Shown: in pieces, positions 1 to 64,000 of the stretch
Position numbering within the stretch: the first letter of the stretch is position 1
Layout: every line of letters begins with the position of its first letter
Assembly (NCBI GenBank): GCA_035515795.1
Contig: DATJAY010000004.1
Location: 62,001-126,000, forward strand
Origin: Candidatus Acidiferrales bacterium
GTDB lineage: Bacteria; Bacteroidota; Ignavibacteria; Kryptoniales; JAKASW01
DNA length: 64,000 nucleotides
Direction of reading: 5' to 3'
Translations under genes and position numbers: made by a program
The notes under the pieces: generated by a model
Told to the model about the DNA's origin: nothing
The model's input: only the letters and a program-made list of their open reading frames with translations
The model's database searches: none

Positions 1-101
1 AGGCGTGGGGATGGAAGAAAGGAAGGCTCATTCAAGCCTAATCAATACAATTCGGTAGACTGCTTGAAATAAATTTGACAAAACCATGAAAGGGCAAAAT
101 C

Positions 102-848
102 ATGAAAGTAATCACTCTCTCATTTCTCCTGACTCTGACCCTCCTGATCAGTCCGGAGAGGAGCTTTTCGCAAGCACCTGATTCGACATCCGCTTCGTTA
201 ACTTTTGGCAATGCGCTGCAGTTCCAGCTAATCGGGGGCGTGGGACTGAACTACCTCGGTGAGTTGAATTCATCCTCTTACTTTCGCATCGGCGCCGATT
301 TGTCTTTGAGTCACTCGAACCAGTCAGGTTCTCAGAGTAACTCTGAGGTGGAGAGCTACGCTCCGCCGTCGGTCAACTCCGATACCATTGCTACAAATCC
401 TGACCAGACATCGAATTCATACGGTATCACCCTGTCGGGCTTGTATGTTCGGAAACTGGCAGAGTATCGAAATACTATTCTCTACCTTGGGGCCGGCCCG
501 GAAGTGACTTATTCATGGACGAAGTCGTCGGATGATGAACCGGGGACGAGGACAAGCGGGGGCGTGAGTGCTTCGGAGGGAACCGATAATGAGAGCACGA
601 ACAAAACCGCCGGGATTGGTCCGGTGGCCGTCCTGGGTGTAGGAAGCAAAATTATCGAGCAGGTCAGTCTGACCGCCGAAATCGGAATCTCTGCTCTCTA
701 CGAATGGAACTCGTCTTCATCGGGATACATCTACAGCTTAGACCAGCCGTCTTATCAATACACAGAGAGGTCCAATAGCAGCTCGCATATCACCGGCTGG
801 GTCATCTCGCTCGCCAATGTGAGGGTCGGAATCCTCATTGGACTGTAG
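102..848 (+). CDS. Predicted outer-membrane beta-barrel protein with signal peptide
   Basis: A 248-residue protein of unknown function. Residues 1-24 form a Sec signal peptide (Lys-2, hydrophobic core, cleavage probably after the FSQA segment). The rest alternates short amphipathic strands with Ser/Asn/Gly-rich loops, for example around residues 68-110 and 140-170, and ends in the strand-like ANVRVGILIGL, as expected of a small outer-membrane barrel. No enzymatic motif is visible. The ATG is preceded only by a weak purine run (AAAGGG). No operon partner is evident; the next gene starts about 160 bases downstream. The barrel assignment is inference from strand pattern and signal peptide, not from a recognised family. 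Confidence 0.7.
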   Translation: MKVITLSFLLTLTLLISPERSFSQAPDSTSASLTFGNALQFQLIGGVGLNYLGELNSSSYFRIGADLSLSHSNQSGSQSNSEVESYAPPSVNSDTIATNPDQTSNSYGITLSGLYVRKLAEYRNTILYLGAGPEVTYSWTKSSDDEPGTRTSGGVSASEGTDNESTNKTAGIGPVAVLGVGSKIIEQVSLTAEIGISALYEWNSSSSGYIYSLDQPSYQYTERSNSSSHITGWVISLANVRVGILIGL

Positions 849-1010
849 TCGATTTATTGCGGTTGGACGCAATTGACCGCGGCGGCGGGGTGGTTGACTA
901 AATGGTGGAGAGGGAGTAGACTTTCTAAGGAGAAAATGCGTGGGATGCAAAAGGGAAGCGCATATGATCTTATTCAATTCTGTGAGGCGACCGTATGAGA
1001 AGAGTAATCA

Positions 1011-1301
1011 ATGATAACACCTGAAGAAATCGTTCCGACGCTTGAAAGCATACTCGCGGATGAGGCGGTGTTTATCTCCAAGCTTCAAATGATGAAGCCT
1101 CGCAGCAAAACCTCCGACGAGGTGAGGGAACTTGAGGAAGAGGTTTTTCCGATCTGTGAATCCATGACAGAAATGGTAGAGGCACTGGTCTCAAACAGGC
1201 CCGACCCGAAGCCCATCGGCGATAAGTTTAAGATTGCGTTCAATAACGTTGGAGTTATCTATGAGCTTCTTACCGGTCTCATCGACAAGCCGGCGAAGTG
1301 A
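1011..1301 (+). CDS. Small acidic hypothetical protein, mostly helical
   Basis: This 96-residue protein has no signal peptide or membrane segment and looks cytoplasmic. It is strongly acidic with heptad-like hydrophobic spacing, suggesting a helical bundle. I do not recognise the family. The ATG follows an AGAAGAG purine stretch that can serve as ribosome binding site. It stands alone between two intergenic spacers, the downstream one holding a copy of the duplicated element described at 1349-1393. Codon use resembles the neighbouring genes, which is the main support for it being real. Confidence 0.6.
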   Translation: MITPEEIVPTLESILADEAVFISKLQMMKPRSKTSDEVRELEEEVFPICESMTEMVEALVSNRPDPKPIGDKFKIAFNNVGVIYELLTGLIDKPAK

Positions 1302-1348
1302 GATGATGTATGCCGGTGTGGAGTCCGGATTTGCGATGGCGTGGGCGG

Positions 1349-1393
1349 GATTTCCATCCGGAACAGAGATCGGCGGCCTGTCAGGAGAGAACT
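1349..1393. repeat. Copy A of a diverged 45-base intergenic element
   Basis: This segment aligns without gaps to 1971-2015: the first 11 bases are identical (GATTTCCATCC) and 22 of the next 34 match, with most differences being transitions. Its end overlaps a perfect hairpin, CAGGAG-AGAA-CTCCTG, at 1382-1397. It sits in the spacer before the membrane protein gene at 1467. Function unknown; a structured leader RNA or a transposon remnant are both possible. Confidence 0.5.
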
Positions 1394-1466
1394 CCTGCTT
1401 TCACGTCTAAGAATGTGAGAAATGGATTATGCCAACTTTCAGAATAAATAACATCACGAGGAAAGC

Positions 1467-1928
1467 ATGTACATACTAACTGTTGTTTTGCTGGCATTCG
1501 TATTTCCAGTTATCTCTATTCTCACAGACGTATTCCTTTTCAAAAGCGCATCGAGTACTATGTACCTCGTCGGGAAGTGGTTCGTGTTCTGGGGAGTCGG
1601 GATTAGATTCTTCACTGCAGGGCTGCGACAGTCGATAACTCCGAGGTTCACGGCGGAAAAAATATTCGGGTTCAAGACCGATGAACCGCTGGTATTCGTG
1701 CAGGAGCTAGGATTTGCAAATATATCGTCAGGATTGTTGGGCATCCTCACCATCTTTGATGGCAACTGGATCCTACCCTCAGCAATCATCGGCGGCTCCT
1801 TTTATGGTTTGGCCGGGATAAAACACCTGACAAGAAGCGGAAGGAGTTCCACTGAGAATGTAACGACGTATTCAGATCTTCTGATGTCTATTATCCTTCT
1901 GGTGTATGTTGCCAGGTCTATAATCTGA
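1467..1928 (+). CDS. Small integral membrane protein, DUF6790-like
   Basis: The 153-residue protein has about four hydrophobic helices (around residues 1-22, 32-52, 75-110 and 135-152), so it is probably an inner-membrane protein. A GKWFVFWGVGIRFFTAGLRQ segment near residue 36 and the FVQELGFANISSGLLG segment near residue 78 resemble the uncharacterised DUF6790 family as I remember it; this is a tentative match. A GAGGAAAG ribosome binding site precedes the ATG. It is bracketed by the two copies of the duplicated intergenic element at 1349 and 1971. Function unknown. Confidence 0.7.
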   Translation: MYILTVVLLAFVFPVISILTDVFLFKSASSTMYLVGKWFVFWGVGIRFFTAGLRQSITPRFTAEKIFGFKTDEPLVFVQELGFANISSGLLGILTIFDGNWILPSAIIGGSFYGLAGIKHLTRSGRSSTENVTTYSDLLMSIILLVYVARSII

Positions 1929-1970
1929 AGAAGTATCATGAGCAGAGCTCATTCTCAAATGTTCTCCGGA

Positions 1971-2015
1971 GATTTCCATCCAGGCCGGGAACCGGCAGGT
2001 TGTCGGGAGGGAACT
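1971..2015. repeat. Copy B of a diverged 45-base intergenic element
   Basis: Second copy of the element at 1349-1393 (33 of 45 positions identical, no gaps). It contains its own perfect hairpin GCCGG-GAA-CCGGC at 1984-1996, followed by a weaker stem closed by a GGAA loop at 2004-2019. It lies 26 bases upstream of the transposase ATG. Confidence 0.5.
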
Positions 2016-2041
2016 ATTGATCACGCGATTAACGGCGCCAT

Positions 2042-2602
2042 ATGAAATACGATCCTGACAAACATCACCGGCGGTCAATTCGATTGAAGGATTACGATTA
2101 TTCGACTGAAGGTGGGTATTTCGTTACAATGTGTGTTCAGAACCGGGAATGTTTGTTCGGCGAGATTGTCGATTCGGAAATGAAGACGAATCGGTTTGGA
2201 GAGATCGTTAGAGAATGTTGGGATGATATCCCGAAGCGTTATCAAAACGTTGCGATAGATGAATTCGTCGTGATGCCAGATCATGTGCATGGGATAATTA
2301 TCATTGAAGATTCGGGAGGGGCAATTCATGAATTGCCCCGACTCGAACAAAGAAAAGATGAATTGCCCCGACAAACAGACAAAATGATGCAACGACGACA
2401 GATGTTATTGCCGAAGATTATCGGAAGATTTAAAATGAATTCAGCAAAACGAATCAATGAAATAAGAAATTCGCCTGGTGAGCGTGTATGGCAGCGGGAT
2501 TATTACGAACACGTCATCCGCAATGAGGGAGAATTGATTCGTATACGTGAGTATATCTCCAATAATCCGGCACGGTGGTTACAAGATGAAAAATCCGTGT
2601 GA
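2042..2602 (+). CDS. REP-associated tyrosine transposase (RAYT), Y1/HUH family
   Basis: A 186-residue single-strand DNA transposase of the IS200/IS605-like Y1 superfamily. The N-terminal RSIRLKDYDYSTEGGYFVTMCVQNR block, the HUH metal motif in MPDHVHGIIII near residue 80, and a catalytic-tyrosine region WQRDYYEHVIRNE near residues 150-162 followed by RIREYISNNPARW are all present, so the gene appears intact. RAYTs act on REP palindromes. Between residues 92 and 119 the usual variable region contains a palindrome and a tandem-like ELPR duplication encoded by a DNA repeat. No ribosome binding site is visible at the ATG. A short hairpin (GTCGGA/TCCGAC, 2620-2638) follows the stop but has no T-tract. 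Likely chromosomally domesticated or recently inserted. Confidence 0.9.
   Translation: MKYDPDKHHRRSIRLKDYDYSTEGGYFVTMCVQNRECLFGEIVDSEMKTNRFGEIVRECWDDIPKRYQNVAIDEFVVMPDHVHGIIIIEDSGGAIHELPRLEQRKDELPRQTDKMMQRRQMLLPKIIGRFKMNSAKRINEIRNSPGERVWQRDYYEHVIRNEGELIRIREYISNNPARWLQDEKSV
2318..2339. repeat. Perfect 22-base palindrome inside the RAYT gene
   Basis: The half-site GGGGCAATTCA is followed directly by its exact reverse complement, with no loop. It is read in frame by the transposase. The sequence looks like a variant of the GGGGCGATTCATGAATCGCCCC-type REP palindromes that I recall from RAYT-rich genomes; that link is from memory. Confidence 0.85.
2329..2372 (+). repeat. 14-base direct repeat, 30-base period, in frame in RAYT
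   Basis: TGAATTGCCCCGAC occurs at 2329-2342 and again at 2359-2372, exactly ten codons apart, so that both copies encode ELPR. The first copy is the right arm of the palindrome at 2318-2339, so the second looks like a duplicated half-palindrome. Confidence 0.8.
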
Positions 2603-2685
2603 TCGATTCTCATGGTATGGTCGGATTTCTTTTCCGACTACGAACCGGCAGCGCGTCGTGCCGAAATGCTTGGGTTCCAATTTTT

Positions 2686-2964
2686 TTACCCTCTTCTTAT
2701 TTCTTTCCCCATCTCCCTCAGCTGCTGCGCAACTTTTGTTGCGACACTCTCGATTGTTTCTCCGTTTGTTAGTCTCACACCTGATACTCGCACCGCTTCA
2801 TCGATCGTCGGTATTGTCCCCATCAGGTAGCGGTATATATGATAACCGAGCCTGTTGTTGTCATTGAATTCTCTCGTCGAAAATTGCTCCGCAATTTTAT
2901 AAGCGACCGCCTCCAAGCTGTCGTCTGCGAATTTATTTACCTGCGCCGGCGCTTTCGATGTCAT
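2686..2964 (-). CDS. Small hypothetical protein
   Basis: A 92-residue soluble protein, helical by composition, with no signal peptide or membrane segment. It is convergent with the transposase gene. A GGAG purine motif lies upstream of its ATG on the minus strand. The reading frame looks protein-like (balanced composition, amphipathic segments around residues 15-30 and 70-88), whereas the plus-strand frames across it are low-complexity Ser/Leu/Phe. Family not recognised. Confidence 0.55.
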   Translation of the reverse strand: MTSKAPAQVNKFADDSLEAVAYKIAEQFSTREFNDNNRLGYHIYRYLMGTIPTIDEAVRVSGVRLTNGETIESVATKVAQQLREMGKEIRRG

Positions 2965-3203
2965 TTCGTCTCCGTCTTTACTGTAAGTTAATGGCGGCGC
3001 GTTACATCTTCAATGATCGTCATGCATGCAGTGAGAAGCGAGAGGCAAGAGGTCGGGGGTAAAATGCTGAAGACAAAATGTTGAGAGAAAACATTTGATG
3101 CTCCGCCAACTCTTCTGATATCTTCCTGCTGGCCTCCTTCTCCGACACCCGATCTCTGGCTCCCTGCGTCTCGTCTTCGTCGTCAAAAAGTGTACCACTT
3201 TGC
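2965..3203. other. Gene-free spacer
   Basis: No convincing gene. The minus-strand frames that run through here are Arg/Phe-rich and extend antisense into the following ATP-grasp gene. The right end carries the promoter described at 3204-3231. Confidence 0.5.
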
Positions 3204-3231
3204 TTGACAATTAATAATAAAATCTTATATT
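3204..3231 (+). promoter_or_regulatory. Predicted sigma-70-type promoter of the ATP-grasp/KamA operon
   Basis: TTGACA at 3204-3209, a 16-base AT-rich spacer and TATATT at 3226-3231. Transcription would start near 3238, giving a leader of about 88 bases before the ATG at 3326. Confidence 0.6.
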
Positions 3232-3325
3232 TAACACAAGGAATGATCGCTTCATTGACATACAGGTTGCCCGACCGACAAGCTCGGCGGACCAAGTTGA
3301 AGTCGAACCAGTGTCGGAAGACTTT

Positions 3326-4417
3326 ATGAACGTTGCTCTTGCCTTCAACGTCAAGAAAGAGAGCACCATCGAAGTCGAATCCGCCTCTTCTCCCTCCAGT
3401 CCTGTTCCACCATCTCCAAATGAAATCTCCCCTCAAATCGAAGTTGATTCCGAAAAAAAAGTCATAGATAAATTTGCCGAGTGGGATACTCAAGAGACAA
3501 TAGATGCGGTCGCACGCGCGTTGTCCCTGTACCACGATGTTACCCTTGTCGAGGCGGACGAGAATGCCTACGACAAACTTCGTGACGGAGATTTCGACAT
3601 AGTCTTTAATATCGCCGAAGGAATGAACGGCGTCAGCAGGGAAGCGCAGGTTCCGGCCATGCTTGAGTTCCTCGGGATACCCTACACCGGCTCCGACCCT
3701 CTCACCCTTGCGATGTGCCTTGATAAATCGAGGACAAAAGAGATTTTAAGCTATCATGGGATCCCGACCTCAAAATTTGTGGTAGCAAATTCGTTCGGGG
3801 AGGCGGCGAAGGCATCGCTGCGTTATCCCCTCTTCGTCAAGCCGCTCCATGAAGGTTCGAGCAAAGGAATTTACAACTCATCCTATGTGGAGAACCCGGC
3901 AGCTCTCCAGCGGGAAGTTGAACGGATACTGAATGATTACGAGCAGCCTGCGCTCATAGAGGAATACTTGCCCGGGAGGGAATTCACCGTCGCGCTCCTC
4001 GGTAACGGGAATGAGTTGAAAGTTTTGCCGCCGGTCGAGATAAGATTTGATTCGCTGCCGTCGGAAGCTTTGCCGGTATATTCTTACGAAGCAAAATGGT
4101 TGTGGGACACGAGAGAATCTCCGATTGAGGTTTTCAAATGTCCGGCACCAATCGATGATTCTTTGAGTGCAAAAATAGAATACGTCTGCAGGAAAACGTT
4201 TGAAGTTCTGAACTGCCGTGATTGGTCGAGGATAGATTTGCGCCTGGATGGTTCGGGCGAACCGAACGTAATAGAGATCAATCCTCTCCCGGGAATCTTG
4301 CCGGATCCTGAAGAGCATTCCTGTTTCCCGATGGCTTCAAGAGCCGCGGGTTTGGATTATGATCATATGATGAACGCAGTTCTCGATGCGGCATTGAAAA
4401 GAACAGGTAAATTATAG
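3326..4417 (+). CDS. D-Ala-D-Ala-ligase-like ATP-grasp enzyme (first of pair)
   Basis: A 363-residue ATP-grasp ligase, expected to join a carboxylate to an amine through an acyl-phosphate. The ATP-grasp lobes show VKPLHEGSSKG at residues 171-181 (glycine-rich loop, compare EGSSVG in Ddl), IEEYLPGREF near 211-220, SRIDLRLD at 301-308 and the metal-binding IEINPLPG at 316-323, all close to Ddl. The N-terminal lobe is interrupted by a Ser/Pro-rich linker (residues 20-36) not found in Ddl. The ATG at 3326 is preferred over an in-frame GTG at 3311 because GGAAG sits five bases before it. It opens a four-gene unit with a paralogue, a GNAT and KamA, which argues for a dedicated amide-bond-forming role rather than peptidoglycan synthesis. 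Substrate unknown. Confidence 0.85.
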   Translation: MNVALAFNVKKESTIEVESASSPSSPVPPSPNEISPQIEVDSEKKVIDKFAEWDTQETIDAVARALSLYHDVTLVEADENAYDKLRDGDFDIVFNIAEGMNGVSREAQVPAMLEFLGIPYTGSDPLTLAMCLDKSRTKEILSYHGIPTSKFVVANSFGEAAKASLRYPLFVKPLHEGSSKGIYNSSYVENPAALQREVERILNDYEQPALIEEYLPGREFTVALLGNGNELKVLPPVEIRFDSLPSEALPVYSYEAKWLWDTRESPIEVFKCPAPIDDSLSAKIEYVCRKTFEVLNCRDWSRIDLRLDGSGEPNVIEINPLPGILPDPEEHSCFPMASRAAGLDYDHMMNAVLDAALKRTGKL

Positions 4418-4480
4418 CGGAGATGCAAGATGCGATGTCGCTATAATTCGTTGTATTTGTTGAACTTATAGAGGCGGCTC

Positions 4481-5545
4481 ATGCCAAGAAAAAAGAAGGT
4501 GTGCGTTATCTATGACGAGTCAGCTTTAGACATCACGTCTGAACTGGAATTGGCCTTCAATGGAAAAATAGCTGCAGAAGCGAAGGCTGCTTTGCTCGAC
4601 ACATCAACGACAAGCGTCGTCGAACAGGTCGACACCGTTGCTGCGGTGCTGGCTGAGGCGGGTTACAACGTTTCGACGATCATCACCAGCCCGGATATGA
4701 ACCAGCTTATCGACAAACTTCGCGAAGAGAAGCCGGACCTGGTTTTTAATCTATGCGAATCTATCGAAGGTGACTCGTTCCAGGAGATGAATGTCGCGGG
4801 TCTCTATGAACTGCTGCGCATACGATATACCGGAAGCAATCCGCTGACACTCGGAAGCTGCCTGAACAAAGTCAGAACGAAAGAAATTTTGACTTTCCAC
4901 AAGATAAGTGTGCCACCATACAGGGTTTTCAATTCCGCCGATGAAGTGGCGCGGAAGAAAATAGGTTTTCCCGCTATTGCGAAACCGATCCATGAAGATG
5001 CCAGCATCGGAATTTCGAATTCGTCCGTCGTATACGATCGCGACCACCTGCAGACTTTGCTCGCCGACATGCTGAAGAAATTCGATCAACCGATCCTTGT
5101 AGAACAATTCATAGACGGCAGGGAATTCAATGTTGCAATTGTCGGAAACGATGAAGTCGTTGTGCTCCCGACATCCGAGATAGATTTTACCACGATGCCT
5201 CAGGGGTATCAGCACATCGTCTCTTACGAAGCGAAGTGGATCCCTGATAGTGTGGAATACAAGTCGACGGTTCCGATTTGTCCCGCCAAAATAAGCAGGC
5301 GGCTCGAACAAAAAATTCAGAACACTGCGATCAAAGCTTATCAGGTGATGGGCTGCAGAGACTACGCCAGGGTTGACATGCGGGTTGACAAGACAGGAAA
5401 TGTGTTCGTACTGGAAGTGAATCCGAATCCTGATTTGTCGCCGAGCGCTTCCGGGTTTGCACGCAGCGCCGCAGCCCTCGGCTGGTCATACGGCCGGCTC
5501 ATAAACAATATTGTGCAATCAGCATTTAAGAGACGGCTTGGTTAG
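4481..5545 (+). CDS. D-Ala-D-Ala-ligase-like ATP-grasp enzyme (second of pair)
   Basis: A 354-residue paralogue of the preceding enzyme, 63 bases downstream. Shared landmarks are DLVFNLCESIEG near residue 86, RYTGSNPLTLG near 115, VEQFIDGREFNVAIVGN near 207, SYEAKW at 248-253 and CRDYARVDMRVD near 292. It departs from Ddl at both diagnostic sites: the flexible loop reads AKPIHEDASIG (167-177) instead of EGSSVG, and the metal-binding strand reads LEVNPNPDLSP (311-321) instead of NxxPG. The two enzymes therefore probably use different acceptors, acting in sequence on one product. The last 35 bases overlap the frame of the acetyltransferase. Substrate cannot be read from sequence. Confidence 0.85.
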   Translation: MPRKKKVCVIYDESALDITSELELAFNGKIAAEAKAALLDTSTTSVVEQVDTVAAVLAEAGYNVSTIITSPDMNQLIDKLREEKPDLVFNLCESIEGDSFQEMNVAGLYELLRIRYTGSNPLTLGSCLNKVRTKEILTFHKISVPPYRVFNSADEVARKKIGFPAIAKPIHEDASIGISNSSVVYDRDHLQTLLADMLKKFDQPILVEQFIDGREFNVAIVGNDEVVVLPTSEIDFTTMPQGYQHIVSYEAKWIPDSVEYKSTVPICPAKISRRLEQKIQNTAIKAYQVMGCRDYARVDMRVDKTGNVFVLEVNPNPDLSPSASGFARSAAALGWSYGRLINNIVQSAFKRRLG

Positions 5546-6017
5546 AATCCGACCCACCATCCGGGAAGACTACGAATCTATCCTGGATATCCTCAAGAGG
5601 ACAGACTACTTCACGGCTGAAGAAATAAAAATCGCCGATGAACTGCTCGGCTCCTTTTTTACGCAATCTCTCGAAAGCGGATATTGGACTTACACGGCGG
5701 TGAATGACAAAGTTGTCGGGTATATATGTTACGGCCCTGTTCCGTTAACCGATGGCACTTATGACGTCTATTGGGTAGCGGTCGATCCGGCTCTTCAAGG
5801 ACAGGGAATTGGAACGGAGCTGCTGAACTTTGCCGAGGATGATATATCGAGGCACAAAGGGAGACTGATAACCATTTATACAAGTTCACAGGAAAAGTAT
5901 CTTCCCACACGGAGTTTTTATTTGAAGCGGGGTTATCACGAAGGCGCCAGAGTACGCGATTACTATCGGCCTGCGGATGATCTCGTAATATATGTAAAAC
6001 AAATTTCGGAGGACTAA
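5511..6017 (+). CDS. GNAT-family N-acetyltransferase
   Basis: About 160 residues with the GNAT fold: VRIRPTIREDYESIL at the N-terminus, VDPALQGQGIGTELLNFAEDD carrying the Q-x-x-G-x-G/A acetyl-CoA loop, and a C-terminal FYLKRGYHEGARVRDYYRPADDLVIYVKQI strand region. The start is uncertain: the frame opens with TTG at 5511, and a second TTG at 5538, just before VRIRP, fits the family's usual N-terminus better. Either overlaps the second ATP-grasp gene, so translation is probably coupled. It ends three bases before kamA. In Nε-acetyl-β-lysine synthesis (AblA/AblB) a KamA enzyme works with a GNAT, so acetylation of a β-amino acid or of its peptide is a reasonable inference. Confidence 0.85.
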   Translation: MCNQHLRDGLVRIRPTIREDYESILDILKRTDYFTAEEIKIADELLGSFFTQSLESGYWTYTAVNDKVVGYICYGPVPLTDGTYDVYWVAVDPALQGQGIGTELLNFAEDDISRHKGRLITIYTSSQEKYLPTRSFYLKRGYHEGARVRDYYRPADDLVIYVKQISED

Positions 6018-6020
6018 TTT

Positions 6021-7256
6021 ATGGAACTGTGGCAGCAGATGCTGAGGCAGAGTATAGACAGCGCTGATGACCTTGTCAAAAAATTCAACTTTGATCAAGA
6101 GACTGCCGAAAGGCTCAACAGCCTTTTCCACATCAGGATCAACCCGTACTATTTAAATCTCATTCGATATCCCGGCGACCCTATCTGGCTTCAATGCATG
6201 CCCGATGGGAAGGAGCTTGAAGACGACGGATTGCCGACGGATCCTCTGAATGAGGACCACGATAGCCCGGTTCCAAGCATTACCCATCGTTATCCCGACA
6301 GAGTTTTATTTCTTGTGACGAGCCAGTGCTCCATGTATTGCCGCTTCTGCACAAGAAAGAGGAAGGTCAGCGATTCGACGAAGATCAGCATGAAGTATAT
6401 CCAGGACGGCCTGGACTACATCATGGCGCACAAAGAAGTTAGAGACGTCATTGTCTCCGGCGGCGACCCGCTCATGCTTACCGACGTGATGCTGGAGAAA
6501 GTGCTGAAAGGACTCCGAGAAATTCCGCATGTTGAGATAATTCGCGTTCATACCAAGATGCCGTGTGTTCTTCCGCAGAGGATTACGCCGCAGCTTGTCG
6601 AGATGATGAAGAAATATCATCCGATATATGTGAATGTCCATTTCAACCACCCGTGGGAGTGCACGCCCGAAGCGAAACAGGCATGCGATCTTCTTGCGAA
6701 TGCGGGTTTTCCACTCGGCAATCAAATGGTGCTGATGAAGGACGTAAATGACAACCCCGATGTTGTGAAAGAGCTCAATCGCAAGCTCCTGACGATGCGT
6801 GTGAAGCCGTATTATATTTATCAAGCGGATATGGTGAAGAGCACGAATCATTTTCGTACACCGATACGTGTCGGCCTGGAAATCATGGACAAACTGCGCG
6901 GACACACTTCGGGACTCGCGGTTCCGTATTTCGTGATCGATGCTCCCGGCGGGGGCGGAAAAATTCCTATTCTGCCGCAGTATGTTCTGTACCATGATGA
7001 TGAGAAGATGGTGATTCGCAATTATAAATACGAGGTCTTTGAGTACGCCGAGGCGAAAGACGATCAAGAGCCGGCTCGCGCCGACAACGATCGTCGGTTC
7101 TTGAGGAAATCGCCTGTCATCATCAGAGAAAGGAAGCGGCGAATTTCTCAGCCAAAAGCTGATCCGCCTAAGGCGGGGAAGCCAAAGGCCAGACAGAAAG
7201 TAAAAGTGGAATTGGATAAGCCGGTCGTCGAAGAGCCGATCGGGGAAAAGCAATAA
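6021..7256 (+). CDS. kamA: KamA-family radical SAM aminomutase (lysine 2,3-aminomutase-like)
   Basis: A 411-residue radical SAM, PLP-dependent aminomutase. The 4Fe-4S site is CSMYCRFC (Cys103, Cys107, Cys110); the PLP lysine is Lys314 in DAPGGGGK. Asp270 (YQADM) and Asp307 occupy the places of Asp293 and Asp330 of the Clostridium enzyme, which bind the lysine side-chain amine, so a lysine-like substrate is likely. The Zn site of that enzyme (Cys268, 375, 377, 380) is absent: Asn245 stands at the first position, and the C-terminus has no cysteine but a Lys/Arg/Pro-rich tail (356-411). A GGAGG site precedes the ATG. Last gene of the ATP-grasp operon; a palindromic hairpin follows at 7282. Confidence 0.9.
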   Translation: MELWQQMLRQSIDSADDLVKKFNFDQETAERLNSLFHIRINPYYLNLIRYPGDPIWLQCMPDGKELEDDGLPTDPLNEDHDSPVPSITHRYPDRVLFLVTSQCSMYCRFCTRKRKVSDSTKISMKYIQDGLDYIMAHKEVRDVIVSGGDPLMLTDVMLEKVLKGLREIPHVEIIRVHTKMPCVLPQRITPQLVEMMKKYHPIYVNVHFNHPWECTPEAKQACDLLANAGFPLGNQMVLMKDVNDNPDVVKELNRKLLTMRVKPYYIYQADMVKSTNHFRTPIRVGLEIMDKLRGHTSGLAVPYFVIDAPGGGGKIPILPQYVLYHDDEKMVIRNYKYEVFEYAEAKDDQEPARADNDRRFLRKSPVIIRERKRRISQPKADPPKAGKPKARQKVKVELDKPVVEEPIGEKQ

Positions 7257-7281
7257 ATCTGCGAGTAAAAAATTCAGAAAA

Positions 7282-7310
7282 CCTTGCGAAGTATTAAAAC
7301 CTTCGCAAGG
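7282..7310. repeat. Dispersed palindrome CCTTGCGAAG/CTTCGCAAGG, copy 1
   Basis: A perfect 10-base stem (7282-7291 with 7301-7310) around a 9-base loop, between kamA and the glycosidase gene. The same stem sequence recurs at 47409-47442. It could end transcription of the kamA operon, but no clear T-tract follows, so a REP-like repeat is the better description. Confidence 0.8.
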
Positions 7311-7337
7311 CTTAATTCTTGGGGAAAGGATCATCGA

Positions 7338-9107
7338 ATGAATCGTCTTCTAATATCGCTTGCTGTCTCTGCAATCTGGGTCGCAACAGCAAATGCTCAA
7401 GTTCCCGATTGGGCGAGGAAAGCTGTGTGGTACCAGATCTTTCCGGAGCGGTTCCGAAACGGAGATTCAGAGAATGATCCAACTATGAAGGATGCACAGG
7501 TCGGCGGACGCGAGTGGAGTGTTTCCCCATGGATGAGCGATTGGTACGAGTTGCAGCCCTGGGAGAAGAAGTTTTCAAACAAGTTTTATGACGTCGTTTT
7601 TGACAGAAGGTATGGCGGTGATTTGGAAGGGGTCATGGATGAACTGCCGTACTTGAAAAAACTAGGCATCAACGCGATCTATTTCAATCCTGTTTTCGAG
7701 TCGCCTTCACTCCACAAATACAACACCGCGACGTACATTCACATCGACCACAACTTCGGTCCGGATCCTGGGGGTGATTTGAAAATCATGTCCGAAGAGA
7801 ATCCCGGCGATTCATCGACATGGAAATGGACCTCTGCGGACAAAGAATTCCTGAAACTCGTGAAGAAAATCCACGAGATGAGAATGCATGTGATCATCGA
7901 TGGAGTATTCAACCACGTCGGCACCGATTTCTGGGCTTTCAAGGATGTCGAGAAAAATCAACAGCAGTCTAAGTTCAAGGACTGGTTTGTGGTGACAAGC
8001 TGGAACGACTCGGCGAAAGGGACGAAGTTCGATTACGCCGGCTGGTGGGGGCTAAAGTCATTGCCGATTTTCAGAAAAGATACCATCACCGGACTTGTCC
8101 ATGGTCCATATGAGCATATCATGGCGATCACGAAGCGGTGGCTGGCTCCCGATGGGAATCCTGCGAACGGTGTTGACGGATGGCGACTCGACGTCCCGAA
8201 TGAAGTGCCGCACGCTTTGTGGAAAGACTGGCGAAAGCTTGTGAAAAGCATAAAACCGGATGCGTATATTTCAGGCGAAATATGGGACAATGCTGCACCA
8301 TGGCTGCGGGGTGACGAGTTCGACGGAGTCATGAATTACATGTTTGCGAAGGCGGTGATGAAATTCTTCATCGACAGGAAGATGGCAATCACGCCGACGC
8401 AGTTCGATTCCACTCTTCAAGCGCTCAGGAATTCATACCCGGACAGCATCGATTACGTCTTACAGAATCTTGTTGACAGCCATGATACCGACAGGCTTGA
8501 GTCGATGATAATGAATCCCGACCGCGACTTTAACGCCGACGATAGTCCGAGGAATAATCCGGCGTACGTCATTTCCAAGCCGGATGCTGCAGCAATTCAG
8601 CGGCAAAAGCTGATCGCACTTTTCCAGATGACTTATGTCGGTGCACCGATGATTTATTACGGCGATGAAGCCGGAATGTGGGGGGCGACCGACCCCGATG
8701 ACAGGAAGCCGATGCTGTGGCGAGATTTGAAATATGAGGACGAGAAGAGCAGCCCTGCGGACGGAGTCCGAAGAACAGAGGATAAAAATATTTTTAACAA
8801 AAATCTTTTTGACTATTACAGGAAATTGATCCGTGAAAGGGAATCGGACCCGGCATTAACGATCGGCGGCTACACGACCCTCATTGCAGACGATCAAAAA
8901 GAAGTATTTGTGTTTGAAAGGGAATATGAAAACCGAGTAGCAATCGCCGGCTTCAACCTGTCGGAGGAGAAGCAATCTGTGGACGTGAATTTGAACGTAG
9001 GCAGTAGAATATTCAACGACGTGCTGAATTCAAAGAGCATCACGATAAAGAATCACGAGCTTCATATTGAGATGGAACCTAGGTGGGGTGTACTACTGGA
9101 GAACTAA
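7338..9107 (+). CDS. Secreted GH13 alpha-glycosidase (neopullulanase/cyclomaltodextrinase-like)
   Basis: A 589-residue GH13 enzyme expected to hydrolyse alpha-1,4-glucans outside the cytoplasm. Residues 1-20 form a signal peptide (MNRLLISL to ANAQ). The barrel shows YQIFPERFRNGD near residue 32, DGVFNHVG (conserved region I), and the catalytic triad: Asp285 in GWRLDVPNEV (nucleophile), Glu314 in SGEIWD (acid/base) and Asp383 in VDSHDTDR. YYGDEAGMWG follows, then a small C-terminal beta domain with FVFERE. The ATG at 7338 is chosen for its GGGGAAAGGA ribosome binding site and the signal peptide. It is separated from kamA by a hairpin and is probably an independent gene. Exact specificity is not determinable. 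Confidence 0.92.
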   Translation: MNRLLISLAVSAIWVATANAQVPDWARKAVWYQIFPERFRNGDSENDPTMKDAQVGGREWSVSPWMSDWYELQPWEKKFSNKFYDVVFDRRYGGDLEGVMDELPYLKKLGINAIYFNPVFESPSLHKYNTATYIHIDHNFGPDPGGDLKIMSEENPGDSSTWKWTSADKEFLKLVKKIHEMRMHVIIDGVFNHVGTDFWAFKDVEKNQQQSKFKDWFVVTSWNDSAKGTKFDYAGWWGLKSLPIFRKDTITGLVHGPYEHIMAITKRWLAPDGNPANGVDGWRLDVPNEVPHALWKDWRKLVKSIKPDAYISGEIWDNAAPWLRGDEFDGVMNYMFAKAVMKFFIDRKMAITPTQFDSTLQALRNSYPDSIDYVLQNLVDSHDTDRLESMIMNPDRDFNADDSPRNNPAYVISKPDAAAIQRQKLIALFQMTYVGAPMIYYGDEAGMWGATDPDDRKPMLWRDLKYEDEKSSPADGVRRTEDKNIFNKNLFDYYRKLIRERESDPALTIGGYTTLIADDQKEVFVFEREYENRVAIAGFNLSEEKQSVDVNLNVGSRIFNDVLNSKSITIKNHELHIEMEPRWGVLLEN

Positions 9108-9119
9108 GCAGTCTTCGGA

Positions 9120-10019
9120 CTAAGATTTTTGTCTCTTCTGCAAATCCGTCTGTGTAATGATTACCCCTCCAATCGTGACGAGCGCGCCGAGCGCAAACGG
9201 CAGTGCGATGCTTTGCTTCAAGAATATGTAAGCCATGATGGCGGTGATCACCGGCTGCCCGTTCGTGAAGACAGCCACCCTGCTGGCCTCGATCTTTCCC
9301 AGCGCATAGTACCATAATAAATATCCTGCAATTGAAGTCCCGAGCGATAGGTAGAGAACCTGCAGCCACTGGCCACCCGACAGCGAAGTGTACCTGTATC
9401 CTATGGAACAAAATATTCCGACAGGGGCGTACATCGCTGTTCCGATTAGGGCGGTGAACATAGTGGTCGTGATCGCGCCATACTTCACCACCAGCTTCCG
9501 ACCGAGCGCCGTGTATGTTGCCCAGGCGATTACTGCTGTGAAAATGAAAGCGTCCCCTTTCATGTGCGAGAATTCGAAGTGATATGAAGCTCCATTGAAC
9601 GATACGTTTGACAAAACCACGACGACCACACCTACGAATGCCATCCCTGTGCCCAAGATTTTCATAAATGTAATTTTTTCATTCAGGTATCTTCTCGAAA
9701 GAACCATGACGAAAATCGGCGTCAGTGCATAAAGCAGCGCACCTTCCGTTGCGGTCGTGTATTTCATCCCATAGAGAAATCCTAATTGGTTCAGCGAGAC
9801 CGAAGTAAAACTAAGAAACAGGAGAAGCGCCAGATCCCGGCCTCTGTACTTGAACGGCAGTCCCGCATAGAAAAAGTATAGCAGGTAAACAAATCCGGAG
9901 ATGATGGTTCTCAAGAATGTGAGATTTGGCGGAGGGATCGTTTGTGTCGCAGCGTTTGCAATTATATAATTGCCTCCGGAAAGGAGAAGCTGGATGAAGA
10001 GAATTACGTATGGGTTCAC
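9120..10019 (-). CDS. EamA/DMT-family transporter
   Basis: A 299-residue membrane protein with about ten transmembrane helices in two EamA repeats. Typical features are PPPNLTFLRTIISGFVYLL in helix 2, LNQLGFLYGMKYTTATEGALLYALTPIFVMVLSRRYLNEKI at the end of repeat 1, and GYLLWYYALGKIEASRVAVFTNGQPVITAIMAYIFLKQSI in repeat 2. Members of this drug/metabolite superfamily export amino acids, sugars or other small solutes; the substrate is unknown. It is convergent with the glycosidase gene, 12 bases away. It could share a transcript with the deacetylase operon 31 bases upstream on the same strand. Confidence 0.88.
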   Translation of the reverse strand: MNPYVILFIQLLLSGGNYIIANAATQTIPPPNLTFLRTIISGFVYLLYFFYAGLPFKYRGRDLALLLFLSFTSVSLNQLGFLYGMKYTTATEGALLYALTPIFVMVLSRRYLNEKITFMKILGTGMAFVGVVVVVLSNVSFNGASYHFEFSHMKGDAFIFTAVIAWATYTALGRKLVVKYGAITTTMFTALIGTAMYAPVGIFCSIGYRYTSLSGGQWLQVLYLSLGTSIAGYLLWYYALGKIEASRVAVFTNGQPVITAIMAYIFLKQSIALPFALGALVTIGGVIITQTDLQKRQKS

Positions 10020-10050
10020 GTAGACACAAAATTCTGTGCACGTCTACTCA

Positions 10051-11451
10051 TCAGCGGAATTGTTCTATTATTCCCGAGAGTGAGTCCATTCTGAATCTGT
10101 CGTTCTCTGCTTCGGATAAGAGCCGGCTGTAAATTCTTTTGTAGCCCGGAAAGTCGATGGGATCTGCCAGAGAATTGTGGAAGAGAATCGAAGCGGCCCC
10201 GTGTGCAGCTTTGGTTTCATCCACGAGCTTTTTCATCTTGTCATAAGTTTCATTTACCGGCTGGCTTCGATTAGCTGAGAATGTGCCGTCCATGATCATT
10301 AACGGTAATTCGGTCACTGTAGAAATCCTGTCTTTCTGAAAATCATACAGGGGGAAAGGGAAGGCGATGCTGTTACGGAAACCGGCTTTTCGAGAAAAGC
10401 CGAGAGTGCTGTCATATTTTAGTCTTGCGTTTTCCCAGATGCCGACGGTTTTGCCTGCGGTAAATTTCAAATAATGCTGCCTTACCGAATTGATCTCCTT
10501 CCCAACCAGGTTTTCGAGTCTCGTCTTTTCAAGGATGAGTTGTTCGCCCTCTATGTAAGTGCGCATGCTCGGATGGATACCGATGTCGAAGCCATGATTC
10601 ATCAGAGAACGCATGAAATTTCTAAGCGAGCGAGAGCGGTAATGGTAATTCATGTCTTCTCTCGCAGTCGCACCCGTCTTGATGAAAAATGTCGACTTGA
10701 GTCCTGAACGGAGTTCGGTTTCTCTCAGAAATTTCAATCCGTTTTTCGGAGGATCATACCCCGTCATAGCAAGAAGCGGACGGAGAAATTTCACGGCGCG
10801 CTCGTTCGGCGTGAGATTTTCTTTGTTAAGTATGGCATGTCCGAAAATGTTTCGCTTTATCATCCTCAAATTGAGCGAGCTGGTATAATCAACATCGTGG
10901 GTCAAGGCGATTCCATGATCGGCGTCCGCATACTTCTTAAGCTCTATCCCGGTATCGAAAAATTTCTCCAATTTTTCTTTCAAGAATATCGAGTAATAAT
11001 TCACCGCGGGATAATCTAAAATGCCGAGCTTGTCCTGCAGCGAATCCATCGCACGAAGTCTGTCGAATTCATCTCTCTCAAGACTGATCAGATCCTGGAA
11101 TTCGGAAGCAAGCATGAAAGCTGCGGCGGCGATATCGAAGTCAATGGCGGCACCCGAAACCGGAAACAACTTCGGAAGTCTCTTCCTCTCGAATTCAAGC
11201 CATTCAAGATGAGAAATGTCCGGGAGTCTGGAATGTTCGATGCATTCTTCAAACTCGTGAGATGCCCTTAAATGGAATATTTTATTTTGACTCGACGGTG
11301 ATTCTTTGCCATAAAGGATGGTAATGGAGTTGTCCTTGACTTCATCGGAAAAAATAACTTCTACACGGAGAGGCTGGAACAGCAGAGTAAATCCATATTT
11401 TATTTTTTTCGTGATGCGTTCATCGACATTGAGGACGACATCTATTTTCAT
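10051..11451 (-). CDS. Polysaccharide deacetylase family protein with DUF7033-like N-terminus
   Basis: A 466-residue protein with a NodB-homology fold from about residue 185. GIALTHDVDY carries the catalytic and metal-binding aspartates, DIGIHPSMRTY near residue 290 carries the zinc-binding His, and AASILFHNSLADP near 425 gives the terminal His. The first 170 residues match the DUF7033-type domain that precedes such deacetylases in Bacteroidota. No signal peptide is seen, so it probably acts on a cytoplasmic or membrane-side substrate. Its ATG overlaps the stop of the upstream reductase gene by four bases, placing it third in a ferredoxin-reductase-deacetylase operon. Substrate unknown. Confidence 0.82.
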   Translation of the reverse strand: MKIDVVLNVDERITKKIKYGFTLLFQPLRVEVIFSDEVKDNSITILYGKESPSSQNKIFHLRASHEFEECIEHSRLPDISHLEWLEFERKRLPKLFPVSGAAIDFDIAAAAFMLASEFQDLISLERDEFDRLRAMDSLQDKLGILDYPAVNYYSIFLKEKLEKFFDTGIELKKYADADHGIALTHDVDYTSSLNLRMIKRNIFGHAILNKENLTPNERAVKFLRPLLAMTGYDPPKNGLKFLRETELRSGLKSTFFIKTGATAREDMNYHYRSRSLRNFMRSLMNHGFDIGIHPSMRTYIEGEQLILEKTRLENLVGKEINSVRQHYLKFTAGKTVGIWENARLKYDSTLGFSRKAGFRNSIAFPFPLYDFQKDRISTVTELPLMIMDGTFSANRSQPVNETYDKMKKLVDETKAAHGAASILFHNSLADPIDFPGYKRIYSRLLSEAENDRFRMDSLSGIIEQFR

Positions 11452-12614
11452 GCGAAGAAGAGTTTCATGACGTCGACGATCAGCATCGGATGTTTGATCA
11501 CCGCCTGCTTGAACAGGTTGCCGAGAGTCTGCTGAGCTTCCGGCAGCCTCGTGATTGCATCGGCTATCGAATCGAGGTCGCTGTCTCTGAATTTATAAAT
11601 TACCTTTTTGATTTTATAATATCTGTCATGGCGGCCGCCGAGTGAATTTTTCCACTCTTTCTCATACTGTTCCATCAAGGACATATCGCCTTTCCTGATA
11701 ATTTCTGCCGCAATTTTCCCAGCGATCCTTCCGCCGATCATGCCGCTGATTATCCCTCCCCCCGAAACCGGATTGACCTGGTGCGCGGCGTCTCCGACCA
11801 GCATCAGCCCGGGCATTGCCATTTTCTCGAGCGACTCCGCACACGGAACGCCCCCGGCAATCTTTGTGAGAATCGAAGCATTCGGAAAGTTTTCCTGCAT
11901 GAATTCTTCAAGAAATTTCAGAGCGTGTTTTTTCCTGCTTTCGTCTGCCGCCACACCGAGCCCGATGTTTGCCGTCTTGTTTCCTTTTGGAAAAACCCAT
12001 AAGTAACCGCCAGGCGCGTACCTCTGTCCGAAATAGAAATAGCAAGTGCCCTCTTCAACATCGACGTTCGCTGCCGTGACCTGTGCGGCTGACTCCATGT
12101 CGTGCATCGAAACGGTGGTGTCTATCCCTGCCCACCTCCCGATTCTCGACTCTACGCCGTCTGCGCCTATGACAATTTTGCTTTTGATAGTCAACCGTTC
12201 ACCATGGTATTGCACCGAAACGCCGGTCACCGTACCGTTATTTCTGGTGATCCCATCCACGTACGCCTTTGTAACGACTTCAGCTCCGTCGTCTGCAGCA
12301 ATGCGCGCCAATTCATAATCGAATATTTTTCTGTTCAAAATATATCCGACGCCATCGATGTTCGGCTTGACGACTTTTCCATTAGGGGCGACGAGTTTGA
12401 AGTCTTTGATTTCTGCCGCGATGAATTTCTTGTCGGGCTGAAGAAATTGGATAAGGCCTTCGTGGTCAACCGCCTCGCCGCACCGAACGGGCACACCGAC
12501 CTCACGGTCCTTTTCAAGCATGAGAACTTTTGCGCCGCCTTGTGTTGCATATCTCGCAGCCGTCGAGCCGGCCGGACCCGCACCTACAACGATTACATCA
12601 TAAGAATCTTTCAT
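11448..12614 (-). CDS. Geranylgeranyl reductase family FAD-dependent oxidoreductase
   Basis: A 388-residue flavoprotein. The N-terminal FAD-binding motif is VVGAGPAGSTAARYA (residues 9-23), followed by GEAVDHEGL near 47, YILNRKIFDYELA near 90, and LMLVGDAAHQVNPVSGGGI near residue 270, which binds the FAD ribityl/phosphate. These are characteristic of the geranylgeranyl reductase family, which saturates isoprenoid double bonds. Both ends overlap neighbours by four bases (ferredoxin upstream, deacetylase downstream), so it belongs to a translationally coupled operon. The coupled ferredoxin is the likely electron donor. The isoprenoid substrate (quinone side chain, carotenoid or lipid) cannot be told from sequence. 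Confidence 0.88.
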   Translation of the reverse strand: MKDSYDVIVVGAGPAGSTAARYATQGGAKVLMLEKDREVGVPVRCGEAVDHEGLIQFLQPDKKFIAAEIKDFKLVAPNGKVVKPNIDGVGYILNRKIFDYELARIAADDGAEVVTKAYVDGITRNNGTVTGVSVQYHGERLTIKSKIVIGADGVESRIGRWAGIDTTVSMHDMESAAQVTAANVDVEEGTCYFYFGQRYAPGGYLWVFPKGNKTANIGLGVAADESRKKHALKFLEEFMQENFPNASILTKIAGGVPCAESLEKMAMPGLMLVGDAAHQVNPVSGGGIISGMIGGRIAGKIAAEIIRKGDMSLMEQYEKEWKNSLGGRHDRYYKIKKVIYKFRDSDLDSIADAITRLPEAQQTLGNLFKQAVIKHPMLIVDVMKLFFA

Positions 12615-12841
12615 GCGACAAGCCCGGCCTGTGGCAATTTCCCGGGGTGCCGCTTCACCTTATCGCGGTTGAACTCAAACACTTCAAAAGGACACGCCCA
12701 CTCGCACTTTCGGCAGTCGGTGCAGATTTCGTGAACGATCGATATACGGCTCTCGCTGAGGTCGATGCAGTTTTCCGGACAAACGCCTACACAGCAGCCG
12801 CATAAGTCGCACTTATCTTCGTGTATCTCTATCATTTCCAA
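12611..12841 (-). CDS. 2[4Fe-4S] ferredoxin
   Basis: A 76-residue ferredoxin with two CxxCxxCxxxC motifs: CDLCGCCVGVC from residue 11 and CTDCRKCEWAC near residue 41, the second followed by Pro. A short basic tail (KVKRHPGKLPQAGLVA) follows. Start could also be the second Met (MIEIHEDK, 12835). The stop overlaps the start of the geranylgeranyl reductase gene as ATGA, so it is probably that enzyme's dedicated electron donor. Confidence 0.92.
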   Translation of the reverse strand: MEMIEIHEDKCDLCGCCVGVCPENCIDLSESRISIVHEICTDCRKCEWACPFEVFEFNRDKVKRHPGKLPQAGLVA

Positions 12842-12860
12842 GCTCTTATTTGTTTGGTCT

Positions 12861-12889
12861 TAGCCGTTGGATGACAGCTAACGGCTAAA
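12861..12889. repeat. Inverted repeat TTAGCCGTT/AACGGCTAA
   Basis: A 9-base perfect stem (12861-12869 with 12881-12889) with an 11-base loop, in the spacer between dnaG and the ferredoxin gene. No T-tract follows on the minus strand, so it is not an obvious terminator. Confidence 0.6.
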
Positions 12890-12891
12890 AG

Positions 12892-14796
12892 CTACTTCTT
12901 CAGACTTTCAAAATACTGTTCTAAAAGATTTTTATCGCTGTAAGTTTCGGAAAGAAATTGTTTCCTGTTCACGAGTTCCTGATATCTCGAGTCAAACTCT
13001 TCCGTAGACAGTCCTCTCTTTTCAGCACCGGTAATCTTAGAATTTAACAATTTAAGTTGCTGCTCGATTTGTTCAAGTTCGAAAGAGATAAGAAGCTGCG
13101 AGATCCACTTAAGATAATCGGGCGTCTCACTGCTCGGCCTGATTTCTTCCCACCAAACTTTGCTTCTCTGCGTTGTAGAGAAAGCCAGCTGGGCAAAGGA
13201 CTTGCGCATGTCCTCGTCTGCCAATTCATCGATCACAGATCCCATCTCTTTCCCGGAAAATCTTGCGTCGATGATCTTCTGGATAATCTCTTTGCTGATT
13301 GGATTCTGAATGTCAAGTCTATCGATCTGATTTGCGATGACCTCCCACAACGATTCATCGACGCTTGCCAGGAGACTGATCAAGTCCCTTTCGGCAGTCG
13401 ATAGCCGATCGCTGACATTCGACCGTCGAGAAGAAATATCGGGTTCATGGTCGCGCATGAAGGGCTGAGATTGGATCGCCTTCTTCTTTTTCAACTCCTG
13501 ATAAATCGCGTCTTCTCGTAACTCGAATTTCGCGGCGAGGTCTTTCACGTATAAGTTTACTTTGATTGCATCTTTTATTTTTGTTAAGGATTCTACGATG
13601 GAATGAACGATGGTGATCTGGCTTCTCGAAGATCCTGATGCCGCGGGTCCCTTCGGTCCTTTCGGCAGACGCTCGCGTCGCTGAAGTAGCGTCGCTTTGA
13701 ATTCCACGACGTTCATTGCATTTTGAATTAGTCGCATGAATTCTTCGCTGCCTTGAGAGAGGACAAACGTGTCAGGATCTTCGCCTGCCGGAAGCTCTAC
13801 AATGAAAACGTCCATTCCCTGTTCGAGAAGGATGTCGGCTCCGCGCATTGAAGCGTCCTGTCCCGCAGTATCGGCATCATAAACCAGGTAAACATTTTTG
13901 GTGTAACGCGAGATATATTGTATCTGTTCGACAGTCAAGGCCGTTCCGCTCGAGGCAACGACGTTTTTTATTCCGGCCTGGTGAAGGGCAATGAGATCGG
14001 CGTATCCTTCCACGAGTATCGCTGCGTCTTTTTCGATTATCGAGTCTTTCGCCTGATAAACCCCGAAGAGGGTCCTTCCTTTGATGTAAGCGCTGGACTC
14101 AGGCGAGTTTATGTATTTTGCCTTCTCCTCGCCTTTCAAAGTCCGGCCGCCGAAAGCGATTATTCTTCCGCTCGGCGATTGAACAGGGAACATGACGCGG
14201 GCCCGAAATCTATCGTAATATCCGGAGCCGTCCTGCCGCCTGAGAATCAACCCGGACTTCTCGACCACCTTCTCGTCCATTCCTTTTTTTTTCAGATAGT
14301 TAAGGAGTCCATCCCATCTGTCAGGTGCAAAGCCAAGCATGAATTTTTCAATTGTGTCGTCGGTAAATTTTCTTTTTTTATTCAAATATAAGAGCGCATC
14401 TACGCCTTCGTCCGAGCGAAGCATATCTCTGTAGTACCTGCAGGCTTTTTCATTGATATCGAGGACCTCGTCGACCTCGTTTTGCTTTTCGCTGTTGTAA
14501 GAAGGAAGGGTGATGTTCGCCCGCGCGGCGAGCTGTCGCAACGCTTCGCCGAAAGAAATCTTTTCGTACTGCGTCACGAACGTGAAGACGTTCCCTCCGA
14601 CTCCACAGCCGAAACAATGGTACAATCCCTTTTCCCTGTTCACGGTGAATGAGGGAGTCTTTTCATTATGGAACGGACAGAGCCCGAGATAATTTTTCCC
14701 GCGCTTCTGTAGTCGTACGTACTGCGAGATGACATCAACGATGTCAGTAGCCTGGCGCACTTCCTCGACGACACTTTCCGAATTGAGTCTTGCCAT
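12892..14796 (-). CDS. dnaG: DNA primase DnaG
   Basis: A 634-residue primase that makes RNA primers at the replication fork. The N-terminal zinc-binding domain has Cys40, His43, Cys61 and Cys64 (CPFH, CFGC). The RNA-polymerase/TOPRIM core shows FGGRTL near residue 213, ILVEGYADLIALHQAGI near 261 with the catalytic Glu, and VYDADTAGQDA near 303. A C-terminal helicase-binding helical domain follows from about residue 450. A longer frame begins at 14847, but MARLNSES at 14796 with AGAAGAG upstream matches the family start. It is followed by an inverted repeat and the ferredoxin operon on the same strand. Confidence 0.96.
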   Translation of the reverse strand: MARLNSESVVEEVRQATDIVDVISQYVRLQKRGKNYLGLCPFHNEKTPSFTVNREKGLYHCFGCGVGGNVFTFVTQYEKISFGEALRQLAARANITLPSYNSEKQNEVDEVLDINEKACRYYRDMLRSDEGVDALLYLNKKRKFTDDTIEKFMLGFAPDRWDGLLNYLKKKGMDEKVVEKSGLILRRQDGSGYYDRFRARVMFPVQSPSGRIIAFGGRTLKGEEKAKYINSPESSAYIKGRTLFGVYQAKDSIIEKDAAILVEGYADLIALHQAGIKNVVASSGTALTVEQIQYISRYTKNVYLVYDADTAGQDASMRGADILLEQGMDVFIVELPAGEDPDTFVLSQGSEEFMRLIQNAMNVVEFKATLLQRRERLPKGPKGPAASGSSRSQITIVHSIVESLTKIKDAIKVNLYVKDLAAKFELREDAIYQELKKKKAIQSQPFMRDHEPDISSRRSNVSDRLSTAERDLISLLASVDESLWEVIANQIDRLDIQNPISKEIIQKIIDARFSGKEMGSVIDELADEDMRKSFAQLAFSTTQRSKVWWEEIRPSSETPDYLKWISQLLISFELEQIEQQLKLLNSKITGAEKRGLSTEEFDSRYQELVNRKQFLSETYSDKNLLEQYFESLKK

Positions 14797-15010
14797 CTCT
14801 TCTCTTGTGAATGAAAAACGAAAAGCAAAAGGTTGAAAGCCTCTCACTCCTTACCGATAATGGAACTTAATTAAGCGCATACTTAGATTCAATTCTTAAG
14901 AGAGGAACAAGAGGCTTCACGAAGACATGTCATTTGCAATAAGTGAGCAACTGGAAATTTTTCATTATTCACTTTGCACTTCTCACTTTTCTTGAATAAC
15001 TTTTTACAGC

Positions 15011-15706
15011 ATGATTGAAAGATCGGTTCTTATTGTCTCGCGGACGCCGCTGCCGAAGGAAGTCCGCACAAATCTTGTACCACCATTGACGTATGAGGAA
15101 GCAGCAGAACTTCATGTGTCACTGCTTTACGATTTGGTGGAACGTGCAATTTCGCAGTTCCATGTTCACCCATATATTTATTTTGATCCGGCAGACGCGC
15201 GGGCTGACTTTGAACATATCTTCAGACATGCCGGATTTGAGTACAAGCTGAAGCCGGCTATCGGTAACAAGCTTTCCGACAAAATCGGCAACGCAGTAGA
15301 CAACATTTTTTCCGACGGCGTCAAGAAACTGATTTACATCGATCTGGATGCTGCCCTGATTCCGAACCAGGCTATCAAACATGTTTTTGAATTACTGAGC
15401 TTAGACGACGACGTTGTTGTGCTGGCGCCCGATACGGTCGATCAGCTCTATATGATCGGTTTGAAAAAGCCTCATGTCCAAATTTTCGACGCGCTGAATG
15501 CCAAAGACCCGTTCGAAGTCGCAATGAAAATTTCCGCTCCGCTATCATCGATGATGTTTACCCTGAATAGGTTCCAATGTATCCGCGACCTTGCCGGCTT
15601 GAGAAAGATCTATAAATCCTTTGTGAGCAACGGCCAGGTGGTTGAGAATGCCCGCCGTACTGCGAACTTTTTGCAGGGACTGAAGGAAAAATTCGGCGAA
15701 ATCTAA
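15011..15706 (+). CDS. DUF2064/TIGR04282-like glycosyltransferase, motifs degenerate
   Basis: The 231-residue protein has the length and order of the TIGR04282 ('arsenosugar biosynthesis') family: an N-terminal PLPKEVRTNLVPPLTYEEAAELH, a central hydrophobic strand, and a C-terminal helix. However, the signature positions are changed. The usual KTRL is RTNL (residues 19-22), the usual GSDSPxLP reads DLDAALIP (111-118), and the usual PAEDGGYYLIGL reads PDTVDQLYMIGL (140-151). It may therefore have lost nucleotide-sugar transfer or changed substrate. Its stop overlaps the nadD start codon by one base, so the two are co-translated. Confidence 0.72.
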   Translation: MIERSVLIVSRTPLPKEVRTNLVPPLTYEEAAELHVSLLYDLVERAISQFHVHPYIYFDPADARADFEHIFRHAGFEYKLKPAIGNKLSDKIGNAVDNIFSDGVKKLIYIDLDAALIPNQAIKHVFELLSLDDDVVVLAPDTVDQLYMIGLKKPHVQIFDALNAKDPFEVAMKISAPLSSMMFTLNRFQCIRDLAGLRKIYKSFVSNGQVVENARRTANFLQGLKEKFGEI

Positions 15707-16302
15707 TGTCCGAAGGATCCTCCGCAAGGGTAGGCATTCTCGGCGGCACTTTTAACCCACCACATATTGCCCATCTTATCGCAGCCGAAAGTGCGACCGA
15801 GCAACTGAGGTTGGACAAAATGCTTTTTGTCCCGGCGGCGATTCCACCGCACAAGTTGAATGAAAAAATAATCCCTGCCAATGTACGCTTGCAAATGGTG
15901 AAGCTCGCGATAAAAGGTAACCCCAAGTTTGAAGTTTGCGATATTGAGCTCAAGAGGAGCGGAGCATCGTATTCAATCGATACCATAATTGAATTGAAAG
16001 GAAAATTTCCGGACGATAAGTTCTTTCTCGTAATAGGAATAGATCTCCTTATCGATTTTTATTCCTGGAAGGATCCCGAGAAGATTTTGGATAAATGCGA
16101 TGTCGTTGCGATGAATAGACCTGGTTTTGCGCTTGAGTCTGTCGACCAGGGATTGCTTCGACGCGTCGAGGTATTGAGTGTTCCTGGTCTGGACGTCTCT
16201 TCTTCAGACATCCGCAGACGTGTGCACTCGGGCCGGTCGATAAGATTCCTGGTTCCGCAAGCCGTGGAAGAATATATCTACGCTAACTCCATATATCGGT
16301 GA
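15706..16302 (+). CDS. nadD: Nicotinate-nucleotide adenylyltransferase NadD
   Basis: A 198-residue nucleotidyltransferase making deamido-NAD from NaMN and ATP. It has GILGGTFNPPHIAHL near residue 9 (the GGTFNPxHxxH motif), a central DKFFLVIGIDLLIDFYSWKDPEKIL substrate region, and the C-terminal SSSDIRRRVHSGRSIRFLVPQAVEEYI with the ISSTxIR-like motif and the LVPxxVxxYI ending. It overlaps the DUF2064-like gene by one base. A perfect 8-base stem (16291-16298 with 16304-16311) straddles its stop codon but has no T-tract. Confidence 0.95.
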   Translation: MSEGSSARVGILGGTFNPPHIAHLIAAESATEQLRLDKMLFVPAAIPPHKLNEKIIPANVRLQMVKLAIKGNPKFEVCDIELKRSGASYSIDTIIELKGKFPDDKFFLVIGIDLLIDFYSWKDPEKILDKCDVVAMNRPGFALESVDQGLLRRVEVLSVPGLDVSSSDIRRRVHSGRSIRFLVPQAVEEYIYANSIYR

Positions 16303-16482
16303 ACGATATATCTGCCGAGAAATCAAAACCAAAAATCGAAATGAAGCCTTGATCCGGCCAACTCCGAATCTTCTGGCCTCGAGGCCCGGCTCCAGCACTC
16401 TTACTGCCTTGCATTGTAAATCCATGACCGGAATTTTATATTAATCAGTGTCATTTAGCATAACTTTCAAATGGAGTATTCG

Positions 16483-17994
16483 ATGAAAAACTACAGAATA
16501 TTGGCAGTCATGGCTGCCGTTATCGCTGTCTCATTTGCGTTCATTGGCTTTCAATGTTCGTCCGCGGAATTGACAAGCGCAAAGCTATACATTCAAAACA
16601 GTCAGTGGGACAAAGCGGAAGACCAACTTCAAAAGGATTTGAGCACCAATCCGCAAGACGAAGAGGCGTGGTACTGGTTAGGCTACGTGCGCGGAGAGAG
16701 GCAGAAGTATACCGGGATGATGGAAGCGTTTCAGCATGCATTAAAGATTTCGGACGAGAACAAGCAGAATATTACTGACGTTAGGACACATTATTGGGTG
16801 CAATTGTACAACCAAGGGACAAAGTATCTGCAAACCGGCAGAGATACCAGCACCAACTACGGCAAGGCAATTTCAGCGTTTGAGAATGCAATCGTAGTAG
16901 AACCTGATAGCATGTTGTCGTATAAAGGGCTTGCTTATTCCTATCTGAACATGGCGCTGAACGACAGTGCTGTGGAGCCATTGATGGTCTTATGGAACAA
17001 AGATAAAGACCAGGACGCGGCGAAATTTTTGAGCGAAGTTTATTACGAAAAAGGGCAGAAGCTGAAACAGGATTTTGAGGATAGTAGCCAGGATAAGTTG
17101 AATACACTGAAAAATCTGAACTCTATAGTAGAAGGAGTAAGTGAAGAGGAGGTTGCAGCCACAATAGGTCAGCCGGATCAGAAAATTTCAGCTTCTGCTC
17201 AAAAGGGAAAGAAAAAATCTCCAGGAACTTCCACCCAGGAAGAGAAATGGATATACAAAACGTACGGACTGACGCTGACTTTCGATCAGGACATGTTGAA
17301 GACGAAGAAGGTTGACTTTGCTTACAACCCAGGCATCGATTCTACAAAATATCTTCAAGCGATTGATCAATTCAAAAAGGCGCTGGATGTGCTCGTGCCT
17401 GCCACGAACATCTACCCGGACGATCAGGATCTGATGACAGTGCTCACGAACTGCTACATTGCGGCGGACATGACAGAGCAGGCAACGGAGACATTCAAGA
17501 CTGGCGCCATGAAAAATCCCGGTAGCTCCGATTTCCAATACAACTACGGAGTTATCCTGTTGAGAGGTAATGAATTTGAAAAAGCCGTTGCCCAATTCAA
17601 AAAGGCGATCGATGCCGGCAATGCGACGCTGGAACAACTGAAAGACAAACTTGCCCATCCTGATTCATCGGCAAATGCGCCGAAACTGAATCAAAATGTG
17701 GAAAGGACGCAGTCCACTATCTGGAACGCGACCTACAATCTCGGCGCAAGCTACGTCAATTGGGGAGTTCACATCCAAAACAGCACTGCGAAGAACGGCG
17801 ACCCCGATTCGCTACGCAAGGCAGTCAGCGCAAAATTTGAGCAGTCGATTCCGTATTTAGAGAAGTACTCCACTTATAAAAGCGATGACCCCAATCTCTG
17901 GGAATTGCTTGCAAAAGTTTATGCTTTCATGAATAATACTCAGAAGGCACAGGAGGCGATTCGAAAGGCCGATTCATTAAGGCAAGTTCACTGA
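16483..17994 (+). CDS. TPR lipoprotein with an embedded BamE/SmpA-like segment
   Basis: A 503-residue lipoprotein: signal peptide residues 1-24, lipobox FIGFQC, then several tetratricopeptide repeats (about residues 28-90, 120-175, 285-330, 345-385 and 440-500). Between the repeat blocks, residues 218-282 read as EEVAATIGQPDQ, a charged loop, then EEKWIYKTYGLTLTF, the pattern of BamE/SmpA/OmlA domains. The protein probably sits on the periplasmic face of a membrane and scaffolds envelope complexes. ATG 16483 is chosen over 16471 because GGAG lies just upstream and the signal peptide then begins MKNY. A strong terminator follows at 18018. Confidence 0.82.
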   Translation: MKNYRILAVMAAVIAVSFAFIGFQCSSAELTSAKLYIQNSQWDKAEDQLQKDLSTNPQDEEAWYWLGYVRGERQKYTGMMEAFQHALKISDENKQNITDVRTHYWVQLYNQGTKYLQTGRDTSTNYGKAISAFENAIVVEPDSMLSYKGLAYSYLNMALNDSAVEPLMVLWNKDKDQDAAKFLSEVYYEKGQKLKQDFEDSSQDKLNTLKNLNSIVEGVSEEEVAATIGQPDQKISASAQKGKKKSPGTSTQEEKWIYKTYGLTLTFDQDMLKTKKVDFAYNPGIDSTKYLQAIDQFKKALDVLVPATNIYPDDQDLMTVLTNCYIAADMTEQATETFKTGAMKNPGSSDFQYNYGVILLRGNEFEKAVAQFKKAIDAGNATLEQLKDKLAHPDSSANAPKLNQNVERTQSTIWNATYNLGASYVNWGVHIQNSTAKNGDPDSLRKAVSAKFEQSIPYLEKYSTYKSDDPNLWELLAKVYAFMNNTQKAQEAIRKADSLRQVH

Positions 17995-18017
17995 CCTATC
18001 GTCGCCGTTTTTGTTTT

Positions 18018-18065
18018 AATGCCGCCGTGGTTTCAACCCGTTGTTCAGACGGCGGCATTTTATTT
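18018..18065 (+). terminator. Rho-independent terminator after the TPR lipoprotein gene
   Basis: An 11-base perfect stem, AATGCCGCCGT (18018-18028) with ACGGCGGCATT (18049-18059), followed by TTTATTTT. Confidence 0.88.
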
Positions 18066-18110
18066 TGACGGTTTTTTCGAAAAGCACAAGTGTGAATTAA
18101 GGAGTGGTTA

Positions 18111-18425
18111 ATGCCTGAAGAAAAAAATGTTCCGCAGCAGATCAACATCGAGCTCGGTGAAAAAGAAGCGGAAGGGATTTATTCAAACCTCGCAATCATC
18201 TCTCATTCGCCTGCAGAATTTATTATCGATTTCACTCGACTTTTGCCGGGCGTGCCTAAGGCGAAAGTGATGGCAAGAATTATCATGACCCCACAACATG
18301 CAAAGATGCTTCTGGGGGCCCTCCGGGAGAATGTGGAGAAATACGAACGCAGTTTCGGCGAGATAAAAGTATTTGCTGGACCTGTGCCCAATGCACCGTT
18401 CGGATTTCAGCCGCCGGGAGCTTGA
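18111..18425 (+). CDS. DUF3467 domain protein
   Basis: A 104-residue soluble protein. The central EGIYSNLAIISHSPAEFIIDFTRLLPGVPKAKVMARIIMTPQHAKMLLGAL block is typical of DUF3467, a family of unknown function widespread in Bacteroidota and relatives. The C-terminus is Pro/Gly-rich (FAGPVPNAPFGFQPPGA). An AAGGAGTGG ribosome binding site precedes the ATG. It appears to be monocistronic between a terminator and a 245-base spacer. Confidence 0.88.
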   Translation: MPEEKNVPQQINIELGEKEAEGIYSNLAIISHSPAEFIIDFTRLLPGVPKAKVMARIIMTPQHAKMLLGALRENVEKYERSFGEIKVFAGPVPNAPFGFQPPGA

Positions 18426-18670
18426 AGAAAAACATCAGAAATTATGAGATTGAGAAGGAAAGAGAGCGGTTTTTACCCGAACTTCAAACCCTCTTATGCT
18501 TGGGAATCATATTGATAATGCTCACTTGTTGATTGTCGTTGTGACCTGAAACATACTGTCGGAATGTTTTGTTAGTTATCCTGATGCGTGTGCTGGCGAA
18601 AATGTGTGTTTCAGCGGGAGCTAATGAGGAGAGAGGCTAAAATACTTTTACTAAAAATAAGGAGAAGTTT

Positions 18671-20770
18671 ATGAAGAAGGGAATTGTATTACTTTGTTTC
18701 GTTGGTTCTCTTCTCGCATTTTGGGGATGCTCGAAGTACAGGGTCGGGAAGTTTGTGATGCCAACCTGGGATACGCAGTTTTCGGCACCGATATTTAACC
18801 GGACATACACCCTCGGTGAAATTTTGTATAAAGATTCGGTCAAGGTTTTCGACGGGGACACGACGCACATCTATACGACCCCGCCAATCGACGCATTTAC
18901 GATTTCCGGATTCAAACAAATTAGCGGCGTGCAGATAGGCACAGATTTAGGAATTAATGCGGTACCGCCCGTCACTCAAACACAAACCCTTACCAATTTC
19001 AAGATCGATGCGAATGATTCCCTCAATTATACTGTCGCGAACCCTGTGCCCTCGGGGACTACGGGTCCTGTTCCCGCGATCCCTCCCACGACGACTTCTC
19101 TTTCGCCTGACCATTTCTTTACAAATTATAACTCGGCAACACTGAGCAACGGCTTACTGCATATCTCTATTACAAATGGTTATCCGGCTACGATAAATTT
19201 TGACAGCGGCAGTGTAAATCTTCTGGACGCTTCCGGCAATCCGCTCCCAGTTTTCGGGCATCCGTTATCGTTGGCTCCCAACGGTGGAAGATTCGATACC
19301 GTCTTGAACATAACGGGTCGAACGCTTTCGAGTCATCCGCAAATATCCTTGACATATAACTCGCCAGGAGGCGGCACCTCAACTTACCAATCGAATAATT
19401 TGTTGAACATATTTGTCGGGTTCCTCGATCTGCGAGTGTCTTCGGCGAATGCCATCATTCCACCTCAAAATCCGATTATCATAAACCAGGCCATCGTTCT
19501 CGTCGATCTAAATAAATTTATCAAGGCCGATATCCAATCCGGTTCATTCACACTGAGCATGAGGAACGATCTGCCTCTCACATTGCCGGTTCAAATAGTT
19601 TTTCGCAGCTTGACGAGACAGAACAACCCCAATGATACACTGAGAGTCAATTATACTCTGCAGGCTTCAAGCAGCATGGACAACATAACGATTCCGCTGA
19701 ATGGCTACGAGCTCAACACGGCAGATTCGCGCGGCAACCCCAGCGATTCAATCCACTATACCGCCACGTTTCAAATTCCGGGTTCGAACGGGAATTTTGT
19801 AAACATCAGCACCTCGCAAACTGTAAGGGCAACGTTCAGCATGTCTGATCTTGTCCTGAATTCTTTTACCGGTGAGGCACACCTAAAGGGTCCACTCACG
19901 CTCGCTAATGACACGCAAAAAATCAACCTTGGCGATCTTAAATCGAAGTTTCATGGAGGTATAACATTTCTGGGAGATTCGACTAAACTTAACTTGCAGA
20001 TGACCAGCGTCGGCTTCCCGTATCTCGCGCACATAAGCATGAAACCCGGAAGCGCCGAATATCCTTCTCTGCTCTCAGATTCGATTGTAGTCGACACTGT
20101 TATTTATCCGGGTAAGGTAAACACGATAGCGGTGGGAAGAGAATTTGCGAATGCGCTCAATTCGTTTGCGGTCCGGACCAATACGCTCCCGGATGAATTT
20201 TTCATCAACGGCTACGTCATAGTGAATCCGGGCCCGACTGTCCCGTATCTCTCATCTTATTCGATAGGTACAATAAAGAGCACTGACTCAGTCAGCGGCA
20301 CAAATCTCATTTTGATGCCGTTTTATTTAGGGATATTAAACTCTTCTTACGTAGACACCACTACCAAACCTGTCTTCGATTCTTCAACGAGTGCCAAGAT
20401 GAGCAACGTGGACACCGCGGCAATTGTTTTCGAAATCAAGAACGGGGTGCCGCTGCAATTGTCGTTGAGGACGCAGTTCATAGATACGTTGACAGATTCA
20501 GTCACCCAGTTTGACAGCATAGTTGTTCAGGCTCCGCCCGCGGCGGATTTCAATCAGGATGGTACGGTCATAGCTCCCCAATTCAGTAAGAGCACGATCA
20601 GCCTAATGTCGAACCAGGCGAAGCTGTTCGGGCGGTCATACATGAGATTCGATTATAATTTTTCAACTCCGCTCGGCTCCACGCCTGTTCCATTCACGAA
20701 GAACAATACTATCTCCTTGAAAGTGTATGGGAATTTCCACTTCAGGGTAGATAAGAATACGTTTAAGTGA
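18671..20770 (+). CDS. Large lipoprotein of unknown function
   Basis: A 699-residue lipoprotein: signal peptide and lipobox LLAFWGC (Cys20). The rest is rich in Thr, Ser, Asn and beta-strand patterns (for example repeated DSIHYTATFQI and PSLLSDSIVVDTVIYPGK-type stretches), suggesting several immunoglobulin- or jelly-roll-like domains, with no catalytic motif. A conserved-looking start, KYRVGKFVMPTWDTQFSAPIFNRTYTLGEIL, follows the lipid anchor. AAGGAGAAG precedes the ATG. The stop overlaps the purine-rich leader of the next gene, which encodes an outer-membrane protein, so the two form an operon. It may be a surface or periplasmic partner of that protein. Confidence 0.8.
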   Translation: MKKGIVLLCFVGSLLAFWGCSKYRVGKFVMPTWDTQFSAPIFNRTYTLGEILYKDSVKVFDGDTTHIYTTPPIDAFTISGFKQISGVQIGTDLGINAVPPVTQTQTLTNFKIDANDSLNYTVANPVPSGTTGPVPAIPPTTTSLSPDHFFTNYNSATLSNGLLHISITNGYPATINFDSGSVNLLDASGNPLPVFGHPLSLAPNGGRFDTVLNITGRTLSSHPQISLTYNSPGGGTSTYQSNNLLNIFVGFLDLRVSSANAIIPPQNPIIINQAIVLVDLNKFIKADIQSGSFTLSMRNDLPLTLPVQIVFRSLTRQNNPNDTLRVNYTLQASSSMDNITIPLNGYELNTADSRGNPSDSIHYTATFQIPGSNGNFVNISTSQTVRATFSMSDLVLNSFTGEAHLKGPLTLANDTQKINLGDLKSKFHGGITFLGDSTKLNLQMTSVGFPYLAHISMKPGSAEYPSLLSDSIVVDTVIYPGKVNTIAVGREFANALNSFAVRTNTLPDEFFINGYVIVNPGPTVPYLSSYSIGTIKSTDSVSGTNLILMPFYLGILNSSYVDTTTKPVFDSSTSAKMSNVDTAAIVFEIKNGVPLQLSLRTQFIDTLTDSVTQFDSIVVQAPPAADFNQDGTVIAPQFSKSTISLMSNQAKLFGRSYMRFDYNFSTPLGSTPVPFTKNNTISLKVYGNFHFRVDKNTFK

Positions 20771-20784
20771 GGAGGGAAAACAAC

Positions 20785-22296
20785 ATGAAAAAGAATACGA
20801 TGTTTTTCGCTCTTCACGCCCCGACCGTGTTGAAAGCAAACCTTTCGCTTTTCATTCTTGTATTCACATTCCTCGATGTGAACGCTCAGCAGATTCCCAG
20901 CGCAAGACTGACCGCACTTGGAGGATTATCCACTGCCGTTTCGACCGACATCGATGCGATCGGAACAAATCCTGCTAACTTGATGGAAGTCTCGAGGGGA
21001 AAGGTTGTCTTTGAGCTTATTCCGTTTTCTATCAAAAGCGGTTCTGATTTCTTGAACTTAGATCTTTATAACAATTACTTCACCGGTACGGGCCAGGTTG
21101 ACAGTACCGGCAAAACGATAGGAAAGTATCTCTCTGAATCCGACAAGCAGAATATACTCGATGCGTTTCCTAGCGGAGTCGGGAATGTTCGCACAGACGA
21201 AAACATTCGTTGGCTCGGCGTTTCTATAAGGAATCTGGTCTTTGCACTAGGATTTTCTGTTGATGAGAAAGTCGGTGCGCAGGCGGCGATTCCGAATACC
21301 TTTGCTTCATTTGCCTTGAATTTGCCAACTTGGGGATCGAACTACTCATGGAACGATCTGGCTTTGAAGTCTTTTTGGTACAGGACTTACAACGTCGACT
21401 ACGCGATGAAACTTCCTGATGTCATTCCAATTCCTAAACAGATAGCGAAGGATTTCAACGTTGGGATCGGGCTAAAATATGTGACGGGGTTCAGTTATAC
21501 TTCAATGCAAAGTACTAATACGTCGCTCTATGCCGATTCTGCGAATGATTCTTACTCTTACATAGTCAACATGGGGTTCGATGCTAAGAGAGCAGGTTTG
21601 ATGAGCAGCGTATTATCAAAAGCGTTTAAGAGCAATGTCCCTGACACGGTGGTACACTTCAATCCGTTCGCGCCCCAGGGGACAGGATTTGGAGTTGACA
21701 TTGGCGTTAACGGCATAGTGATGAATTTCATAAAGGTCGGGATAAGTTTCACCGATATCGGTGCTATCTCTTGGTCGAAGAAGGTTGTTCTAACCCATGG
21801 CGACACAACGATTACTTTTTCAGGATTCACTCCGGCCTACAGCGATTCTGCAGGTTCTACGAGTAATCTTGACAGCATAAACAATGTGTTCAAAAATTAT
21901 TTCAAGAATAGAGACATAGCCGGTTCAAGTTTCTCCACGTGGCTTCCTACAAAATTGAACATAGGCGCTTCGGCGCAATTGGATGATTTATTCCCAAAAA
22001 TTCCCGGTCAGCTTTTGGTTGCGATTGATTATCATCAAGGCTTCAACAATCAATTTAATAATTCGACTACTCCTGAGTTCGTGCTCGGCGCTGAGTGGAG
22101 GCCGATCTATCCATTTCCTATTCGGACTGGACTTGGTCTCGGAGGTGCTTACGGGTTCAGATGGTCAGCCGGATTTGGATTCAACCTTTGGGCATGGGAC
22201 TTCGACATCGGAATCGGTACTCTCAATGCGATTGTAGCTCCTAATGCAGCAAAGAATGTTTCGGTCACGTTAAGCATTTTGAAATTTAGAATTTGA
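20785..22296 (+). CDS. Outer-membrane protein, DUF5723/PorV-like
   Basis: A 503-residue protein with a signal region ending near DVNAQQ, then PSARLTALGGLSTAVSTDIDAIGTNPANLM, the start typical of FadL/PorV-type and DUF5723 outer-membrane barrels of Bacteroidota (ALG-G, then NPAxL). Many amphipathic strands follow, with Trp/Tyr girdle residues, ending in NVSVTLSILKFRI, a barrel-closing strand with hydrophobic last residue. The frame opens with GTG at 20767, but ATG 20785 has AGGAGG ideally spaced. Operon with the upstream lipoprotein. Role in export or uptake is inferred only. Confidence 0.82.
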   Translation: MKKNTMFFALHAPTVLKANLSLFILVFTFLDVNAQQIPSARLTALGGLSTAVSTDIDAIGTNPANLMEVSRGKVVFELIPFSIKSGSDFLNLDLYNNYFTGTGQVDSTGKTIGKYLSESDKQNILDAFPSGVGNVRTDENIRWLGVSIRNLVFALGFSVDEKVGAQAAIPNTFASFALNLPTWGSNYSWNDLALKSFWYRTYNVDYAMKLPDVIPIPKQIAKDFNVGIGLKYVTGFSYTSMQSTNTSLYADSANDSYSYIVNMGFDAKRAGLMSSVLSKAFKSNVPDTVVHFNPFAPQGTGFGVDIGVNGIVMNFIKVGISFTDIGAISWSKKVVLTHGDTTITFSGFTPAYSDSAGSTSNLDSINNVFKNYFKNRDIAGSSFSTWLPTKLNIGASAQLDDLFPKIPGQLLVAIDYHQGFNNQFNNSTTPEFVLGAEWRPIYPFPIRTGLGLGGAYGFRWSAGFGFNLWAWDFDIGIGTLNAIVAPNAAKNVSVTLSILKFRI

Positions 22297-22304
22297 ATCT
22301 GAAT

Positions 22305-22359
22305 TAGCTCATAGTTTATAGTTATGTGCGGTTAACTTAGTGCTGTCAACTATGAGCTA
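22305..22359. repeat. Long inverted repeat TAGCTCATAGTT/AACTATGAGCTA
   Basis: Twelve perfectly paired bases (22305-22316 with 22348-22359) enclosing 31 bases, right after the outer-membrane protein gene. No T-tract follows. It may be a repeat-derived hairpin that still slows or ends transcription. Confidence 0.65.
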
Positions 22360-22451
22360 GTTCCTGTCCCACCATATCCCTCGCACGGGATCTTCGACTT
22401 GATTACACATTCTCCACGGTGTATTATTCTACCGAGAGCGCCTATTAAATA

Positions 22452-25400
22452 ATGATTATTGCTGCGGACATACTGGACTTCTTGTTTGTCTTCCTTCCGG
22501 TTGCACTTCTGACTCATCTCTCCTTCAGGATTGGACTTGCACAGGGGAGATCCAGAGGGGGTACATCTCTGTTTGTAGGCAGTTCCATCGTGCTGTTTTC
22601 ATCATTGTTTAAGGTTTACTTCGACGTCGTGTTTGGAAGTGCAGATGCACTCTGGATATTCATGCTGACGTTTGCAACCTCGACAGGATTAATATTTGCA
22701 TTCATCGGCACGAGCCGCGTTTACTTCTTTCTTCTGTCAACTAGATCGCGGGAAAAGAGATCGGTGACAAGGGAAATAAAGATCGCGCATATCGGGTCGA
22801 TAATCTATGTCATAGCTTTTGTTCTGCATCTCATGCTCCTCGGCGGTTCGCCCTATATACGCTTCGGTGCCATATGCTATGTAGTAAACCAGGTCATGCT
22901 CTTTGGAATGGTCTTTCTTGTCGCGGAATTTTTCAACGTTGCAGAGAAGCCATCATCATCTGTGCAAGCCAAGCTAACCAGAGTTCTTTCAGCTTACTAT
23001 CTACTGGAGCCTTTGATCTGGCTGACAGTGGTTTATTATACCAAGAATTTTTACCTGCCAGAGATCCCGAGGATCTTTATCAACATTATAGGTGCAGCAA
23101 TTTCTTCCGTCATTGCGCTAATTATTTTGCGATTTGTACGGCAGTATCTTCCGATGACGCTGAAACGAATAAAAACGACCTATTTAGATATGCTCAGGGT
23201 CAGTGTGTTGCGCGACTTGTACATCATAGGAAGCGGCTTGACGATTTTTATATTCGTGATACTGTTGGTAGCAGAATCATTCTATGAGAATCTCAGAATT
23301 ACTGCGCTTAAAAGTTACGCCGAGTCGAGATTTTCTTTGACGAAACTGACTACCGAAAGGATGAGATCCGCTTTGCAGGAGATTGCCTCGGATCTGCAGC
23401 GGACGTTAGAATCAAACGGCAATAGATTGTTTTTAACCGGCATCCAGCGTGACAACGACTATATCGATGTTGTCGGCAGCGCAAACAAAAAGGGAGAAAT
23501 CACTTTTATTCGGAAGGTCAAATCTCGCGCGTATGATTCACAAGCAGTTGCGCTGTTAAAAGAAACTCTCGTTAGTATTCATGATAGTGCAGCGGCTTTT
23601 TCTGCCGTCAGGCAATATGAAGGAGGCCCTGAATTATTCGCCCTTGTGAAGGGAGACGACGGTCCGACTTCCGCCCTATGCAGTTTTGCAGTTATCAATA
23701 TTCCTAAGATCCTTTTGGAAAATGCGATCGACACTAATGATTTCGGCGATCGCTATCGGCTTTTGTCAAGGGATTTCAGAATCGCATATTCGCCGTTTCA
23801 GGAGGAGGCCGGCTTAGATTTTCAGAAAGTAATCCTCGGGAAAAAGAATTTGAACGCAGACGATCTTTCAGAAAAACTTAAAGCTTTGTCTAACTCGAAT
23901 TTTAGTGGCTATGAAATTCTGAGGGGAAAAAACAACGCGGGCGTCGGTGAATATTATTTGCTTATAACTTCTCCTCTGAAGTTCGAGAACAATGAATGGA
24001 TACTTGCCTGGATGGAGCGCGAAGGACGAGTGTCCCGGCTCTCCCAACCGACAAATTCTCTCTTGATTCTCGCGGGCTTGCTGGTAATTGGCCTTTTCGG
24101 GGGCGGGGTAGTGTTGATCTCTGTGTCATTCCGCTGGTCGCTGAGGCTCGAAAAGGAGGTACAAAACAAGATACAGGAGCTGCGCAGCTCCGAAGATAGG
24201 TACAGGCGTATAGTAGAAAATCCGTACATCGGCAGCTTCATTATGGTCGACGGTCGTCTCATTTATTCAAACGGCCGGCTTGCAGACATCCTGGAAACCG
24301 GAGTAGAGCAGCTCACAGGAAGCGACCTTTCTCCTTTCTTAGAGAGCAGGGATTTTAAGTCTTTGAAAGGTATTTTTGATTCGATCATCTCCGGCGAGAA
24401 GTCCGGCGGCAAATGGCAGGTCGAAGGCAAGACGAGTTCGGGCAGGATCATATCGCTGTCCGGATATTCCAGCATAATAAACATCGGGAATAAGCAAGGG
24501 GTTCAGTCCCTCGTCGTGGATAATACGATTGAGCTGCATGAAAGAGAGAAACTGGAACAATTTGAAAAATTGGAATCCATGGCAACGTTGGCGGCAGGGA
24601 TCGCTCACGACTTCAATAATATTCTCCAGGTGGTTCTCGGCTCGTCTCAACTTCTTCAACACAAGCTTGGCGATCCGGATCTGATAAGATACGCGGAGAA
24701 CATTACCAATGTTGCAGTAAGAGGGAGCGACTTGTCTAAGAGGCTCCTTACATTCAGCCGGCAAAAGGGTTTAGAGGAGCGGAGGATATTCGACGTCAAT
24801 TCTATTATTACTGAATCTCTGCGCGTGTTCGAGGAAACATTTCCGAGAACGATAAAGATCGAGACTCAACTAAGTTCCGAAGCTGTTTACGTCGATGGGG
24901 ATCAGAGCCAAATACAACAGGTGATCTTCAATCTTGCCGTGAATGCTAGAGACGCAATGCCTCACGGTGGGACGCTCACGCTCAAGACCGAGATTCGTGA
25001 AGTATCTCCTACCGAAGGAGAGATATATCAAGTTGCGTCGGGTAGGTACGTTTTCTTGATGGTGAAGGATAATGGTGAAGGTATTCCGCCCGAGTTGATG
25101 TCGAAAGTGTTCGAACCGTTCTTCACGACCAAAGAGCCCGGTAAGGGCACAGGATTAGGATTAAGTGTTGTCTACGGAATTGTCCGTTCTCACAGGGGAT
25201 TCTTGAAAGTTTACAGCGAATTGAAAAGGGGAACCGTGTTCAATATTTATTTTCCCCTTGCGACGCTAACTGAGAAAAAGATATCTCCGCCGAAGCAGGT
25301 AAAGGAATCAACCGTACCTCGCGGAGAAAGAATATTGTTCGTCGATGATGAGGAAGGAATCAGGGAAGCCGCACAATTCTTATTGGAGCAGACAGGTTAC

Positions 25401-25706
25401 AAGGTCGTCACGGCGAAAGACGGCATGGGTGCGATCGAGATATATAAAAAGGAGTGGGCGAGAATAAATCTCGTTGTGCTAGACCTGAATATGCCGGAAC
25501 TTTCGGGCAGGGAGGTATTCGACAATCTTTTCATCATCAATCCAGAGGTGAGAGTTTTGATTTCCACCGGCTACATAACGCCTGAAGAGAGAGCCGGTCT
25601 AAAAGGAGTTGTGGAATTGATCGAGAAGCCTTTTGGCTTCGACCAGCTCATCGAAAAGGTGAGGACTGCGCTGGACCAAACTGAAATCAATCAAGGAGAA
25701 TTGTAA
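22452..25706 (+). CDS. Hybrid sensor histidine kinase / response regulator
   Basis: A 1084-residue membrane sensor. Residues 1-220 contain about seven transmembrane helices; another helix (~253-275) and one near 535-560 bracket a ~260-residue domain that is probably extracytoplasmic and Cache-like. Then come a PAS domain (~570-690), HisKA with phospho-accepting His719 in [11 protein letters not shown], HATPase with the N box [10 protein letters not shown] and G boxes DNGEGIPP and [11 protein letters not shown], and a C-terminal receiver with Asp1011 in [11 protein letters not shown]. No DNA-binding output exists, so phosphate probably moves to another regulator or the receiver tunes the kinase. 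No cognate regulator lies next to it; glnD follows. Confidence 0.93.
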
Positions 25707-25804
25707 GAAGCTCCTGATCTCAATCACCGGGCCGCAGGTGTCACGAGCACCATTCGGGACTTATTTCCTTTGTCGATTCTATCCCGTTTCATATATTTTA
25801 CTAT

Positions 25805-28438
25805 ATGAGAGAGAAGGTCGTTTCCGCAATAGAAAGACTGAGTGCGAGAAGGGATGAATCCAAAGCCCTTCACGTTGCCCACGGTGACAGCACCGCAGTT
25901 TCCCTGCTTCTTACGGGCGCCGTGGATGAGGCTATTGCGAGCGCGGTAGAAGCAACCGGTAGCGGGGAAAAAATTGCTGCGGTTGCGGTCGGTGGATACG
26001 GCAGGGCAGAGTTGTGCCCTCATTCGGACATTGATATTACTTTCATCATTACAGGCGGCATTGATGCCAGCTTCCTTGCTCAAAGGGTGATGCACTTCTT
26101 GTGGGACATGGGACTCAATATCGGCCATTCTGTCAGGAACGTCGGGCAGGTTCTGGATACTTATAAGGACGACCATGATAGTTGGGCTGCAACGCTCGAG
26201 TATCGGTACGTTGCGGGAAATAAGACGATTTTTCGGAGCTTAGACTCTGCAGTCCGTGATTTCATAACGAACAACAACGATCGCAGCTTTGTAAATTCTA
26301 CTCTCGATGGCATAGTGGTACGGCACAATAAATACGGCAAGTCAACTTCGCTTCTCGAGCCGAACGTAAAGAAAAGCGCCGGAGGCTTGCGAGATCTTCA
26401 AGTTCTTCTGTGGTTGTTCCGGTCGATATACCCCGATTTTCTTCCTGTTGCGGATTTTTCCGCACCGAAGCTGGCTCTGTTGGATTTGCTTGACAAACTT
26501 CTGGAAAAAGGATTTATTAACCATCTCCAATATACTCATACTCGTGATGCGTTCGAGTTTGTTCTCAGGACGAGACAGAGCCTGCATTACCAATCGTCCA
26601 GCTTGAATGATCTCCTTGACTTTGAAATACAGAAGAAGGTTGCTGTCGACATGGGCTATGCAAGCGATGACCACACAAGAGCTGTTGAGAATTTCATGCG
26701 TGATTATTTCCGTCATGCCCGCAAGATATACAGGCTCAACCAGGTCCTATCCGATAAAATAAGGGCCATGCTGAATCCGCAGCGCTCTGAGGCGAAGACT
26801 GTAAGTCTTGATCACGATTATTCACTCACCGGTGACAAAATTTCTTTTTGCAGAGGCGTCCACAAAGACGCTATTTGCCTGTTTAAGGCATTTCAGCATA
26901 AGGCGGCCACAGGCTTTCACTTCGATGAAAATGTCCACGAAACCTTGGCACAGGAGCTTGACGTTTTTAGCGATCCGGGTTTTAGAACGTCAAAAGAAGC
27001 AGCCTCCATCTTCGGGTCCATCTTGATGTCGAACGGGAATGTCGCCTTCACCTTGAAATCCATGAACGAGCTGGGTGTGCTTGGGCGCTACATTCCCGAG
27101 TTCGGAAGGCTTATCGGTTTTTTCCAACACAACGTTTACCATTATTACACTGCCGATGAACATACTCTAACGGCCATCGAGAATCTTGAAAGCATCGGCG
27201 AGCGCGATCCGATTCTGGGTGAACTTCTTAGAAGCGTGTCGAGACGCGACGCGCTGTATCTCGGTGTGATATTTCATGATATTGCGAAACCGATTTCGAT
27301 CGGAAGGCATGAAATTGTGGGGGTGGAGGTTACAGAGAAGGCGCTTTCACGCATAGGATTCAACGACATAATTGACGATGTCTCTTTCCTTGTTCTGAAT
27401 CATCTGAAAATGGAACAGGTCGCGTTCAGAAGAAACATCGGCGATCCGGAAACCGTTTATGCGTTCACAAGAATTTTCTCGAGCGATGAACAATTGAAGA
27501 TGCTTTACCTCCTTACCTATGCGGACTTGAGTGCGGTCAATCCGGGAGTCTGGACAAAGTGGAAGGCACAATTGCTACACGAGCTTTATAAGAAGTCACT
27601 CCGCATAATTGACGAATCGCTGGACGCGGAAGGAATCGTTTCGCTGCAGGAAGAGCAGCGTGGACTGCGTGAGCAGGCTATTATTGATAAAATGCCTTCA
27701 GGGAAATATGACGCAGTAAGGAAACATTTTGATTCAATAAAAAATGATCTGTATGCCATTGTGTTTGAAGACAAGGAGATCGTCGATCACATCGAGGCGA
27801 TAGAGTCGACTCTCGATAATGCAAATATCAGTTTCAGTCAAAACGAGGATTACACTGATGTCACCATCATTGCTCGCGATGCTCCTTTCCTGCTTTCGCG
27901 GTTCTGTGCATCCCTCAGTGCAAATGACGCAAACATAGTTGACGCAAATATTTTTACCAGGGATGACGGAGTCATCATAGACCGCTTCAAAGTCTTCGAC
28001 AACATTACAAGAAAAAATCTAGCCGATTCGCAGATGAAAAAAATAGAATCGGACTTGCGGGCGATTCTTGCCGGACAATCCGATCCTGAACGCCTCTTCG
28101 AGAGGCATCGGATGAGATGGCAAAGGCGATTGAAGAATGAAATAAATCCAAATATCAAGGTTGCCGTGCAAAGTTCGGAGACCAACGATTTTACACTCAT
28201 AGAAGTTTTCGCGCCGGACTCTCTTGGTTTTTTGTATAAGGTCACATCCGCGATCTCCTCCGCCGGCCTGAGCATCCATTTTGCGAAGATAGCTACGAGG
28301 GTTGACGGTATAGTAGATACGTTCTATGTTCTGCGTAACGACGGAACAAAACCTTTACAGGTCGAGCTTGATTCTCTCAGGGGAAGCATTTTACGAATCA
28401 TAAATGAGTCGATACAATCCGAGTTGATCTTTAAGTGA
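25805..28438 (+). CDS. glnD: Bifunctional [protein-PII] uridylyltransferase GlnD
   Basis: An 877-residue nitrogen-status sensor that uridylylates PII proteins when glutamine is low and removes UMP when it is high. The nucleotidyltransferase domain has AVGGYGRAELCPHSDIDI (residues 60-77). The GlnD-specific linker KKSAGGLRDLQVLLWL is near residue 190, and the HD hydrolase domain has GVIFHDIAKP with a following His (near 487-500). Two ACT domains end the protein (about residues 690-760 and 795-870). Length matches the family. The stop overlaps the murI start (GTGA). No PII gene or glnA is in the window. Confidence 0.95.
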   Translation: MREKVVSAIERLSARRDESKALHVAHGDSTAVSLLLTGAVDEAIASAVEATGSGEKIAAVAVGGYGRAELCPHSDIDITFIITGGIDASFLAQRVMHFLWDMGLNIGHSVRNVGQVLDTYKDDHDSWAATLEYRYVAGNKTIFRSLDSAVRDFITNNNDRSFVNSTLDGIVVRHNKYGKSTSLLEPNVKKSAGGLRDLQVLLWLFRSIYPDFLPVADFSAPKLALLDLLDKLLEKGFINHLQYTHTRDAFEFVLRTRQSLHYQSSSLNDLLDFEIQKKVAVDMGYASDDHTRAVENFMRDYFRHARKIYRLNQVLSDKIRAMLNPQRSEAKTVSLDHDYSLTGDKISFCRGVHKDAICLFKAFQHKAATGFHFDENVHETLAQELDVFSDPGFRTSKEAASIFGSILMSNGNVAFTLKSMNELGVLGRYIPEFGRLIGFFQHNVYHYYTADEHTLTAIENLESIGERDPILGELLRSVSRRDALYLGVIFHDIAKPISIGRHEIVGVEVTEKALSRIGFNDIIDDVSFLVLNHLKMEQVAFRRNIGDPETVYAFTRIFSSDEQLKMLYLLTYADLSAVNPGVWTKWKAQLLHELYKKSLRIIDESLDAEGIVSLQEEQRGLREQAIIDKMPSGKYDAVRKHFDSIKNDLYAIVFEDKEIVDHIEAIESTLDNANISFSQNEDYTDVTIIARDAPFLLSRFCASLSANDANIVDANIFTRDDGVIIDRFKVFDNITRKNLADSQMKKIESDLRAILAGQSDPERLFERHRMRWQRRLKNEINPNIKVAVQSSETNDFTLIEVFAPDSLGFLYKVTSAISSAGLSIHFAKIATRVDGIVDTFYVLRNDGTKPLQVELDSLRGSILRIINESIQSELIFK

Positions 28439-29283
28439 ATCCTCCCGAAGATCAAATTTTGCAGCCGGACTCACCAATAGGCGTTTTTGATTCCGGGATC
28501 GGCGGACTTACCGTAGTGCGCCAGTTGATCAATCTGTTGCCGCAGGAGAATATAATTTATTTTGGCGACACGGCGCGGGTTCCGTACGGGAATAAATCAC
28601 AGGATGTAGTCAGGGAGTATGCAGTTCAGGACACGAGATTTTTGCTTTCTAAAAAAGTCAAGATTATTGTCGTTGCGTGCAACACTGCATCAGCCGTCGC
28701 CATGGATGTTGTCAGCGCTCGCTCTACTGTCCCTGCTATTGGAGTCATTGAGCCTACGGCGCGAAAGGCCGTTAAGCTTTCCGGTACACGCGGGGTCGGA
28801 GTAATCGGAACTTTATCGACAATAAATTCCTGTGCCTACTCGACCGCGTTAATGAGTCTTGGAAAAAATATCAGTGTCATGGCTCAGGCATGTCCTCTCT
28901 TTGTTCCGCTGGCGGAAGAGGGACTATTTGATCATCCTGCAACGAACATTATCGCGAGTGATTATCTCTCTCAATTCGTGGGAAAAATTGATGTCATGAT
29001 TCTTGGCTGCACGCATTATCCTTTGCTTCGCGATGCGATTGCTCGCGTATTGGGAAGCGAAGTCAAACTGGTTGACGCCGGAGAGGCAACCGCAAAAGCG
29101 GTCAAGGAGCTTCTTTCCTTGACGAAAATGTTGAACCAGCAGAAATCAAAACCTCGTTACGAGTTCTATGTGAGCGACTTCCCCCAGAAGTTTAACGAGA
29201 TCGCCGAAAGATTTCTAGGAAGAAAACTTGAGTTTGCCAGGAAAGTACAGGTTTATTCCGACGGTATAATAGCTCCGCAATAA
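28435..29283 (+). CDS. murI: Glutamate racemase MurI
   Basis: A 282-residue racemase that supplies D-glutamate for peptidoglycan. It has GVFDSGIGGLTVVRQL near residue 16 with the catalytic-site Asp-Ser, IYFGDTARVPYGNKS near 41, and the two catalytic cysteines Cys82 (VVACNTASAVA) and Cys192 (LGCTHYPLL). Translation starts at GTG (28435), overlapping the glnD stop by four bases, so expression is coupled to glnD. Confidence 0.96.
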   Translation: MNPPEDQILQPDSPIGVFDSGIGGLTVVRQLINLLPQENIIYFGDTARVPYGNKSQDVVREYAVQDTRFLLSKKVKIIVVACNTASAVAMDVVSARSTVPAIGVIEPTARKAVKLSGTRGVGVIGTLSTINSCAYSTALMSLGKNISVMAQACPLFVPLAEEGLFDHPATNIIASDYLSQFVGKIDVMILGCTHYPLLRDAIARVLGSEVKLVDAGEATAKAVKELLSLTKMLNQQKSKPRYEFYVSDFPQKFNEIAERFLGRKLEFARKVQVYSDGIIAPQ

Positions 29284-29331
29284 AGTCAAAGAATTAAAAA
29301 AGGAATATACGATTTTGGCACGAGACAGCTT

Positions 29332-30798
29332 GTGGTCTATGGGTCGTTAAGAAAATTCGCCTTTGTTCTGATGGCCCTTTCTGCAGTAGGGTTTGCATCA
29401 TACTGGGTTGGCCTCCATGGTGCCTACTACGCAGATGACTTCAAGCTTGTCTTCCCGAACCCATCGAGCAAGATATTCTATTTCTTTTCGCATCCCAATC
29501 CGAATTCTTCATTTTATCGGCCTCTAGAATGGATGGTCGTATCTATAGTCCAGTGGCTTGCGGGTATGAATACGTTCCCGATTCATTTGATTATCCTCAT
29601 ATGCCATATCGCCCTCTCTTACCTCGTGTTTATAGCTGCATTTAGACTGACGGAGTCTCAGCCAGTTGCGTGGCTTTCTTCGGGGTACATGCTGCTGTCT
29701 CAGGCAAACGCCATGGCGGTTTTGGGAAATGACATGCTATCACAGGTTTGCGGCACTCTTTTCGGATTTATTTCTATCTGGTACTTTTACAGAGTTTGCA
29801 TATTCATCGATGAGCCACATAGACAGGGTCGACTTTATTTATTTAGTCTGTTCTGCTTTACAATTTCATTATGGTTCAAAGAAACAAGTGTGGGTTTTGC
29901 CCTTGCGTTAACTCTCATGCCTTTCATGGCGAACGCGAAGAGGTGGAGTCGGAATTTTCTGCGGTCTGTATATCACCTATCACCGTTCTACATAGTTACG
30001 GCGGCGTATGTAATGGTTCATTTTTCCGTAGTAACGCGTCAGGCTGCGGATAGATATGAGTTTCACTTTGGATTAAATGTCTTGAAAAATTTATGTTTGT
30101 CCATCTTGTCAGCGTTTCTTCCAACCTCATCGGTTGCGACTTTCGTCGCTTACTCACAGCATCATTTCTTTTCCTTGTCTTTAATCGTGATTGCCGCATT
30201 GGTTGTTTTCTCGTTGTTTCTTGTTGGACTCATCAGAGCCGGACTAACGACGCCAGTGAAAATCCTAATTGCCGTTTCGTTGGCAAGCCTTTTTCCGATG
30301 CTTCTCTTCAAGCACATGGGGGAATTATATGTGTACAATTCCATGCCGGCACTCGCCATTCTGTTTGGGCTTGGCATTGAGAATTTCTATCAGCGCTATT
30401 TGAAAAGGCGTTCTGCAAAGATCGGAGGAGCGCTGTTAGTTGGACTGCTGTTCTTGAGCCATGGAGATGCCGACTTTGAAAAGGGCAGGATGGGCGTGAT
30501 CGATGGGCAAAGGGCGGCTGAACTCATCAATGAAATACAGCCTTTCATCGATAAAGTGTCCTATGATGGTACACTGGTCCTGCTTAATCCGACTGCTCAT
30601 GGTCCTCGGTATTCAATTTTCTTGATGGATGGATTTAACGTCTTGATTTATGGGACCAATATTCTCAATCAGGTTTCAAATAGATATGACATGCATGTCT
30701 GGATTATGGATGAAGGAAGCCGTGAGAGTCAGTCCCTTCCCTCTGATGCGCTTGTTCTAACCCTTACGAAGAATCATGTGCAAATGTTAAATCGTTGA
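29332..30798 (+). CDS. Polytopic membrane protein, GT-C glycosyltransferase-like
   Basis: A 488-residue protein with roughly ten to eleven transmembrane helices. The first extracytoplasmic loop carries YYADDFKLVFPNP, an acidic pair in the position of the catalytic Asp of GT-C transferases (PMT/ArnT type), followed by FYRPLEWMVV, a motif common in such uncharacterised proteins. The C-terminal ~95 residues form a small soluble domain. It would transfer a sugar from a polyprenyl-phosphate donor on the periplasmic side; that function is inferred. The start is uncertain: GTG 29332 is used, with an ATG at 29371 as alternative. No partner genes adjoin it. Confidence 0.65.
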   Translation: MVYGSLRKFAFVLMALSAVGFASYWVGLHGAYYADDFKLVFPNPSSKIFYFFSHPNPNSSFYRPLEWMVVSIVQWLAGMNTFPIHLIILICHIALSYLVFIAAFRLTESQPVAWLSSGYMLLSQANAMAVLGNDMLSQVCGTLFGFISIWYFYRVCIFIDEPHRQGRLYLFSLFCFTISLWFKETSVGFALALTLMPFMANAKRWSRNFLRSVYHLSPFYIVTAAYVMVHFSVVTRQAADRYEFHFGLNVLKNLCLSILSAFLPTSSVATFVAYSQHHFFSLSLIVIAALVVFSLFLVGLIRAGLTTPVKILIAVSLASLFPMLLFKHMGELYVYNSMPALAILFGLGIENFYQRYLKRRSAKIGGALLVGLLFLSHGDADFEKGRMGVIDGQRAAELINEIQPFIDKVSYDGTLVLLNPTAHGPRYSIFLMDGFNVLIYGTNILNQVSNRYDMHVWIMDEGSRESQSLPSDALVLTLTKNHVQMLNR

Positions 30799-30834
30799 AA
30801 ACGTAACCCCAAGAAAGCTCTCTATCTTGCTTCG

Positions 30835-31308
30835 TCACAAAATCAGTTCCATAAATATCGCACCGGGAATCGGATTTTCACGATAAGGACTGATCTCCAC
30901 AAAACCCAGCAAACGGTAGAGTGAAATAGCTTCTTTCATCTCCGGAACTGTGTCAAGCCGCATTCTTGAGTAACCGATGTCTCGTGCTGCTTTGACAACT
31001 TCAATGGTCATTTTCTTTCCGATCCCCTTTCCCCTGAAGTCGGGACGAAGATAAAGCCTTTTCATCTCGCAGACGGAATCGTCGATCTTTCGCAGCGCAA
31101 CGCAGCCGGCCAGCTTATTTTCTAAGAAGGCCAAGAACAAGCGTCCGGATGGCGGGGCATATTCGCCCGGCAGTCCCCTCAATTCTTTGTCGAATCCCTG
31201 GAAGCATAAGCTGAAGTTCAGCGATTTTGCGTATTCTGCAAAAAGTTGTTTAGCGTCCTCGACAAATTGCTTCTCTTCAGGCAGAACCATCTCGAACCTT
31301 AAATTCAT
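30835..31308 (-). CDS. GNAT-family N-acetyltransferase
   Basis: A 157-residue acetyltransferase. The acetyl-CoA loop is RPDFRGKGIGKKMTIEVVKAARDIGY, preceded by LAGCVALRKIDDSVCEMKRLYL, and it ends LYRLLGFVEISPYRENPIPGAIFMEL, all standard for the small GNAT clade acting on amino acids or small amines. ATG 31308 is chosen because GGGGAG lies seven bases upstream; a longer frame starts at 31332. Substrate unknown. The helicase gene lies upstream on the same strand, 50 bases away. Confidence 0.88.
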   Translation of the reverse strand: MNLRFEMVLPEEKQFVEDAKQLFAEYAKSLNFSLCFQGFDKELRGLPGEYAPPSGRLFLAFLENKLAGCVALRKIDDSVCEMKRLYLRPDFRGKGIGKKMTIEVVKAARDIGYSRMRLDTVPEMKEAISLYRLLGFVEISPYRENPIPGAIFMELIL

Positions 31309-31357
31309 ATCCGATCTTCTCCCCTGTCCCATTAGAAAAAGGCAAGGATGAGGTCGA

Positions 31358-33619
31358 TCATTTCACAATCCGCAAGTTTGCGTACCGCACCATCAGTTGC
31401 TTTTTCTGGTTTGCGCTGAAGAGGACCACGACCCGTTCGTTATCTCCCTTTCCGTGCACCTCGATCACCTTACCCTGTCCGAAAAATTGATGTTGAACTA
31501 TCGAACCTACTCTTATCGGCGGAAACTCCGGCTCTTTCTTCGTTTCTTCTTGCTGGATTGAACTCTCACCTGCATCCTGCACGACGTGATCCAGCGTCGG
31601 AAAAATAGGGCTGTCCGATTGTATCCCTTGGGGAAACGAAATTGTAGTTTCCCAAAGATACCGCTGGGCGGAAGGTCTGCCGCTATGCTCTTGATCTAAT
31701 AATTCCGATTCAATCTCCGATAAGAAGCGGGAAGGTGATTGAAAGGAGATTTTACCGAAACGATAACGCTGCCTTGCGTGCGATAAGTAGACTTTTCTCT
31801 TTGCCCTTGTTATTGCAACATAGAACAAGCGCCTTTCCTCTTCAAGCTCGTCCTGATCTTTCGACGAAAGGGGGAATAGTCCTTCCTCAAGACCGCTAAC
31901 GAACACCACGGGGAACTCCAATCCCTTTGCGGCATGAACCGTCATCAGCGTAACAGAATTCCGCTTTGTATCCCACCGATCAACATCGGCTACCAGCGAC
32001 ACCTCTGCAAGGAAATCCTGTAGTGTCCCTTCGGGGTTCTCGCCGTGGAATTCCTCAATCCCCGCAAGAAATTCCTGTATATTCTCGAGGCGATTTTGAG
32101 CTTCGGGTGTGCTTTCATCTTTCAACGTTCTGATAATCCGCGTCTCATCGGTCAGCGAACGAGTCAGTTCGCTGATCGATAGTTCGTCTCTGAGCTTTGA
32201 GTATTTTTCGATCAGTTTGCCGAACTGCTTGAGTTGGTTTTTCTGACGCGGCTGGATCTCGACAATCTCGTCAATTCTGATCAGAGTTTCCGTGAGAGTG
32301 ATCTTGTTCAGCTGCGAGAAACTACGGAGGTAATCGATGGTGACATCACCGATGCCGCGCGCGGGGAAGTTCACCACTCGAAGGAACGACTCATCGTCTG
32401 AAGGATTGACGATCAGCTTCAGGTATGCAAGAATGTCCTTGATCTCTTTCCTTCTGTAAAACGCCACGCCCCCGACTATCGTATAAGGGATTCCTCCTCT
32501 GTTGAAAGCCTCCTCCATGGCACGCGATTGATAGTTTGTCCGAAAAAGGACGACAAAGTCCTTCAATTGAAGTTTATCTTTTATGCTCTCGTCTCTGATC
32601 TTTTGTACGATTTTGTACCCTTCATCGCGGTCACTTTCGCACTCAAGAGCCGTGAGTTGTTCTCCTTCGTGATTTTCCGTCCATAGATTCTTGTCTAACT
32701 TCTTTTTGTTGTGGATAATGACCGAGTTGGCTGCTTTCAGTATTTTTCCAGTCGAACGGTAGTTTTGTTCCAGTCTGAACACTTTGCACTTCGGGTAATC
32801 GACCTGGAAATCGAGAATATTCTGCACATCTGCACCGCGCCATGAATAGATGCTTTGAGAGTCATCACCGACGACGCAAAGGTTCTTGTGCCTCTCTGCG
32901 AGAAGTTTGAGCAGGATGTATTGAGCCCTGTTTGTATCCTGGTACTCGTCGACTAAGATAAAACGGAATTTGTTCTGATATTTGTCAAGAGAGGCGTGAT
33001 CGTGATTGAATAGGAGAATCGGCTTGATCAAGAGGTCGTCGAAATCCATCGCGTTGTTTTTTTTTAACCTGTCATCATAGATGGAATAGACTTGGGAAAC
33101 AACCTGTTCCAGTCTGCTCTTGGCCAGTTGGTCGAACTGCGATGGAAGAACGAGATTATTTTTTAGTTTACTGATCTGCCATCTGATTCCCGCCGAAGGA
33201 AAAATTTCTTCGGAGTAATTGTTTTCTCGAAGAATCTGCTTGATTGCTTTCAGTGAATCTTCTTCGTCATAAATTGTGAAGTTCTGGGTATAGCCGATCT
33301 TCTCGGCTTCCATCCTGAGAATTTTCCCGAATAGGGAATGAAAGGTCCCTATCCAGTTATAATGTTTCTTGCTCTTTTCTTGATCAGCGTCAAGTAATTT
33401 CTCGATGCGTGTTTTCATCTCGTTCGCGGCTTTGTTCGTGAAGGTGAGGCAGAGAATGTTATGGAACGGGACCCCGATGGAGACGAGATAAGCTACACGA
33501 TAGGTGAGGACTTTAGTCTTGCCGCTCCCTGCGCCTGCAATTACCAGTTCAGGGCCCTCAACAGTCTTTACCGCCTCAATCTGTGCAGGATTAAGGTCTG
33601 AGAGAAAATTACCTTTCAT
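31358..33619 (-). CDS. uvrD: UvrD/PcrA-type DNA helicase
   Basis: A 753-residue superfamily 1A helicase. Walker A is AGAGSGKT (residues 28-35), motif II is LVDEYQDTNRAQY, motif III GDDSQSIYSWRGAD, motif IV QNYRS, motif V TVHAAKGLEFPVVFVSGLEEGLFP and motif VI VAITRAKRKVYLS. The C-terminal RVGSIVQHQFFGQGKVIEVHGKGDNERVVVLFS is the Tudor-like PcrA tail that contacts RNA polymerase. It works in nucleotide excision repair, mismatch repair and removal of stalled complexes. Located 22 bases downstream of argH on the same strand. Confidence 0.95.
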   Translation of the reverse strand: MKGNFLSDLNPAQIEAVKTVEGPELVIAGAGSGKTKVLTYRVAYLVSIGVPFHNILCLTFTNKAANEMKTRIEKLLDADQEKSKKHYNWIGTFHSLFGKILRMEAEKIGYTQNFTIYDEEDSLKAIKQILRENNYSEEIFPSAGIRWQISKLKNNLVLPSQFDQLAKSRLEQVVSQVYSIYDDRLKKNNAMDFDDLLIKPILLFNHDHASLDKYQNKFRFILVDEYQDTNRAQYILLKLLAERHKNLCVVGDDSQSIYSWRGADVQNILDFQVDYPKCKVFRLEQNYRSTGKILKAANSVIIHNKKKLDKNLWTENHEGEQLTALECESDRDEGYKIVQKIRDESIKDKLQLKDFVVLFRTNYQSRAMEEAFNRGGIPYTIVGGVAFYRRKEIKDILAYLKLIVNPSDDESFLRVVNFPARGIGDVTIDYLRSFSQLNKITLTETLIRIDEIVEIQPRQKNQLKQFGKLIEKYSKLRDELSISELTRSLTDETRIIRTLKDESTPEAQNRLENIQEFLAGIEEFHGENPEGTLQDFLAEVSLVADVDRWDTKRNSVTLMTVHAAKGLEFPVVFVSGLEEGLFPLSSKDQDELEEERRLFYVAITRAKRKVYLSHARQRYRFGKISFQSPSRFLSEIESELLDQEHSGRPSAQRYLWETTISFPQGIQSDSPIFPTLDHVVQDAGESSIQQEETKKEPEFPPIRVGSIVQHQFFGQGKVIEVHGKGDNERVVVLFSANQKKQLMVRYANLRIVK

Positions 33620-33641
33620 CTGTATTCGCTGGGTTCGTGCC

Positions 33642-35027
33642 TTAGGAGGATTTCTCCGCTGCGAGAATTTTCTCAGCCAGCTCTATCTGTTCTTTTACTC
33701 GTTTTAAATTTGTGCCGCCGTAAACATCGCGCCGGTTCACGGAACGGACCGGGTCAAATACTTCGAAATATTTTTTGTCGAACAACGGTGAGATCTCTTT
33801 TAATTCCTTCAGCGAAAAATCGCGCAGAGATTTGTTTTTATCAATGCCGGATAGAACGAGCCTGCCGACAACTCTGTGGGCATCTCGAAACGGTACGCCG
33901 CGTTCGACGAGGTAATCCGCAATATCCGTGGCATAAATTGAATCGTCGACCTTCCGCAATAAATTTTCCGCGCGCACTTTCAGAGTGGAGATGACACCGG
34001 TGAAAATCTTTAATGATGAAATGATGGTGTCGGTAGAATCGAAAAGCGGTTCTTTGTCTTCCTGCAAATCCTTAGAATAAGTCAAAGGCAGCCCCTTTTG
34101 CATCATCAATATGGAATTTAAATTTGAGATCACTCGTGATGCCTTCCCACGAATCAATTCAAGTGAGTCAGGATTTTTCTTCTGCGGCATCATGCTGCTT
34201 CCGGTTGAATAAAGGTCGTCCAACTCAATGAACCCGAATTCTATGGAACTCCACACGATTAAGTCTTCGGCGAATCTGCTAAGATGGACGAGCGTTTGAG
34301 AGATTCCGAACAAAAATTCAGCCATGGAATCTCTGTCGCTTACCGCGGCGATGCTGTTCGGAGAGAGATAGTCGAAGCCAAGCTCCTGTTTCAGCACTTC
34401 TCTGTCAAGCTTGACAGTTGATCCTGCCACAGCACCGGAACCCAAAGGCAGCACGCATATTCTCTTTTCAGCATCCGTGAATCTGCAGAGGTCGTTTTCT
34501 AGCATGAAAAATAATGACATGAAATAATGACCAAGGCTGATGAGCTGTGCCTGCTGCAAATGAGTATATGATGGCACAATTTCAGCAGCGTTGTTCCTTG
34601 AGAGAACCAGAAGAGAAGCCTGCAGATCCCTGATCGCCCCTTTGATTTCGCCGACAGCTTTGCGAAGGTAGAGCCGTTCGTCGGTCACCACTTGCTCGTT
34701 CCGGCTTCTCCCGGTATGAATTTTTTTCCCGATCTCACCGACTTTCTCGACGAGCCTTCTTTCGATTGCAGTATGGATATCTTCGTCTCCAGGATTGAAC
34801 TTGAATTTCTGCGAGATGAATTCCTTTTCAAGTTCCCCGAATGCTTTTCTTATTTTTGCTGATTCTGGTTTTGAGAATATTCCGGCTTTTGTAAGTGCAG
34901 TGGAGTAAGCCCGGCTCGCCTCGATTTCTTCTTTCCAGAGTCTCTTGTCAAAAGGGAGCGAATCATTGAACTCCTCCATCAATTTGGACGCGCTTTTCTT
35001 GAACCTTCCGCCCCAGAGTTTTGCCAT
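33642..35027 (-). CDS. argH: Argininosuccinate lyase ArgH
   Basis: A 461-residue fumarase-superfamily enzyme that splits argininosuccinate into arginine and fumarate. It has MAKLWGGRF at the N-terminus, HTGRSRNEQV near residue 115, YTHLQQAQLISLGH near 160 and the family signature GSSMMPQKKNPDSLELIRGKA near 280 with the catalytic Ser. Length is typical. The stop codon of the upstream class IV aminotransferase ends three bases before its ATG, giving the order argG, aminotransferase, argH in one operon. Confidence 0.96.
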   Translation of the reverse strand: MAKLWGGRFKKSASKLMEEFNDSLPFDKRLWKEEIEASRAYSTALTKAGIFSKPESAKIRKAFGELEKEFISQKFKFNPGDEDIHTAIERRLVEKVGEIGKKIHTGRSRNEQVVTDERLYLRKAVGEIKGAIRDLQASLLVLSRNNAAEIVPSYTHLQQAQLISLGHYFMSLFFMLENDLCRFTDAEKRICVLPLGSGAVAGSTVKLDREVLKQELGFDYLSPNSIAAVSDRDSMAEFLFGISQTLVHLSRFAEDLIVWSSIEFGFIELDDLYSTGSSMMPQKKNPDSLELIRGKASRVISNLNSILMMQKGLPLTYSKDLQEDKEPLFDSTDTIISSLKIFTGVISTLKVRAENLLRKVDDSIYATDIADYLVERGVPFRDAHRVVGRLVLSGIDKNKSLRDFSLKELKEISPLFDKKYFEVFDPVRSVNRRDVYGGTNLKRVKEQIELAEKILAAEKSS

Positions 35028-35029
35028 GG

Positions 35030-36001
35030 TTAGTTGTGTTTGAGAGGGGTTAAATATTTTCTGTTTGATCTGATGTCTTTCTGGAATAATTCATAAAGAC
35101 TTCTCCAAACCCTCCCGGGCTTTCCATCACCGACGGTTCTGCCGTCATATTTTATAACTGGTGCTACAAATAAGGAAGTGCTCAGGAAAAGAATCTCGCT
35201 TGCGTTGTAGGCCTCGGTCAGCGGGATGTTCTCTATGCTGACCCGGCTGATAGTTTTTTTCTTTTGAAGATCGGGCGCAAATTCCAGTGCACGTACCAAA
35301 CTTGTCCCACGCAGAATTTTTTCCTGTGGAGGAACTCTGAGAACACCGTCTTTGCCGATGACAACGACGTTCTTGTTCGAGCCCTCGGTGATGTTGCCGA
35401 AGCCGTCGACTGCAATAGCAGAGTCGGCGCCGCTGTTCCTCGCCGCGAGTTCCATCAGAGCGTTCGAAAGATAATCCACGGACTTCACCTGCGGGGAAAT
35501 CGGTGAGTGCATTCCGGTCGGACTTGTTACGGCAACCATGCCTGTTTTATAATAACGCTCCGGCGGTGCGGACCATTTGTCGAGCAGAATATACAGATTT
35601 GGTGAAATTGCTTCATGAGGATAAACGCTCATGCTCCCGTGGCCCCTTGAAAGGAAGAATCTTGCTATGAAATTCTTTTTACCGGAGAGAATCCCGAGTT
35701 CTATCGAAAGACCTTTCAACTCCTCCTGTGTAAATGGCGGCTGTATACCTATGGATTTCGCGGAGAAGAAGAATCGTTCGATGTGCTGGTTAAGCAAGTA
35801 ATAATTTCCGTCGATGCAGAGCGCGTTGTCAAACACACCGTCGCCCCGGTGAACAATGTGGTCGTCGATTGGAACCGACATTAAAAACCGGTCGCGCGTA
35901 AATCCGCCTAGAAAAGTCGAATAAAAAACATAGAAATTTTCGGAACCTGAAATTTCCCTTCGCGGATCAGAATATTTAATTTCATTCAAGGGGGACTTCA
36001 T
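35030..36001 (-). CDS. Class IV (fold type IV) PLP aminotransferase
   Basis: A 323-residue enzyme of the branched-chain / D-amino-acid aminotransferase and aminodeoxychorismate lyase group. [38 protein letters not shown] (residues ~48-85), the PLP lysine in [17 protein letters not shown], and [20 protein letters not shown] are standard. The ATG overlaps the argG stop by four bases and the gene ends three bases before argH, so it is firmly part of the arginine operon. That place is unusual: no class IV enzyme is a standard member of the arginine pathway. It might provide an amino donor or salvage activity. Confidence 0.88.
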
Positions 36002-37239
36002 CTCTGTTCCTTCGTTATCGCGATATGCAGGGGCGGCTTTCCATGAACCTCGGAATTTACTTTCATCGAAAGGCCGAATAAGTCGATGAATCCCTCCGCT
36101 TTCTTTTGATCGTAAATGTCATCCTTCGAAAAAGTGGCCAGATCTTCTTGATAGAGCGAATAAGGGCTCCTTCTGCCGGCGACGATGATATTGCCCTTGT
36201 AGAGCTTCAATCGGATCGTACCGGACACGAAGCGCTGCGTGGAATCGAGAAAAGCATCTATTGCTTCTCTCAACGGGGTATACCACTGGCCGTTGTAGAC
36301 CAGCTCGGCGTATCTTTGTGCAATCATATCCTTGTAATGTAAGGTATCTTTATCGAGCACAATATGTTCTAGTTCGCTGTGAGCGGCGTAGAGAATTTGG
36401 CCGCCCGGAGTTTCGTAGACTCCGCGTGATTTCATTCCGACTAATCGGTTCTCAACAAGATCAACTCTTCCGATAGCGTTCTTTGCCCCCATCTCGTTAA
36501 GTTTCTCGACAAGTTCGAGCCCGTCGTGCTTCCTGCCGTTCATGCCGACAGGGACTCCGCCTTGAAATTCGATTTCTACGTATGTCGGTTTATTAGGTGC
36601 TTTCTCCGGCGATTTCGTTCTGATGAACATGTCGGCCTTCGGCTCATTCCAGGGATCTTCAAGGTCGCCCCCTTCATGGCTGAGGTGCCAGAGGTTTCCG
36701 TCTCTGCTGTAGATTTTTTTTAGTGTCGCTTTGATCGGGACGTTATGCGATTTTGCATATTCGATTGCGTCTTCTCGTGAACGGATTTTCCATTCTCTCC
36801 ATGGTGCAATGATCTTCAGGTGGGGGGCGAAAACCTTATAGGTGAGTTCGAATCTTACCTGGTCGTTCCCTTTTCCCGTACACCCGTGCGCTAGCGCATC
36901 TGCTCCCTCTTGTTCCGCAATCTTGGCTTGGTATTTAGCGATAAGAGGCCTTGCGATCGACGTCCCGAGCAGATACTTCCTCTCATATATTGCGTTCGCT
37001 TTAATAATCTTGAACAAAAAATCTTCGACAAATTCCTTTCTAAGGTCGAGAAGATAAAACTTGTCGGCTCCGGTTTTTTTTGCCTTCTGTTCCAGACCTT
37101 CTAGCTCCTCGTCACCCTGCCCTATGTTTGCCGCAAAAGCGATGACCTGGCATTTGTAAGTTTCTTTTAGATATGGAATAATAATGGAGGTATCAAGCCC
37201 GCCGGAATAAGCAAGCACTACCTTTTTGACGCTGTGCAA
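35998..37239 (-). CDS. argG: Argininosuccinate synthase ArgG
   Basis: A 413-residue ligase joining citrulline and aspartate with ATP. The PP-loop is [18 protein letters not shown] (residues 9-26), followed by [16 protein letters not shown] near 115 and [49 protein letters not shown], all diagnostic. Translation starts at TTG (37239) with AGGAG seven bases upstream. First gene of the argG-aminotransferase-argH operon. The 100-base upstream spacer is very AT-rich; I saw no certain ARG box. Confidence 0.96.
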
Positions 37240-37338
37240 TTCAATTCTCCTGTTTTGAAAATGAAATTTACTAAATGACAGATTTAATTAATATTTATAT
37301 ATGAAAAAAAATTAAGATATTTTTTGAAGGTAAAATGC

Positions 37339-37367
37339 TTGACTAAGAGCCATGATTCCATTAAACT
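37339..37367 (+). promoter_or_regulatory. Predicted sigma-70-type promoter for the small lipoprotein gene
   Basis: TTGACT at 37339-37344, a 17-base spacer, and TAAACT at 37362-37367, placing the transcript start about 35 bases before the ATG at 37409. Confidence 0.5.
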
Positions 37368-37408
37368 TAAAGCAACAAAAACCTCGAAAACCTGGAAAGG
37401 AGGAAAAA

Positions 37409-37687
37409 ATGAGAAAATCGATGCGTGCAGTTCTCGGGCTCATGGTTGCATCATTGATTATTGCAGGGTGCACAAAGTATGCTGACAAAGATCAGGTGCA
37501 GCAAATGACCGATATGAAGAACCAGATTTCTTCACTCCAACAGCAAATTCAAACTGCACAACAGCAAAATTCAGATCTCAAGAAGCAAATTTCAGACAAG
37601 CAAGACCAGATGAAAAAATTGCAGGACAACGAGCAGTTCTTACAGCAAAAGCTGCAAGCCGCTCACCCTGACACAACACAACATTAA
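37409..37687 (+). CDS. Small coiled-coil lipoprotein (Lpp-like)
   Basis: A 92-residue lipoprotein: signal peptide, lipobox LIIAGC (Cys23), then an uninterrupted Gln-rich coiled coil (residues 30-82) with heptad repeats of Met/Ile/Leu. It resembles Braun-type or Lpp-like spacer lipoproteins in build, but ends HPDTTQH without the terminal Lys used for peptidoglycan attachment. ATG 37409 is chosen over 37352 because AAAGGAGG precedes it at ideal distance. It is 12 bases before a coiled-coil LysM protein gene, and both share the shutdown hairpin at 38527. Confidence 0.82.
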   Translation: MRKSMRAVLGLMVASLIIAGCTKYADKDQVQQMTDMKNQISSLQQQIQTAQQQNSDLKKQISDKQDQMKKLQDNEQFLQQKLQAAHPDTTQH

Positions 37688-37699
37688 AAGGAGCCATAG

Positions 37700-38476
37700 A
37701 TGAAAAACTTTATGTTATTGGCAGTAGTCGCGATGTTATTCGCGATTTCCTCTGTGGCCTCCGCACAGGATACCACACAACAGGAAATGAAGTTTGACGA
37801 CTGGCAGGCTCAGATGACAAGTCTGACTGCACAGCGTGATTCGTTAAAGATGGTGCTAAGTGGTCTCGATTCTAATAATGCCGCTTTGAAAAGTCAATTG
37901 GCAAGTCTTGATCAACAGTACCAATCCGAGATGCAGAAATATTTGGGCATGTTGGGCGTTACGCAGGCAGATATGACTGCATTTGATCAAGCGCTTACTA
38001 CACTTGCGGGACAGATTGACAGTTACAACAAGATGGCGGATCAAGATCTCTGCGCTCATCAAACCGAAGTTAAAGCCGTTGGAACTCAGCTTGATTCGAT
38101 GAAGGCGAGCAAGATGGCGCTGGCTGCGGAGTTTTACTCACGGGTTCAAGACCTTGCAAACAGCTATGCCCAGCTGCAGGCAAGAATTGCCAATTGCGCT
38201 GAGATGGCGATGAAGACCTACACGGTCGGCACATGGGCACGAAATCGCGATTGCCTGTGGAATATTTCTAAGAAGCCGAAGATCTATGATGATCCTTGGA
38301 AATGGCCGAAGATTTACGTAGCCAATCGTGATCAGATAAAAAATCCCGATCTCATTCATCCAAAGGAGATTCTTAAGATTCCGGCAAACGGGCCTCTGAG
38401 CAAGGAAGAAAGCGCTGCGGCTAAAGCATACTACGCCAAAAAGGCGAGAATGTCGAGAACTGGCACGGGAGAATAG
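37700..38476 (+). CDS. Exported coiled-coil protein with C-terminal LysM domain
   Basis: A 258-residue protein with a signal peptide (residues 1-22, cleavage near ASA-Q). Residues 28-165 form a long coiled coil interrupted around the QKYLGMLGVTQADMTAF segment, and residues ~172-235 form a LysM peptidoglycan-binding domain (YTVGTWARNRDCLWNISKKPKIY, then WPKIYVANRDQIKNPDLIHPKEILKIP). A charged tail follows. AAAGGAG precedes the ATG. With the adjacent small lipoprotein it could bridge the outer membrane and the cell wall; this is inference from architecture. Confidence 0.87.
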   Translation: MKNFMLLAVVAMLFAISSVASAQDTTQQEMKFDDWQAQMTSLTAQRDSLKMVLSGLDSNNAALKSQLASLDQQYQSEMQKYLGMLGVTQADMTAFDQALTTLAGQIDSYNKMADQDLCAHQTEVKAVGTQLDSMKASKMALAAEFYSRVQDLANSYAQLQARIANCAEMAMKTYTVGTWARNRDCLWNISKKPKIYDDPWKWPKIYVANRDQIKNPDLIHPKEILKIPANGPLSKEESAAAKAYYAKKARMSRTGTGE

Positions 38477-38526
38477 ACTTTCCTTCTGAGAAGGTAATTA
38501 GACGGTTAGTTTGAATCTTTATCACT

Positions 38527-38571
38527 GCGCTTCTGTTAGAAAATTCTTCGAACAGGAGCGCTTTTTATTTT
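38527..38571 (+). terminator. Rho-independent terminator after the LysM gene
   Basis: An 11-base stem GCGCTTCTGTT (38527-38537) with AACAGGAGCGC (38551-38561), one G-T pair, 13-base loop, followed by TTTTTATTTT. Confidence 0.88.
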
Positions 38572-38596
38572 CCCACCAAAAAGATTTCATGATCCG

Positions 38597-39565
38597 ATGG
38601 ATATTGTAGAGAAACGTATAAAAATGTCGGGCGTCGATGCGCTTTCACTCCTGGGTATCAACGATTCGAACCTGCAAATCATTTCCGACAGGTTCGATGC
38701 CAATATCGTGGTACGAGGCGACAGCATATTCATAAAGGGTGAAGAATCGGAAACAGATCGAGTTGAGAAAGTTTTCAAAGAGCTGATGTACGTACTGGAC
38801 AAAACCGGTTCTTTGAAATCCGACGACGTCGTCACAGTCGTAGAGCTTGTTTCCGGTGAAGGCTCAAAGCAGGAGCCCGGCGATTCACAGGAAGTCGTGG
38901 TGCTGTCAGCCAGGAACGATCTCATCAAGCCTAAGACGCCTGGACAAAGGCAGTTTGTCCGGGCCGTAAAAAAGAATGATGTGGTTTTTGCCGTCGGACC
39001 TGCCGGAACGGGAAAGACTTACCTTGCGGTCGCCATGGCGATTGCCGGACTGAAAAACAGGGAGGTTCAGAAAATTGTCCTGACTCGTCCGGCGGTCGAA
39101 GCCGGCGAGAGCCTCGGCTTTCTCCCCGGTGATCTGAAGGAGAAAGTCATACCATATTTGCGTCCGCTGTACGACGCGCTCGATGATATGCTTCCGCAGG
39201 ACAAATTGAAATTGTATGTCGAGAAAAATGTTGTTGAGATTGCGCCGCTTGCCTACATGAGAGGGCGGACTCTAAACAATTCTTTCGTGATCCTGGACGA
39301 AGCACAGAACGCCTCCAGCATGCAAATGAAAATGTTCCTGACGCGGCTCGGGGTCAGCTCGAAAGCGGTCGTCACCGGCGATATCACACAAATCGATCTT
39401 CCTCAGAAGAGCATGAGCGGACTCGTGGAAATCCAGAAGGTGCTCAAAGGAGTTAATGGGGTCAGCTTCGTTTATCTCGAAAAGGCCGACGTTGTCAGGC
39501 ATAAACTTGTCAAAGACATCATCGACGCTTACGAGAAGTACAATAGTTGGGACGGCAAGGACTGA
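38597..39565 (+). CDS. PhoH family ATPase
   Basis: A 322-residue PhoH-like protein. An N-terminal KH-like region (residues ~15-65, including NLQIISDRFDANIVVRGDSIFIKG) is followed by TPGQRQFVRAVKKNDVVFAVGPAGTGKTYLAVAMA with Walker A (GPAGTGKT), then RPAVEAGESLGFLPGDLKEKVIPYLRPLYDAL and Walker B FVILDEAQNAS, and the sensor GDITQIDLP. The family is linked to RNA metabolism and ribosome maturation, often beside ybeY, which is not present here. Stands alone after a terminator. Confidence 0.93.
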   Translation: MDIVEKRIKMSGVDALSLLGINDSNLQIISDRFDANIVVRGDSIFIKGEESETDRVEKVFKELMYVLDKTGSLKSDDVVTVVELVSGEGSKQEPGDSQEVVVLSARNDLIKPKTPGQRQFVRAVKKNDVVFAVGPAGTGKTYLAVAMAIAGLKNREVQKIVLTRPAVEAGESLGFLPGDLKEKVIPYLRPLYDALDDMLPQDKLKLYVEKNVVEIAPLAYMRGRTLNNSFVILDEAQNASSMQMKMFLTRLGVSSKAVVTGDITQIDLPQKSMSGLVEIQKVLKGVNGVSFVYLEKADVVRHKLVKDIIDAYEKYNSWDGKD

Positions 39566-39719
39566 AGCCGATTAAAAGCTTATAATTTGAAATTTATCCA
39601 GCGGACATCTTCCGGGGAAATCTTTTGAGACTCGTATTTAGCAATGAGTTGTTTTATATTGTTTTTTGATTTTCATTTCGGAACACAATCATAGCAGTAA
39701 GTTTTAGAAAACTGAAGTA

Positions 39720-42700
39720 ATGACCAGGAAATTTATTTTTGCCGCGATTTTTTTTATCTATGCCACTGCGCTTGCAGGTAATCGAGTATTAATTGTCTAT
39801 GAGGGGAAAGACAGCACCGGCAACCCTGCAAAAGGAGACGGACTTCAGTTGTACCAGCTTCTCGGACATTTCGATCTTGAGAAAACTGTGGTAGCCGCTG
39901 ATGATTACAAAGCGGGTGAAGCAAATAAATATGACTATCTCTTCTTCACCGGATTTTCTCCGAACTGTATTCCTCCCGATAAGTTTCTTGACGATGCTTA
40001 CAATTTCAAGGGGACGCTGATTTGGCTCGGCAATGGAATCATTGCGATGAATGCCCGTCACGACCTGCAGGAGAAATATGGATTCTTCCCCGAACAGCTC
40101 GATTCTACAACAGGTTATTATGCCGTGATAACGGCCGACAGGAATTTTAAGTTCACAAAAGGCGATCACTATCTCACAATAATTTCCGTGACGCAGCGCA
40201 GCAAAGTCGAGATATTGGCAAATGCGGTATCCCCGGGACACGTTACCTCGCCATACGCCATTCACTCCGGCAATCTGTATCTCTTCGGTGATTCTCCTTT
40301 CGCTTTCATGGGTCCGACGGACCGATATCTGTTCTTTGCCGAGAAGCTTCATGATATTCTGCAGCAAGAGCACAACGAATTTCATCCTGCGCTCATCAGG
40401 ATAGAGGATGTCCATCCTATGGAGGATCCTGACAACATTAGAAAAATCTCCGATTTACTTTACAGTGAGGGGGTACCGTTCCTAATTGCCGTGGTGCCTT
40501 TTTACATAGACCCGTCCGACAACGAACGGGTCGCGCTTTCCGATAAGCCGGACATGGTCGACGCGCTGAGGTATGCCGAAGCGCACGGAGCGACGATAGT
40601 CATGCACGGCGACACTCACCAGTACCATGGTGTCACCGCGAGCGATTTCGAGTTTTGGGACGAAGCAGGCAATAGGCCGATAAGGGATGACAATGCGGGA
40701 TATGTTCAGCAGAAACTGGAAACCGGGATTGAAGAGTTAATGCGGAACGGGGTCTACCCGCTTGCATGGGAAACGCCGCATTATGGCGCATCCGAAGTCG
40801 ACTACGCGGCGATAGCGAAAGTCTTTTCCACGACAGTCGAACAGCGGATTGTGATGAACGATCTGGATTACAGCCAATTCTTTCCATATGAGATCTACCA
40901 GGATATGTACGGTGAAAAGATTATTCCGGAAAATCTTGGCTATGTTCCGCTTGGGACGGACAAAGAAGAACGGCAGGGAGTGCAGGATATTTTAACGGCC
41001 GCCAAGGCGAATTTGTATGTGAGAGACGGTTACGCCACGGCATTTATCCATCCATTCATGCCGATTAACCTGCTGAAAGAAATCGTCGATGGAGTTCGTG
41101 ATCTCGGCTACACATACATCGATCTCAGGGACAGCAATAACGTCGTGAGGCTTCCGGATAGGTCTATAGTCTCCGGCAACGCGTCCATCTCATGCTCGAT
41201 CGAAGATGAATATTTCAAGGAAACATACATTAATGAAAAGGGCGAGCATGTCAGGCTGGATATAACGTCGAACCGAGTGACCGGCGACGTGAAAAGAAAT
41301 ATTAATCTAATGCCAGGCTGGATTTATGCCGCCGAGCCCATTGAGTACCGTGAAAAAGAATTGAGCCTCTTCGATAGAATAGGGATCATGGTACACGATT
41401 TTTGGAAGAGTCTATTCCCCGAGAAGAAAGTAATAACCCCGGCGGTGGCAGCGATTATATGGGATTCGACTGCGGCGGGCGGCGCCTTGCGTGACGAAGA
41501 AAGCTTTGTGACGGTGCTGAACAGCGTCGGAGTTACGATCGATACTCTTTCGGTCAGTGATCTTTCAGCCGCGATGGATTACAATCTTTTGATTGTGCCG
41601 TATTCATCGGCGGAGCGGCTGTCTGATCCCTTGTACGATGCTATTGAAAAATTTGTGTCGAACGGAGGAAGGCTAATCACAGACTCGAAGAATCCGCTCG
41701 CGGAGGACATCGGCGTTAACTTCAGCAAGAGCATAACCAGAGTGGAAAAAGTACGAGATGCGCTCTTTCCGGAAGAGCTGTTAAGCTGGGGAACGTCCGA
41801 GACGGCGCACCGAATTGATGTGCAGGAAAGCGACGAAATCGTCTGCCGGAATGCCATTAATGACGCGCCAATTGCAATAGCAAGGAAATATGGCAAGGGG
41901 GAATTCATTTCTCTTAGCGCTCGTTTTGATCCCATCACAGACGCAGGATATTCAAGGTTCCCTTATTTGGTTGATTGGATCAAGAGCTATTTCGATTTGT
42001 ATCCCGTACTGCAGCGAGACCACATTGAAATGTACTTTGATCCAGGCCTGCGCCGCACGACAAGTGTTGAGACACTCGTGAAACAATGGGCGAGCAAAGG
42101 AGTCCGCGTAATCGATGTAGCAGGCTGGCATGAATATCCGAAATTCATGTACGACTACGACAGGCTGATCCGGCTCTGCCATGCCTACGGTATTGCGGTT
42201 TATGTTTGGATAGAGCCCCCTCAAATCAGTCAGAGATTTTACAATGAGCACCCACAGTGGCACGAGAAAAATTACAGAGGCGAAGACGTCAGACCGGATT
42301 GGCGGTATCCGCTTGCTATGACCGACACCGCCTGTCTTCGTGCGGCTTCAGATTGGGTATATAGTTTTTTGATTTCGCATGACTGGGATGGAGTTAACAT
42401 CGCCGAGATATACTTTGGCGGTGAAGGAGCGCCGGGAAATCTGCAATTGCTCACTCCATTCGGCGTAAGTGCGCGTGAATTGTTCAAGAAAAAATACGGC
42501 TTCGATCCGGTGCAGTTGTTCCAGCAAGCTTCTCCGCATTACTACAAAACTGCTCCCCAGGATTGGACAAGCTTCGTCGATTTCCGTGCTTCACTCGTGA
42601 CCGAGCTGACTTCTCACTTCCTTTCACTTGCGACTGGTGCTTTTCAAAATAAACCCGGTGCACAGATTATTCTGACGATCCTGGATCAAAAGACTTTCCC

Positions 42701-43646
42701 TGATCTAAGGGCATCCATCGGAGTTGATGCGGACCAGATAGTGCAGCTGAGACAGAAATATGATTTCGCCCTGCAGGTCGAAGATCCGCAGTCAAATTGG
42801 AACACCGATCCACGAAGGTATGTAGGAATCGGCAACACCTACAGGCGACTATTGGGACCTGATTCGTCTGACTTGATGATCGACTTGAACGTTTATTCGA
42901 TGCGTGATTCGAGCTATACCGGCGTTTTCCCGAGCAAGACACCAACTGGAACCGAATCTTACTTGCTTGTTAATTCTGCTGCTAAAGTTGCTCCGCGAGT
43001 GACGATTTATGACGAGGCGACCGTGCTTCCGCAGGACCTCGCCGATTTTCCTTATGCTATTTCTCCACAAGCGAATATGCAAATCACAGACGGCGGTTAC
43101 GAAATCGACGCGCCATATTCCACTTCTATCAGACTCAGTGCCGGAACAAAATATATCATCGTGGATGGGGAGACGGTCTTTCCATACCAGCCCGGATATT
43201 TTGCGATACCTGCGGGAAAACATCTCATCAAGATTCATGAGGCTCAAGTCAATCCTTTTCAGGATGAGACCATGGATTCTCATATCGAGGCCGCTTCGTG
43301 CAATATCTTGAGCGAACGAACCCTGCAGCGTGGAGTGGAATTCACCTATGAGTCTCCGGCTCGCTGCGCAGTGTCTTTTGGGAAAATGCCTTTTGCGGTA
43401 TTTGTTGACGACCATGAGACTCCATTCTCGGTCGCAAGAGAGGAGCAACATTACGGAATAATTTTGCCGGCCGGCCAGCATAAAGTTCTGGTAATACTGG
43501 AAAATGCAGTTTCGTACGGTATAGACATCACAAGTCTCTGGTCGTCAGCGCTGATAACAATCTTTGGTTCGTTTGCCGGAGGAATACTCGTGGTCTTGTA
43601 TTTCATTTACAAAGTAAGGAGAAGGAGAGCCTTCGCGCGTGTATGA
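39720..43646 (+). CDS. Multidomain membrane-anchored protein: DUF2334 deacetylase-like plus glycosidase-like domains
   Basis: A 1308-residue exported protein. Residues 1-19 are a signal peptide. A DUF2334 polysaccharide-deacetylase-like domain covers ~220-480, with RIEDVHP (227-233) and HGDTHQYHG (296-304) as likely metal-binding motifs. Residues ~573-740 resemble a class I glutamine amidotransferase fold as found in beta-galactosidase trimerisation domains. Residues ~767-1050 look like a TIM-barrel glycosidase (MYFDP, then VYVWIEPPQ near 827, HPQWHEKN, and DWDGVNIAEIYFGGEG). A beta-rich part and one C-terminal transmembrane helix (~1276-1298) with a basic tail end it. It overlaps the GT2 synthase gene by eight bases. 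The combination recalls PgaB (deacetylase plus GH153) beside PgaC. Confidence 0.75.
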   Translation: MTRKFIFAAIFFIYATALAGNRVLIVYEGKDSTGNPAKGDGLQLYQLLGHFDLEKTVVAADDYKAGEANKYDYLFFTGFSPNCIPPDKFLDDAYNFKGTLIWLGNGIIAMNARHDLQEKYGFFPEQLDSTTGYYAVITADRNFKFTKGDHYLTIISVTQRSKVEILANAVSPGHVTSPYAIHSGNLYLFGDSPFAFMGPTDRYLFFAEKLHDILQQEHNEFHPALIRIEDVHPMEDPDNIRKISDLLYSEGVPFLIAVVPFYIDPSDNERVALSDKPDMVDALRYAEAHGATIVMHGDTHQYHGVTASDFEFWDEAGNRPIRDDNAGYVQQKLETGIEELMRNGVYPLAWETPHYGASEVDYAAIAKVFSTTVEQRIVMNDLDYSQFFPYEIYQDMYGEKIIPENLGYVPLGTDKEERQGVQDILTAAKANLYVRDGYATAFIHPFMPINLLKEIVDGVRDLGYTYIDLRDSNNVVRLPDRSIVSGNASISCSIEDEYFKETYINEKGEHVRLDITSNRVTGDVKRNINLMPGWIYAAEPIEYREKELSLFDRIGIMVHDFWKSLFPEKKVITPAVAAIIWDSTAAGGALRDEESFVTVLNSVGVTIDTLSVSDLSAAMDYNLLIVPYSSAERLSDPLYDAIEKFVSNGGRLITDSKNPLAEDIGVNFSKSITRVEKVRDALFPEELLSWGTSETAHRIDVQESDEIVCRNAINDAPIAIARKYGKGEFISLSARFDPITDAGYSRFPYLVDWIKSYFDLYPVLQRDHIEMYFDPGLRRTTSVETLVKQWASKGVRVIDVAGWHEYPKFMYDYDRLIRLCHAYGIAVYVWIEPPQISQRFYNEHPQWHEKNYRGEDVRPDWRYPLAMTDTACLRAASDWVYSFLISHDWDGVNIAEIYFGGEGAPGNLQLLTPFGVSARELFKKKYGFDPVQLFQQASPHYYKTAPQDWTSFVDFRASLVTELTSHFLSLATGAFQNKPGAQIILTILDQKTFPDLRASIGVDADQIVQLRQKYDFALQVEDPQSNWNTDPRRYVGIGNTYRRLLGPDSSDLMIDLNVYSMRDSSYTGVFPSKTPTGTESYLLVNSAAKVAPRVTIYDEATVLPQDLADFPYAISPQANMQITDGGYEIDAPYSTSIRLSAGTKYIIVDGETVFPYQPGYFAIPAGKHLIKIHEAQVNPFQDETMDSHIEAASCNILSERTLQRGVEFTYESPARCAVSFGKMPFAVFVDDHETPFSVAREEQHYGIILPAGQHKVLVILENAVSYGIDITSLWSSALITIFGSFAGGILVVLYFIYKVRRRRAFARV

Positions 43647-44925
43647 CTTTGTTACCACTCTGTTAGGCGGATTTTTCGTCCTATCGGTAATTCTGATCTG
43701 GTTCATGATAGCATACCAGCTTGTACTTACGATTGCCGGATTTTTTCATAATTGGAGCTCGGCAAAGGAGAAGAAGGCGATCGACGGAATGACCCATCTG
43801 CAATTTCCAAAGGTATGCATTTTGATTCCGGCGCATAACGAAGAGAGAGTCATTGCGAAAACAGTCGAAGCGATGATGAAGTTTGATTACCCGTACGAGA
43901 AATTAGAAATTCTTGTCGTCAATGACGGCTCTTCGGATAGGACCGGAGAAATTGTTGAAGATCTCGGCAAGCTGGATAGGCGCATCCGGTGCTACAGTGT
44001 TCCAAAAGGCGAGGGTGGGCGAGGGAAGTCCTGTGCATTGAATCTCGGCTTGAAGCAGACCTATGCAGAGGTTATCGCAGTCTATGATGCCGACAACCAG
44101 CCGCTTCCGGATGCGTTGAAATATCTCGTTGCAGAGCTGCTTATCCATCCTGACTTGGGAGCGGTCCTCGGTAATTTCCGCACAATAAACAAAGATAGAA
44201 CATGGCTTACGCGATTTGTTAGCATAGAGACGCTTAGTTTTCAGGCAATCCTTCAAGCCGGCAGATGGGTAATGGTGAAGGTATCCACTTTGCCGGGTAC
44301 GAACTTCGTGATATGGAAACATTTGCTCGATGAATTGAACGGATGGGATGAAGAAGCGATAACGGAGGATTCCGAACTCAGTATCAGAGTCTATATGAAA
44401 GGTTATAAGATAAAATACATCCCATTTGCGATAACGCTTGAACAGGAGCCGGAAACTATCTCGGTGTGGACAAAACAGCGAACAAGATGGGTCAGGGGAA
44501 ACAATTACGTGGTCGGGAAATTTATAAAAGAAATTCCGCAGTTCCAGAACAAATTTCTTGCCTTCGAGGTAACCTATCTTCTTTCTCTTTATTACATCTT
44601 CCTTTTTGCGATTGGAGTCAGTGATTTAATCTTCATACTCAGCGTTTCAGGTGTCATCGCGATTCCGCTCCCGGGTCCTTACACCACCGTTTGGATTCTC
44701 GCCATAGTCCTGTTCATTTTCGAGATATTTCTCGTCCTTTCTTACGAGGGACAGGACACGTTCAAAAACTTTGTGCTGATTCTCATCATGTATTTCACTT
44801 ACTGCCAATTCTGGATTTACGTCGTGGGAAGAGCCATCTATCTCGATTACATAAAACGCGAGAAGAGAACGTGGTCGAAGACAGTCCGGTTCGAAGTGGA
44901 GGAACCGACGGAGACATTAAAGTGA
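43639..44925 (+). CDS. Processive GT2 glycosyltransferase (PgaC/IcaA/BcsA-like synthase)
   Basis: A 428-residue membrane synthase. One N-terminal helix pair (residues 1-38) precedes the cytoplasmic GT2 domain with ILIPAHNEE (62-70), NDGSSD (95-100), the DAD metal site (Asp150, Asp152), TED catalytic base (Asp244) and QRTRW (280-284), the acceptor motif of processive synthases. Four further helices follow (~302-405). It should polymerise a nucleotide sugar and thread the chain across the inner membrane. Starts at GTG inside the end of the 1308-residue gene (8-base overlap), so the two proteins are made together. Polymer identity unknown. No outer-membrane exporter adjoins. Confidence 0.9.
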   Translation: MYDFVTTLLGGFFVLSVILIWFMIAYQLVLTIAGFFHNWSSAKEKKAIDGMTHLQFPKVCILIPAHNEERVIAKTVEAMMKFDYPYEKLEILVVNDGSSDRTGEIVEDLGKLDRRIRCYSVPKGEGGRGKSCALNLGLKQTYAEVIAVYDADNQPLPDALKYLVAELLIHPDLGAVLGNFRTINKDRTWLTRFVSIETLSFQAILQAGRWVMVKVSTLPGTNFVIWKHLLDELNGWDEEAITEDSELSIRVYMKGYKIKYIPFAITLEQEPETISVWTKQRTRWVRGNNYVVGKFIKEIPQFQNKFLAFEVTYLLSLYYIFLFAIGVSDLIFILSVSGVIAIPLPGPYTTVWILAIVLFIFEIFLVLSYEGQDTFKNFVLILIMYFTYCQFWIYVVGRAIYLDYIKREKRTWSKTVRFEVEEPTETLK

Positions 44926-45012
44926 AAAATATTGCCCATCGATGGTATGATTAGTTTGCTGATACAAGCTAAATCGCTTTGAGCCCCAACGAAACGCGGA
45001 ACTGCCCGAAAA

Positions 45013-45414
45013 CTATTCCTTTGCCTGGCAGTTCGGGCACACTCCGTAAAAATCCATCTTCACGCTCTCAACTTTATATCCGCGCGGCAGCTTGAAATCG
45101 GGAGACTCGACGCGTTTTTCTTCTATGTCGAAGATTCCGTTGCATGACCTGCAAATGAAATGGAAGTGGTCGTCTTTGTTAGCATCGAAATGGAGCTGCC
45201 CGTCGGAGAGCACCTCGCTGATGTCTTTCGATTCGACCAGCTGGTTGAGGTTTCGGTAGACAGTCGCCAGGCTTATATTCGGCATCTCTTTTCTCACTTC
45301 ATGGAACACCCAATCTGCAGTAGGGTGTATCTTGGTCGATTTGACAACTTCAAGAATTTTTTCGCGTTGACGGCTGCGCTTTCTCTGGTGTAGATCATTT
45401 AGCATTGGTATCAT
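45013..45414 (-). CDS. Fur/PerR-family metalloregulator
   Basis: A 133-residue repressor. The winged helix contains HPTADWVFHEVRKEMPNISLATVYRNLNQL, and the dimer/metal domain has HFDANKDDHFHFICRSCNGIFDIE and the second zinc pair VCPNCQ near the C-terminus. CRSC and CPNC would form the structural zinc site. The Asp-containing FDANKDDHFHF stretch is compatible with a PerR-type peroxide sensor. It is last in a run rubrerythrin, Fe-S protein, DUF3501, regulator on the minus strand, and a Fur-type box overlaps that run's promoter at 47903-47923, so it probably controls its own operon. Confidence 0.92.
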   Translation of the reverse strand: MIPMLNDLHQRKRSRQREKILEVVKSTKIHPTADWVFHEVRKEMPNISLATVYRNLNQLVESKDISEVLSDGQLHFDANKDDHFHFICRSCNGIFDIEEKRVESPDFKLPRGYKVESVKMDFYGVCPNCQAKE

Positions 45415-45434
45415 CTTTATTTAGAAACATTGAA

Positions 45435-46040
45435 TCAATTCCATACGTTCACAGAATCACCCTGTGTAAAATCTTTCAAGAGGGACTTCCTCATCTCATC
45501 CGGGAAATCAGCGGCGGCATTGTAATTCGGATGTCGGATGACCACACGAGCCATGATAGAGGACTCGGTCAATGCCTTAATATCTTCCTGCGATAACCTG
45601 AACTTGACGTACTGAACTGCGCTGATGCGGTCGTCGCTGAACTGGCCCTCTTCGAAAATCGCGGGAATTTCTCCTGCTCCAACCTGAAGAAAAACAGAAT
45701 TCTTATTCATGCCGACAAGCGAATCGAGAACAGGCTTGATCAGGTCTTTCTCGTCGACCTCTACGAAAAGCGTCGCGCTCAATTCATTATCGGCTGGGAT
45801 GAGCTCGTTGTAAGCTTCGATTTCCGAGTTTATTTTTTCTTCGTCGACGATTCTTTCGATCCGCATCATCTCTTCAATCTGAAAGGTGACCGTATATCTG
45901 TTTTCAAAAGTCAAAGTTATCCTATCGCCGACTTTCAATCTCCTTTCTTTTTTCATCGCGATGATTTTATTCCGGAAATTATTCCTGATCTTTTCGTATT
46001 CTAGAATGTTCTTGATGTCGCTCAGTTCAATTTTCTTCAT
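45435..46040 (-). CDS. DUF3501 family protein
   Basis: A 201-residue cytoplasmic protein of unknown activity. MKKIELSDIKNILEYEKIRNNFRNKIIAMKKERRLKVGDRITLTFENRYTVTFQIEEMMRIERI at the N-terminus is the conserved start of DUF3501, and the mid-section holds ELIPADNELSATLFVEV. In many genomes this family sits beside rubrerythrin and a GlpC-like Fe-S protein, as here, pointing to a shared role in oxidative stress or iron handling. The Fur-family gene starts 20 bases downstream. Confidence 0.88.
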   Translation of the reverse strand: MKKIELSDIKNILEYEKIRNNFRNKIIAMKKERRLKVGDRITLTFENRYTVTFQIEEMMRIERIVDEEKINSEIEAYNELIPADNELSATLFVEVDEKDLIKPVLDSLVGMNKNSVFLQVGAGEIPAIFEEGQFSDDRISAVQYVKFRLSQEDIKALTESSIMARVVIRHPNYNAAADFPDEMRKSLLKDFTQGDSVNVWN

Positions 46041-46104
46041 GGTTTACCGTTGATTACTGATTACGTAATAGCCTCCATTTTGCATCGTCCCATTCGGAGA
46101 TATT

Positions 46105-47388
46105 TCATACTTTAGGGTTCTCATCGAGCCCATACGCGTCGCGCAAAATTTGAATAGGATGCCTTGGCTTCTTGCCTGATCCTTTTTCGATTTGAAGCTG
46201 GGCTAACGGACAATCGCTGGCTGCCGTGGACCCGTTCGTGAATTTCTCGAACAAGCGTCTGCCGACGTCGAGTGAAAGTTCAAAATATTCTTTCTTTAAA
46301 CTCCATGTCCCGTCATGCCCGGAGCACTTAGCAACGATCTCCACTGTCGTCCCGGGAATAAGTTCAAGCACGTCATGTGATTTGTAGCCGATGTTTTGTG
46401 TTTTTAGATGACAGGGAAGATGGTATGTGATGTCTCCCTGCGGATTTTTGAAATCTTTGGAGAATCTTCCCTCCTTGTCGAGCTTTGCCAGATACTCCAT
46501 CATATCATAGGTGCGCGATGCAACGAGCCTCGCATCCTCATTGCCTAGGAGCATCGGATATTCCTGCTTTATCAGGTAGCTGCAGCTTGGACCAGGGGTG
46601 ACAACGTCGTACCCTTTCTTTACGTAGTCTATGAGTATGGTGATATTGTGTTCGGCATTTCTTTTTGCATTGTCAATGTCGCCGCCGTCCAGAAAAGGCA
46701 TCCCGCAGCATTTCTGCGGCGGCACTTCAATCTCAACATCGTTCTTCTCGAGAACTTCTATTGCGGCTTTGCCGGTGTCGGTATCGTTGTAATTCACCGA
46801 ACACGTGTGGAAGAAAACAACTTTCTTTTTTTCTTGATCATCCAGCCTTGGCCCTTGTGTCTTCGTTTCCTTGTGTCTTTTGTACCATGAAGCAAAAGTC
46901 TCGCTTGCATATTCCGGAAGATTTCTGTCCCGATGTATGCCGATCGTCTTCTCCATCAGAAGGCGGAGCGATTTGTTCTTGAGTGTCCAGTTTACGAGCG
47001 TAGCTATTTTCGTCGATATGCCCCCGAGGAAATCTGTTCTGCTGAGGAGCCTGTCTTGGAGCGAGACGCCCTTTGTTTTCGCTTGTATTGCTTTTCCCCT
47101 CAGCATAAGCCGAGGAAAGTCGAGCATATAATTGTGCGGGGGAGTGTAAGGACATTTGGGGTAGCAGAGTTTGCAGTCGTAGCAGAGATCCACAACTTCT
47201 TTTGTGTTGCCTTCATCGAGTTTCTTGACTTCGCCGTCAAGCGCGTCTATTCGATCGAAGAGGACTTCGAAAGACGGGCATAAATTGTAGCAGAGTCTGC
47301 AGCCGTTGCAAATTTCGAATATGCGCTCAGTTTCCTTCGCAAATGCTTCCTTATCGTAAAAATCCCGTGAATTAAAATCGAATGCCAT
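46105..47388 (-). CDS. GlpC/HdrD-like Fe-S oxidoreductase
   Basis: A 427-residue protein. Two N-terminal 4Fe-4S motifs, CNGCRLCYNLCP (near residues 27-38) and CYDCKLCYPKCP (near 69-80), are followed by two CCG domains: KCCGMPFLDGGD near 235 and a second cysteine-rich block near 325-390 (YHLPCHLKTQNIGYKSHDV, with CSGHDG). CCG domains bind Fe-S centres in heterodisulfide reductases and glycolate/glycerol-3-phosphate dehydrogenase subunits. Its place between rubrerythrin and DUF3501 suggests it feeds electrons to rubrerythrin, which here lacks its own rubredoxin domain. That pairing is inference. Confidence 0.9.
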   Translation of the reverse strand: MAFDFNSRDFYDKEAFAKETERIFEICNGCRLCYNLCPSFEVLFDRIDALDGEVKKLDEGNTKEVVDLCYDCKLCYPKCPYTPPHNYMLDFPRLMLRGKAIQAKTKGVSLQDRLLSRTDFLGGISTKIATLVNWTLKNKSLRLLMEKTIGIHRDRNLPEYASETFASWYKRHKETKTQGPRLDDQEKKKVVFFHTCSVNYNDTDTGKAAIEVLEKNDVEIEVPPQKCCGMPFLDGGDIDNAKRNAEHNITILIDYVKKGYDVVTPGPSCSYLIKQEYPMLLGNEDARLVASRTYDMMEYLAKLDKEGRFSKDFKNPQGDITYHLPCHLKTQNIGYKSHDVLELIPGTTVEIVAKCSGHDGTWSLKKEYFELSLDVGRRLFEKFTNGSTAASDCPLAQLQIEKGSGKKPRHPIQILRDAYGLDENPKV

Positions 47389-47408
47389 TTTAATGCCTCA
47401 GAGTTTTA

Positions 47409-47442
47409 AACCTTGCGAAGGTTTCGGGACCTTCGCAAGGTT
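47409..47442. repeat. Dispersed palindrome CCTTGCGAAG/CTTCGCAAGG, copy 2
   Basis: A perfect 14-base stem (47409-47422 with 47429-47442) closed by a TTCGGG loop, in the 61-base spacer between rubrerythrin and the Fe-S gene. The inner ten bases are identical to the hairpin at 7282-7310. Inside an operon it could tune relative expression or protect the upstream message. Confidence 0.85.
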
Positions 47443-47449
47443 AGTCGGA

Positions 47450-47875
47450 TTACTTTCCGAGAGTGTCGAGTGCCTTTGTGAATCTTCCGGCATGAGATTT
47501 TTCGGCTCGTGCGAGAGTCTCGAACCATTCCGAGATCTCATCGAAGCCTTCCGCACGTGCGGTCTTCGCGAAGCCCGGGTACATTTCGGTGTACTCATAG
47601 GTTTCGCCTGCAACTGCAGAATTTAAATTCGCCTTCGTATCGCCGACTGCAACGTTGGTCACCGGATCGCCGACTTCCTTCAAGAAATCGAAATGTCCGA
47701 ACGCGTGTCCGGTCTCGCCTTCCGCCGTGTCGCGGAAAACGCCTGCAACATCGGGGTATCCCTCGATGTCTGCCTGTCGGGCGAAGTAAAGATAACGGCG
47801 GTTTGCCTGCGATTCGCCTGCAAATCCTTCCTTGAGATTGTCGAAAGTTTTCGTCCCTTTGAGTGGTTTAGGCAT
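47450..47875 (-). CDS. Rubrerythrin without rubredoxin domain
   Basis: A 141-residue diiron four-helix-bundle protein that reduces hydrogen peroxide. The ligand set includes [11 protein letters not shown] (Glu21), EGETGH (Glu54, His57), [14 protein letters not shown], and [10 protein letters not shown] at the C-terminus. Standard rubrerythrin is about 190 residues and ends in a rubredoxin-like FeCys4 domain; here the protein stops after the bundle, with no cysteine, so electrons must come from another protein. First gene of the run with the Fe-S protein, DUF3501 and Fur/PerR. AGGAGG precedes the ATG. Confidence 0.95.
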
Positions 47876-47902
47876 CGTGTTTCCTCCTGTTTCATTTAGT
47901 TA

Positions 47903-47923
47903 TGATAATAAGAATCATTCTCA
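47903..47923 (-). promoter_or_regulatory. Fur/PerR-type operator upstream of rubrerythrin
   Basis: A 21-base site built of TGATAAT, seven central bases, and ATTCTCA (the reverse complement of TGAGAAT), matching the 7-1-7 Fur-box layout. It abuts the -10 element of the predicted rubrerythrin promoter, so a bound regulator would block transcription. The likely regulator is the Fur/PerR gene at the end of the same run. Confidence 0.75.
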
Positions 47924-47951
47924 ATTTATTCCAAAGGAATCAAAATGTCAA
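47923..47951 (-). promoter_or_regulatory. Predicted promoter of the rubrerythrin operon
   Basis: On the minus strand, TTGACA (47951-47946), a 17-base spacer, and TAAATT (47928-47923). The Fur-type box begins at the last base of the -10 element. Confidence 0.7.
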
Positions 47952-48276
47952 GAGAAAAATGATTGACTCCTTATATAAAGCAAAAATATCCCGTCCACTT
48001 TTTTTCTAGTATATCGGTTCATTTGAACCTGGTTTGTTAAACTTCAAAGACTGGAAGATTTCCGTCCTGTTAGACTCTGCTGACTGAATCGCCTGATTAA
48101 GACCGTTCAGATACGATGTCTGCCGTCTATGAAATGGTTGAGGAAAGGAAAAGAAATAATCCAAACCGAGGTTAAAGGAACGATTTTATTTAGAAAAATT
48201 CTTCTGATCTGAAACTGTGGTACTTTCTCATGTTAGAGTCATTAATTAGACGTTACTCATTTATTTCCCGTTGGTA
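47952..48276. other. Gene-free spacer
   Basis: No gene or RNA recognised. A short palindrome GGTTCA-TT-TGAACC lies at 48016-48029, possibly a regulator site, and the right half is unstructured by eye. Confidence 0.4.
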
Positions 48277-49245
48277 TTAAAACACAAATGAGATCGCAGC
48301 CAGCGGGATGCTTTCCCGCGACATGTCACTTGTAGAGCTTGCGCCTGTTGAGGTTCGCGAATTGTAAATTCTCCGATAATATTTGCCGACCGTAGAGCCT
48401 ACGGCGTATGACATTAGAGCACCGGCAACTGCATCAGAGAACCAATGCATCCCGCCCCTGTTGACGGATGATACGCCAAGCATTGTGTAGGCAACCCAGG
48501 TATATCCCGCGACTTTAACCCAGGTCTTGTCAGGATAGTAACTTGTCAAAGCAGAAACGACTGCCATAGTCGTCGCAGTGTGGCCGGACGGCCATCCCCA
48601 GAATATTCCTCCGCGCAAAAATCCGAATCGAAATGTTTTGCTGAGGTCTTCCATGTCGTCGTTGCGCCACCAGGCTGGATTGGGTCTCCCGGTGATCGCC
48701 TTCAAAGCCGAGTTATACATGAATTCGATTAGACTTGCCTGAAGTACTGCAAAAGATGCTCCCAGAGTTTCATTGTCGTTTTTTATCTTTGCATAAACAA
48801 ACAATCCACCGCCCGTCGCAAATGGAAGAAGTTCCCCGGTGTACACGATCGGTCGGGTCCACCTGCCATATTCTTCATGCTCGTTGAAAAAATGTTCTAC
48901 GTCGTAATCGACATTCGTTGTGACTAGCAAAGCAGTCGCGGCAACTGCAGTAAGATGAAAGTAGATGTTCCTGCCTTTGAAGCTATCCAGGATGTTATTC
49001 CCGAAGTTGCCGAAGAGATTGAGGCTTTGGTTATTGCCGCCTTGACCCGCAGTGTCAGAATGCGGCGGCAAGAGTATAAAACACGGGCAGAAATCTTCGG
49101 CCGACAAGCTGACGGATGACATTTTTCCCCATCCTGATACCTCACTCGAGCTTCTCATTGTGATAAACTGCCCCCTTACTCCAGTCGATAACAGAAAGAG
49201 CGTGAAACATGCAGTTATGGTCGACAGACAAAGATTTCTTTTCAT
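48277..49245 (-). CDS. PAP2-family phosphatase with signal peptide
   Basis: About 322 residues. A signal peptide (MKRNLCLSTITACFTLFLLSTGVRGQ) opens the protein when the ATG at 49245 is used; a longer frame begins at 49380, with neither start having a good ribosome binding site. The PAP2 phosphatase motifs appear in order: KAITGRPNPAW, WPSGHTATTMAVV and SSVNRGGMHWFSDAVAGALMSY, giving the conserved Arg, Ser-Gly-His and Arg-x-x-x-x-His of the family. The enzyme should hydrolyse a lipid phosphate or undecaprenyl pyrophosphate in the periplasm or inner membrane. It stands alone. Confidence 0.85.
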   Translation of the reverse strand: MKRNLCLSTITACFTLFLLSTGVRGQFITMRSSSEVSGWGKMSSVSLSAEDFCPCFILLPPHSDTAGQGGNNQSLNLFGNFGNNILDSFKGRNIYFHLTAVAATALLVTTNVDYDVEHFFNEHEEYGRWTRPIVYTGELLPFATGGGLFVYAKIKNDNETLGASFAVLQASLIEFMYNSALKAITGRPNPAWWRNDDMEDLSKTFRFGFLRGGIFWGWPSGHTATTMAVVSALTSYYPDKTWVKVAGYTWVAYTMLGVSSVNRGGMHWFSDAVAGALMSYAVGSTVGKYYRRIYNSRTSTGASSTSDMSRESIPLAAISFVF

Positions 49246-49442
49246 CAATTTGATTGGTACAATTTTTGTAGTTGATTTGCTATAAGCGTTGCTTATGAAA
49301 GATAATACCAACCGACCAATAATTGTGAATTTCTGCTCCAAATTTTTAATTCGTGATTCAAGATTCGGTGGTGTCGTCAAAATCTCCGAATGAATGACAC
49401 AATGTCAATTCCTATAAGATTGTAAATCGCTGGAGGTAGTTC

Positions 49443-50366
49443 ATGGATCGCCGGACATTTGTAAAAAAGAGCTTTGGTGCTTCACTCGCATTCGGAACGC
49501 TGATCAAATCAGGAAAAATCTTTCCGACCCGAAATTTCGAGGAAGGTTTTGTCCCGCTTCCATATGATCTTGTCGCCATAAAGGGTGGGGAACCCGATAC
49601 GATGTTCGATGAAGGGATAAAAGCCCTTGGCGGAATGAAGGCATTCATCAAGAAGGGGGACCGCGTCGTGGTCAAACCGAATATCGGCTGGGATGTTCCG
49701 CCGGAGCGAGGCGGAAACACGAACCCAAAATTGGTCGGGAGGATCATCAAGCTTTGTCTCGATGCCGGCGCGAAAGAGGTCAGCGTGGTCGACCACCCCT
49801 GCGACGAATGGCAGCGATGTTACTCGAACAGTGGAATAGCGAAGTCGGTAAATGATGCCGGCGGAAAAATGGTCCCGGGCGCCAGCGAAAAATATTTTCA
49901 TCCGGTTAGTGTGAAAAATGGCAGGACTCTTACCTCGTCTCAGGAACACGAGGTGATCCTTGAGGCAGACGTCTTCATAAATGTGCCGATCCTCAAGTCG
50001 CATAGTGGTACACGTGTGACTGCCGGCATGAAAAATCTAATGGGGAATGTGTGGGATCGCGAAACCTGGCACAGGTTGGATGTCCACCAGTGTATCGCCG
50101 ACTTCTCGACCTATCGCAAGCCGGCTCTGAACGTTCTTGATGCATACTTCGTGATGAAAGAAAACGGTCCTCGCGGAATATCGACAGATGATGTTGTGAC
50201 TATGAAGGCACAGCTGATTTCCGCGGACATCGTTGCCCTGGACACGGCGGGAGCAAAACTTTTTGGTGTGAAGCCTGAAGATGTGCGCTATATTGCGCTA
50301 GCTTCCGATATGAAGATCGGCAGAATGGATCTTGAAAATCTCAACATAAAGCGGATTTCAATGTGA
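49443..50366 (+). CDS. DUF362 protein with Tat-type signal
   Basis: A 307-residue protein. The N-terminus MDRRTFVKKSFGASLAFGTLIKSG carries an RRTFVKK twin-arginine motif, so it is probably exported folded. The DUF362 core shows GDRVVVKPNIGWDVPPERGGNTNPKLV near residue 75, VSVVDHPCDEWQRCYSNSGI, FINVPILKSHSGTRVTAGMKNLMGNVWDR near 177, and ISADIVALDTAGAKLFG. DUF362 proteins often carry or accompany Fe-S clusters. It overlaps the polyferredoxin gene downstream by four bases (GTGA), implying the two act together in electron transfer outside the cytoplasm. Exact reaction unknown. Confidence 0.9.
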   Translation: MDRRTFVKKSFGASLAFGTLIKSGKIFPTRNFEEGFVPLPYDLVAIKGGEPDTMFDEGIKALGGMKAFIKKGDRVVVKPNIGWDVPPERGGNTNPKLVGRIIKLCLDAGAKEVSVVDHPCDEWQRCYSNSGIAKSVNDAGGKMVPGASEKYFHPVSVKNGRTLTSSQEHEVILEADVFINVPILKSHSGTRVTAGMKNLMGNVWDRETWHRLDVHQCIADFSTYRKPALNVLDAYFVMKENGPRGISTDDVVTMKAQLISADIVALDTAGAKLFGVKPEDVRYIALASDMKIGRMDLENLNIKRISM

Positions 50367-51973
50367 CAAAGGCGGGCTGGAAAGCAGCCAGGAAAATTCG
50401 AGTCGCCCTCTCCTTATCGGTTCTAAGTTTAGTTAGCCTGATCTTCCTTGATCCATGGCACATAGCTCCCAGGCAAACAGCGGTTTATCTTACGGCACTC
50501 GAGATTATCCCCGGGCTTCTTAAACTTGTCGTCGCAGGAGGAATTGTCTCAGGAATCGGGTTTGCTGCGATAGCCTTGATTACACTTTCTTTCGGACGCG
50601 TCTACTGTTCGACGGTTTGTCCGGTCGGCACTCTTCAGGACATCACGATCCATTTTGCTAAAAAGATCAATCGACAGAAGCGTTTCAAATATTACAGTTC
50701 ACCTCAGTGGCTGCAATATTCTATCGCTCTCATCGGCATAGGCTCTATGCTGCTTGCGGGCAGCATGATCATTGGCGACCTTCTTGAGCCGTTCAGCAAC
50801 TATGGAAGACTGATGACGAATATTGCGTTGCAGCCGCTTCTTCTGCTGAACAATTTGCTCGCGGCCATATTTACTCATTTCGAAGTCTACTTCTTCTACG
50901 ACATTCAATTACATGTTGCGGAGATCGGGACGCTGCTATTTACTTCCATTTTCTTTGCGACAGTTATATACCTCAGCGCTGCTAAGGGCCGGTTTTTCTG
51001 TAATTCGTTTTGTCCGGCGGGCGCAATCTTGAGTTTGATCTCGCGTGTTTCAATATTCAAACTTGTCATCAAGAGTGAGTTGTGTAATGACTGTGGAGCG
51101 TGTGACAGAGTCTGCAAAGCCGAATGTATCGACAGCAGCGCGAGACGGATAGATTTCAGCATGTGCGTCAGCTGCTTCAATTGCCTTCGCTCGTGTCCGA
51201 CCAGCGCAATCGAGTATTCCGTGGCACTGAAGCCGCGTTTCAAATCTGCGAGAGTCGAGCCTGCCACGACCGACCAGGTTCTTCAATCGAGGAGGGAATT
51301 GCTGCGCAACATTGGGATTCCCGCTGCAGCCTTGCTCTTGGCTCCGGGAATTGTAGAAAGTGGTTTTCTCCCTTTACCAAAGGGATCACTGCAAATCGGG
51401 ACGAATAAACGACAAACGATTTCTCCGCCTGGTTCGCTTGGTGTTGCACATTTCACGGACCTATGTACGGCGTGCCATTTGTGCGTTGCATCGTGTCCAT
51501 CGAATGTGTTGAGACCGTCATTTTTGGAATATGGGATGGCGGGAATGTCGCAGCCGGTGATGGATTATCAAATCGGTTACTGCAATTACGATTGTGTGAT
51601 CTGTGGAGAAGTATGTCCGACCGGAGCTATTCGAAAATTATGTCCGGACGATAAGAAACTGGTGCAGATCGGAAAATCGAAGTTCAGCAAAGATGACTGC
51701 ATCGTGGTCTCGAAGAAAAAAGACTGCGCCGCCTGTTCGGAGCACTGCCCGACAAAAGCGGTACATACTATTCCTTACGAAGAAGGCTTGTTCCTGCCGG
51801 AGGTTGACGATGAAATCTGCATCGGATGCGGAGCGTGTGAGCATGTTTGCCCGGCGACACCCCGGAAGGCAATTCATGTCGACGCGAATATAGTTCATCA
51901 GACAGCTAAGAAGCCTAAGATTCAACAAATGCCGAAAAAGGTGCAGAACCCGGCCAATGATTTCCCGTTTTGA
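50363..51973 (+). CDS. Membrane-bound polyferredoxin (NapH/CcoG-like)
   Basis: A 536-residue protein. Four to five transmembrane helices (residues ~12-30, 45-70, 115-140, 190-215) enclose FGRVYCSTVCPVGTLQD and KGRFFCNSFCPAGAILS, the paired CxxxCP motifs of NapH-like proteins. Then come CNDCGACDRVCKAEC and CVSCFNCLRSCPTSA ferredoxin motifs, a second hydrophobic stretch after RRELLRN (near residue 310, itself Tat-like), and at least four more clusters (CTACHLCVASCP, CVICGEVCP, CAACSEHCP, CIGCGACEHVCP). It should carry electrons across or along the membrane. GTG start overlaps the DUF362 gene. Confidence 0.9.
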   Translation: MTKAGWKAARKIRVALSLSVLSLVSLIFLDPWHIAPRQTAVYLTALEIIPGLLKLVVAGGIVSGIGFAAIALITLSFGRVYCSTVCPVGTLQDITIHFAKKINRQKRFKYYSSPQWLQYSIALIGIGSMLLAGSMIIGDLLEPFSNYGRLMTNIALQPLLLLNNLLAAIFTHFEVYFFYDIQLHVAEIGTLLFTSIFFATVIYLSAAKGRFFCNSFCPAGAILSLISRVSIFKLVIKSELCNDCGACDRVCKAECIDSSARRIDFSMCVSCFNCLRSCPTSAIEYSVALKPRFKSARVEPATTDQVLQSRRELLRNIGIPAAALLLAPGIVESGFLPLPKGSLQIGTNKRQTISPPGSLGVAHFTDLCTACHLCVASCPSNVLRPSFLEYGMAGMSQPVMDYQIGYCNYDCVICGEVCPTGAIRKLCPDDKKLVQIGKSKFSKDDCIVVSKKKDCAACSEHCPTKAVHTIPYEEGLFLPEVDDEICIGCGACEHVCPATPRKAIHVDANIVHQTAKKPKIQQMPKKVQNPANDFPF

Positions 51974-52290
51974 AGATGGAGCGTCGGACTTGTTCGTCGT
52001 CACCTATAAGAGGAAAAAAGTGAAAAGACGATTGATTGAGTTGATATAAGTTTAAAATTTTATTAGAATCTAATGGTCGAGTGGTGAGAGATAGCGAATT
52101 TTCTGTGGCTTTGGTTATCTTAAGCAGCAAGGGATTCCGGAAGATAGGAACGATTTCGAAAGCGAATTACGAGTGTGAATAGGGTTTTATCGTCGTCTCG
52201 CACGATGAAACGTCACACACGGTTTTGCTTGGGTCAGTTTTTATTTGTTTATTTGTGAGTTACACAAAATAATTTCGGAAGGAGTAAAAA
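51974..52290. other. Gene-free spacer
   Basis: Nothing recognised except the GGAAGGAG ribosome binding site of the next gene at its right end. The centre is AT-rich and probably holds that gene's promoter, but I cannot name one with confidence. Confidence 0.4.
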
Positions 52291-52815
52291 ATGAAAACAC
52301 TTCTTGTAATACTTCTTTTTCCTGCCATGGCTCTTTGTCAGGGATTTTTGCCCAGGTGGGAATTGTCGCTCTCCGGCGATGTGAATTCTATAAGCTCGAA
52401 CAATTCATATGTCTCCTTTGATTTTCGCTCGGGATTCTACCCGATACTTGGCGAAGGACTTTCTATAGAGCCGGAATTGTCTTACGGGCGAACAAAAGGA
52501 ATAAACGCGGCAGACATAAGTGGAAACCTTTCTTACGGCGTTGAGATGGGATATTGGCCTGTCGTCCCGTTTGTTCTGCTAGGTTATGGCTTGGGTGATG
52601 GGATCCCGTTTTACGAACCGATGACAAGAGCAACAAAGAACAGTACCGACGTTTCCGTTTTAAATGTGGGGCTAGGTGCGAAGGTAATGGCTTTCGGAGG
52701 ACGAGGCCTTATCAGATTAGAATACCGGTATCAAGGATTTAGCGAGAATTTTTCCGGATTCACTGGTCATGTGTATGGTCGTCGGCTTCTCCTCGGCATT
52801 GCCATTCTTTTGTAG
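52291..52815 (+). CDS. Small outer-membrane beta-barrel protein
   Basis: A 174-residue protein: signal peptide (MKTLLVILLFPAMALCQ), then about eight amphipathic strands (WELSLSGDVNSIS, YVSFDFRSGFYPIL, LSIEPELSYGRT, LSYGVEMGYWP, DVSVLNVGLGAKVM, GLIRLEYRYQGF) and a final RRLLLGIAILL strand, as in OmpA/OmpX-like eight-stranded barrels. Function unknown. A terminator follows at once. Confidence 0.78.
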   Translation: MKTLLVILLFPAMALCQGFLPRWELSLSGDVNSISSNNSYVSFDFRSGFYPILGEGLSIEPELSYGRTKGINAADISGNLSYGVEMGYWPVVPFVLLGYGLGDGIPFYEPMTRATKNSTDVSVLNVGLGAKVMAFGGRGLIRLEYRYQGFSENFSGFTGHVYGRRLLLGIAILL

Positions 52816-52846
52816 AGGATGAAACATTTCTGATTTTGTCAACAGG

Positions 52847-52875
52847 ATGGGTGGGAGGTTTCCTGCCCATTTTTT
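52847..52875 (+). terminator. Rho-independent terminator
   Basis: Stem ATGGGTGGGA (52847-52856) with TCCTGCCCAT (52861-52870), two G-T pairs, GGTT loop, then a run of six T. It lies between two convergent genes and ends the barrel gene. Confidence 0.82.
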
Positions 52876-52890
52876 AGACGGGGACTCTGC

Positions 52891-54045
52891 CTATCTTACT
52901 CCGAGATTTTCGAGTCTCTCTCTTGCTTCTTTTGAAAGCTGCGGGCTGTCGGCTTTGTTTGCCACCCATATGTATTCACGAATAGCGTCTTGCGAATCGT
53001 TTGCCTTCTCGTAAAGCCGTCCTATACTTAAATGGGCTTCCGAAACTTCGCTAATTGTTACGTAATGATCGATCAATTCACCGTAGGTTCCCATGGCGTT
53101 TCCGTAATCGCCGAGCTTTTCGTAAGCATCTGCCAGTCTGAAATAGATCTTCCCTACATAAAGTGAATCCCAGTGTGACAGATGCCATGTAGGTAAAATC
53201 TTTATCGTCTCTTTGCACTTCTGTACAACCTCTTGATACCGGTTCGCCTCCGTAAGCGACCATAAAATTCTGTCCACATAGTATAGAGTGGCTTTCGGAA
53301 ACTGGGAGATCAATTTGGAATATACGGTTGATGCGGAATCGAATTTCAATTCTCTTTCATAAAGTTCGCCGAGGATGTTGTCGGCTTCGTACTTCGCGAT
53401 CGAGCCTTTCGAGCTGACAAGAGTCAATAACTCGTATGCCATGTCCCTTGATCCGCTTTGCCCAAGGAAAAAGAGAAGAGGCTTCAGATACCACGGCAGC
53501 ACACATGTGTAGTAATTGAACAATGCCCCGCTGAAATAGGCGTCGTACCATCTTGGGCAAATCGATATGAGCTTTTTATGGTAGGACAAGCCTTTATTCC
53601 CTTCGCGGGCGGCCTTCCACTTGTCACCTTTCGCGGCATCGAACTTTGCAAGGACACCGAGACTGAAGCCGGCATAAAACAGCGCCGTTGTATCGGATGG
53701 ATTCTGAGAGAGCTGCACCTCTGCGTCATCTATGACCCGCCCGATCGAGTTGCTGAACTGTGCCTCGACGTTTTGGTCTGCGGCTCCGACGCTGTCAATG
53801 AAAATCACCTCTTGCCATAACACGAAAGCCCGGAAGAATTTCCACTTTAAAGATGCGGTATCTTCGCTTGCAAGATCATCGACGAATGTCAGTGCATGAT
53901 TGAACTCACAATTATACGTAAGGTTAATGATGGTGTTCGTCCTCGAAGAGTCATTTTCGATTTTCTCGCGGGCATCAACGCGGAAGGAGACAAGAAGTGC
54001 GCTCGCTATTAAGAAAAGAAACGCGCGAATGCGACAACTCAACAT
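52891..54045 (-). CDS. Exported TPR protein
   Basis: A 384-residue protein with a signal peptide (residues 1-25, ending VDA) and helical repeats. The clearest tetratricopeptide repeats are at ~205-240 (AKYEADNILGELYERELKFDSASTVYSKLISQFP), ~295-330 (GKIYFRLADAYEKLGDYGNAMGTYGELIDHY) and ~335-365 (EAHLSIGRLYEKANDSQDAIREYIWV). The middle holds a hydrophobic FNYYTCVLPWYLKPLLFFLG stretch. Likely a periplasmic scaffold; no partner is evident. It is convergent with the barrel gene. Confidence 0.8.
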   Translation of the reverse strand: MLSCRIRAFLFLIASALLVSFRVDAREKIENDSSRTNTIINLTYNCEFNHALTFVDDLASEDTASLKWKFFRAFVLWQEVIFIDSVGAADQNVEAQFSNSIGRVIDDAEVQLSQNPSDTTALFYAGFSLGVLAKFDAAKGDKWKAAREGNKGLSYHKKLISICPRWYDAYFSGALFNYYTCVLPWYLKPLLFFLGQSGSRDMAYELLTLVSSKGSIAKYEADNILGELYERELKFDSASTVYSKLISQFPKATLYYVDRILWSLTEANRYQEVVQKCKETIKILPTWHLSHWDSLYVGKIYFRLADAYEKLGDYGNAMGTYGELIDHYVTISEVSEAHLSIGRLYEKANDSQDAIREYIWVANKADSPQLSKEARERLENLGVR

Positions 54046-54211
54046 TTGTTATTAATTAAGATATTTGCATGAACCTGATGTTAGGAAGAAGTTATGTTGC
54101 CGTTAAGTTAGAGGGGAGTGGATCTGAACGGAACTAGTGTTTTATTTGAATTTCCGCGCTTCTAAAGCTAAATTGGATAAAAACAGAGCGTCTGAGCAAG
54201 AGGCTCACCAA

Positions 54212-56041
54212 ATGACCGGTAAAGAACTTCTAAACATTCTTAAAGATAAGGTACTTGTGTTCGATGGTGCAACAGGTACAAGCCTGCAAAATCAGAATCT
54301 GACTTCTGCCGATTTCGGCGGCGAGAAGTACTCAGGCTGCAACGAGTATCTCAACATCGTCAAGCCAGAAGCGACTGAGAAAGTGCACCTCGGTTTCCTC
54401 GAAGCGGGCGCGGATATAATAGAGACTAACTCATTTGGTGGTACATCGATTGTCCTCGCAGAGTACGGGCTTGCGGAGGAATCGTACGAGATAAACAAGC
54501 GCTCCGCCGAGACTGCACGTAAAGCCGCAGATAAATATTCCGGCAAGGGCCAGAAAAGATATGTCGCCGGTTCGATGGGTCCGACTACAAAGCTCCCCTC
54601 GCTCGGACATATCGAGTTCGATGCGATGCGGGATTCTTATAAAGTCCAGGTGAAGGGGCTTGCCGATGGCGGAGCAGATTTATTGATCGTCGAGACTTGC
54701 CAGGATTTGCTGCAGACCAAGGCGGCGCTTGCTGCGATACAGGAATACCTGGAAGAAACGGAGCGGGACATCGCCGTCGTCGCTTCAATCACCATCGAGA
54801 CGATGGGAACGATGCTGATGGGGACGGAAATCTCCGCCGCCTTGACAACGATCGAGCCATACGATATTGTCACCGTTTTCGGAATGAACTGCGCAACCGG
54901 CCCGAAGGAAATGGAAGAAAATGTCCGCTACCTCTGCGAGAATTCTCCGAAGCCGGTTTTCGTGATGCCCAACGCCGGACTCCCGGAGAACATTGGCGGG
55001 CAGGCGTGCTACCATCTTACGCCGGATGAACTCGAATTCTGGATGAAAAGATTCGTGAATGAATTTGGCGTAAGCATGATTGGCGGATGCTGCGGCACCA
55101 CGCCCGAGCATATAGCGCGGCTCGTTAAGATTGCGTCTGAATCGAGACCGAAGAAAAGGGAGTATAATTACGCTCCATCGGTGTCTTCGATCTATTCGAG
55201 CGTAGCGCTCCATCTTGACCCGCCGCCTGTAATTGTCGGCGAGCGCTGCAACGCGAACGGCTCGAGAAAATTCAAAGAGCTGCTCCTTGCCGAAGATTAT
55301 GACGCCATGGTGCAGCTGGCGAAGGAACAAATGAAAGAGGGCGCGCACATACTCGATTTGTGTGTTGCCTATGTCGGACGGGATGAAGTCCGCGACATCA
55401 AGGAAGTAGTGAAGCGGTTCAACACGCAGGTTGCACTGCCGCTTATGATAGATTCGACGGAATACAGGGTGATAGAAGAAGCTTTGAAACGATACGCCGG
55501 AAAAGCGGTCGTCAACTCCATAAATCTTGAAGACGGCGAGGAGCGCATGCGCCATGTCCTGCCGCTTTGCAAAAGATACGGAGCCGCGGTGGTGGCGCTG
55601 ACAATCGACGAATCCGGAATGGCAAAAACCAGGGAGAAAAAATTTCAAGTGGCAAAAAGAATCCGCGATCTTGCGATCAATAAATACGGAATGCGTGAGG
55701 AGGACTTGATTTTCGACACGCTCACGTTTACTCTCGGCTCGGGCGACGAAGAATTTCGGAAGGCGGGTATTGAAACCATCGAAGCGATCAGGATGATCAA
55801 GAAAGAATTTCCGAAGGCGTACACGCTTCTCGGTGTCTCGAATGCTTCGTTTGGACTGAACGCTCACGCAAGACATGTTCTGAACTCGGTTTTCTTGCAT
55901 TATGCCATTGAGGCAGGGCTCGATTTATCAATCGTGAACGCTCAGAAGATAATGCCGCTGTACAAGATCGACGAGCGCGGGAGGGAAATTTCCCGCCAGT
56001 TGATTTTCGATGAGAGAAAATTTGAGACTGTAGAAACTTAA
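54212..56041 (+). CDS. metH: Methionine synthase MetH, N-terminal half (homocysteine and folate domains)
   Basis: A 609-residue protein covering the first two modules of cobalamin-dependent methionine synthase. The homocysteine-binding domain (1-~325) has VFDGATGTSLQNQ, VFGMNCATGP and IGGCCGTTPEHI, giving the three zinc-binding cysteines. The pterin-binding domain (~345-605) starts VIVGERCNANGSRKF and ends SIVNAQKIMPLYKI. It stops at TAA 56039-56041, and the B12 and activation domains continue in the same frame after 21 further sense codons. Either a natural two-gene split or a nonsense interruption. ATG 54212 is preferred over the longer frame from 54137 by homology. No SAM or cobalamin riboswitch was seen upstream. 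Confidence 0.9.
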   Translation: MTGKELLNILKDKVLVFDGATGTSLQNQNLTSADFGGEKYSGCNEYLNIVKPEATEKVHLGFLEAGADIIETNSFGGTSIVLAEYGLAEESYEINKRSAETARKAADKYSGKGQKRYVAGSMGPTTKLPSLGHIEFDAMRDSYKVQVKGLADGGADLLIVETCQDLLQTKAALAAIQEYLEETERDIAVVASITIETMGTMLMGTEISAALTTIEPYDIVTVFGMNCATGPKEMEENVRYLCENSPKPVFVMPNAGLPENIGGQACYHLTPDELEFWMKRFVNEFGVSMIGGCCGTTPEHIARLVKIASESRPKKREYNYAPSVSSIYSSVALHLDPPPVIVGERCNANGSRKFKELLLAEDYDAMVQLAKEQMKEGAHILDLCVAYVGRDEVRDIKEVVKRFNTQVALPLMIDSTEYRVIEEALKRYAGKAVVNSINLEDGEERMRHVLPLCKRYGAAVVALTIDESGMAKTREKKFQVAKRIRDLAINKYGMREEDLIFDTLTFTLGSGDEEFRKAGIETIEAIRMIKKEFPKAYTLLGVSNASFGLNAHARHVLNSVFLHYAIEAGLDLSIVNAQKIMPLYKIDERGREISRQLIFDERKFETVET

Positions 56042-56104
56042 TGCCGTGCAATTTCCCGGGCGCAGCTTTACTTTCTTAGCAATCAAAAATATTTGTTAGA
56101 TGTA

Positions 56105-57880
56105 ATGGCCGAACTTAAATGCACATACGATCCGCTTATCGAGCTTATGAGTTATTATGCGAATGCCAAGGCCCAGGCGAAGAGGGATGACGGAGAATCG
56201 CTTTCCTTAGAAGACAAGCTCAAGAGGCGCATCGTCGACGGTGACAGAATTGGAATCGACGATGATCTGAAACGGGCATTGGAAAAATACTCTCCTCTGC
56301 AAATCATAAACGAAATTTTGCTTGACGGTATGCGGACTGTCGGTGATCTGTTCGGAAGCGGGCAAATGCAGCTTCCGTTCGTTTTGCAGTCGGCGGAGAC
56401 GATGAAGACTGCAGTCAATTTCCTCGAACCTTTTATGGAACGCGTCGAGGGGATGCAGAAAGGCACCATGGTGCTCGCCACCGTGAAGGGCGATGTTCAT
56501 GACATCGGCAAGAACCTCGTTGATATTATTCTGACGAATAACGGATACAAAGTCATCAATCTCGGTATCAAAGTCCCGATCGAGCAAATCATCGAAGCTG
56601 CGGAAGCGAACAAGGCGGATGCGGTCGGGATGAGCGGCTTGCTCGTCAAGTCCACTGTCGTGATGAAGGAGAATCTTGAACAGATGCGGCAGCGAGGGAT
56701 AAGAATTCCGGTCGTCCTCGGCGGCGCGGCGCTGACTCGCAGGTACGTCGAGCAGGATCTACGCAAAATCTATGATGGCTACCTCTCTTATGCCAATGAT
56801 GCGTTTGATGGACTGCACTTCATGGAGGAGATTAAGTCAGGGAAAATCGACGTCGCGGAGTTAAAAGATGTCGAGACTTCATCTACCTCTCTGAACAAGT
56901 CGCTTGAACTGAACAACAAGGCAACTGCGGCGGACAAAGGAAGGGGGGCAGAACATGGACCTGAGATCCGGAATTTAATCCCGACCGGAGTTCTACAGTC
57001 GGGACGGAATTCGAGGGTTAAAAAGGATGTCCCTGTTCCGACGCCTCCATTTTACGGCAGTGCGGTCGTCAACAGCATGAAACTTGAAAAGATCTGGGAA
57101 TATTTGAACGAAGTCGCTCTCATACGCGGTCAATGGCAGTTTTCGAAAAAAGGAAAAAAGGAAGAAGAATATAATAAACTTCTCGAATCGGAAGTCTACC
57201 CTGCACTTGATGAACAAAAGCTCATTGCCAAGAGGGAGAAGCTTTTTGAGCCGAAGGTTGTCTACGGATATTTCCCGTGTCAGTCTTCAGGCGAGGATCT
57301 TGTGATCTATCGTCCGAAGGATGAAAAAGATCTTTTTACCAAATGGAAATTTAAGCAGGGCAACACAAGAGATCTGGTTGAGTGGGTGCGATTTAAGTTC
57401 CCAAGACAGAGTGATGATAGGTTTCTCTGTATATCGGATTATTTCAGATCGGTCGATTCGGGAACCTTCGACGTTATCGCGATGCAGGTTGTGACGATCG
57501 GTGCGAAGGCGAGCGAATACACGAAACATTTGTTTGAAGATGGGAGTTATCAGAATTATCTTTATCTCCATGGACTCAGTGTCGAGAGTGCAGAGGCGCT
57601 TGCCGAATACTGGCATAAGATTATAAGAACCGAACTTGGAATTCATTCTAATGACGCGACGGAAATGAAGCGGCTGTTCGCACAAGGGTATCAGGGTTCA
57701 CGCTACTCGTTCGGTTATCCGGCTTGTCCGAATCTTGAAGATCAGGCGAAACTTTTCGAGCTTCTGCATCCGGAAAGAATCGGCGTCACGCTCACGGAGG
57801 AGTTTCAACTTGTGCCCGAACAAAGCACTACCGCGATAATAGTCCACCATCCTGAAGCAAGATATTTTATTGTCAAGTAA
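56105..57880 (+). CDS. metH: Methionine synthase MetH, C-terminal half (B12-binding and activation domains)
   Basis: A 591-residue protein. The four-helix cap (residues ~10-115) is followed by the cobalamin-binding domain with GDVHDIGKN, where His132 is the lower cobalt ligand, and SGLLVKSTVVMKENLEQM and VVLGGAALTRRYV downstream. A charged linker (~225-305) leads to the SAM-dependent activation domain with YGYFPCQSSGEDLVIY and RYSFGYPACPNLEDQAKLF. Together with the preceding gene this gives a complete MetH (about 1,222 codons end to end, against 1,227 residues in E. coli). The ATG at 56105 has no ribosome binding site; an in-frame TTG at 56093 is the alternative. recN starts seven bases later. 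Confidence 0.9.
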   Translation: MAELKCTYDPLIELMSYYANAKAQAKRDDGESLSLEDKLKRRIVDGDRIGIDDDLKRALEKYSPLQIINEILLDGMRTVGDLFGSGQMQLPFVLQSAETMKTAVNFLEPFMERVEGMQKGTMVLATVKGDVHDIGKNLVDIILTNNGYKVINLGIKVPIEQIIEAAEANKADAVGMSGLLVKSTVVMKENLEQMRQRGIRIPVVLGGAALTRRYVEQDLRKIYDGYLSYANDAFDGLHFMEEIKSGKIDVAELKDVETSSTSLNKSLELNNKATAADKGRGAEHGPEIRNLIPTGVLQSGRNSRVKKDVPVPTPPFYGSAVVNSMKLEKIWEYLNEVALIRGQWQFSKKGKKEEEYNKLLESEVYPALDEQKLIAKREKLFEPKVVYGYFPCQSSGEDLVIYRPKDEKDLFTKWKFKQGNTRDLVEWVRFKFPRQSDDRFLCISDYFRSVDSGTFDVIAMQVVTIGAKASEYTKHLFEDGSYQNYLYLHGLSVESAEALAEYWHKIIRTELGIHSNDATEMKRLFAQGYQGSRYSFGYPACPNLEDQAKLFELLHPERIGVTLTEEFQLVPEQSTTAIIVHHPEARYFIVK

Positions 57881-57886
57881 ACGGCG

Positions 57887-59623
57887 ATGCTCAGAAACCT
57901 TTCAATAAAGAATTATGCCCTCATCGACGAGCTCGATCTCGAGTTCGAGACCGGCCTGAACATAATCACAGGAGAGACCGGTGCCGGGAAATCCATCATC
58001 ATCGACGCGATGAACCTAATTCTCGGCGAGCGTGCCACCTCAGAAGAAGTTCGCAGCGGGGCCGACAAAGCAATCGTCGAAGGAGTCTTCACGATTTCCG
58101 GAAATAAAAAAGTTCAACGCTTGCTCGAAGGTTGCGAGATAGAATGCGGCGACGAGATCATCATCAGGAGAGAAGTAAACCAGAAAGGACAGAGCCGTGC
58201 GTTTGCCAATGATACCCCGATTCCAATCTCGCAGCTGAAACAACTCGGCGATTTTCTCGTCGATCTCCATGGCCAGCACGAGCATCAGTCCCTCTTGCGG
58301 CCGGAAACACACATCGATCTTCTAGATGATTTCGGCGGGCTTGACAATCTCATAAAGGATTTCCGTGTATCATATCACGAATTGAATTCAGAGCTCGATG
58401 AGGTTAAAGGTCTGATCTCGAAACGGGATGCCCTCAAAGAAAAAAAAGAACTTTACGCATTCCAGATCAAAGAGATTGATGCCGTTAATCCCGTGCCTGG
58501 CGAAATGGATAAGCTCGAAGCGGAACTTAAAATCCTGGAGAATGCTGAAAAGCTTTACGAGTCGACGACGAAATTGTACGAGATCCTGTACGACAGTGAA
58601 AGCTCGATCCACGACCAGCTTGTCGTCGTCAGGAACCAGCTTGAGGATCTTTCACAGATCGATAAATCATTCGAAGCACCAAAGGAAGAGAGCGAGAGTG
58701 CGAAAGCCGTCGTCGATGAGATAACGAGGTTTGTTCAGAGTTACAGCAGCAAAATTGATTTCAACCCGCAGAGGCTGGAAGAAATCCGCGAACGCCTCGG
58801 TGTGCTCACCATGTTCAGGAAAAAATACGGAGGCTCGCTCGAGGCGGCAGTTGAATACAGGGAGAAAATCGGAAAAGAATTCGCACTGGCGGAAAACTTT
58901 GATGAGGAAATTCAAAAGCTGGAGTCGAAGGTCGAATTTGCACGGGCAAAGGTTTCCGAAATTGCAGAACGGCTTTCCACGAAACGGCGTGAGGTCGCAG
59001 ATCGTATAACGAAAAGTATCGTAGGGGTACTGGCCGAAATCGGAATCGAGAAAGCGAAATTTGATGTTGAGATCGCAAACAGGGAATATCATGGCGGTGA
59101 AGCAGCGTTGGCTGCAGATGCAGTTTGCGACAAGCCTTTTGCGAAGCTCGGGAGAGATTATTACGAAACGACGGATAAAGGTTTTGATATCGTCGAGTTT
59201 TTCGTATCCACAAATGTCGGAGAAGAGCCGCGCCCGCTTGCGAAGGTGGCATCAGGAGGAGAGATCTCTCGGATAATGCTCGCATTAAAGACGATTCTCG
59301 CAAAGAGCGACCGGCTTCCGCTTCTGGTTTTCGATGAGATCGATACCGGCATCAGCGGAAGGATCGCAGCGAAGGTCGGAAGAAGTTTGAAGAACCTCTC
59401 AGGATTTCACCAGATAATTACCATCACTCATCTTCCTCAGATCGCCGGAATGGCCGACGTCCATTTCAGGGTAGAAAAAATCGTGAAGGGAAAACGTGCA
59501 GTTACGCGGGTGAGCAAACTGTCCGACGAGGATCGGGTGCTCGAAGTGGCGAAACTCCTCAGCGGCGATGACGTTACGCAGGCAAGCATATCTGGGGCGA
59601 AAGAATTGATCGGGATGAAATGA
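57887..59623 (+). CDS. recN: DNA repair protein RecN
   Basis: A 578-residue SMC-like ATPase for double-strand break repair. Walker A is ITGETGAGKSIIIDAM (residues ~28-43), followed by the RecN-typical LVDLHGQHEHQSLL near 122. A central coiled coil spans ~150-390, and the C-terminal half has the ABC signature VASGGEISRIMLALK, Walker B LLVFDEIDTGISG and the H-loop ITITHLPQIAG. Length is slightly above the E. coli protein. The stop overlaps the cysS start by four bases (ATGA), so recN and cysS are coupled. Confidence 0.96.
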   Translation: MLRNLSIKNYALIDELDLEFETGLNIITGETGAGKSIIIDAMNLILGERATSEEVRSGADKAIVEGVFTISGNKKVQRLLEGCEIECGDEIIIRREVNQKGQSRAFANDTPIPISQLKQLGDFLVDLHGQHEHQSLLRPETHIDLLDDFGGLDNLIKDFRVSYHELNSELDEVKGLISKRDALKEKKELYAFQIKEIDAVNPVPGEMDKLEAELKILENAEKLYESTTKLYEILYDSESSIHDQLVVVRNQLEDLSQIDKSFEAPKEESESAKAVVDEITRFVQSYSSKIDFNPQRLEEIRERLGVLTMFRKKYGGSLEAAVEYREKIGKEFALAENFDEEIQKLESKVEFARAKVSEIAERLSTKRREVADRITKSIVGVLAEIGIEKAKFDVEIANREYHGGEAALAADAVCDKPFAKLGRDYYETTDKGFDIVEFFVSTNVGEEPRPLAKVASGGEISRIMLALKTILAKSDRLPLLVFDEIDTGISGRIAAKVGRSLKNLSGFHQIITITHLPQIAGMADVHFRVEKIVKGKRAVTRVSKLSDEDRVLEVAKLLSGDDVTQASISGAKELIGMK

Positions 59624-61092
59624 CTACTGATATTTATCTCTACAACACTCTCACTCGGCAAAAAGAAAAATTTGTCCCCCTTGAAAAAGACAGGGTCGGA
59701 ATTTATGTGTGCGGGCCGACGGTATATAACGACTCGCATATCGGTCACGCTAAGAGCTATGTTTCCTTCGATGTAATAGTGCGATTTCTACGATTCCTCG
59801 GTTACAAAGTCACCTACGTGCAGAACATCACTGATGTCGGCCACCTCACCGATAATGCTGATGAAGGCGACGACAAGATCGAAAAAGTCGCCAAGAAGGA
59901 TCGGATAGACCCGATGGAAATTGTGGAGACGTTCATGCGGAGCTATTTTGAAGACATGGACAGGCTTGGCGTCGAAAGACCGAACATTTCTCCGAGGGCG
60001 ACGGGACATATCGTGGAACAGATTGAAATGGCAAAAGTTCTGATCGAAAAAGGATGCGCGTACGAAGCCGGCGGCAACGTGTATTTCGATATTACAAAAT
60101 TTCCGAGCTATGGAAAACTTTCCGGGAAGAAACTTGAAGATCTTGTTTCCGGGACGCGGGTAGAGCTGAGGAGCGACAAGAGGAATCCTTCCGATTTTGC
60201 CTTGTGGAAAAGGGCTGAGACCGGCCATATCATGAGCTGGCCCTCGCCGTGGGGCGACGGCTTCCCCGGCTGGCATCTTGAGTGCTCCGCGATGAGCATG
60301 AAATACCTCGGCGAGACTTTCGATATTCACGGAGGTGGAATTGACAACCAGTTCCCGCACCACGAGTGCGAAATAGCACAGAGTGAATCTGTCACCGGGA
60401 AACAATTCGTACGGTATTGGCTTCATAATAATTTGGTGACTGTGAACGGGATGAAGATGAGCAAGTCTCTCGGAAATTCTGTTATGTTGAAGGACGCGTT
60501 TAAAAAATACGATCCGGTTGTTCTGAGATTTTTTATTCTTCAGAGCCACTATCGAAGTCCGCTTGATTATTCGGATGAAGCCGTTGCAGCTGCAGGCAAG
60601 GGACTTGAACGACTGACAAACGTGGTACGGCAGCTCAAGGAAGCAATCGCGGAAAGCAGGATGCCGCTGGATTTGAACAACCTTCCGGAAGAGCCGGTAA
60701 ACATGAAGCGATATTATAATGAGTGGCTTGCCGCGATGGCAGATGATTTTAATACACCTTTAGCGATCGCTTCACTGTTTGAAATGCTGAAGGATGTAAA
60801 CTCGTTCCTGGCATCGGGGAACAGGCCAAACGAAGAATTTGCAGGAACGCTGCTATCATTCCTAAATGAACTTGCCGGCGGCGTGCTTGGAATTTTATCC
60901 CCCGAAAGTCAAAGAACTCACGATGTGGAATTAGAAGAAAAGTTGATTGAAACGTTGATTAATCTTCGTGCCGATGCGAGAAAGGACAGGAATTTCAAAT
61001 TGTCTGATACCATCAGAAACGAATTGCAGAAGATCGGTGTGGTTCTCGAGGATAAGAAGGACGGTACGACAATTTATAAAGTTCAGAAATGA
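59620..61092 (+). CDS. cysS: Cysteinyl-tRNA synthetase
   Basis: A 490-residue class I synthetase. CGPTVYNDSHIGHAKSYVSFD holds the HIGH-type motif and the first zinc Cys (Cys28 region). The zinc site continues with GWHLECSAMSMKYLG and FPHHECEIAQSE, KMSKS is MKMSKSLGNS near residue 277, and the DALR-type helical C-terminus follows. All active-site features are intact. It overlaps recN upstream and a 59-residue ORF downstream. Confidence 0.97.
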   Translation: MTTDIYLYNTLTRQKEKFVPLEKDRVGIYVCGPTVYNDSHIGHAKSYVSFDVIVRFLRFLGYKVTYVQNITDVGHLTDNADEGDDKIEKVAKKDRIDPMEIVETFMRSYFEDMDRLGVERPNISPRATGHIVEQIEMAKVLIEKGCAYEAGGNVYFDITKFPSYGKLSGKKLEDLVSGTRVELRSDKRNPSDFALWKRAETGHIMSWPSPWGDGFPGWHLECSAMSMKYLGETFDIHGGGIDNQFPHHECEIAQSESVTGKQFVRYWLHNNLVTVNGMKMSKSLGNSVMLKDAFKKYDPVVLRFFILQSHYRSPLDYSDEAVAAAGKGLERLTNVVRQLKEAIAESRMPLDLNNLPEEPVNMKRYYNEWLAAMADDFNTPLAIASLFEMLKDVNSFLASGNRPNEEFAGTLLSFLNELAGGVLGILSPESQRTHDVELEEKLIETLINLRADARKDRNFKLSDTIRNELQKIGVVLEDKKDGTTIYKVQK

Positions 61093-61268
61093 GAGATCGT
61101 GATTTCATAGAGAATGGCGTTGTCGCTGATAAATGGTCCCAACTTGATTATATTGTCATGGATGTTAAAGGCAGTGTCGGCGCCGCGACAAATAGAGAAA
61201 GTCTTCAATACGCATTGCACAGAAATGATCCGGGTATGTTCTGCGATGCGAAAAATATTTATGAATAG
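61089..61268 (+). CDS. 59-residue hypothetical protein coupled to cysS
   Basis: An open frame of 59 codons whose ATG overlaps the cysS stop as ATGA. The product begins MRDRDFIENGVVADKWSQLD and ends CDAKNIYE; it is acidic, soluble and contains one cysteine. I do not recognise a family. Support is the stop-start overlap, the balanced residue composition and the lack of another explanation for the 215-base spacer before the amidohydrolase gene; its short length keeps this tentative. Confidence 0.4.
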   Translation: MRDRDFIENGVVADKWSQLDYIVMDVKGSVGAATNRESLQYALHRNDPGMFCDAKNIYE

Positions 61269-61306
61269 GTTGCCATGAGTGCGAGAAGCCATTTTCCGGA
61301 GGAGGC

Positions 61307-62695
61307 ATGAACACAACAAAAATCATCGCCGGCGGTTATACGTTCACATGTAACGAGCGAAAAGATGCCGGCGCATATAATATAGCTGTTCGAGCTAACC
61401 TTATCGTCGATCTTTCCAGGGACCTTGATGGTCTGAAGCGAAAGTATCCTGAGGCAGAGATAGAGGACGTTGAGGGAAAAATCATACTCCCGACCTTTTT
61501 TAATTCGCATTTCCATCCGGAAGCGATCGTATGTCGATCCGTGGAACCCAGGGACCCCATCTCTCAGTGGCGAGAGGACTCACTGCTTAATGTGGAATTA
61601 TCGGTTGAATCGCAGAACGAGGCCTTTTTTGAAAAGCTGTACCATCTTGCGTTTTTCAGCGCACTGCAGTGCGGAGTCAGCGGGATCGCGTTTTCTTTGA
61701 TCGGTGACGAAGCCGGTGCTCGGGGAATGTACTCTGCACTGAAGCTTGCGGGCATCGATGCGGTTGCTTTTGCCGAAAGTGATTCACAAACTTCTTTTCT
61801 CAAAAGAGTGGTGGACAAGCATCTCAAGTACGGCGGCTCTGTTCCTTATCAAAAAGATCTAACGCTCTTCGGGTTAAGCGCAGTAGCGCGCATCAATTCT
61901 GAATCGCCCGGCTGGATCATGGCACATGCGGACGAGAGTGAGGATGACGTTGTCATAACTAGGTCGAATTTCAATTCTGGACTTATCCAGCTCTTGAAGA
62001 AGAGCAAACTGTTGGGAGCGAACACGATTTTAGTCGGACTTAACGGTACTCAGGCGAATTCGTTGAGAGCTGCAAGGAGTGAAGATGCAAAAGTTGTCCT
62101 GACCCCGACCGAGCTTTCATTGCAGAATTTCAGGTCTATCAGAAATGTTTTTGAAAAGTTTGCAATCGGTTCGAATTGGAAAACTCCTGGACTCTTTGAA
62201 GAGATGAAGCGACTCTTAGAGTTCGGAGTAACGCCGCACGAGGTGCTCGTTTCCGCTACTCGATACGGCGCTGACATGTTCAACATGGGCTCAAAATCCG
62301 GCAGCATAGAGATTGGAAAGCTGGCAAATTTCACGTTCGTTGACACGAGAAAGTATTCGGCGAGAAGGATAGAGAAGTTCTCTCTGGATGAAGCGGCCGC
62401 CGCGTTTATTGAGGATTACACAGATTCCGATGTTTCGGACGTCATGCTTGAAGGCGAGTTCGTGTGTAAGGACAGAAAATTGCTGCTGTACAACGGCGAC
62501 GAGTTAATGCAAGAGGGAGCGGATTTGGTTGAAACCGTTTTGAAGTACAAGGAAACGATTGTTTCCGAAGTGAAGTATTCGTCGCCGAAAGCTCCATCGA
62601 CACGGGAGGAAGATACCACGGAGATGGAGACCGATAACGGAAAAGTAGAACTGCCGAAAAATATTCGGAAAGTATTTGGAGAGGATGAATTTTGA
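61307..62695 (+). CDS. Amidohydrolase-superfamily protein with incomplete metal site
   Basis: A 462-residue protein with the layout of the ATZ/TRZ/cytosine-deaminase amidohydrolases. VEGKIILPTFFNSHFHPEA gives the HxH pair (His68, His70), IMAHADESED gives His207 and Glu210, and the C-terminal SGSIEIGKLANFTFVD closes the flanking beta domain. Two expected metal ligands are missing: where families read AHCVHL there is VGLNGT (residues 243-248), and where they read GTD there is GSN (Asn290). The last ~60 residues are an acidic, low-complexity tail. It may be inactive or have a changed reaction. GGAGG precedes the ATG. Confidence 0.8.
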   Translation: MNTTKIIAGGYTFTCNERKDAGAYNIAVRANLIVDLSRDLDGLKRKYPEAEIEDVEGKIILPTFFNSHFHPEAIVCRSVEPRDPISQWREDSLLNVELSVESQNEAFFEKLYHLAFFSALQCGVSGIAFSLIGDEAGARGMYSALKLAGIDAVAFAESDSQTSFLKRVVDKHLKYGGSVPYQKDLTLFGLSAVARINSESPGWIMAHADESEDDVVITRSNFNSGLIQLLKKSKLLGANTILVGLNGTQANSLRAARSEDAKVVLTPTELSLQNFRSIRNVFEKFAIGSNWKTPGLFEEMKRLLEFGVTPHEVLVSATRYGADMFNMGSKSGSIEIGKLANFTFVDTRKYSARRIEKFSLDEAAAAFIEDYTDSDVSDVMLEGEFVCKDRKLLLYNGDELMQEGADLVETVLKYKETIVSEVKYSSPKAPSTREEDTTEMETDNGKVELPKNIRKVFGEDEF

Positions 62696-62785
62696 TCGGA
62701 ATTCAATGGAGTGAGAAATCAAAAAGGTTAGACACATAATTCATCAATCCAAATCTATTTATTCGGTACTGAAAAGGAGAAGCTG

Positions 62786-63562
62786 ATGAGAATTATCATC
62801 ACAACAGTGTCATTATTTTTAATATGCTCCATGGCGTCTGCGGGAAACATCAATGGAAGCGCGGGAAGCGACGGGCAAGTTGAAGCTCGATACTTGATCG
62901 ATATGCCTACCGCCGGAATATTGCATAACGGGATGATCGGAATGGATGTTAATTTCTATGAACAGAGCGGTCTGTTGATGTCGCTTGAGGCTGGGGCATT
63001 TAATCGACTCACTTTCGGACTGAGCTATGGTGGTACTAATATTATCGGGTCAGGTTCAGTGGACTGGAACAAGCTGCCGGGAGTGAACATACGCTTTCGC
63101 GTAATTGACGAGACGGCGGATTTTCCGGCTATTGCTATCGGCTTCGATTCGCAGGGAAAAGACCCGTATGTTTCAAGGTATGATCGTTACCTGTACAAAT
63201 CTCCGGGTTTTTTTGCGGCTGGGTCAAAATATTTTAACATGCTTGGTTACTTCGGCCTGCATGGTGGAATAAACTATTCGCTGGAAAACAAAGACGGCAA
63301 CAAAAACATAAATTTTTATGTCGGCGCCGATAAGACGATAGGGAGTGATATCTCCGTAATCGCAGAATATAATTTCGGCTTAAATGATAACCTGACCGAC
63401 ACCCTTCGCCTGGCGCACCCGGGACCAGGCTACCTTAATGCAGGCGTGAGGTGGAGCGTCGGAAACGGATTTACCGTCGAGTTCGATTACAAAAACTTGT
63501 TTGATCTGAAGAAGACAGAGAGCGTTCGTACGGTCCGGATTGAATATGTCCAGACGATGTAA
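62786..63562 (+). CDS. Outer-membrane beta-barrel protein
   Basis: A 258-residue exported protein: signal peptide (residues 1-19, ending ASA-G), then repeated amphipathic strands with glycine and aromatic belts (LMSLEAGAFNRLTFGLSYGG, NIRFRVIDETADFPAIAIGFDSQG, FGLHGGINYSL, NINFYVGADKTIGSDISVIAEYNFGL, YLNAGVRWSVGNGFTVEFDYKNLF) and a closing VRTVRIEYVQTM strand. It resembles YjbH-like exopolysaccharide outer-membrane proteins in the strand pattern, but no family call is made. AAAAGGAGAAG precedes the ATG. Confidence 0.78.
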   Translation: MRIIITTVSLFLICSMASAGNINGSAGSDGQVEARYLIDMPTAGILHNGMIGMDVNFYEQSGLLMSLEAGAFNRLTFGLSYGGTNIIGSGSVDWNKLPGVNIRFRVIDETADFPAIAIGFDSQGKDPYVSRYDRYLYKSPGFFAAGSKYFNMLGYFGLHGGINYSLENKDGNKNINFYVGADKTIGSDISVIAEYNFGLNDNLTDTLRLAHPGPGYLNAGVRWSVGNGFTVEFDYKNLFDLKKTESVRTVRIEYVQTM

Positions 63563-63769
63563 AGAGTAACACCCGGACTTCTCTTCACCTGTCCAAATCG
63601 ATATGATTCGGGGCATCCGCAAGGTATTTGGATCTTAATCGGGGGGTAATTGTTTGCAACTTCTTATAGCATCCACTCGTCTATGAAGGTGTAATTAAAT
63701 TATTTTAAGGCTTCGAAAGAACCTTGTTTTGAATGGGTTTGTTAATGAAATTGACGTGAGATAAGCAGG

Positions 63770-63898
63770 ATGAACGCAGCATTGACAACAGCTTGTAGAT
63801 TTGTCGGGGAAAAAATTCAGAATGATTTGGAGTTGAATAGACGGGAACTGACGCAGGAAATATTAAGCGTCAGACGGAATTTTGCGTCAAAAAAGTGA
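63770..63898 (+). CDS. Tiny ORF (42 residues), hypothetical
   Basis: An ATG-initiated frame of 42 codons, MNAALTTACRFVGEKIQNDL at the start and RRNFASKK at the end, amphipathic and basic, about ten bases before the next gene. AGCAGG touches the ATG, too close for a good ribosome binding site. It could be a short leader peptide or a chance frame. Confidence 0.25.
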   Translation: MNAALTTACRFVGEKIQNDLELNRRELTQEILSVRRNFASKK

Positions 63899-63908
63899 GG
63901 TGAGTGTT

Positions 63909-64000
63909 ATGAAGACGAGATTATTTCTAATAGCAATTTCATTTTTGACCGCTCTCAGTTTGTCGAGTTGCTATACTGAGTTTGCGGCTACTGGAGATGG
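63909..64000 (+). CDS. Lipoprotein, N-terminal fragment (runs off the window)
   Basis: Only the first 30 codons are visible: MKTRLFLIAISFLTALSLSSC, a lipoprotein signal peptide with lipobox LSSC (Cys21), followed by YTEFAATGD. The ATG follows a GAGGTGAG ribosome binding site. The mature protein lies beyond position 64000, so its function cannot be stated. Confidence 0.75.
   Translation, partial: MKTRLFLIAISFLTALSLSSCYTEFAATGD

Follow-up and report, generated by a model that had tools for sequence, protein, structure and literature searches.

The Question Raised by the Locus

Methionine synthase (MetH) is a textbook single-chain enzyme whose domains have to swing over each other. In the window, by which the whole analysed stretch of 64,000 nucleotides is meant, a TAA codon at 56039–56041 divides two halves of MetH that have one frame in common. 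The locus raises the question of whether this stop marks a damaged gene, a signal that is read through, or the boundary between two genuine subunits. The matter reaches beyond a single genome. If MetH can occur naturally in two pieces, cut repeatedly at one domain-dividing spot, then the enzyme can do without its covalent link, and the cut points to an element that may substitute for it. Natural halves also let loading, docking, and reactivation be studied apart.

54212–56041, + strand: metH N-half gene, 609 aa, with the homocysteine (Hcy) domain and most of the folate (Fol) domain, C-terminal end ...DERKFETVET followed by the stop; assigned by Pfam and NCBIfam matches
56042–56104, + strand: spacer of 63 nt, in frame and open, 21 codons running into the ATG at 56105
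56105–57880, + strand: metH C-half gene, 591 aa, with the last Fol strand-helix, Linker II, and the Cap, Cob, and Act domains

Two Genes for Five Modules

Across the joint, 609 codons, the stop, 21 spacer codons, and 591 further codons add up to 1222, which confirms an earlier note on this DNA that had described in-frame MetH halves of about 1,222 codons separated by this TAA. The N half matches the Pfam families for Hcy methyltransferase (PF02574, E 1.2e-82) and pterin binding (PF00809, E 1.6e-45) and contains two motifs, GMNCATG (residue 224) and GGCCGT (residue 291), the cysteines of which are presumably the zinc ligands of the Hcy domain. The cap (PF02607), B12-binding (PF02310), and activation (PF02965, E 1.2e-39) families are found in the C half, together with GDVHDIGKN at residue 129, an instance of the cobalamin motif DxHxxG, and YQGSRYSFGYPACP at residue 529. 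The N-half start ATG aligns with the starts in congeners and is preceded by a 5-of-6 Shine–Dalgarno match. Each half misses the single-chain metH cut-off of TIGR02082 (740.8 and 594.5 versus 1010.85 bits), as a half must, so the pair is a split MetH rather than a standard single-chain one.

The best solved matches by sequence are the Thermus MetH structures 8ssc and 8g3h. The fused Thermus enzyme (TIGR02082) shares all five modules and their order with the window's pair, and its catalytic motifs are present in the window too; however, it is one chain, whereas the window encodes two polypeptides, cut at the position of Thermus residues 632|634. The product of gene 1 would comprise the homocysteine barrel and nearly the whole folate barrel, and the product of gene 2 the remainder.

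The Split in Congeners and in the Class

Two adjacent metH genes cut at the same point are present in all 12 congeners searched, and a fused metH in none of them (0/12). The earlier note had proposed looking for relatives that all have two genes with diverged spacers, and the 12 congeners searched turned out that way. The C half differs from that of 10 of the 12 congeners by 0.14–0.22, 0.12–0.15, and 0.55–0.60 at codon positions 1, 2, and 3, respectively; the corresponding values for the N half, compared with 5 of the 12, are 0.11–0.14, 0.07–0.09, and 0.53–0.56. This codon-position pattern indicates purifying selection on both halves.

Among 149 genomes of the class that were searched, 75 have a half of this type of MetH: 16 fused, 16 split with adjacent genes, 39 split with the genes apart, and 4 partial. 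Both halves lie on one contig in 6 of the 39, and 3 of these 6 are single-contig genomes. In the class genome G024 and in the Chlorobiota genome of locus L062, the C half was found and the N half was not; genomes G067, G103, and G128 are partial. A Terriglobia locus (L119) that was considered as an adjacent split has overlapping ORFs and so looks instead like a fused gene whose frame is broken.

Both halves are intact and conserved, and the cut is at one fixed point throughout the genus and related families, for adjacent and distant genes alike. It is highly probable that they encode a cobalamin-dependent methionine synthase that is naturally made of two subunits and has been so for a long time. 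For annotation, half-length “MetH” genes in this class, adjacent or distant, should not be taken for broken genes.

Split methionine synthases are already known; the break inside the folate domain appears to be the new part. In Burkholderia phytofirmans, the B12-dependent MetH is likewise described as two natural genes, with the Hcy domain alone separate (PMC7311316, consulted in part), whereas the window keeps Hcy with Fol. Bacteroides thetaiotaomicron also has two natural genes, where, in the same portion of that source, only the reactivation domain is separate; in the window, the second protein combines Act with Cap and Cob. The MetH of Phaeobacter inhibens, again in separate genes, has three parts rather than two, with cuts between Hcy, Fol, and Cap:Cob, and according to PMC5764234, it has no PF02965, reactivation is carried out by unrelated proteins, and the bacterium needs every one of the MetH parts to grow in defined media that lack methionine. 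The break in the window fits none of these earlier types (Hcy and rest; rest and Act; three parts). Almost the same Hcy:Fol and Cap:Cob:Act division has been made in laboratory halves (4ccz and 3bol; 1k7y and 3bul), as given in parts of PMC10567725 and PMC13376404. No MetH split within the folate domain was found in the literature consulted, and the position of the Sphingomonas koreensis break is not stated in the available sections of PMC7857596.

Origins of the Split

The split clade has a support of 100/99 in the tree. A single origin of all splits is ruled out within the class, as all class split rows forming one clade is rejected (p-AU 0.0005), and the fewest fused/split changes on the tree number two, which, on the sequences sampled and if the changes are read as fissions and not as re-fusions, implies at least two fissions within the class. 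A third fission, in Armatimonadota, is likely; grouping Fimbriimonadales with the main split clade is rejected only marginally (p-AU 0.0445, with a long-branch warning). Rows were omitted from the trees for speed, the figures being 71 rows for one tree, 52 for the trees behind the split-clade support and the clade tests within the class, and 59 for the Fimbriimonadales test. The incomplete pairs G128 and G046 were left out of all trees, and G031 was also left out of the Fimbriimonadales tree.

The genes downstream bear on the history of the pair in the window's family (f1).

57887–59623, + strand: RecN-like gene directly downstream of the C half, also downstream in the 5 other f1 loci compared
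59620–61092, + strand: cysS, cysteinyl-tRNA synthetase, context

The f1 genes may have been rejoined after an ancestral unlinking instead of having been adjacent ever since fission, a course that we regard as conceivable but the less probable one. The f1 pair is nested in a clade in which the halves are separated in every other family sampled, and its neighbourhood (recN, cysS) is unlike that of the fused genes compared. Gene order is, however, quick to decay, and the tree test does not reject (p-AU 0.318) a single clade of all unlinked rows, in which f1 could have kept its original adjacency; re-linking from unlinked halves is to that extent not demonstrated.

A Break inside the Folate Domain

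A break in the flexible linker was the first assumption and was dropped once Linker II had been mapped on alignments to Thermus residues 649–657, further on than the break. As judged from alignments and models, the break interrupts a folate-domain loop and precedes the Fol:Cap linker by about 15 residues. The joint had been described as unlike conserved MetH linker, which holds for the 63-nt spacer; the break itself, however, is not in the Fol:Cap linker. With the break upstream of that linker, the C protein starts with a conserved strand-helix, YDPL, which in the crystallised folate domain is the completing element.

56117–56158, + strand: KCTYDPLIELMSYY, proposed docking element of the C subunit on the N subunit; in fused MetH and in the crystallised protein, this segment completes the Fol domain

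The excised Fol construct 5von (residues 367–648) has this strand-helix on the folate side, whereas the window encodes it on the other protein. When the window's sequence was read through its stop and modelled, the result matched this crystal structure over 282/282 residues at 1.2 Å. In the window model, the strand and helix blocks have pLDDT values of 86 and 94 and the preceding spacer 54–58; in the model of a fused relative (L063), the blocks reach 93 and 96, going down to 78 at the end of the helix. The strand ahead of the cut is only two residues long in the window model, and strand pairing across the cut was read from secondary structure only. In split C halves (29 rows), the Y of YDPL is conserved at 0.97 and D, P, and L at 1.0. 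The YDPL segment is conserved in split proteins and the linker behind it is not, in a comparison where the fused rows are more diverse than the split rows. All of the split lineages inspected have the same break loop, and none of them is broken in Linker II.

From the structure, we infer that the C subunit bears the last strand and helix of the folate domain (KCxYDPLxELMxYY). This element would dock on the N subunit and keep the halves together, and Linker II behind the dock would, as it does in the fused enzyme, still allow Cap:Cob to swing among the Hcy, Fol, and Act sites. Docking is somewhat probable on the basis of AlphaFold models, which are single-chain ones built with fused relatives and not two-chain ones. 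The broader proposal, in which recurrent fission at one folate-domain hairpin loop gave a two-subunit enzyme held by strand-helix complementation through the first ~15–20 residues of the C subunit, is one towards which we incline slightly. If complementation is true, the covalent tether assumed for the swings of MetH would have given way to a non-covalent tether, which might even be open to regulation.

Alternatively, the YDPL segment might be a mere leftover, with the halves meeting through transient encounters of Cob with Hcy:Fol and no dock. Cob contacts with Hcy:Fol and Act are called transient in the part of PMC10567725 that was available, and human MTR halves appeared as separate particles despite their covalent link, according to a portion of PMC13376404. 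Such an arrangement nevertheless seems unlikely, given the retention of the segment but not of the following linker, the lack of any inspected lineage broken in the disordered Linker II, and the models, which place the segment in the Fol core.

The Stop, the Shared Frame and the Spacer

Gene 2 is in a different frame in 11 of the 12 congeners, and the twelfth has a further stop between the halves. Counting the window, the halves have a common frame at 2 of 13 joints and an open stretch at the window's alone, so conservation does not extend to the shared open frame. By chance, a common frame with 21 open codons is expected at 0.27 × 1/3 = 0.09 when the spacer is shuffled and at 0.48 × 1/3 = 0.16 when 63-mers are drawn at random from the window; the 12% given previously was a fair figure. 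The open, in-frame 63-nt spacer is a local accident, open by chance. The C-half start ATG corresponds to the gene start in all 12 congeners and is alike at the 13 joints.

A single gene with programmed readthrough of the TAA at 56039, giving a 134-kDa MetH, would agree with a spacer frame that is open throughout, but it is exceedingly improbable with these congener frames, with the C protein having its own start, and with the separation of the two genes in 39 of the 75 genomes of the class that have either half; as a conserved mechanism, it is refuted by the absence of a shared open frame across the stop in 12/12 congeners. Hardly any weight can be given to a fused gene with a recent nonsense mutation (or a pseudogene) or a sequencing or assembly error, which has nothing for it beyond the lone stop in a common frame, while the stop is at about the same aligned place in the 12 congener genomes, nothing corresponds to the 21-codon spacer in the three fused class members compared, and the congener frames, the starts, and the selection on each half indicated by the codon positions all oppose it. 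Both options came from the earlier note and neither is supported, with 12/12 congeners split alike. Its further option, a natural split with translational coupling, stands as regards the split; for coupling, the window's own joint gives a less clear picture.

56039–56043, + strand: TAATG, the N-gene stop overlapping an ATG; from the sequence and congener joints

The N-half and C-half genes are probably co-transcribed. A TGATG overlap is present at the joint in 7 of the 12 congeners, and in most congeners, gene 2 would be translated through termination-reinitiation there. In the window's species, this overlap would have been displaced by the 63-nt spacer, and TAATG may be its relic; its ATG opens a 12-codon ORF only, which ends at TAG 56077–56079. 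Coupling is not evident there and is less clear than in the relatives, because a spacer with no visible Shine–Dalgarno sequence ahead of the C-half gene replaces the overlap. An inserted repeat was ruled out as the source of the spacer, as no second copy was found in the genome (next matches at E 0.5 and 0.9).

Methionine Synthesis in the Genome

The genome encodes MTHFR and has no match to the MetE catalytic domain PF01717. As far as gene content can tell, this fits methyl transfer from CH3-THF to homocysteine by the split MetH. A 630-aa protein in the genome looks like an Hcy methyltransferase plus MTHFR, and the split MetH may perhaps not be the sole route.

Two genes at the joint

From the sequence comparisons, we conclude that the MetH (cobalamin-dependent methionine synthase) of the window would be a two-subunit enzyme, encoded by two adjacent genes:

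54212-56038, + strand: metH N half, 609 aa, followed by its stop TAA at 56039-56041
56105 (start ATG) to 57880 (with stop), + strand: metH C half, 591 aa

The N half carries the Hcy methyltransferase and pterin-binding domains, and the C half carries the cap, B12 and activation domains (Pfam). On the NCBIfam metH profile they match positions 2-613 and 612-1182, respectively, so that together they cover the model end to end. As the earlier note had observed, the TAA is followed by 21 open codons that lead in the same frame into the C half; the chance of such an arrangement, put there at about 12%, was recomputed at roughly 9-16%. A Shine-Dalgarno sequence is present before the N-half gene and absent before the C-half ATG. 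The TAATG at the N-gene stop opens a 12-codon ORF and looks like an old stop/start overlap that was followed by an addition of about 64 nt. A genome search found no second copy of the 63-nt spacer elsewhere in the window's genome.

Each half was searched against the same set of 61 genomes, which holds 12 congeners (close relatives). The check proposed in the earlier note, namely whether relatives carry two separate genes, was thereby run and came out so: both halves are adjacent and in unchanged order in 12 of 12 congeners. Thirteen joints were read, the window's included. Seven congeners have a TGATG stop/start overlap, one has an ATGA overlap, two have short spacers (2 and 5 nt) and two have long spacers of about 140-144 nt, as against 63 nt in the window. 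The C gene is out of frame with the N gene in 11 of the 12, the twelfth has an extra stop between them, and the C protein starts as M-x-x-x-[KR]-C-x-YDPL at all 13 joints. A readthrough product as the conserved form is thus ruled out, and the shared open frame in the window is, on these joints, an accident.

Position of the cut and a possible docking mode

In the alignment to Thermus MetH (8g3h numbering), N-half residue 603 corresponds to 632 and C-half residue 8 to 634. Linker II, which joins Fol and Cap, is placed at Lys649-Asp657 in the accessible text of PMC10567725; the residue numbering was checked by hand on the His761 and the deltaN35 construct described there. By alignment, the cut is therefore located approximately 15 residues before Linker II, inside the folate module. 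The folate domain excised for crystals (5von) reaches over the equivalent of YDPLxELMxYY. One AlphaFold model covers the folate domain plus joint in a fused relative (L063); a second covers the window's stretch as a hypothetical chain read through the stop. In the L063 model, the YDPL segment forms a strand (290-293) and a helix (295-303) in blocks of pLDDT 93 and 96, with 78 where the helix ends; a short strand (281-283) lies directly before the cut, and the linker behind drops to pLDDT 53. In the window model, the folate core is mostly at pLDDT 93-98 and the spacer at 54-58, the C protein contributes a strand (315-317) and a helix (319-326) with blocks of 86 and 94, and the strand before the cut is just two residues long. 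This model matches 5von residues 367-648 at 282 of 282 positions (1.2 A), and the L063 model matches likewise.

The folate domain's final strand and helix are kept on the C subunit. Given the split, these models incline us modestly towards the view that the C subunit uses them to dock on the N subunit. Linker II, which is flexible and follows this dock, would then allow Cap:Cob to reach the Hcy, Fol and Act domains in the way it does in single-chain MetH.

In the accessible text of the published work, MetH occurs in two parts in Burkholderia, with Hcy separate, and in Bacteroides, with the activation domain separate (PMC7311316), in two parts in Sphingomonas (PMC7857596) and in three in Phaeobacter (PMC5764234). 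The GapMind authors judged such splits genuine as they were common to related genomes (PMC7311316), and the window's split was judged in the same way, by its presence in related genomes. The division of MetH into two or three parts is already known. No split at the folate-domain loop was found in the accessible portions of the open-access literature, and the break at this loop appears to be a new variant.

Apparently working genes and methionine synthesis

Differences at codon positions 1, 2 and 3 were 0.14-0.22, 0.12-0.15 and 0.55-0.60 for the C half against 10 of the 12 congeners, and 0.11-0.14, 0.07-0.09 and 0.53-0.56 for the N half against five. Catalytic motifs are present in both halves. 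N and C look like working genes. The MetE catalytic domain (PF01717) was not found in the window's genome, which has one MTHFR, so the split MetH is likely its methionine synthase. The MTHFR found at G000:C35:383377-384159 (L061) belongs to a 630-aa ORF that may be of the bifunctional YitJ type. By eye, its N-terminal part resembles homocysteine S-methyltransferase, and this protein may therefore provide a second methionine route.

Elsewhere in the window's order, a search of family f2 (G013-G019) at 1e-60 found no N half, and the C half drew nothing beyond weak B12-domain matches there. A corrinoid-protein-like stretch (G011:C17:42087-42836) contains two TGA and one TAG and is perhaps a decayed gene.

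Distribution of fused and split MetH

The comparison covered 149 genomes of the class, sampled evenly from a larger group, with cut-offs of 1e-90 (C) and 1e-170 (N). At least one MetH half was found in 75 of them.

Arrangement of MetH in 75 class genomes, by family (f1 is the window's)
Fused: 16/75; f4, f17, f18, f22
Split, adjacent: 16/75; f1, f13
Split, apart: 39/75; f3, f5, f7, f11, f12, f16, f20
One half only or incomplete: 4/75; genomes G024, G067, G103, G128

In 33 of the 39 split-apart genomes the halves are on different contigs, where their distance is not readable. In the other six they lie apart on one contig, and three of these genomes (G044, G048, G145) consist of a single contig, so that the separation there is not due to assembly gaps. 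G024, rated 99% complete, has a C half (C60:1724-3424), and its N half was not found. C halves of 766-877 aa open frame (G041:C26:108902-111226, others of f5, and G065 and G085 of f11) have an apparent long Cob-Act insert.

At least 594 stretches matched in a wider collection of bacteria. Of the best 80, 76 were fused; further splits may have been missed by keeping these 80. The four non-fused loci are one Chlorobiota MAG C half, two Fimbriimonadales C halves and one from Terriglobia. N halves are present on other contigs in both Fimbriimonadales genomes. The Chlorobiota C half (L062, MAG J074), which has a start of its own, lies close to the end of a contig, and no N half was found in that genome. 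The Terriglobia locus (L119:1-3164) has two overlapping frames, which probably reflect a frame break or sequence error rather than a split MetH.

History of the fissions and the common break loop

The N and C alignments were joined (52 rows, 1147 columns) for a maximum-likelihood tree. In it, f13 sits among the fused families and all other split rows form one clade (100/99). A single clade of all split rows in the class was rejected (p-AU 0.0005), and the minimum number of fused/split changes is two, which by parsimony suggests at least two fissions. The upstream gene is common to both f13 loci compared and four fused loci, and at one of the two (G031) several downstream genes are also common to fused loci, which is what a fission in situ would leave. 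At both f13 joints read (G031, G040) the C start overlaps the N stop by four bases. In f1, recN and cysS lie downstream of the split metH in 6 of 6 loci compared. The f1 halves might have been brought together again after separation rather than staying adjacent throughout; against this, all unlinked rows as one clade were not rejected (p-AU 0.318). Fimbriimonadales probably underwent a third fission, though its separateness from the main split is only marginal (p-AU 0.0445, long branches).

Every N tail inspected from f1, f3, f5, f7, f11, f12, f13, f16 and Fimbriimonadales ends soon after an R-x-[FWY] strand (e.g., DERKFETVET, DRREFAEA), and every C protein inspected from the same groups and the Chlorobiota MAG starts some 6-15 residues before [YF]DPL. 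Judged from these ends, the same loop is broken in the split lineages listed here. Across 29 split rows, made up of the window and 28 from families other than f1, the conservation of Y, D, P and L is 0.97, 1.0, 1.0 and 1.0, respectively, whereas the approximately 15 linker positions that follow are variable; the fused comparison, a more diverse set (30 rows and the window), gave 0.65, 0.94, 1.0 and 1.0. In a fused MetH from Chloracidobacterium (L065:3059-4126), the break loop holds approximately 30 inserted residues, which indicates that this loop tolerates change.
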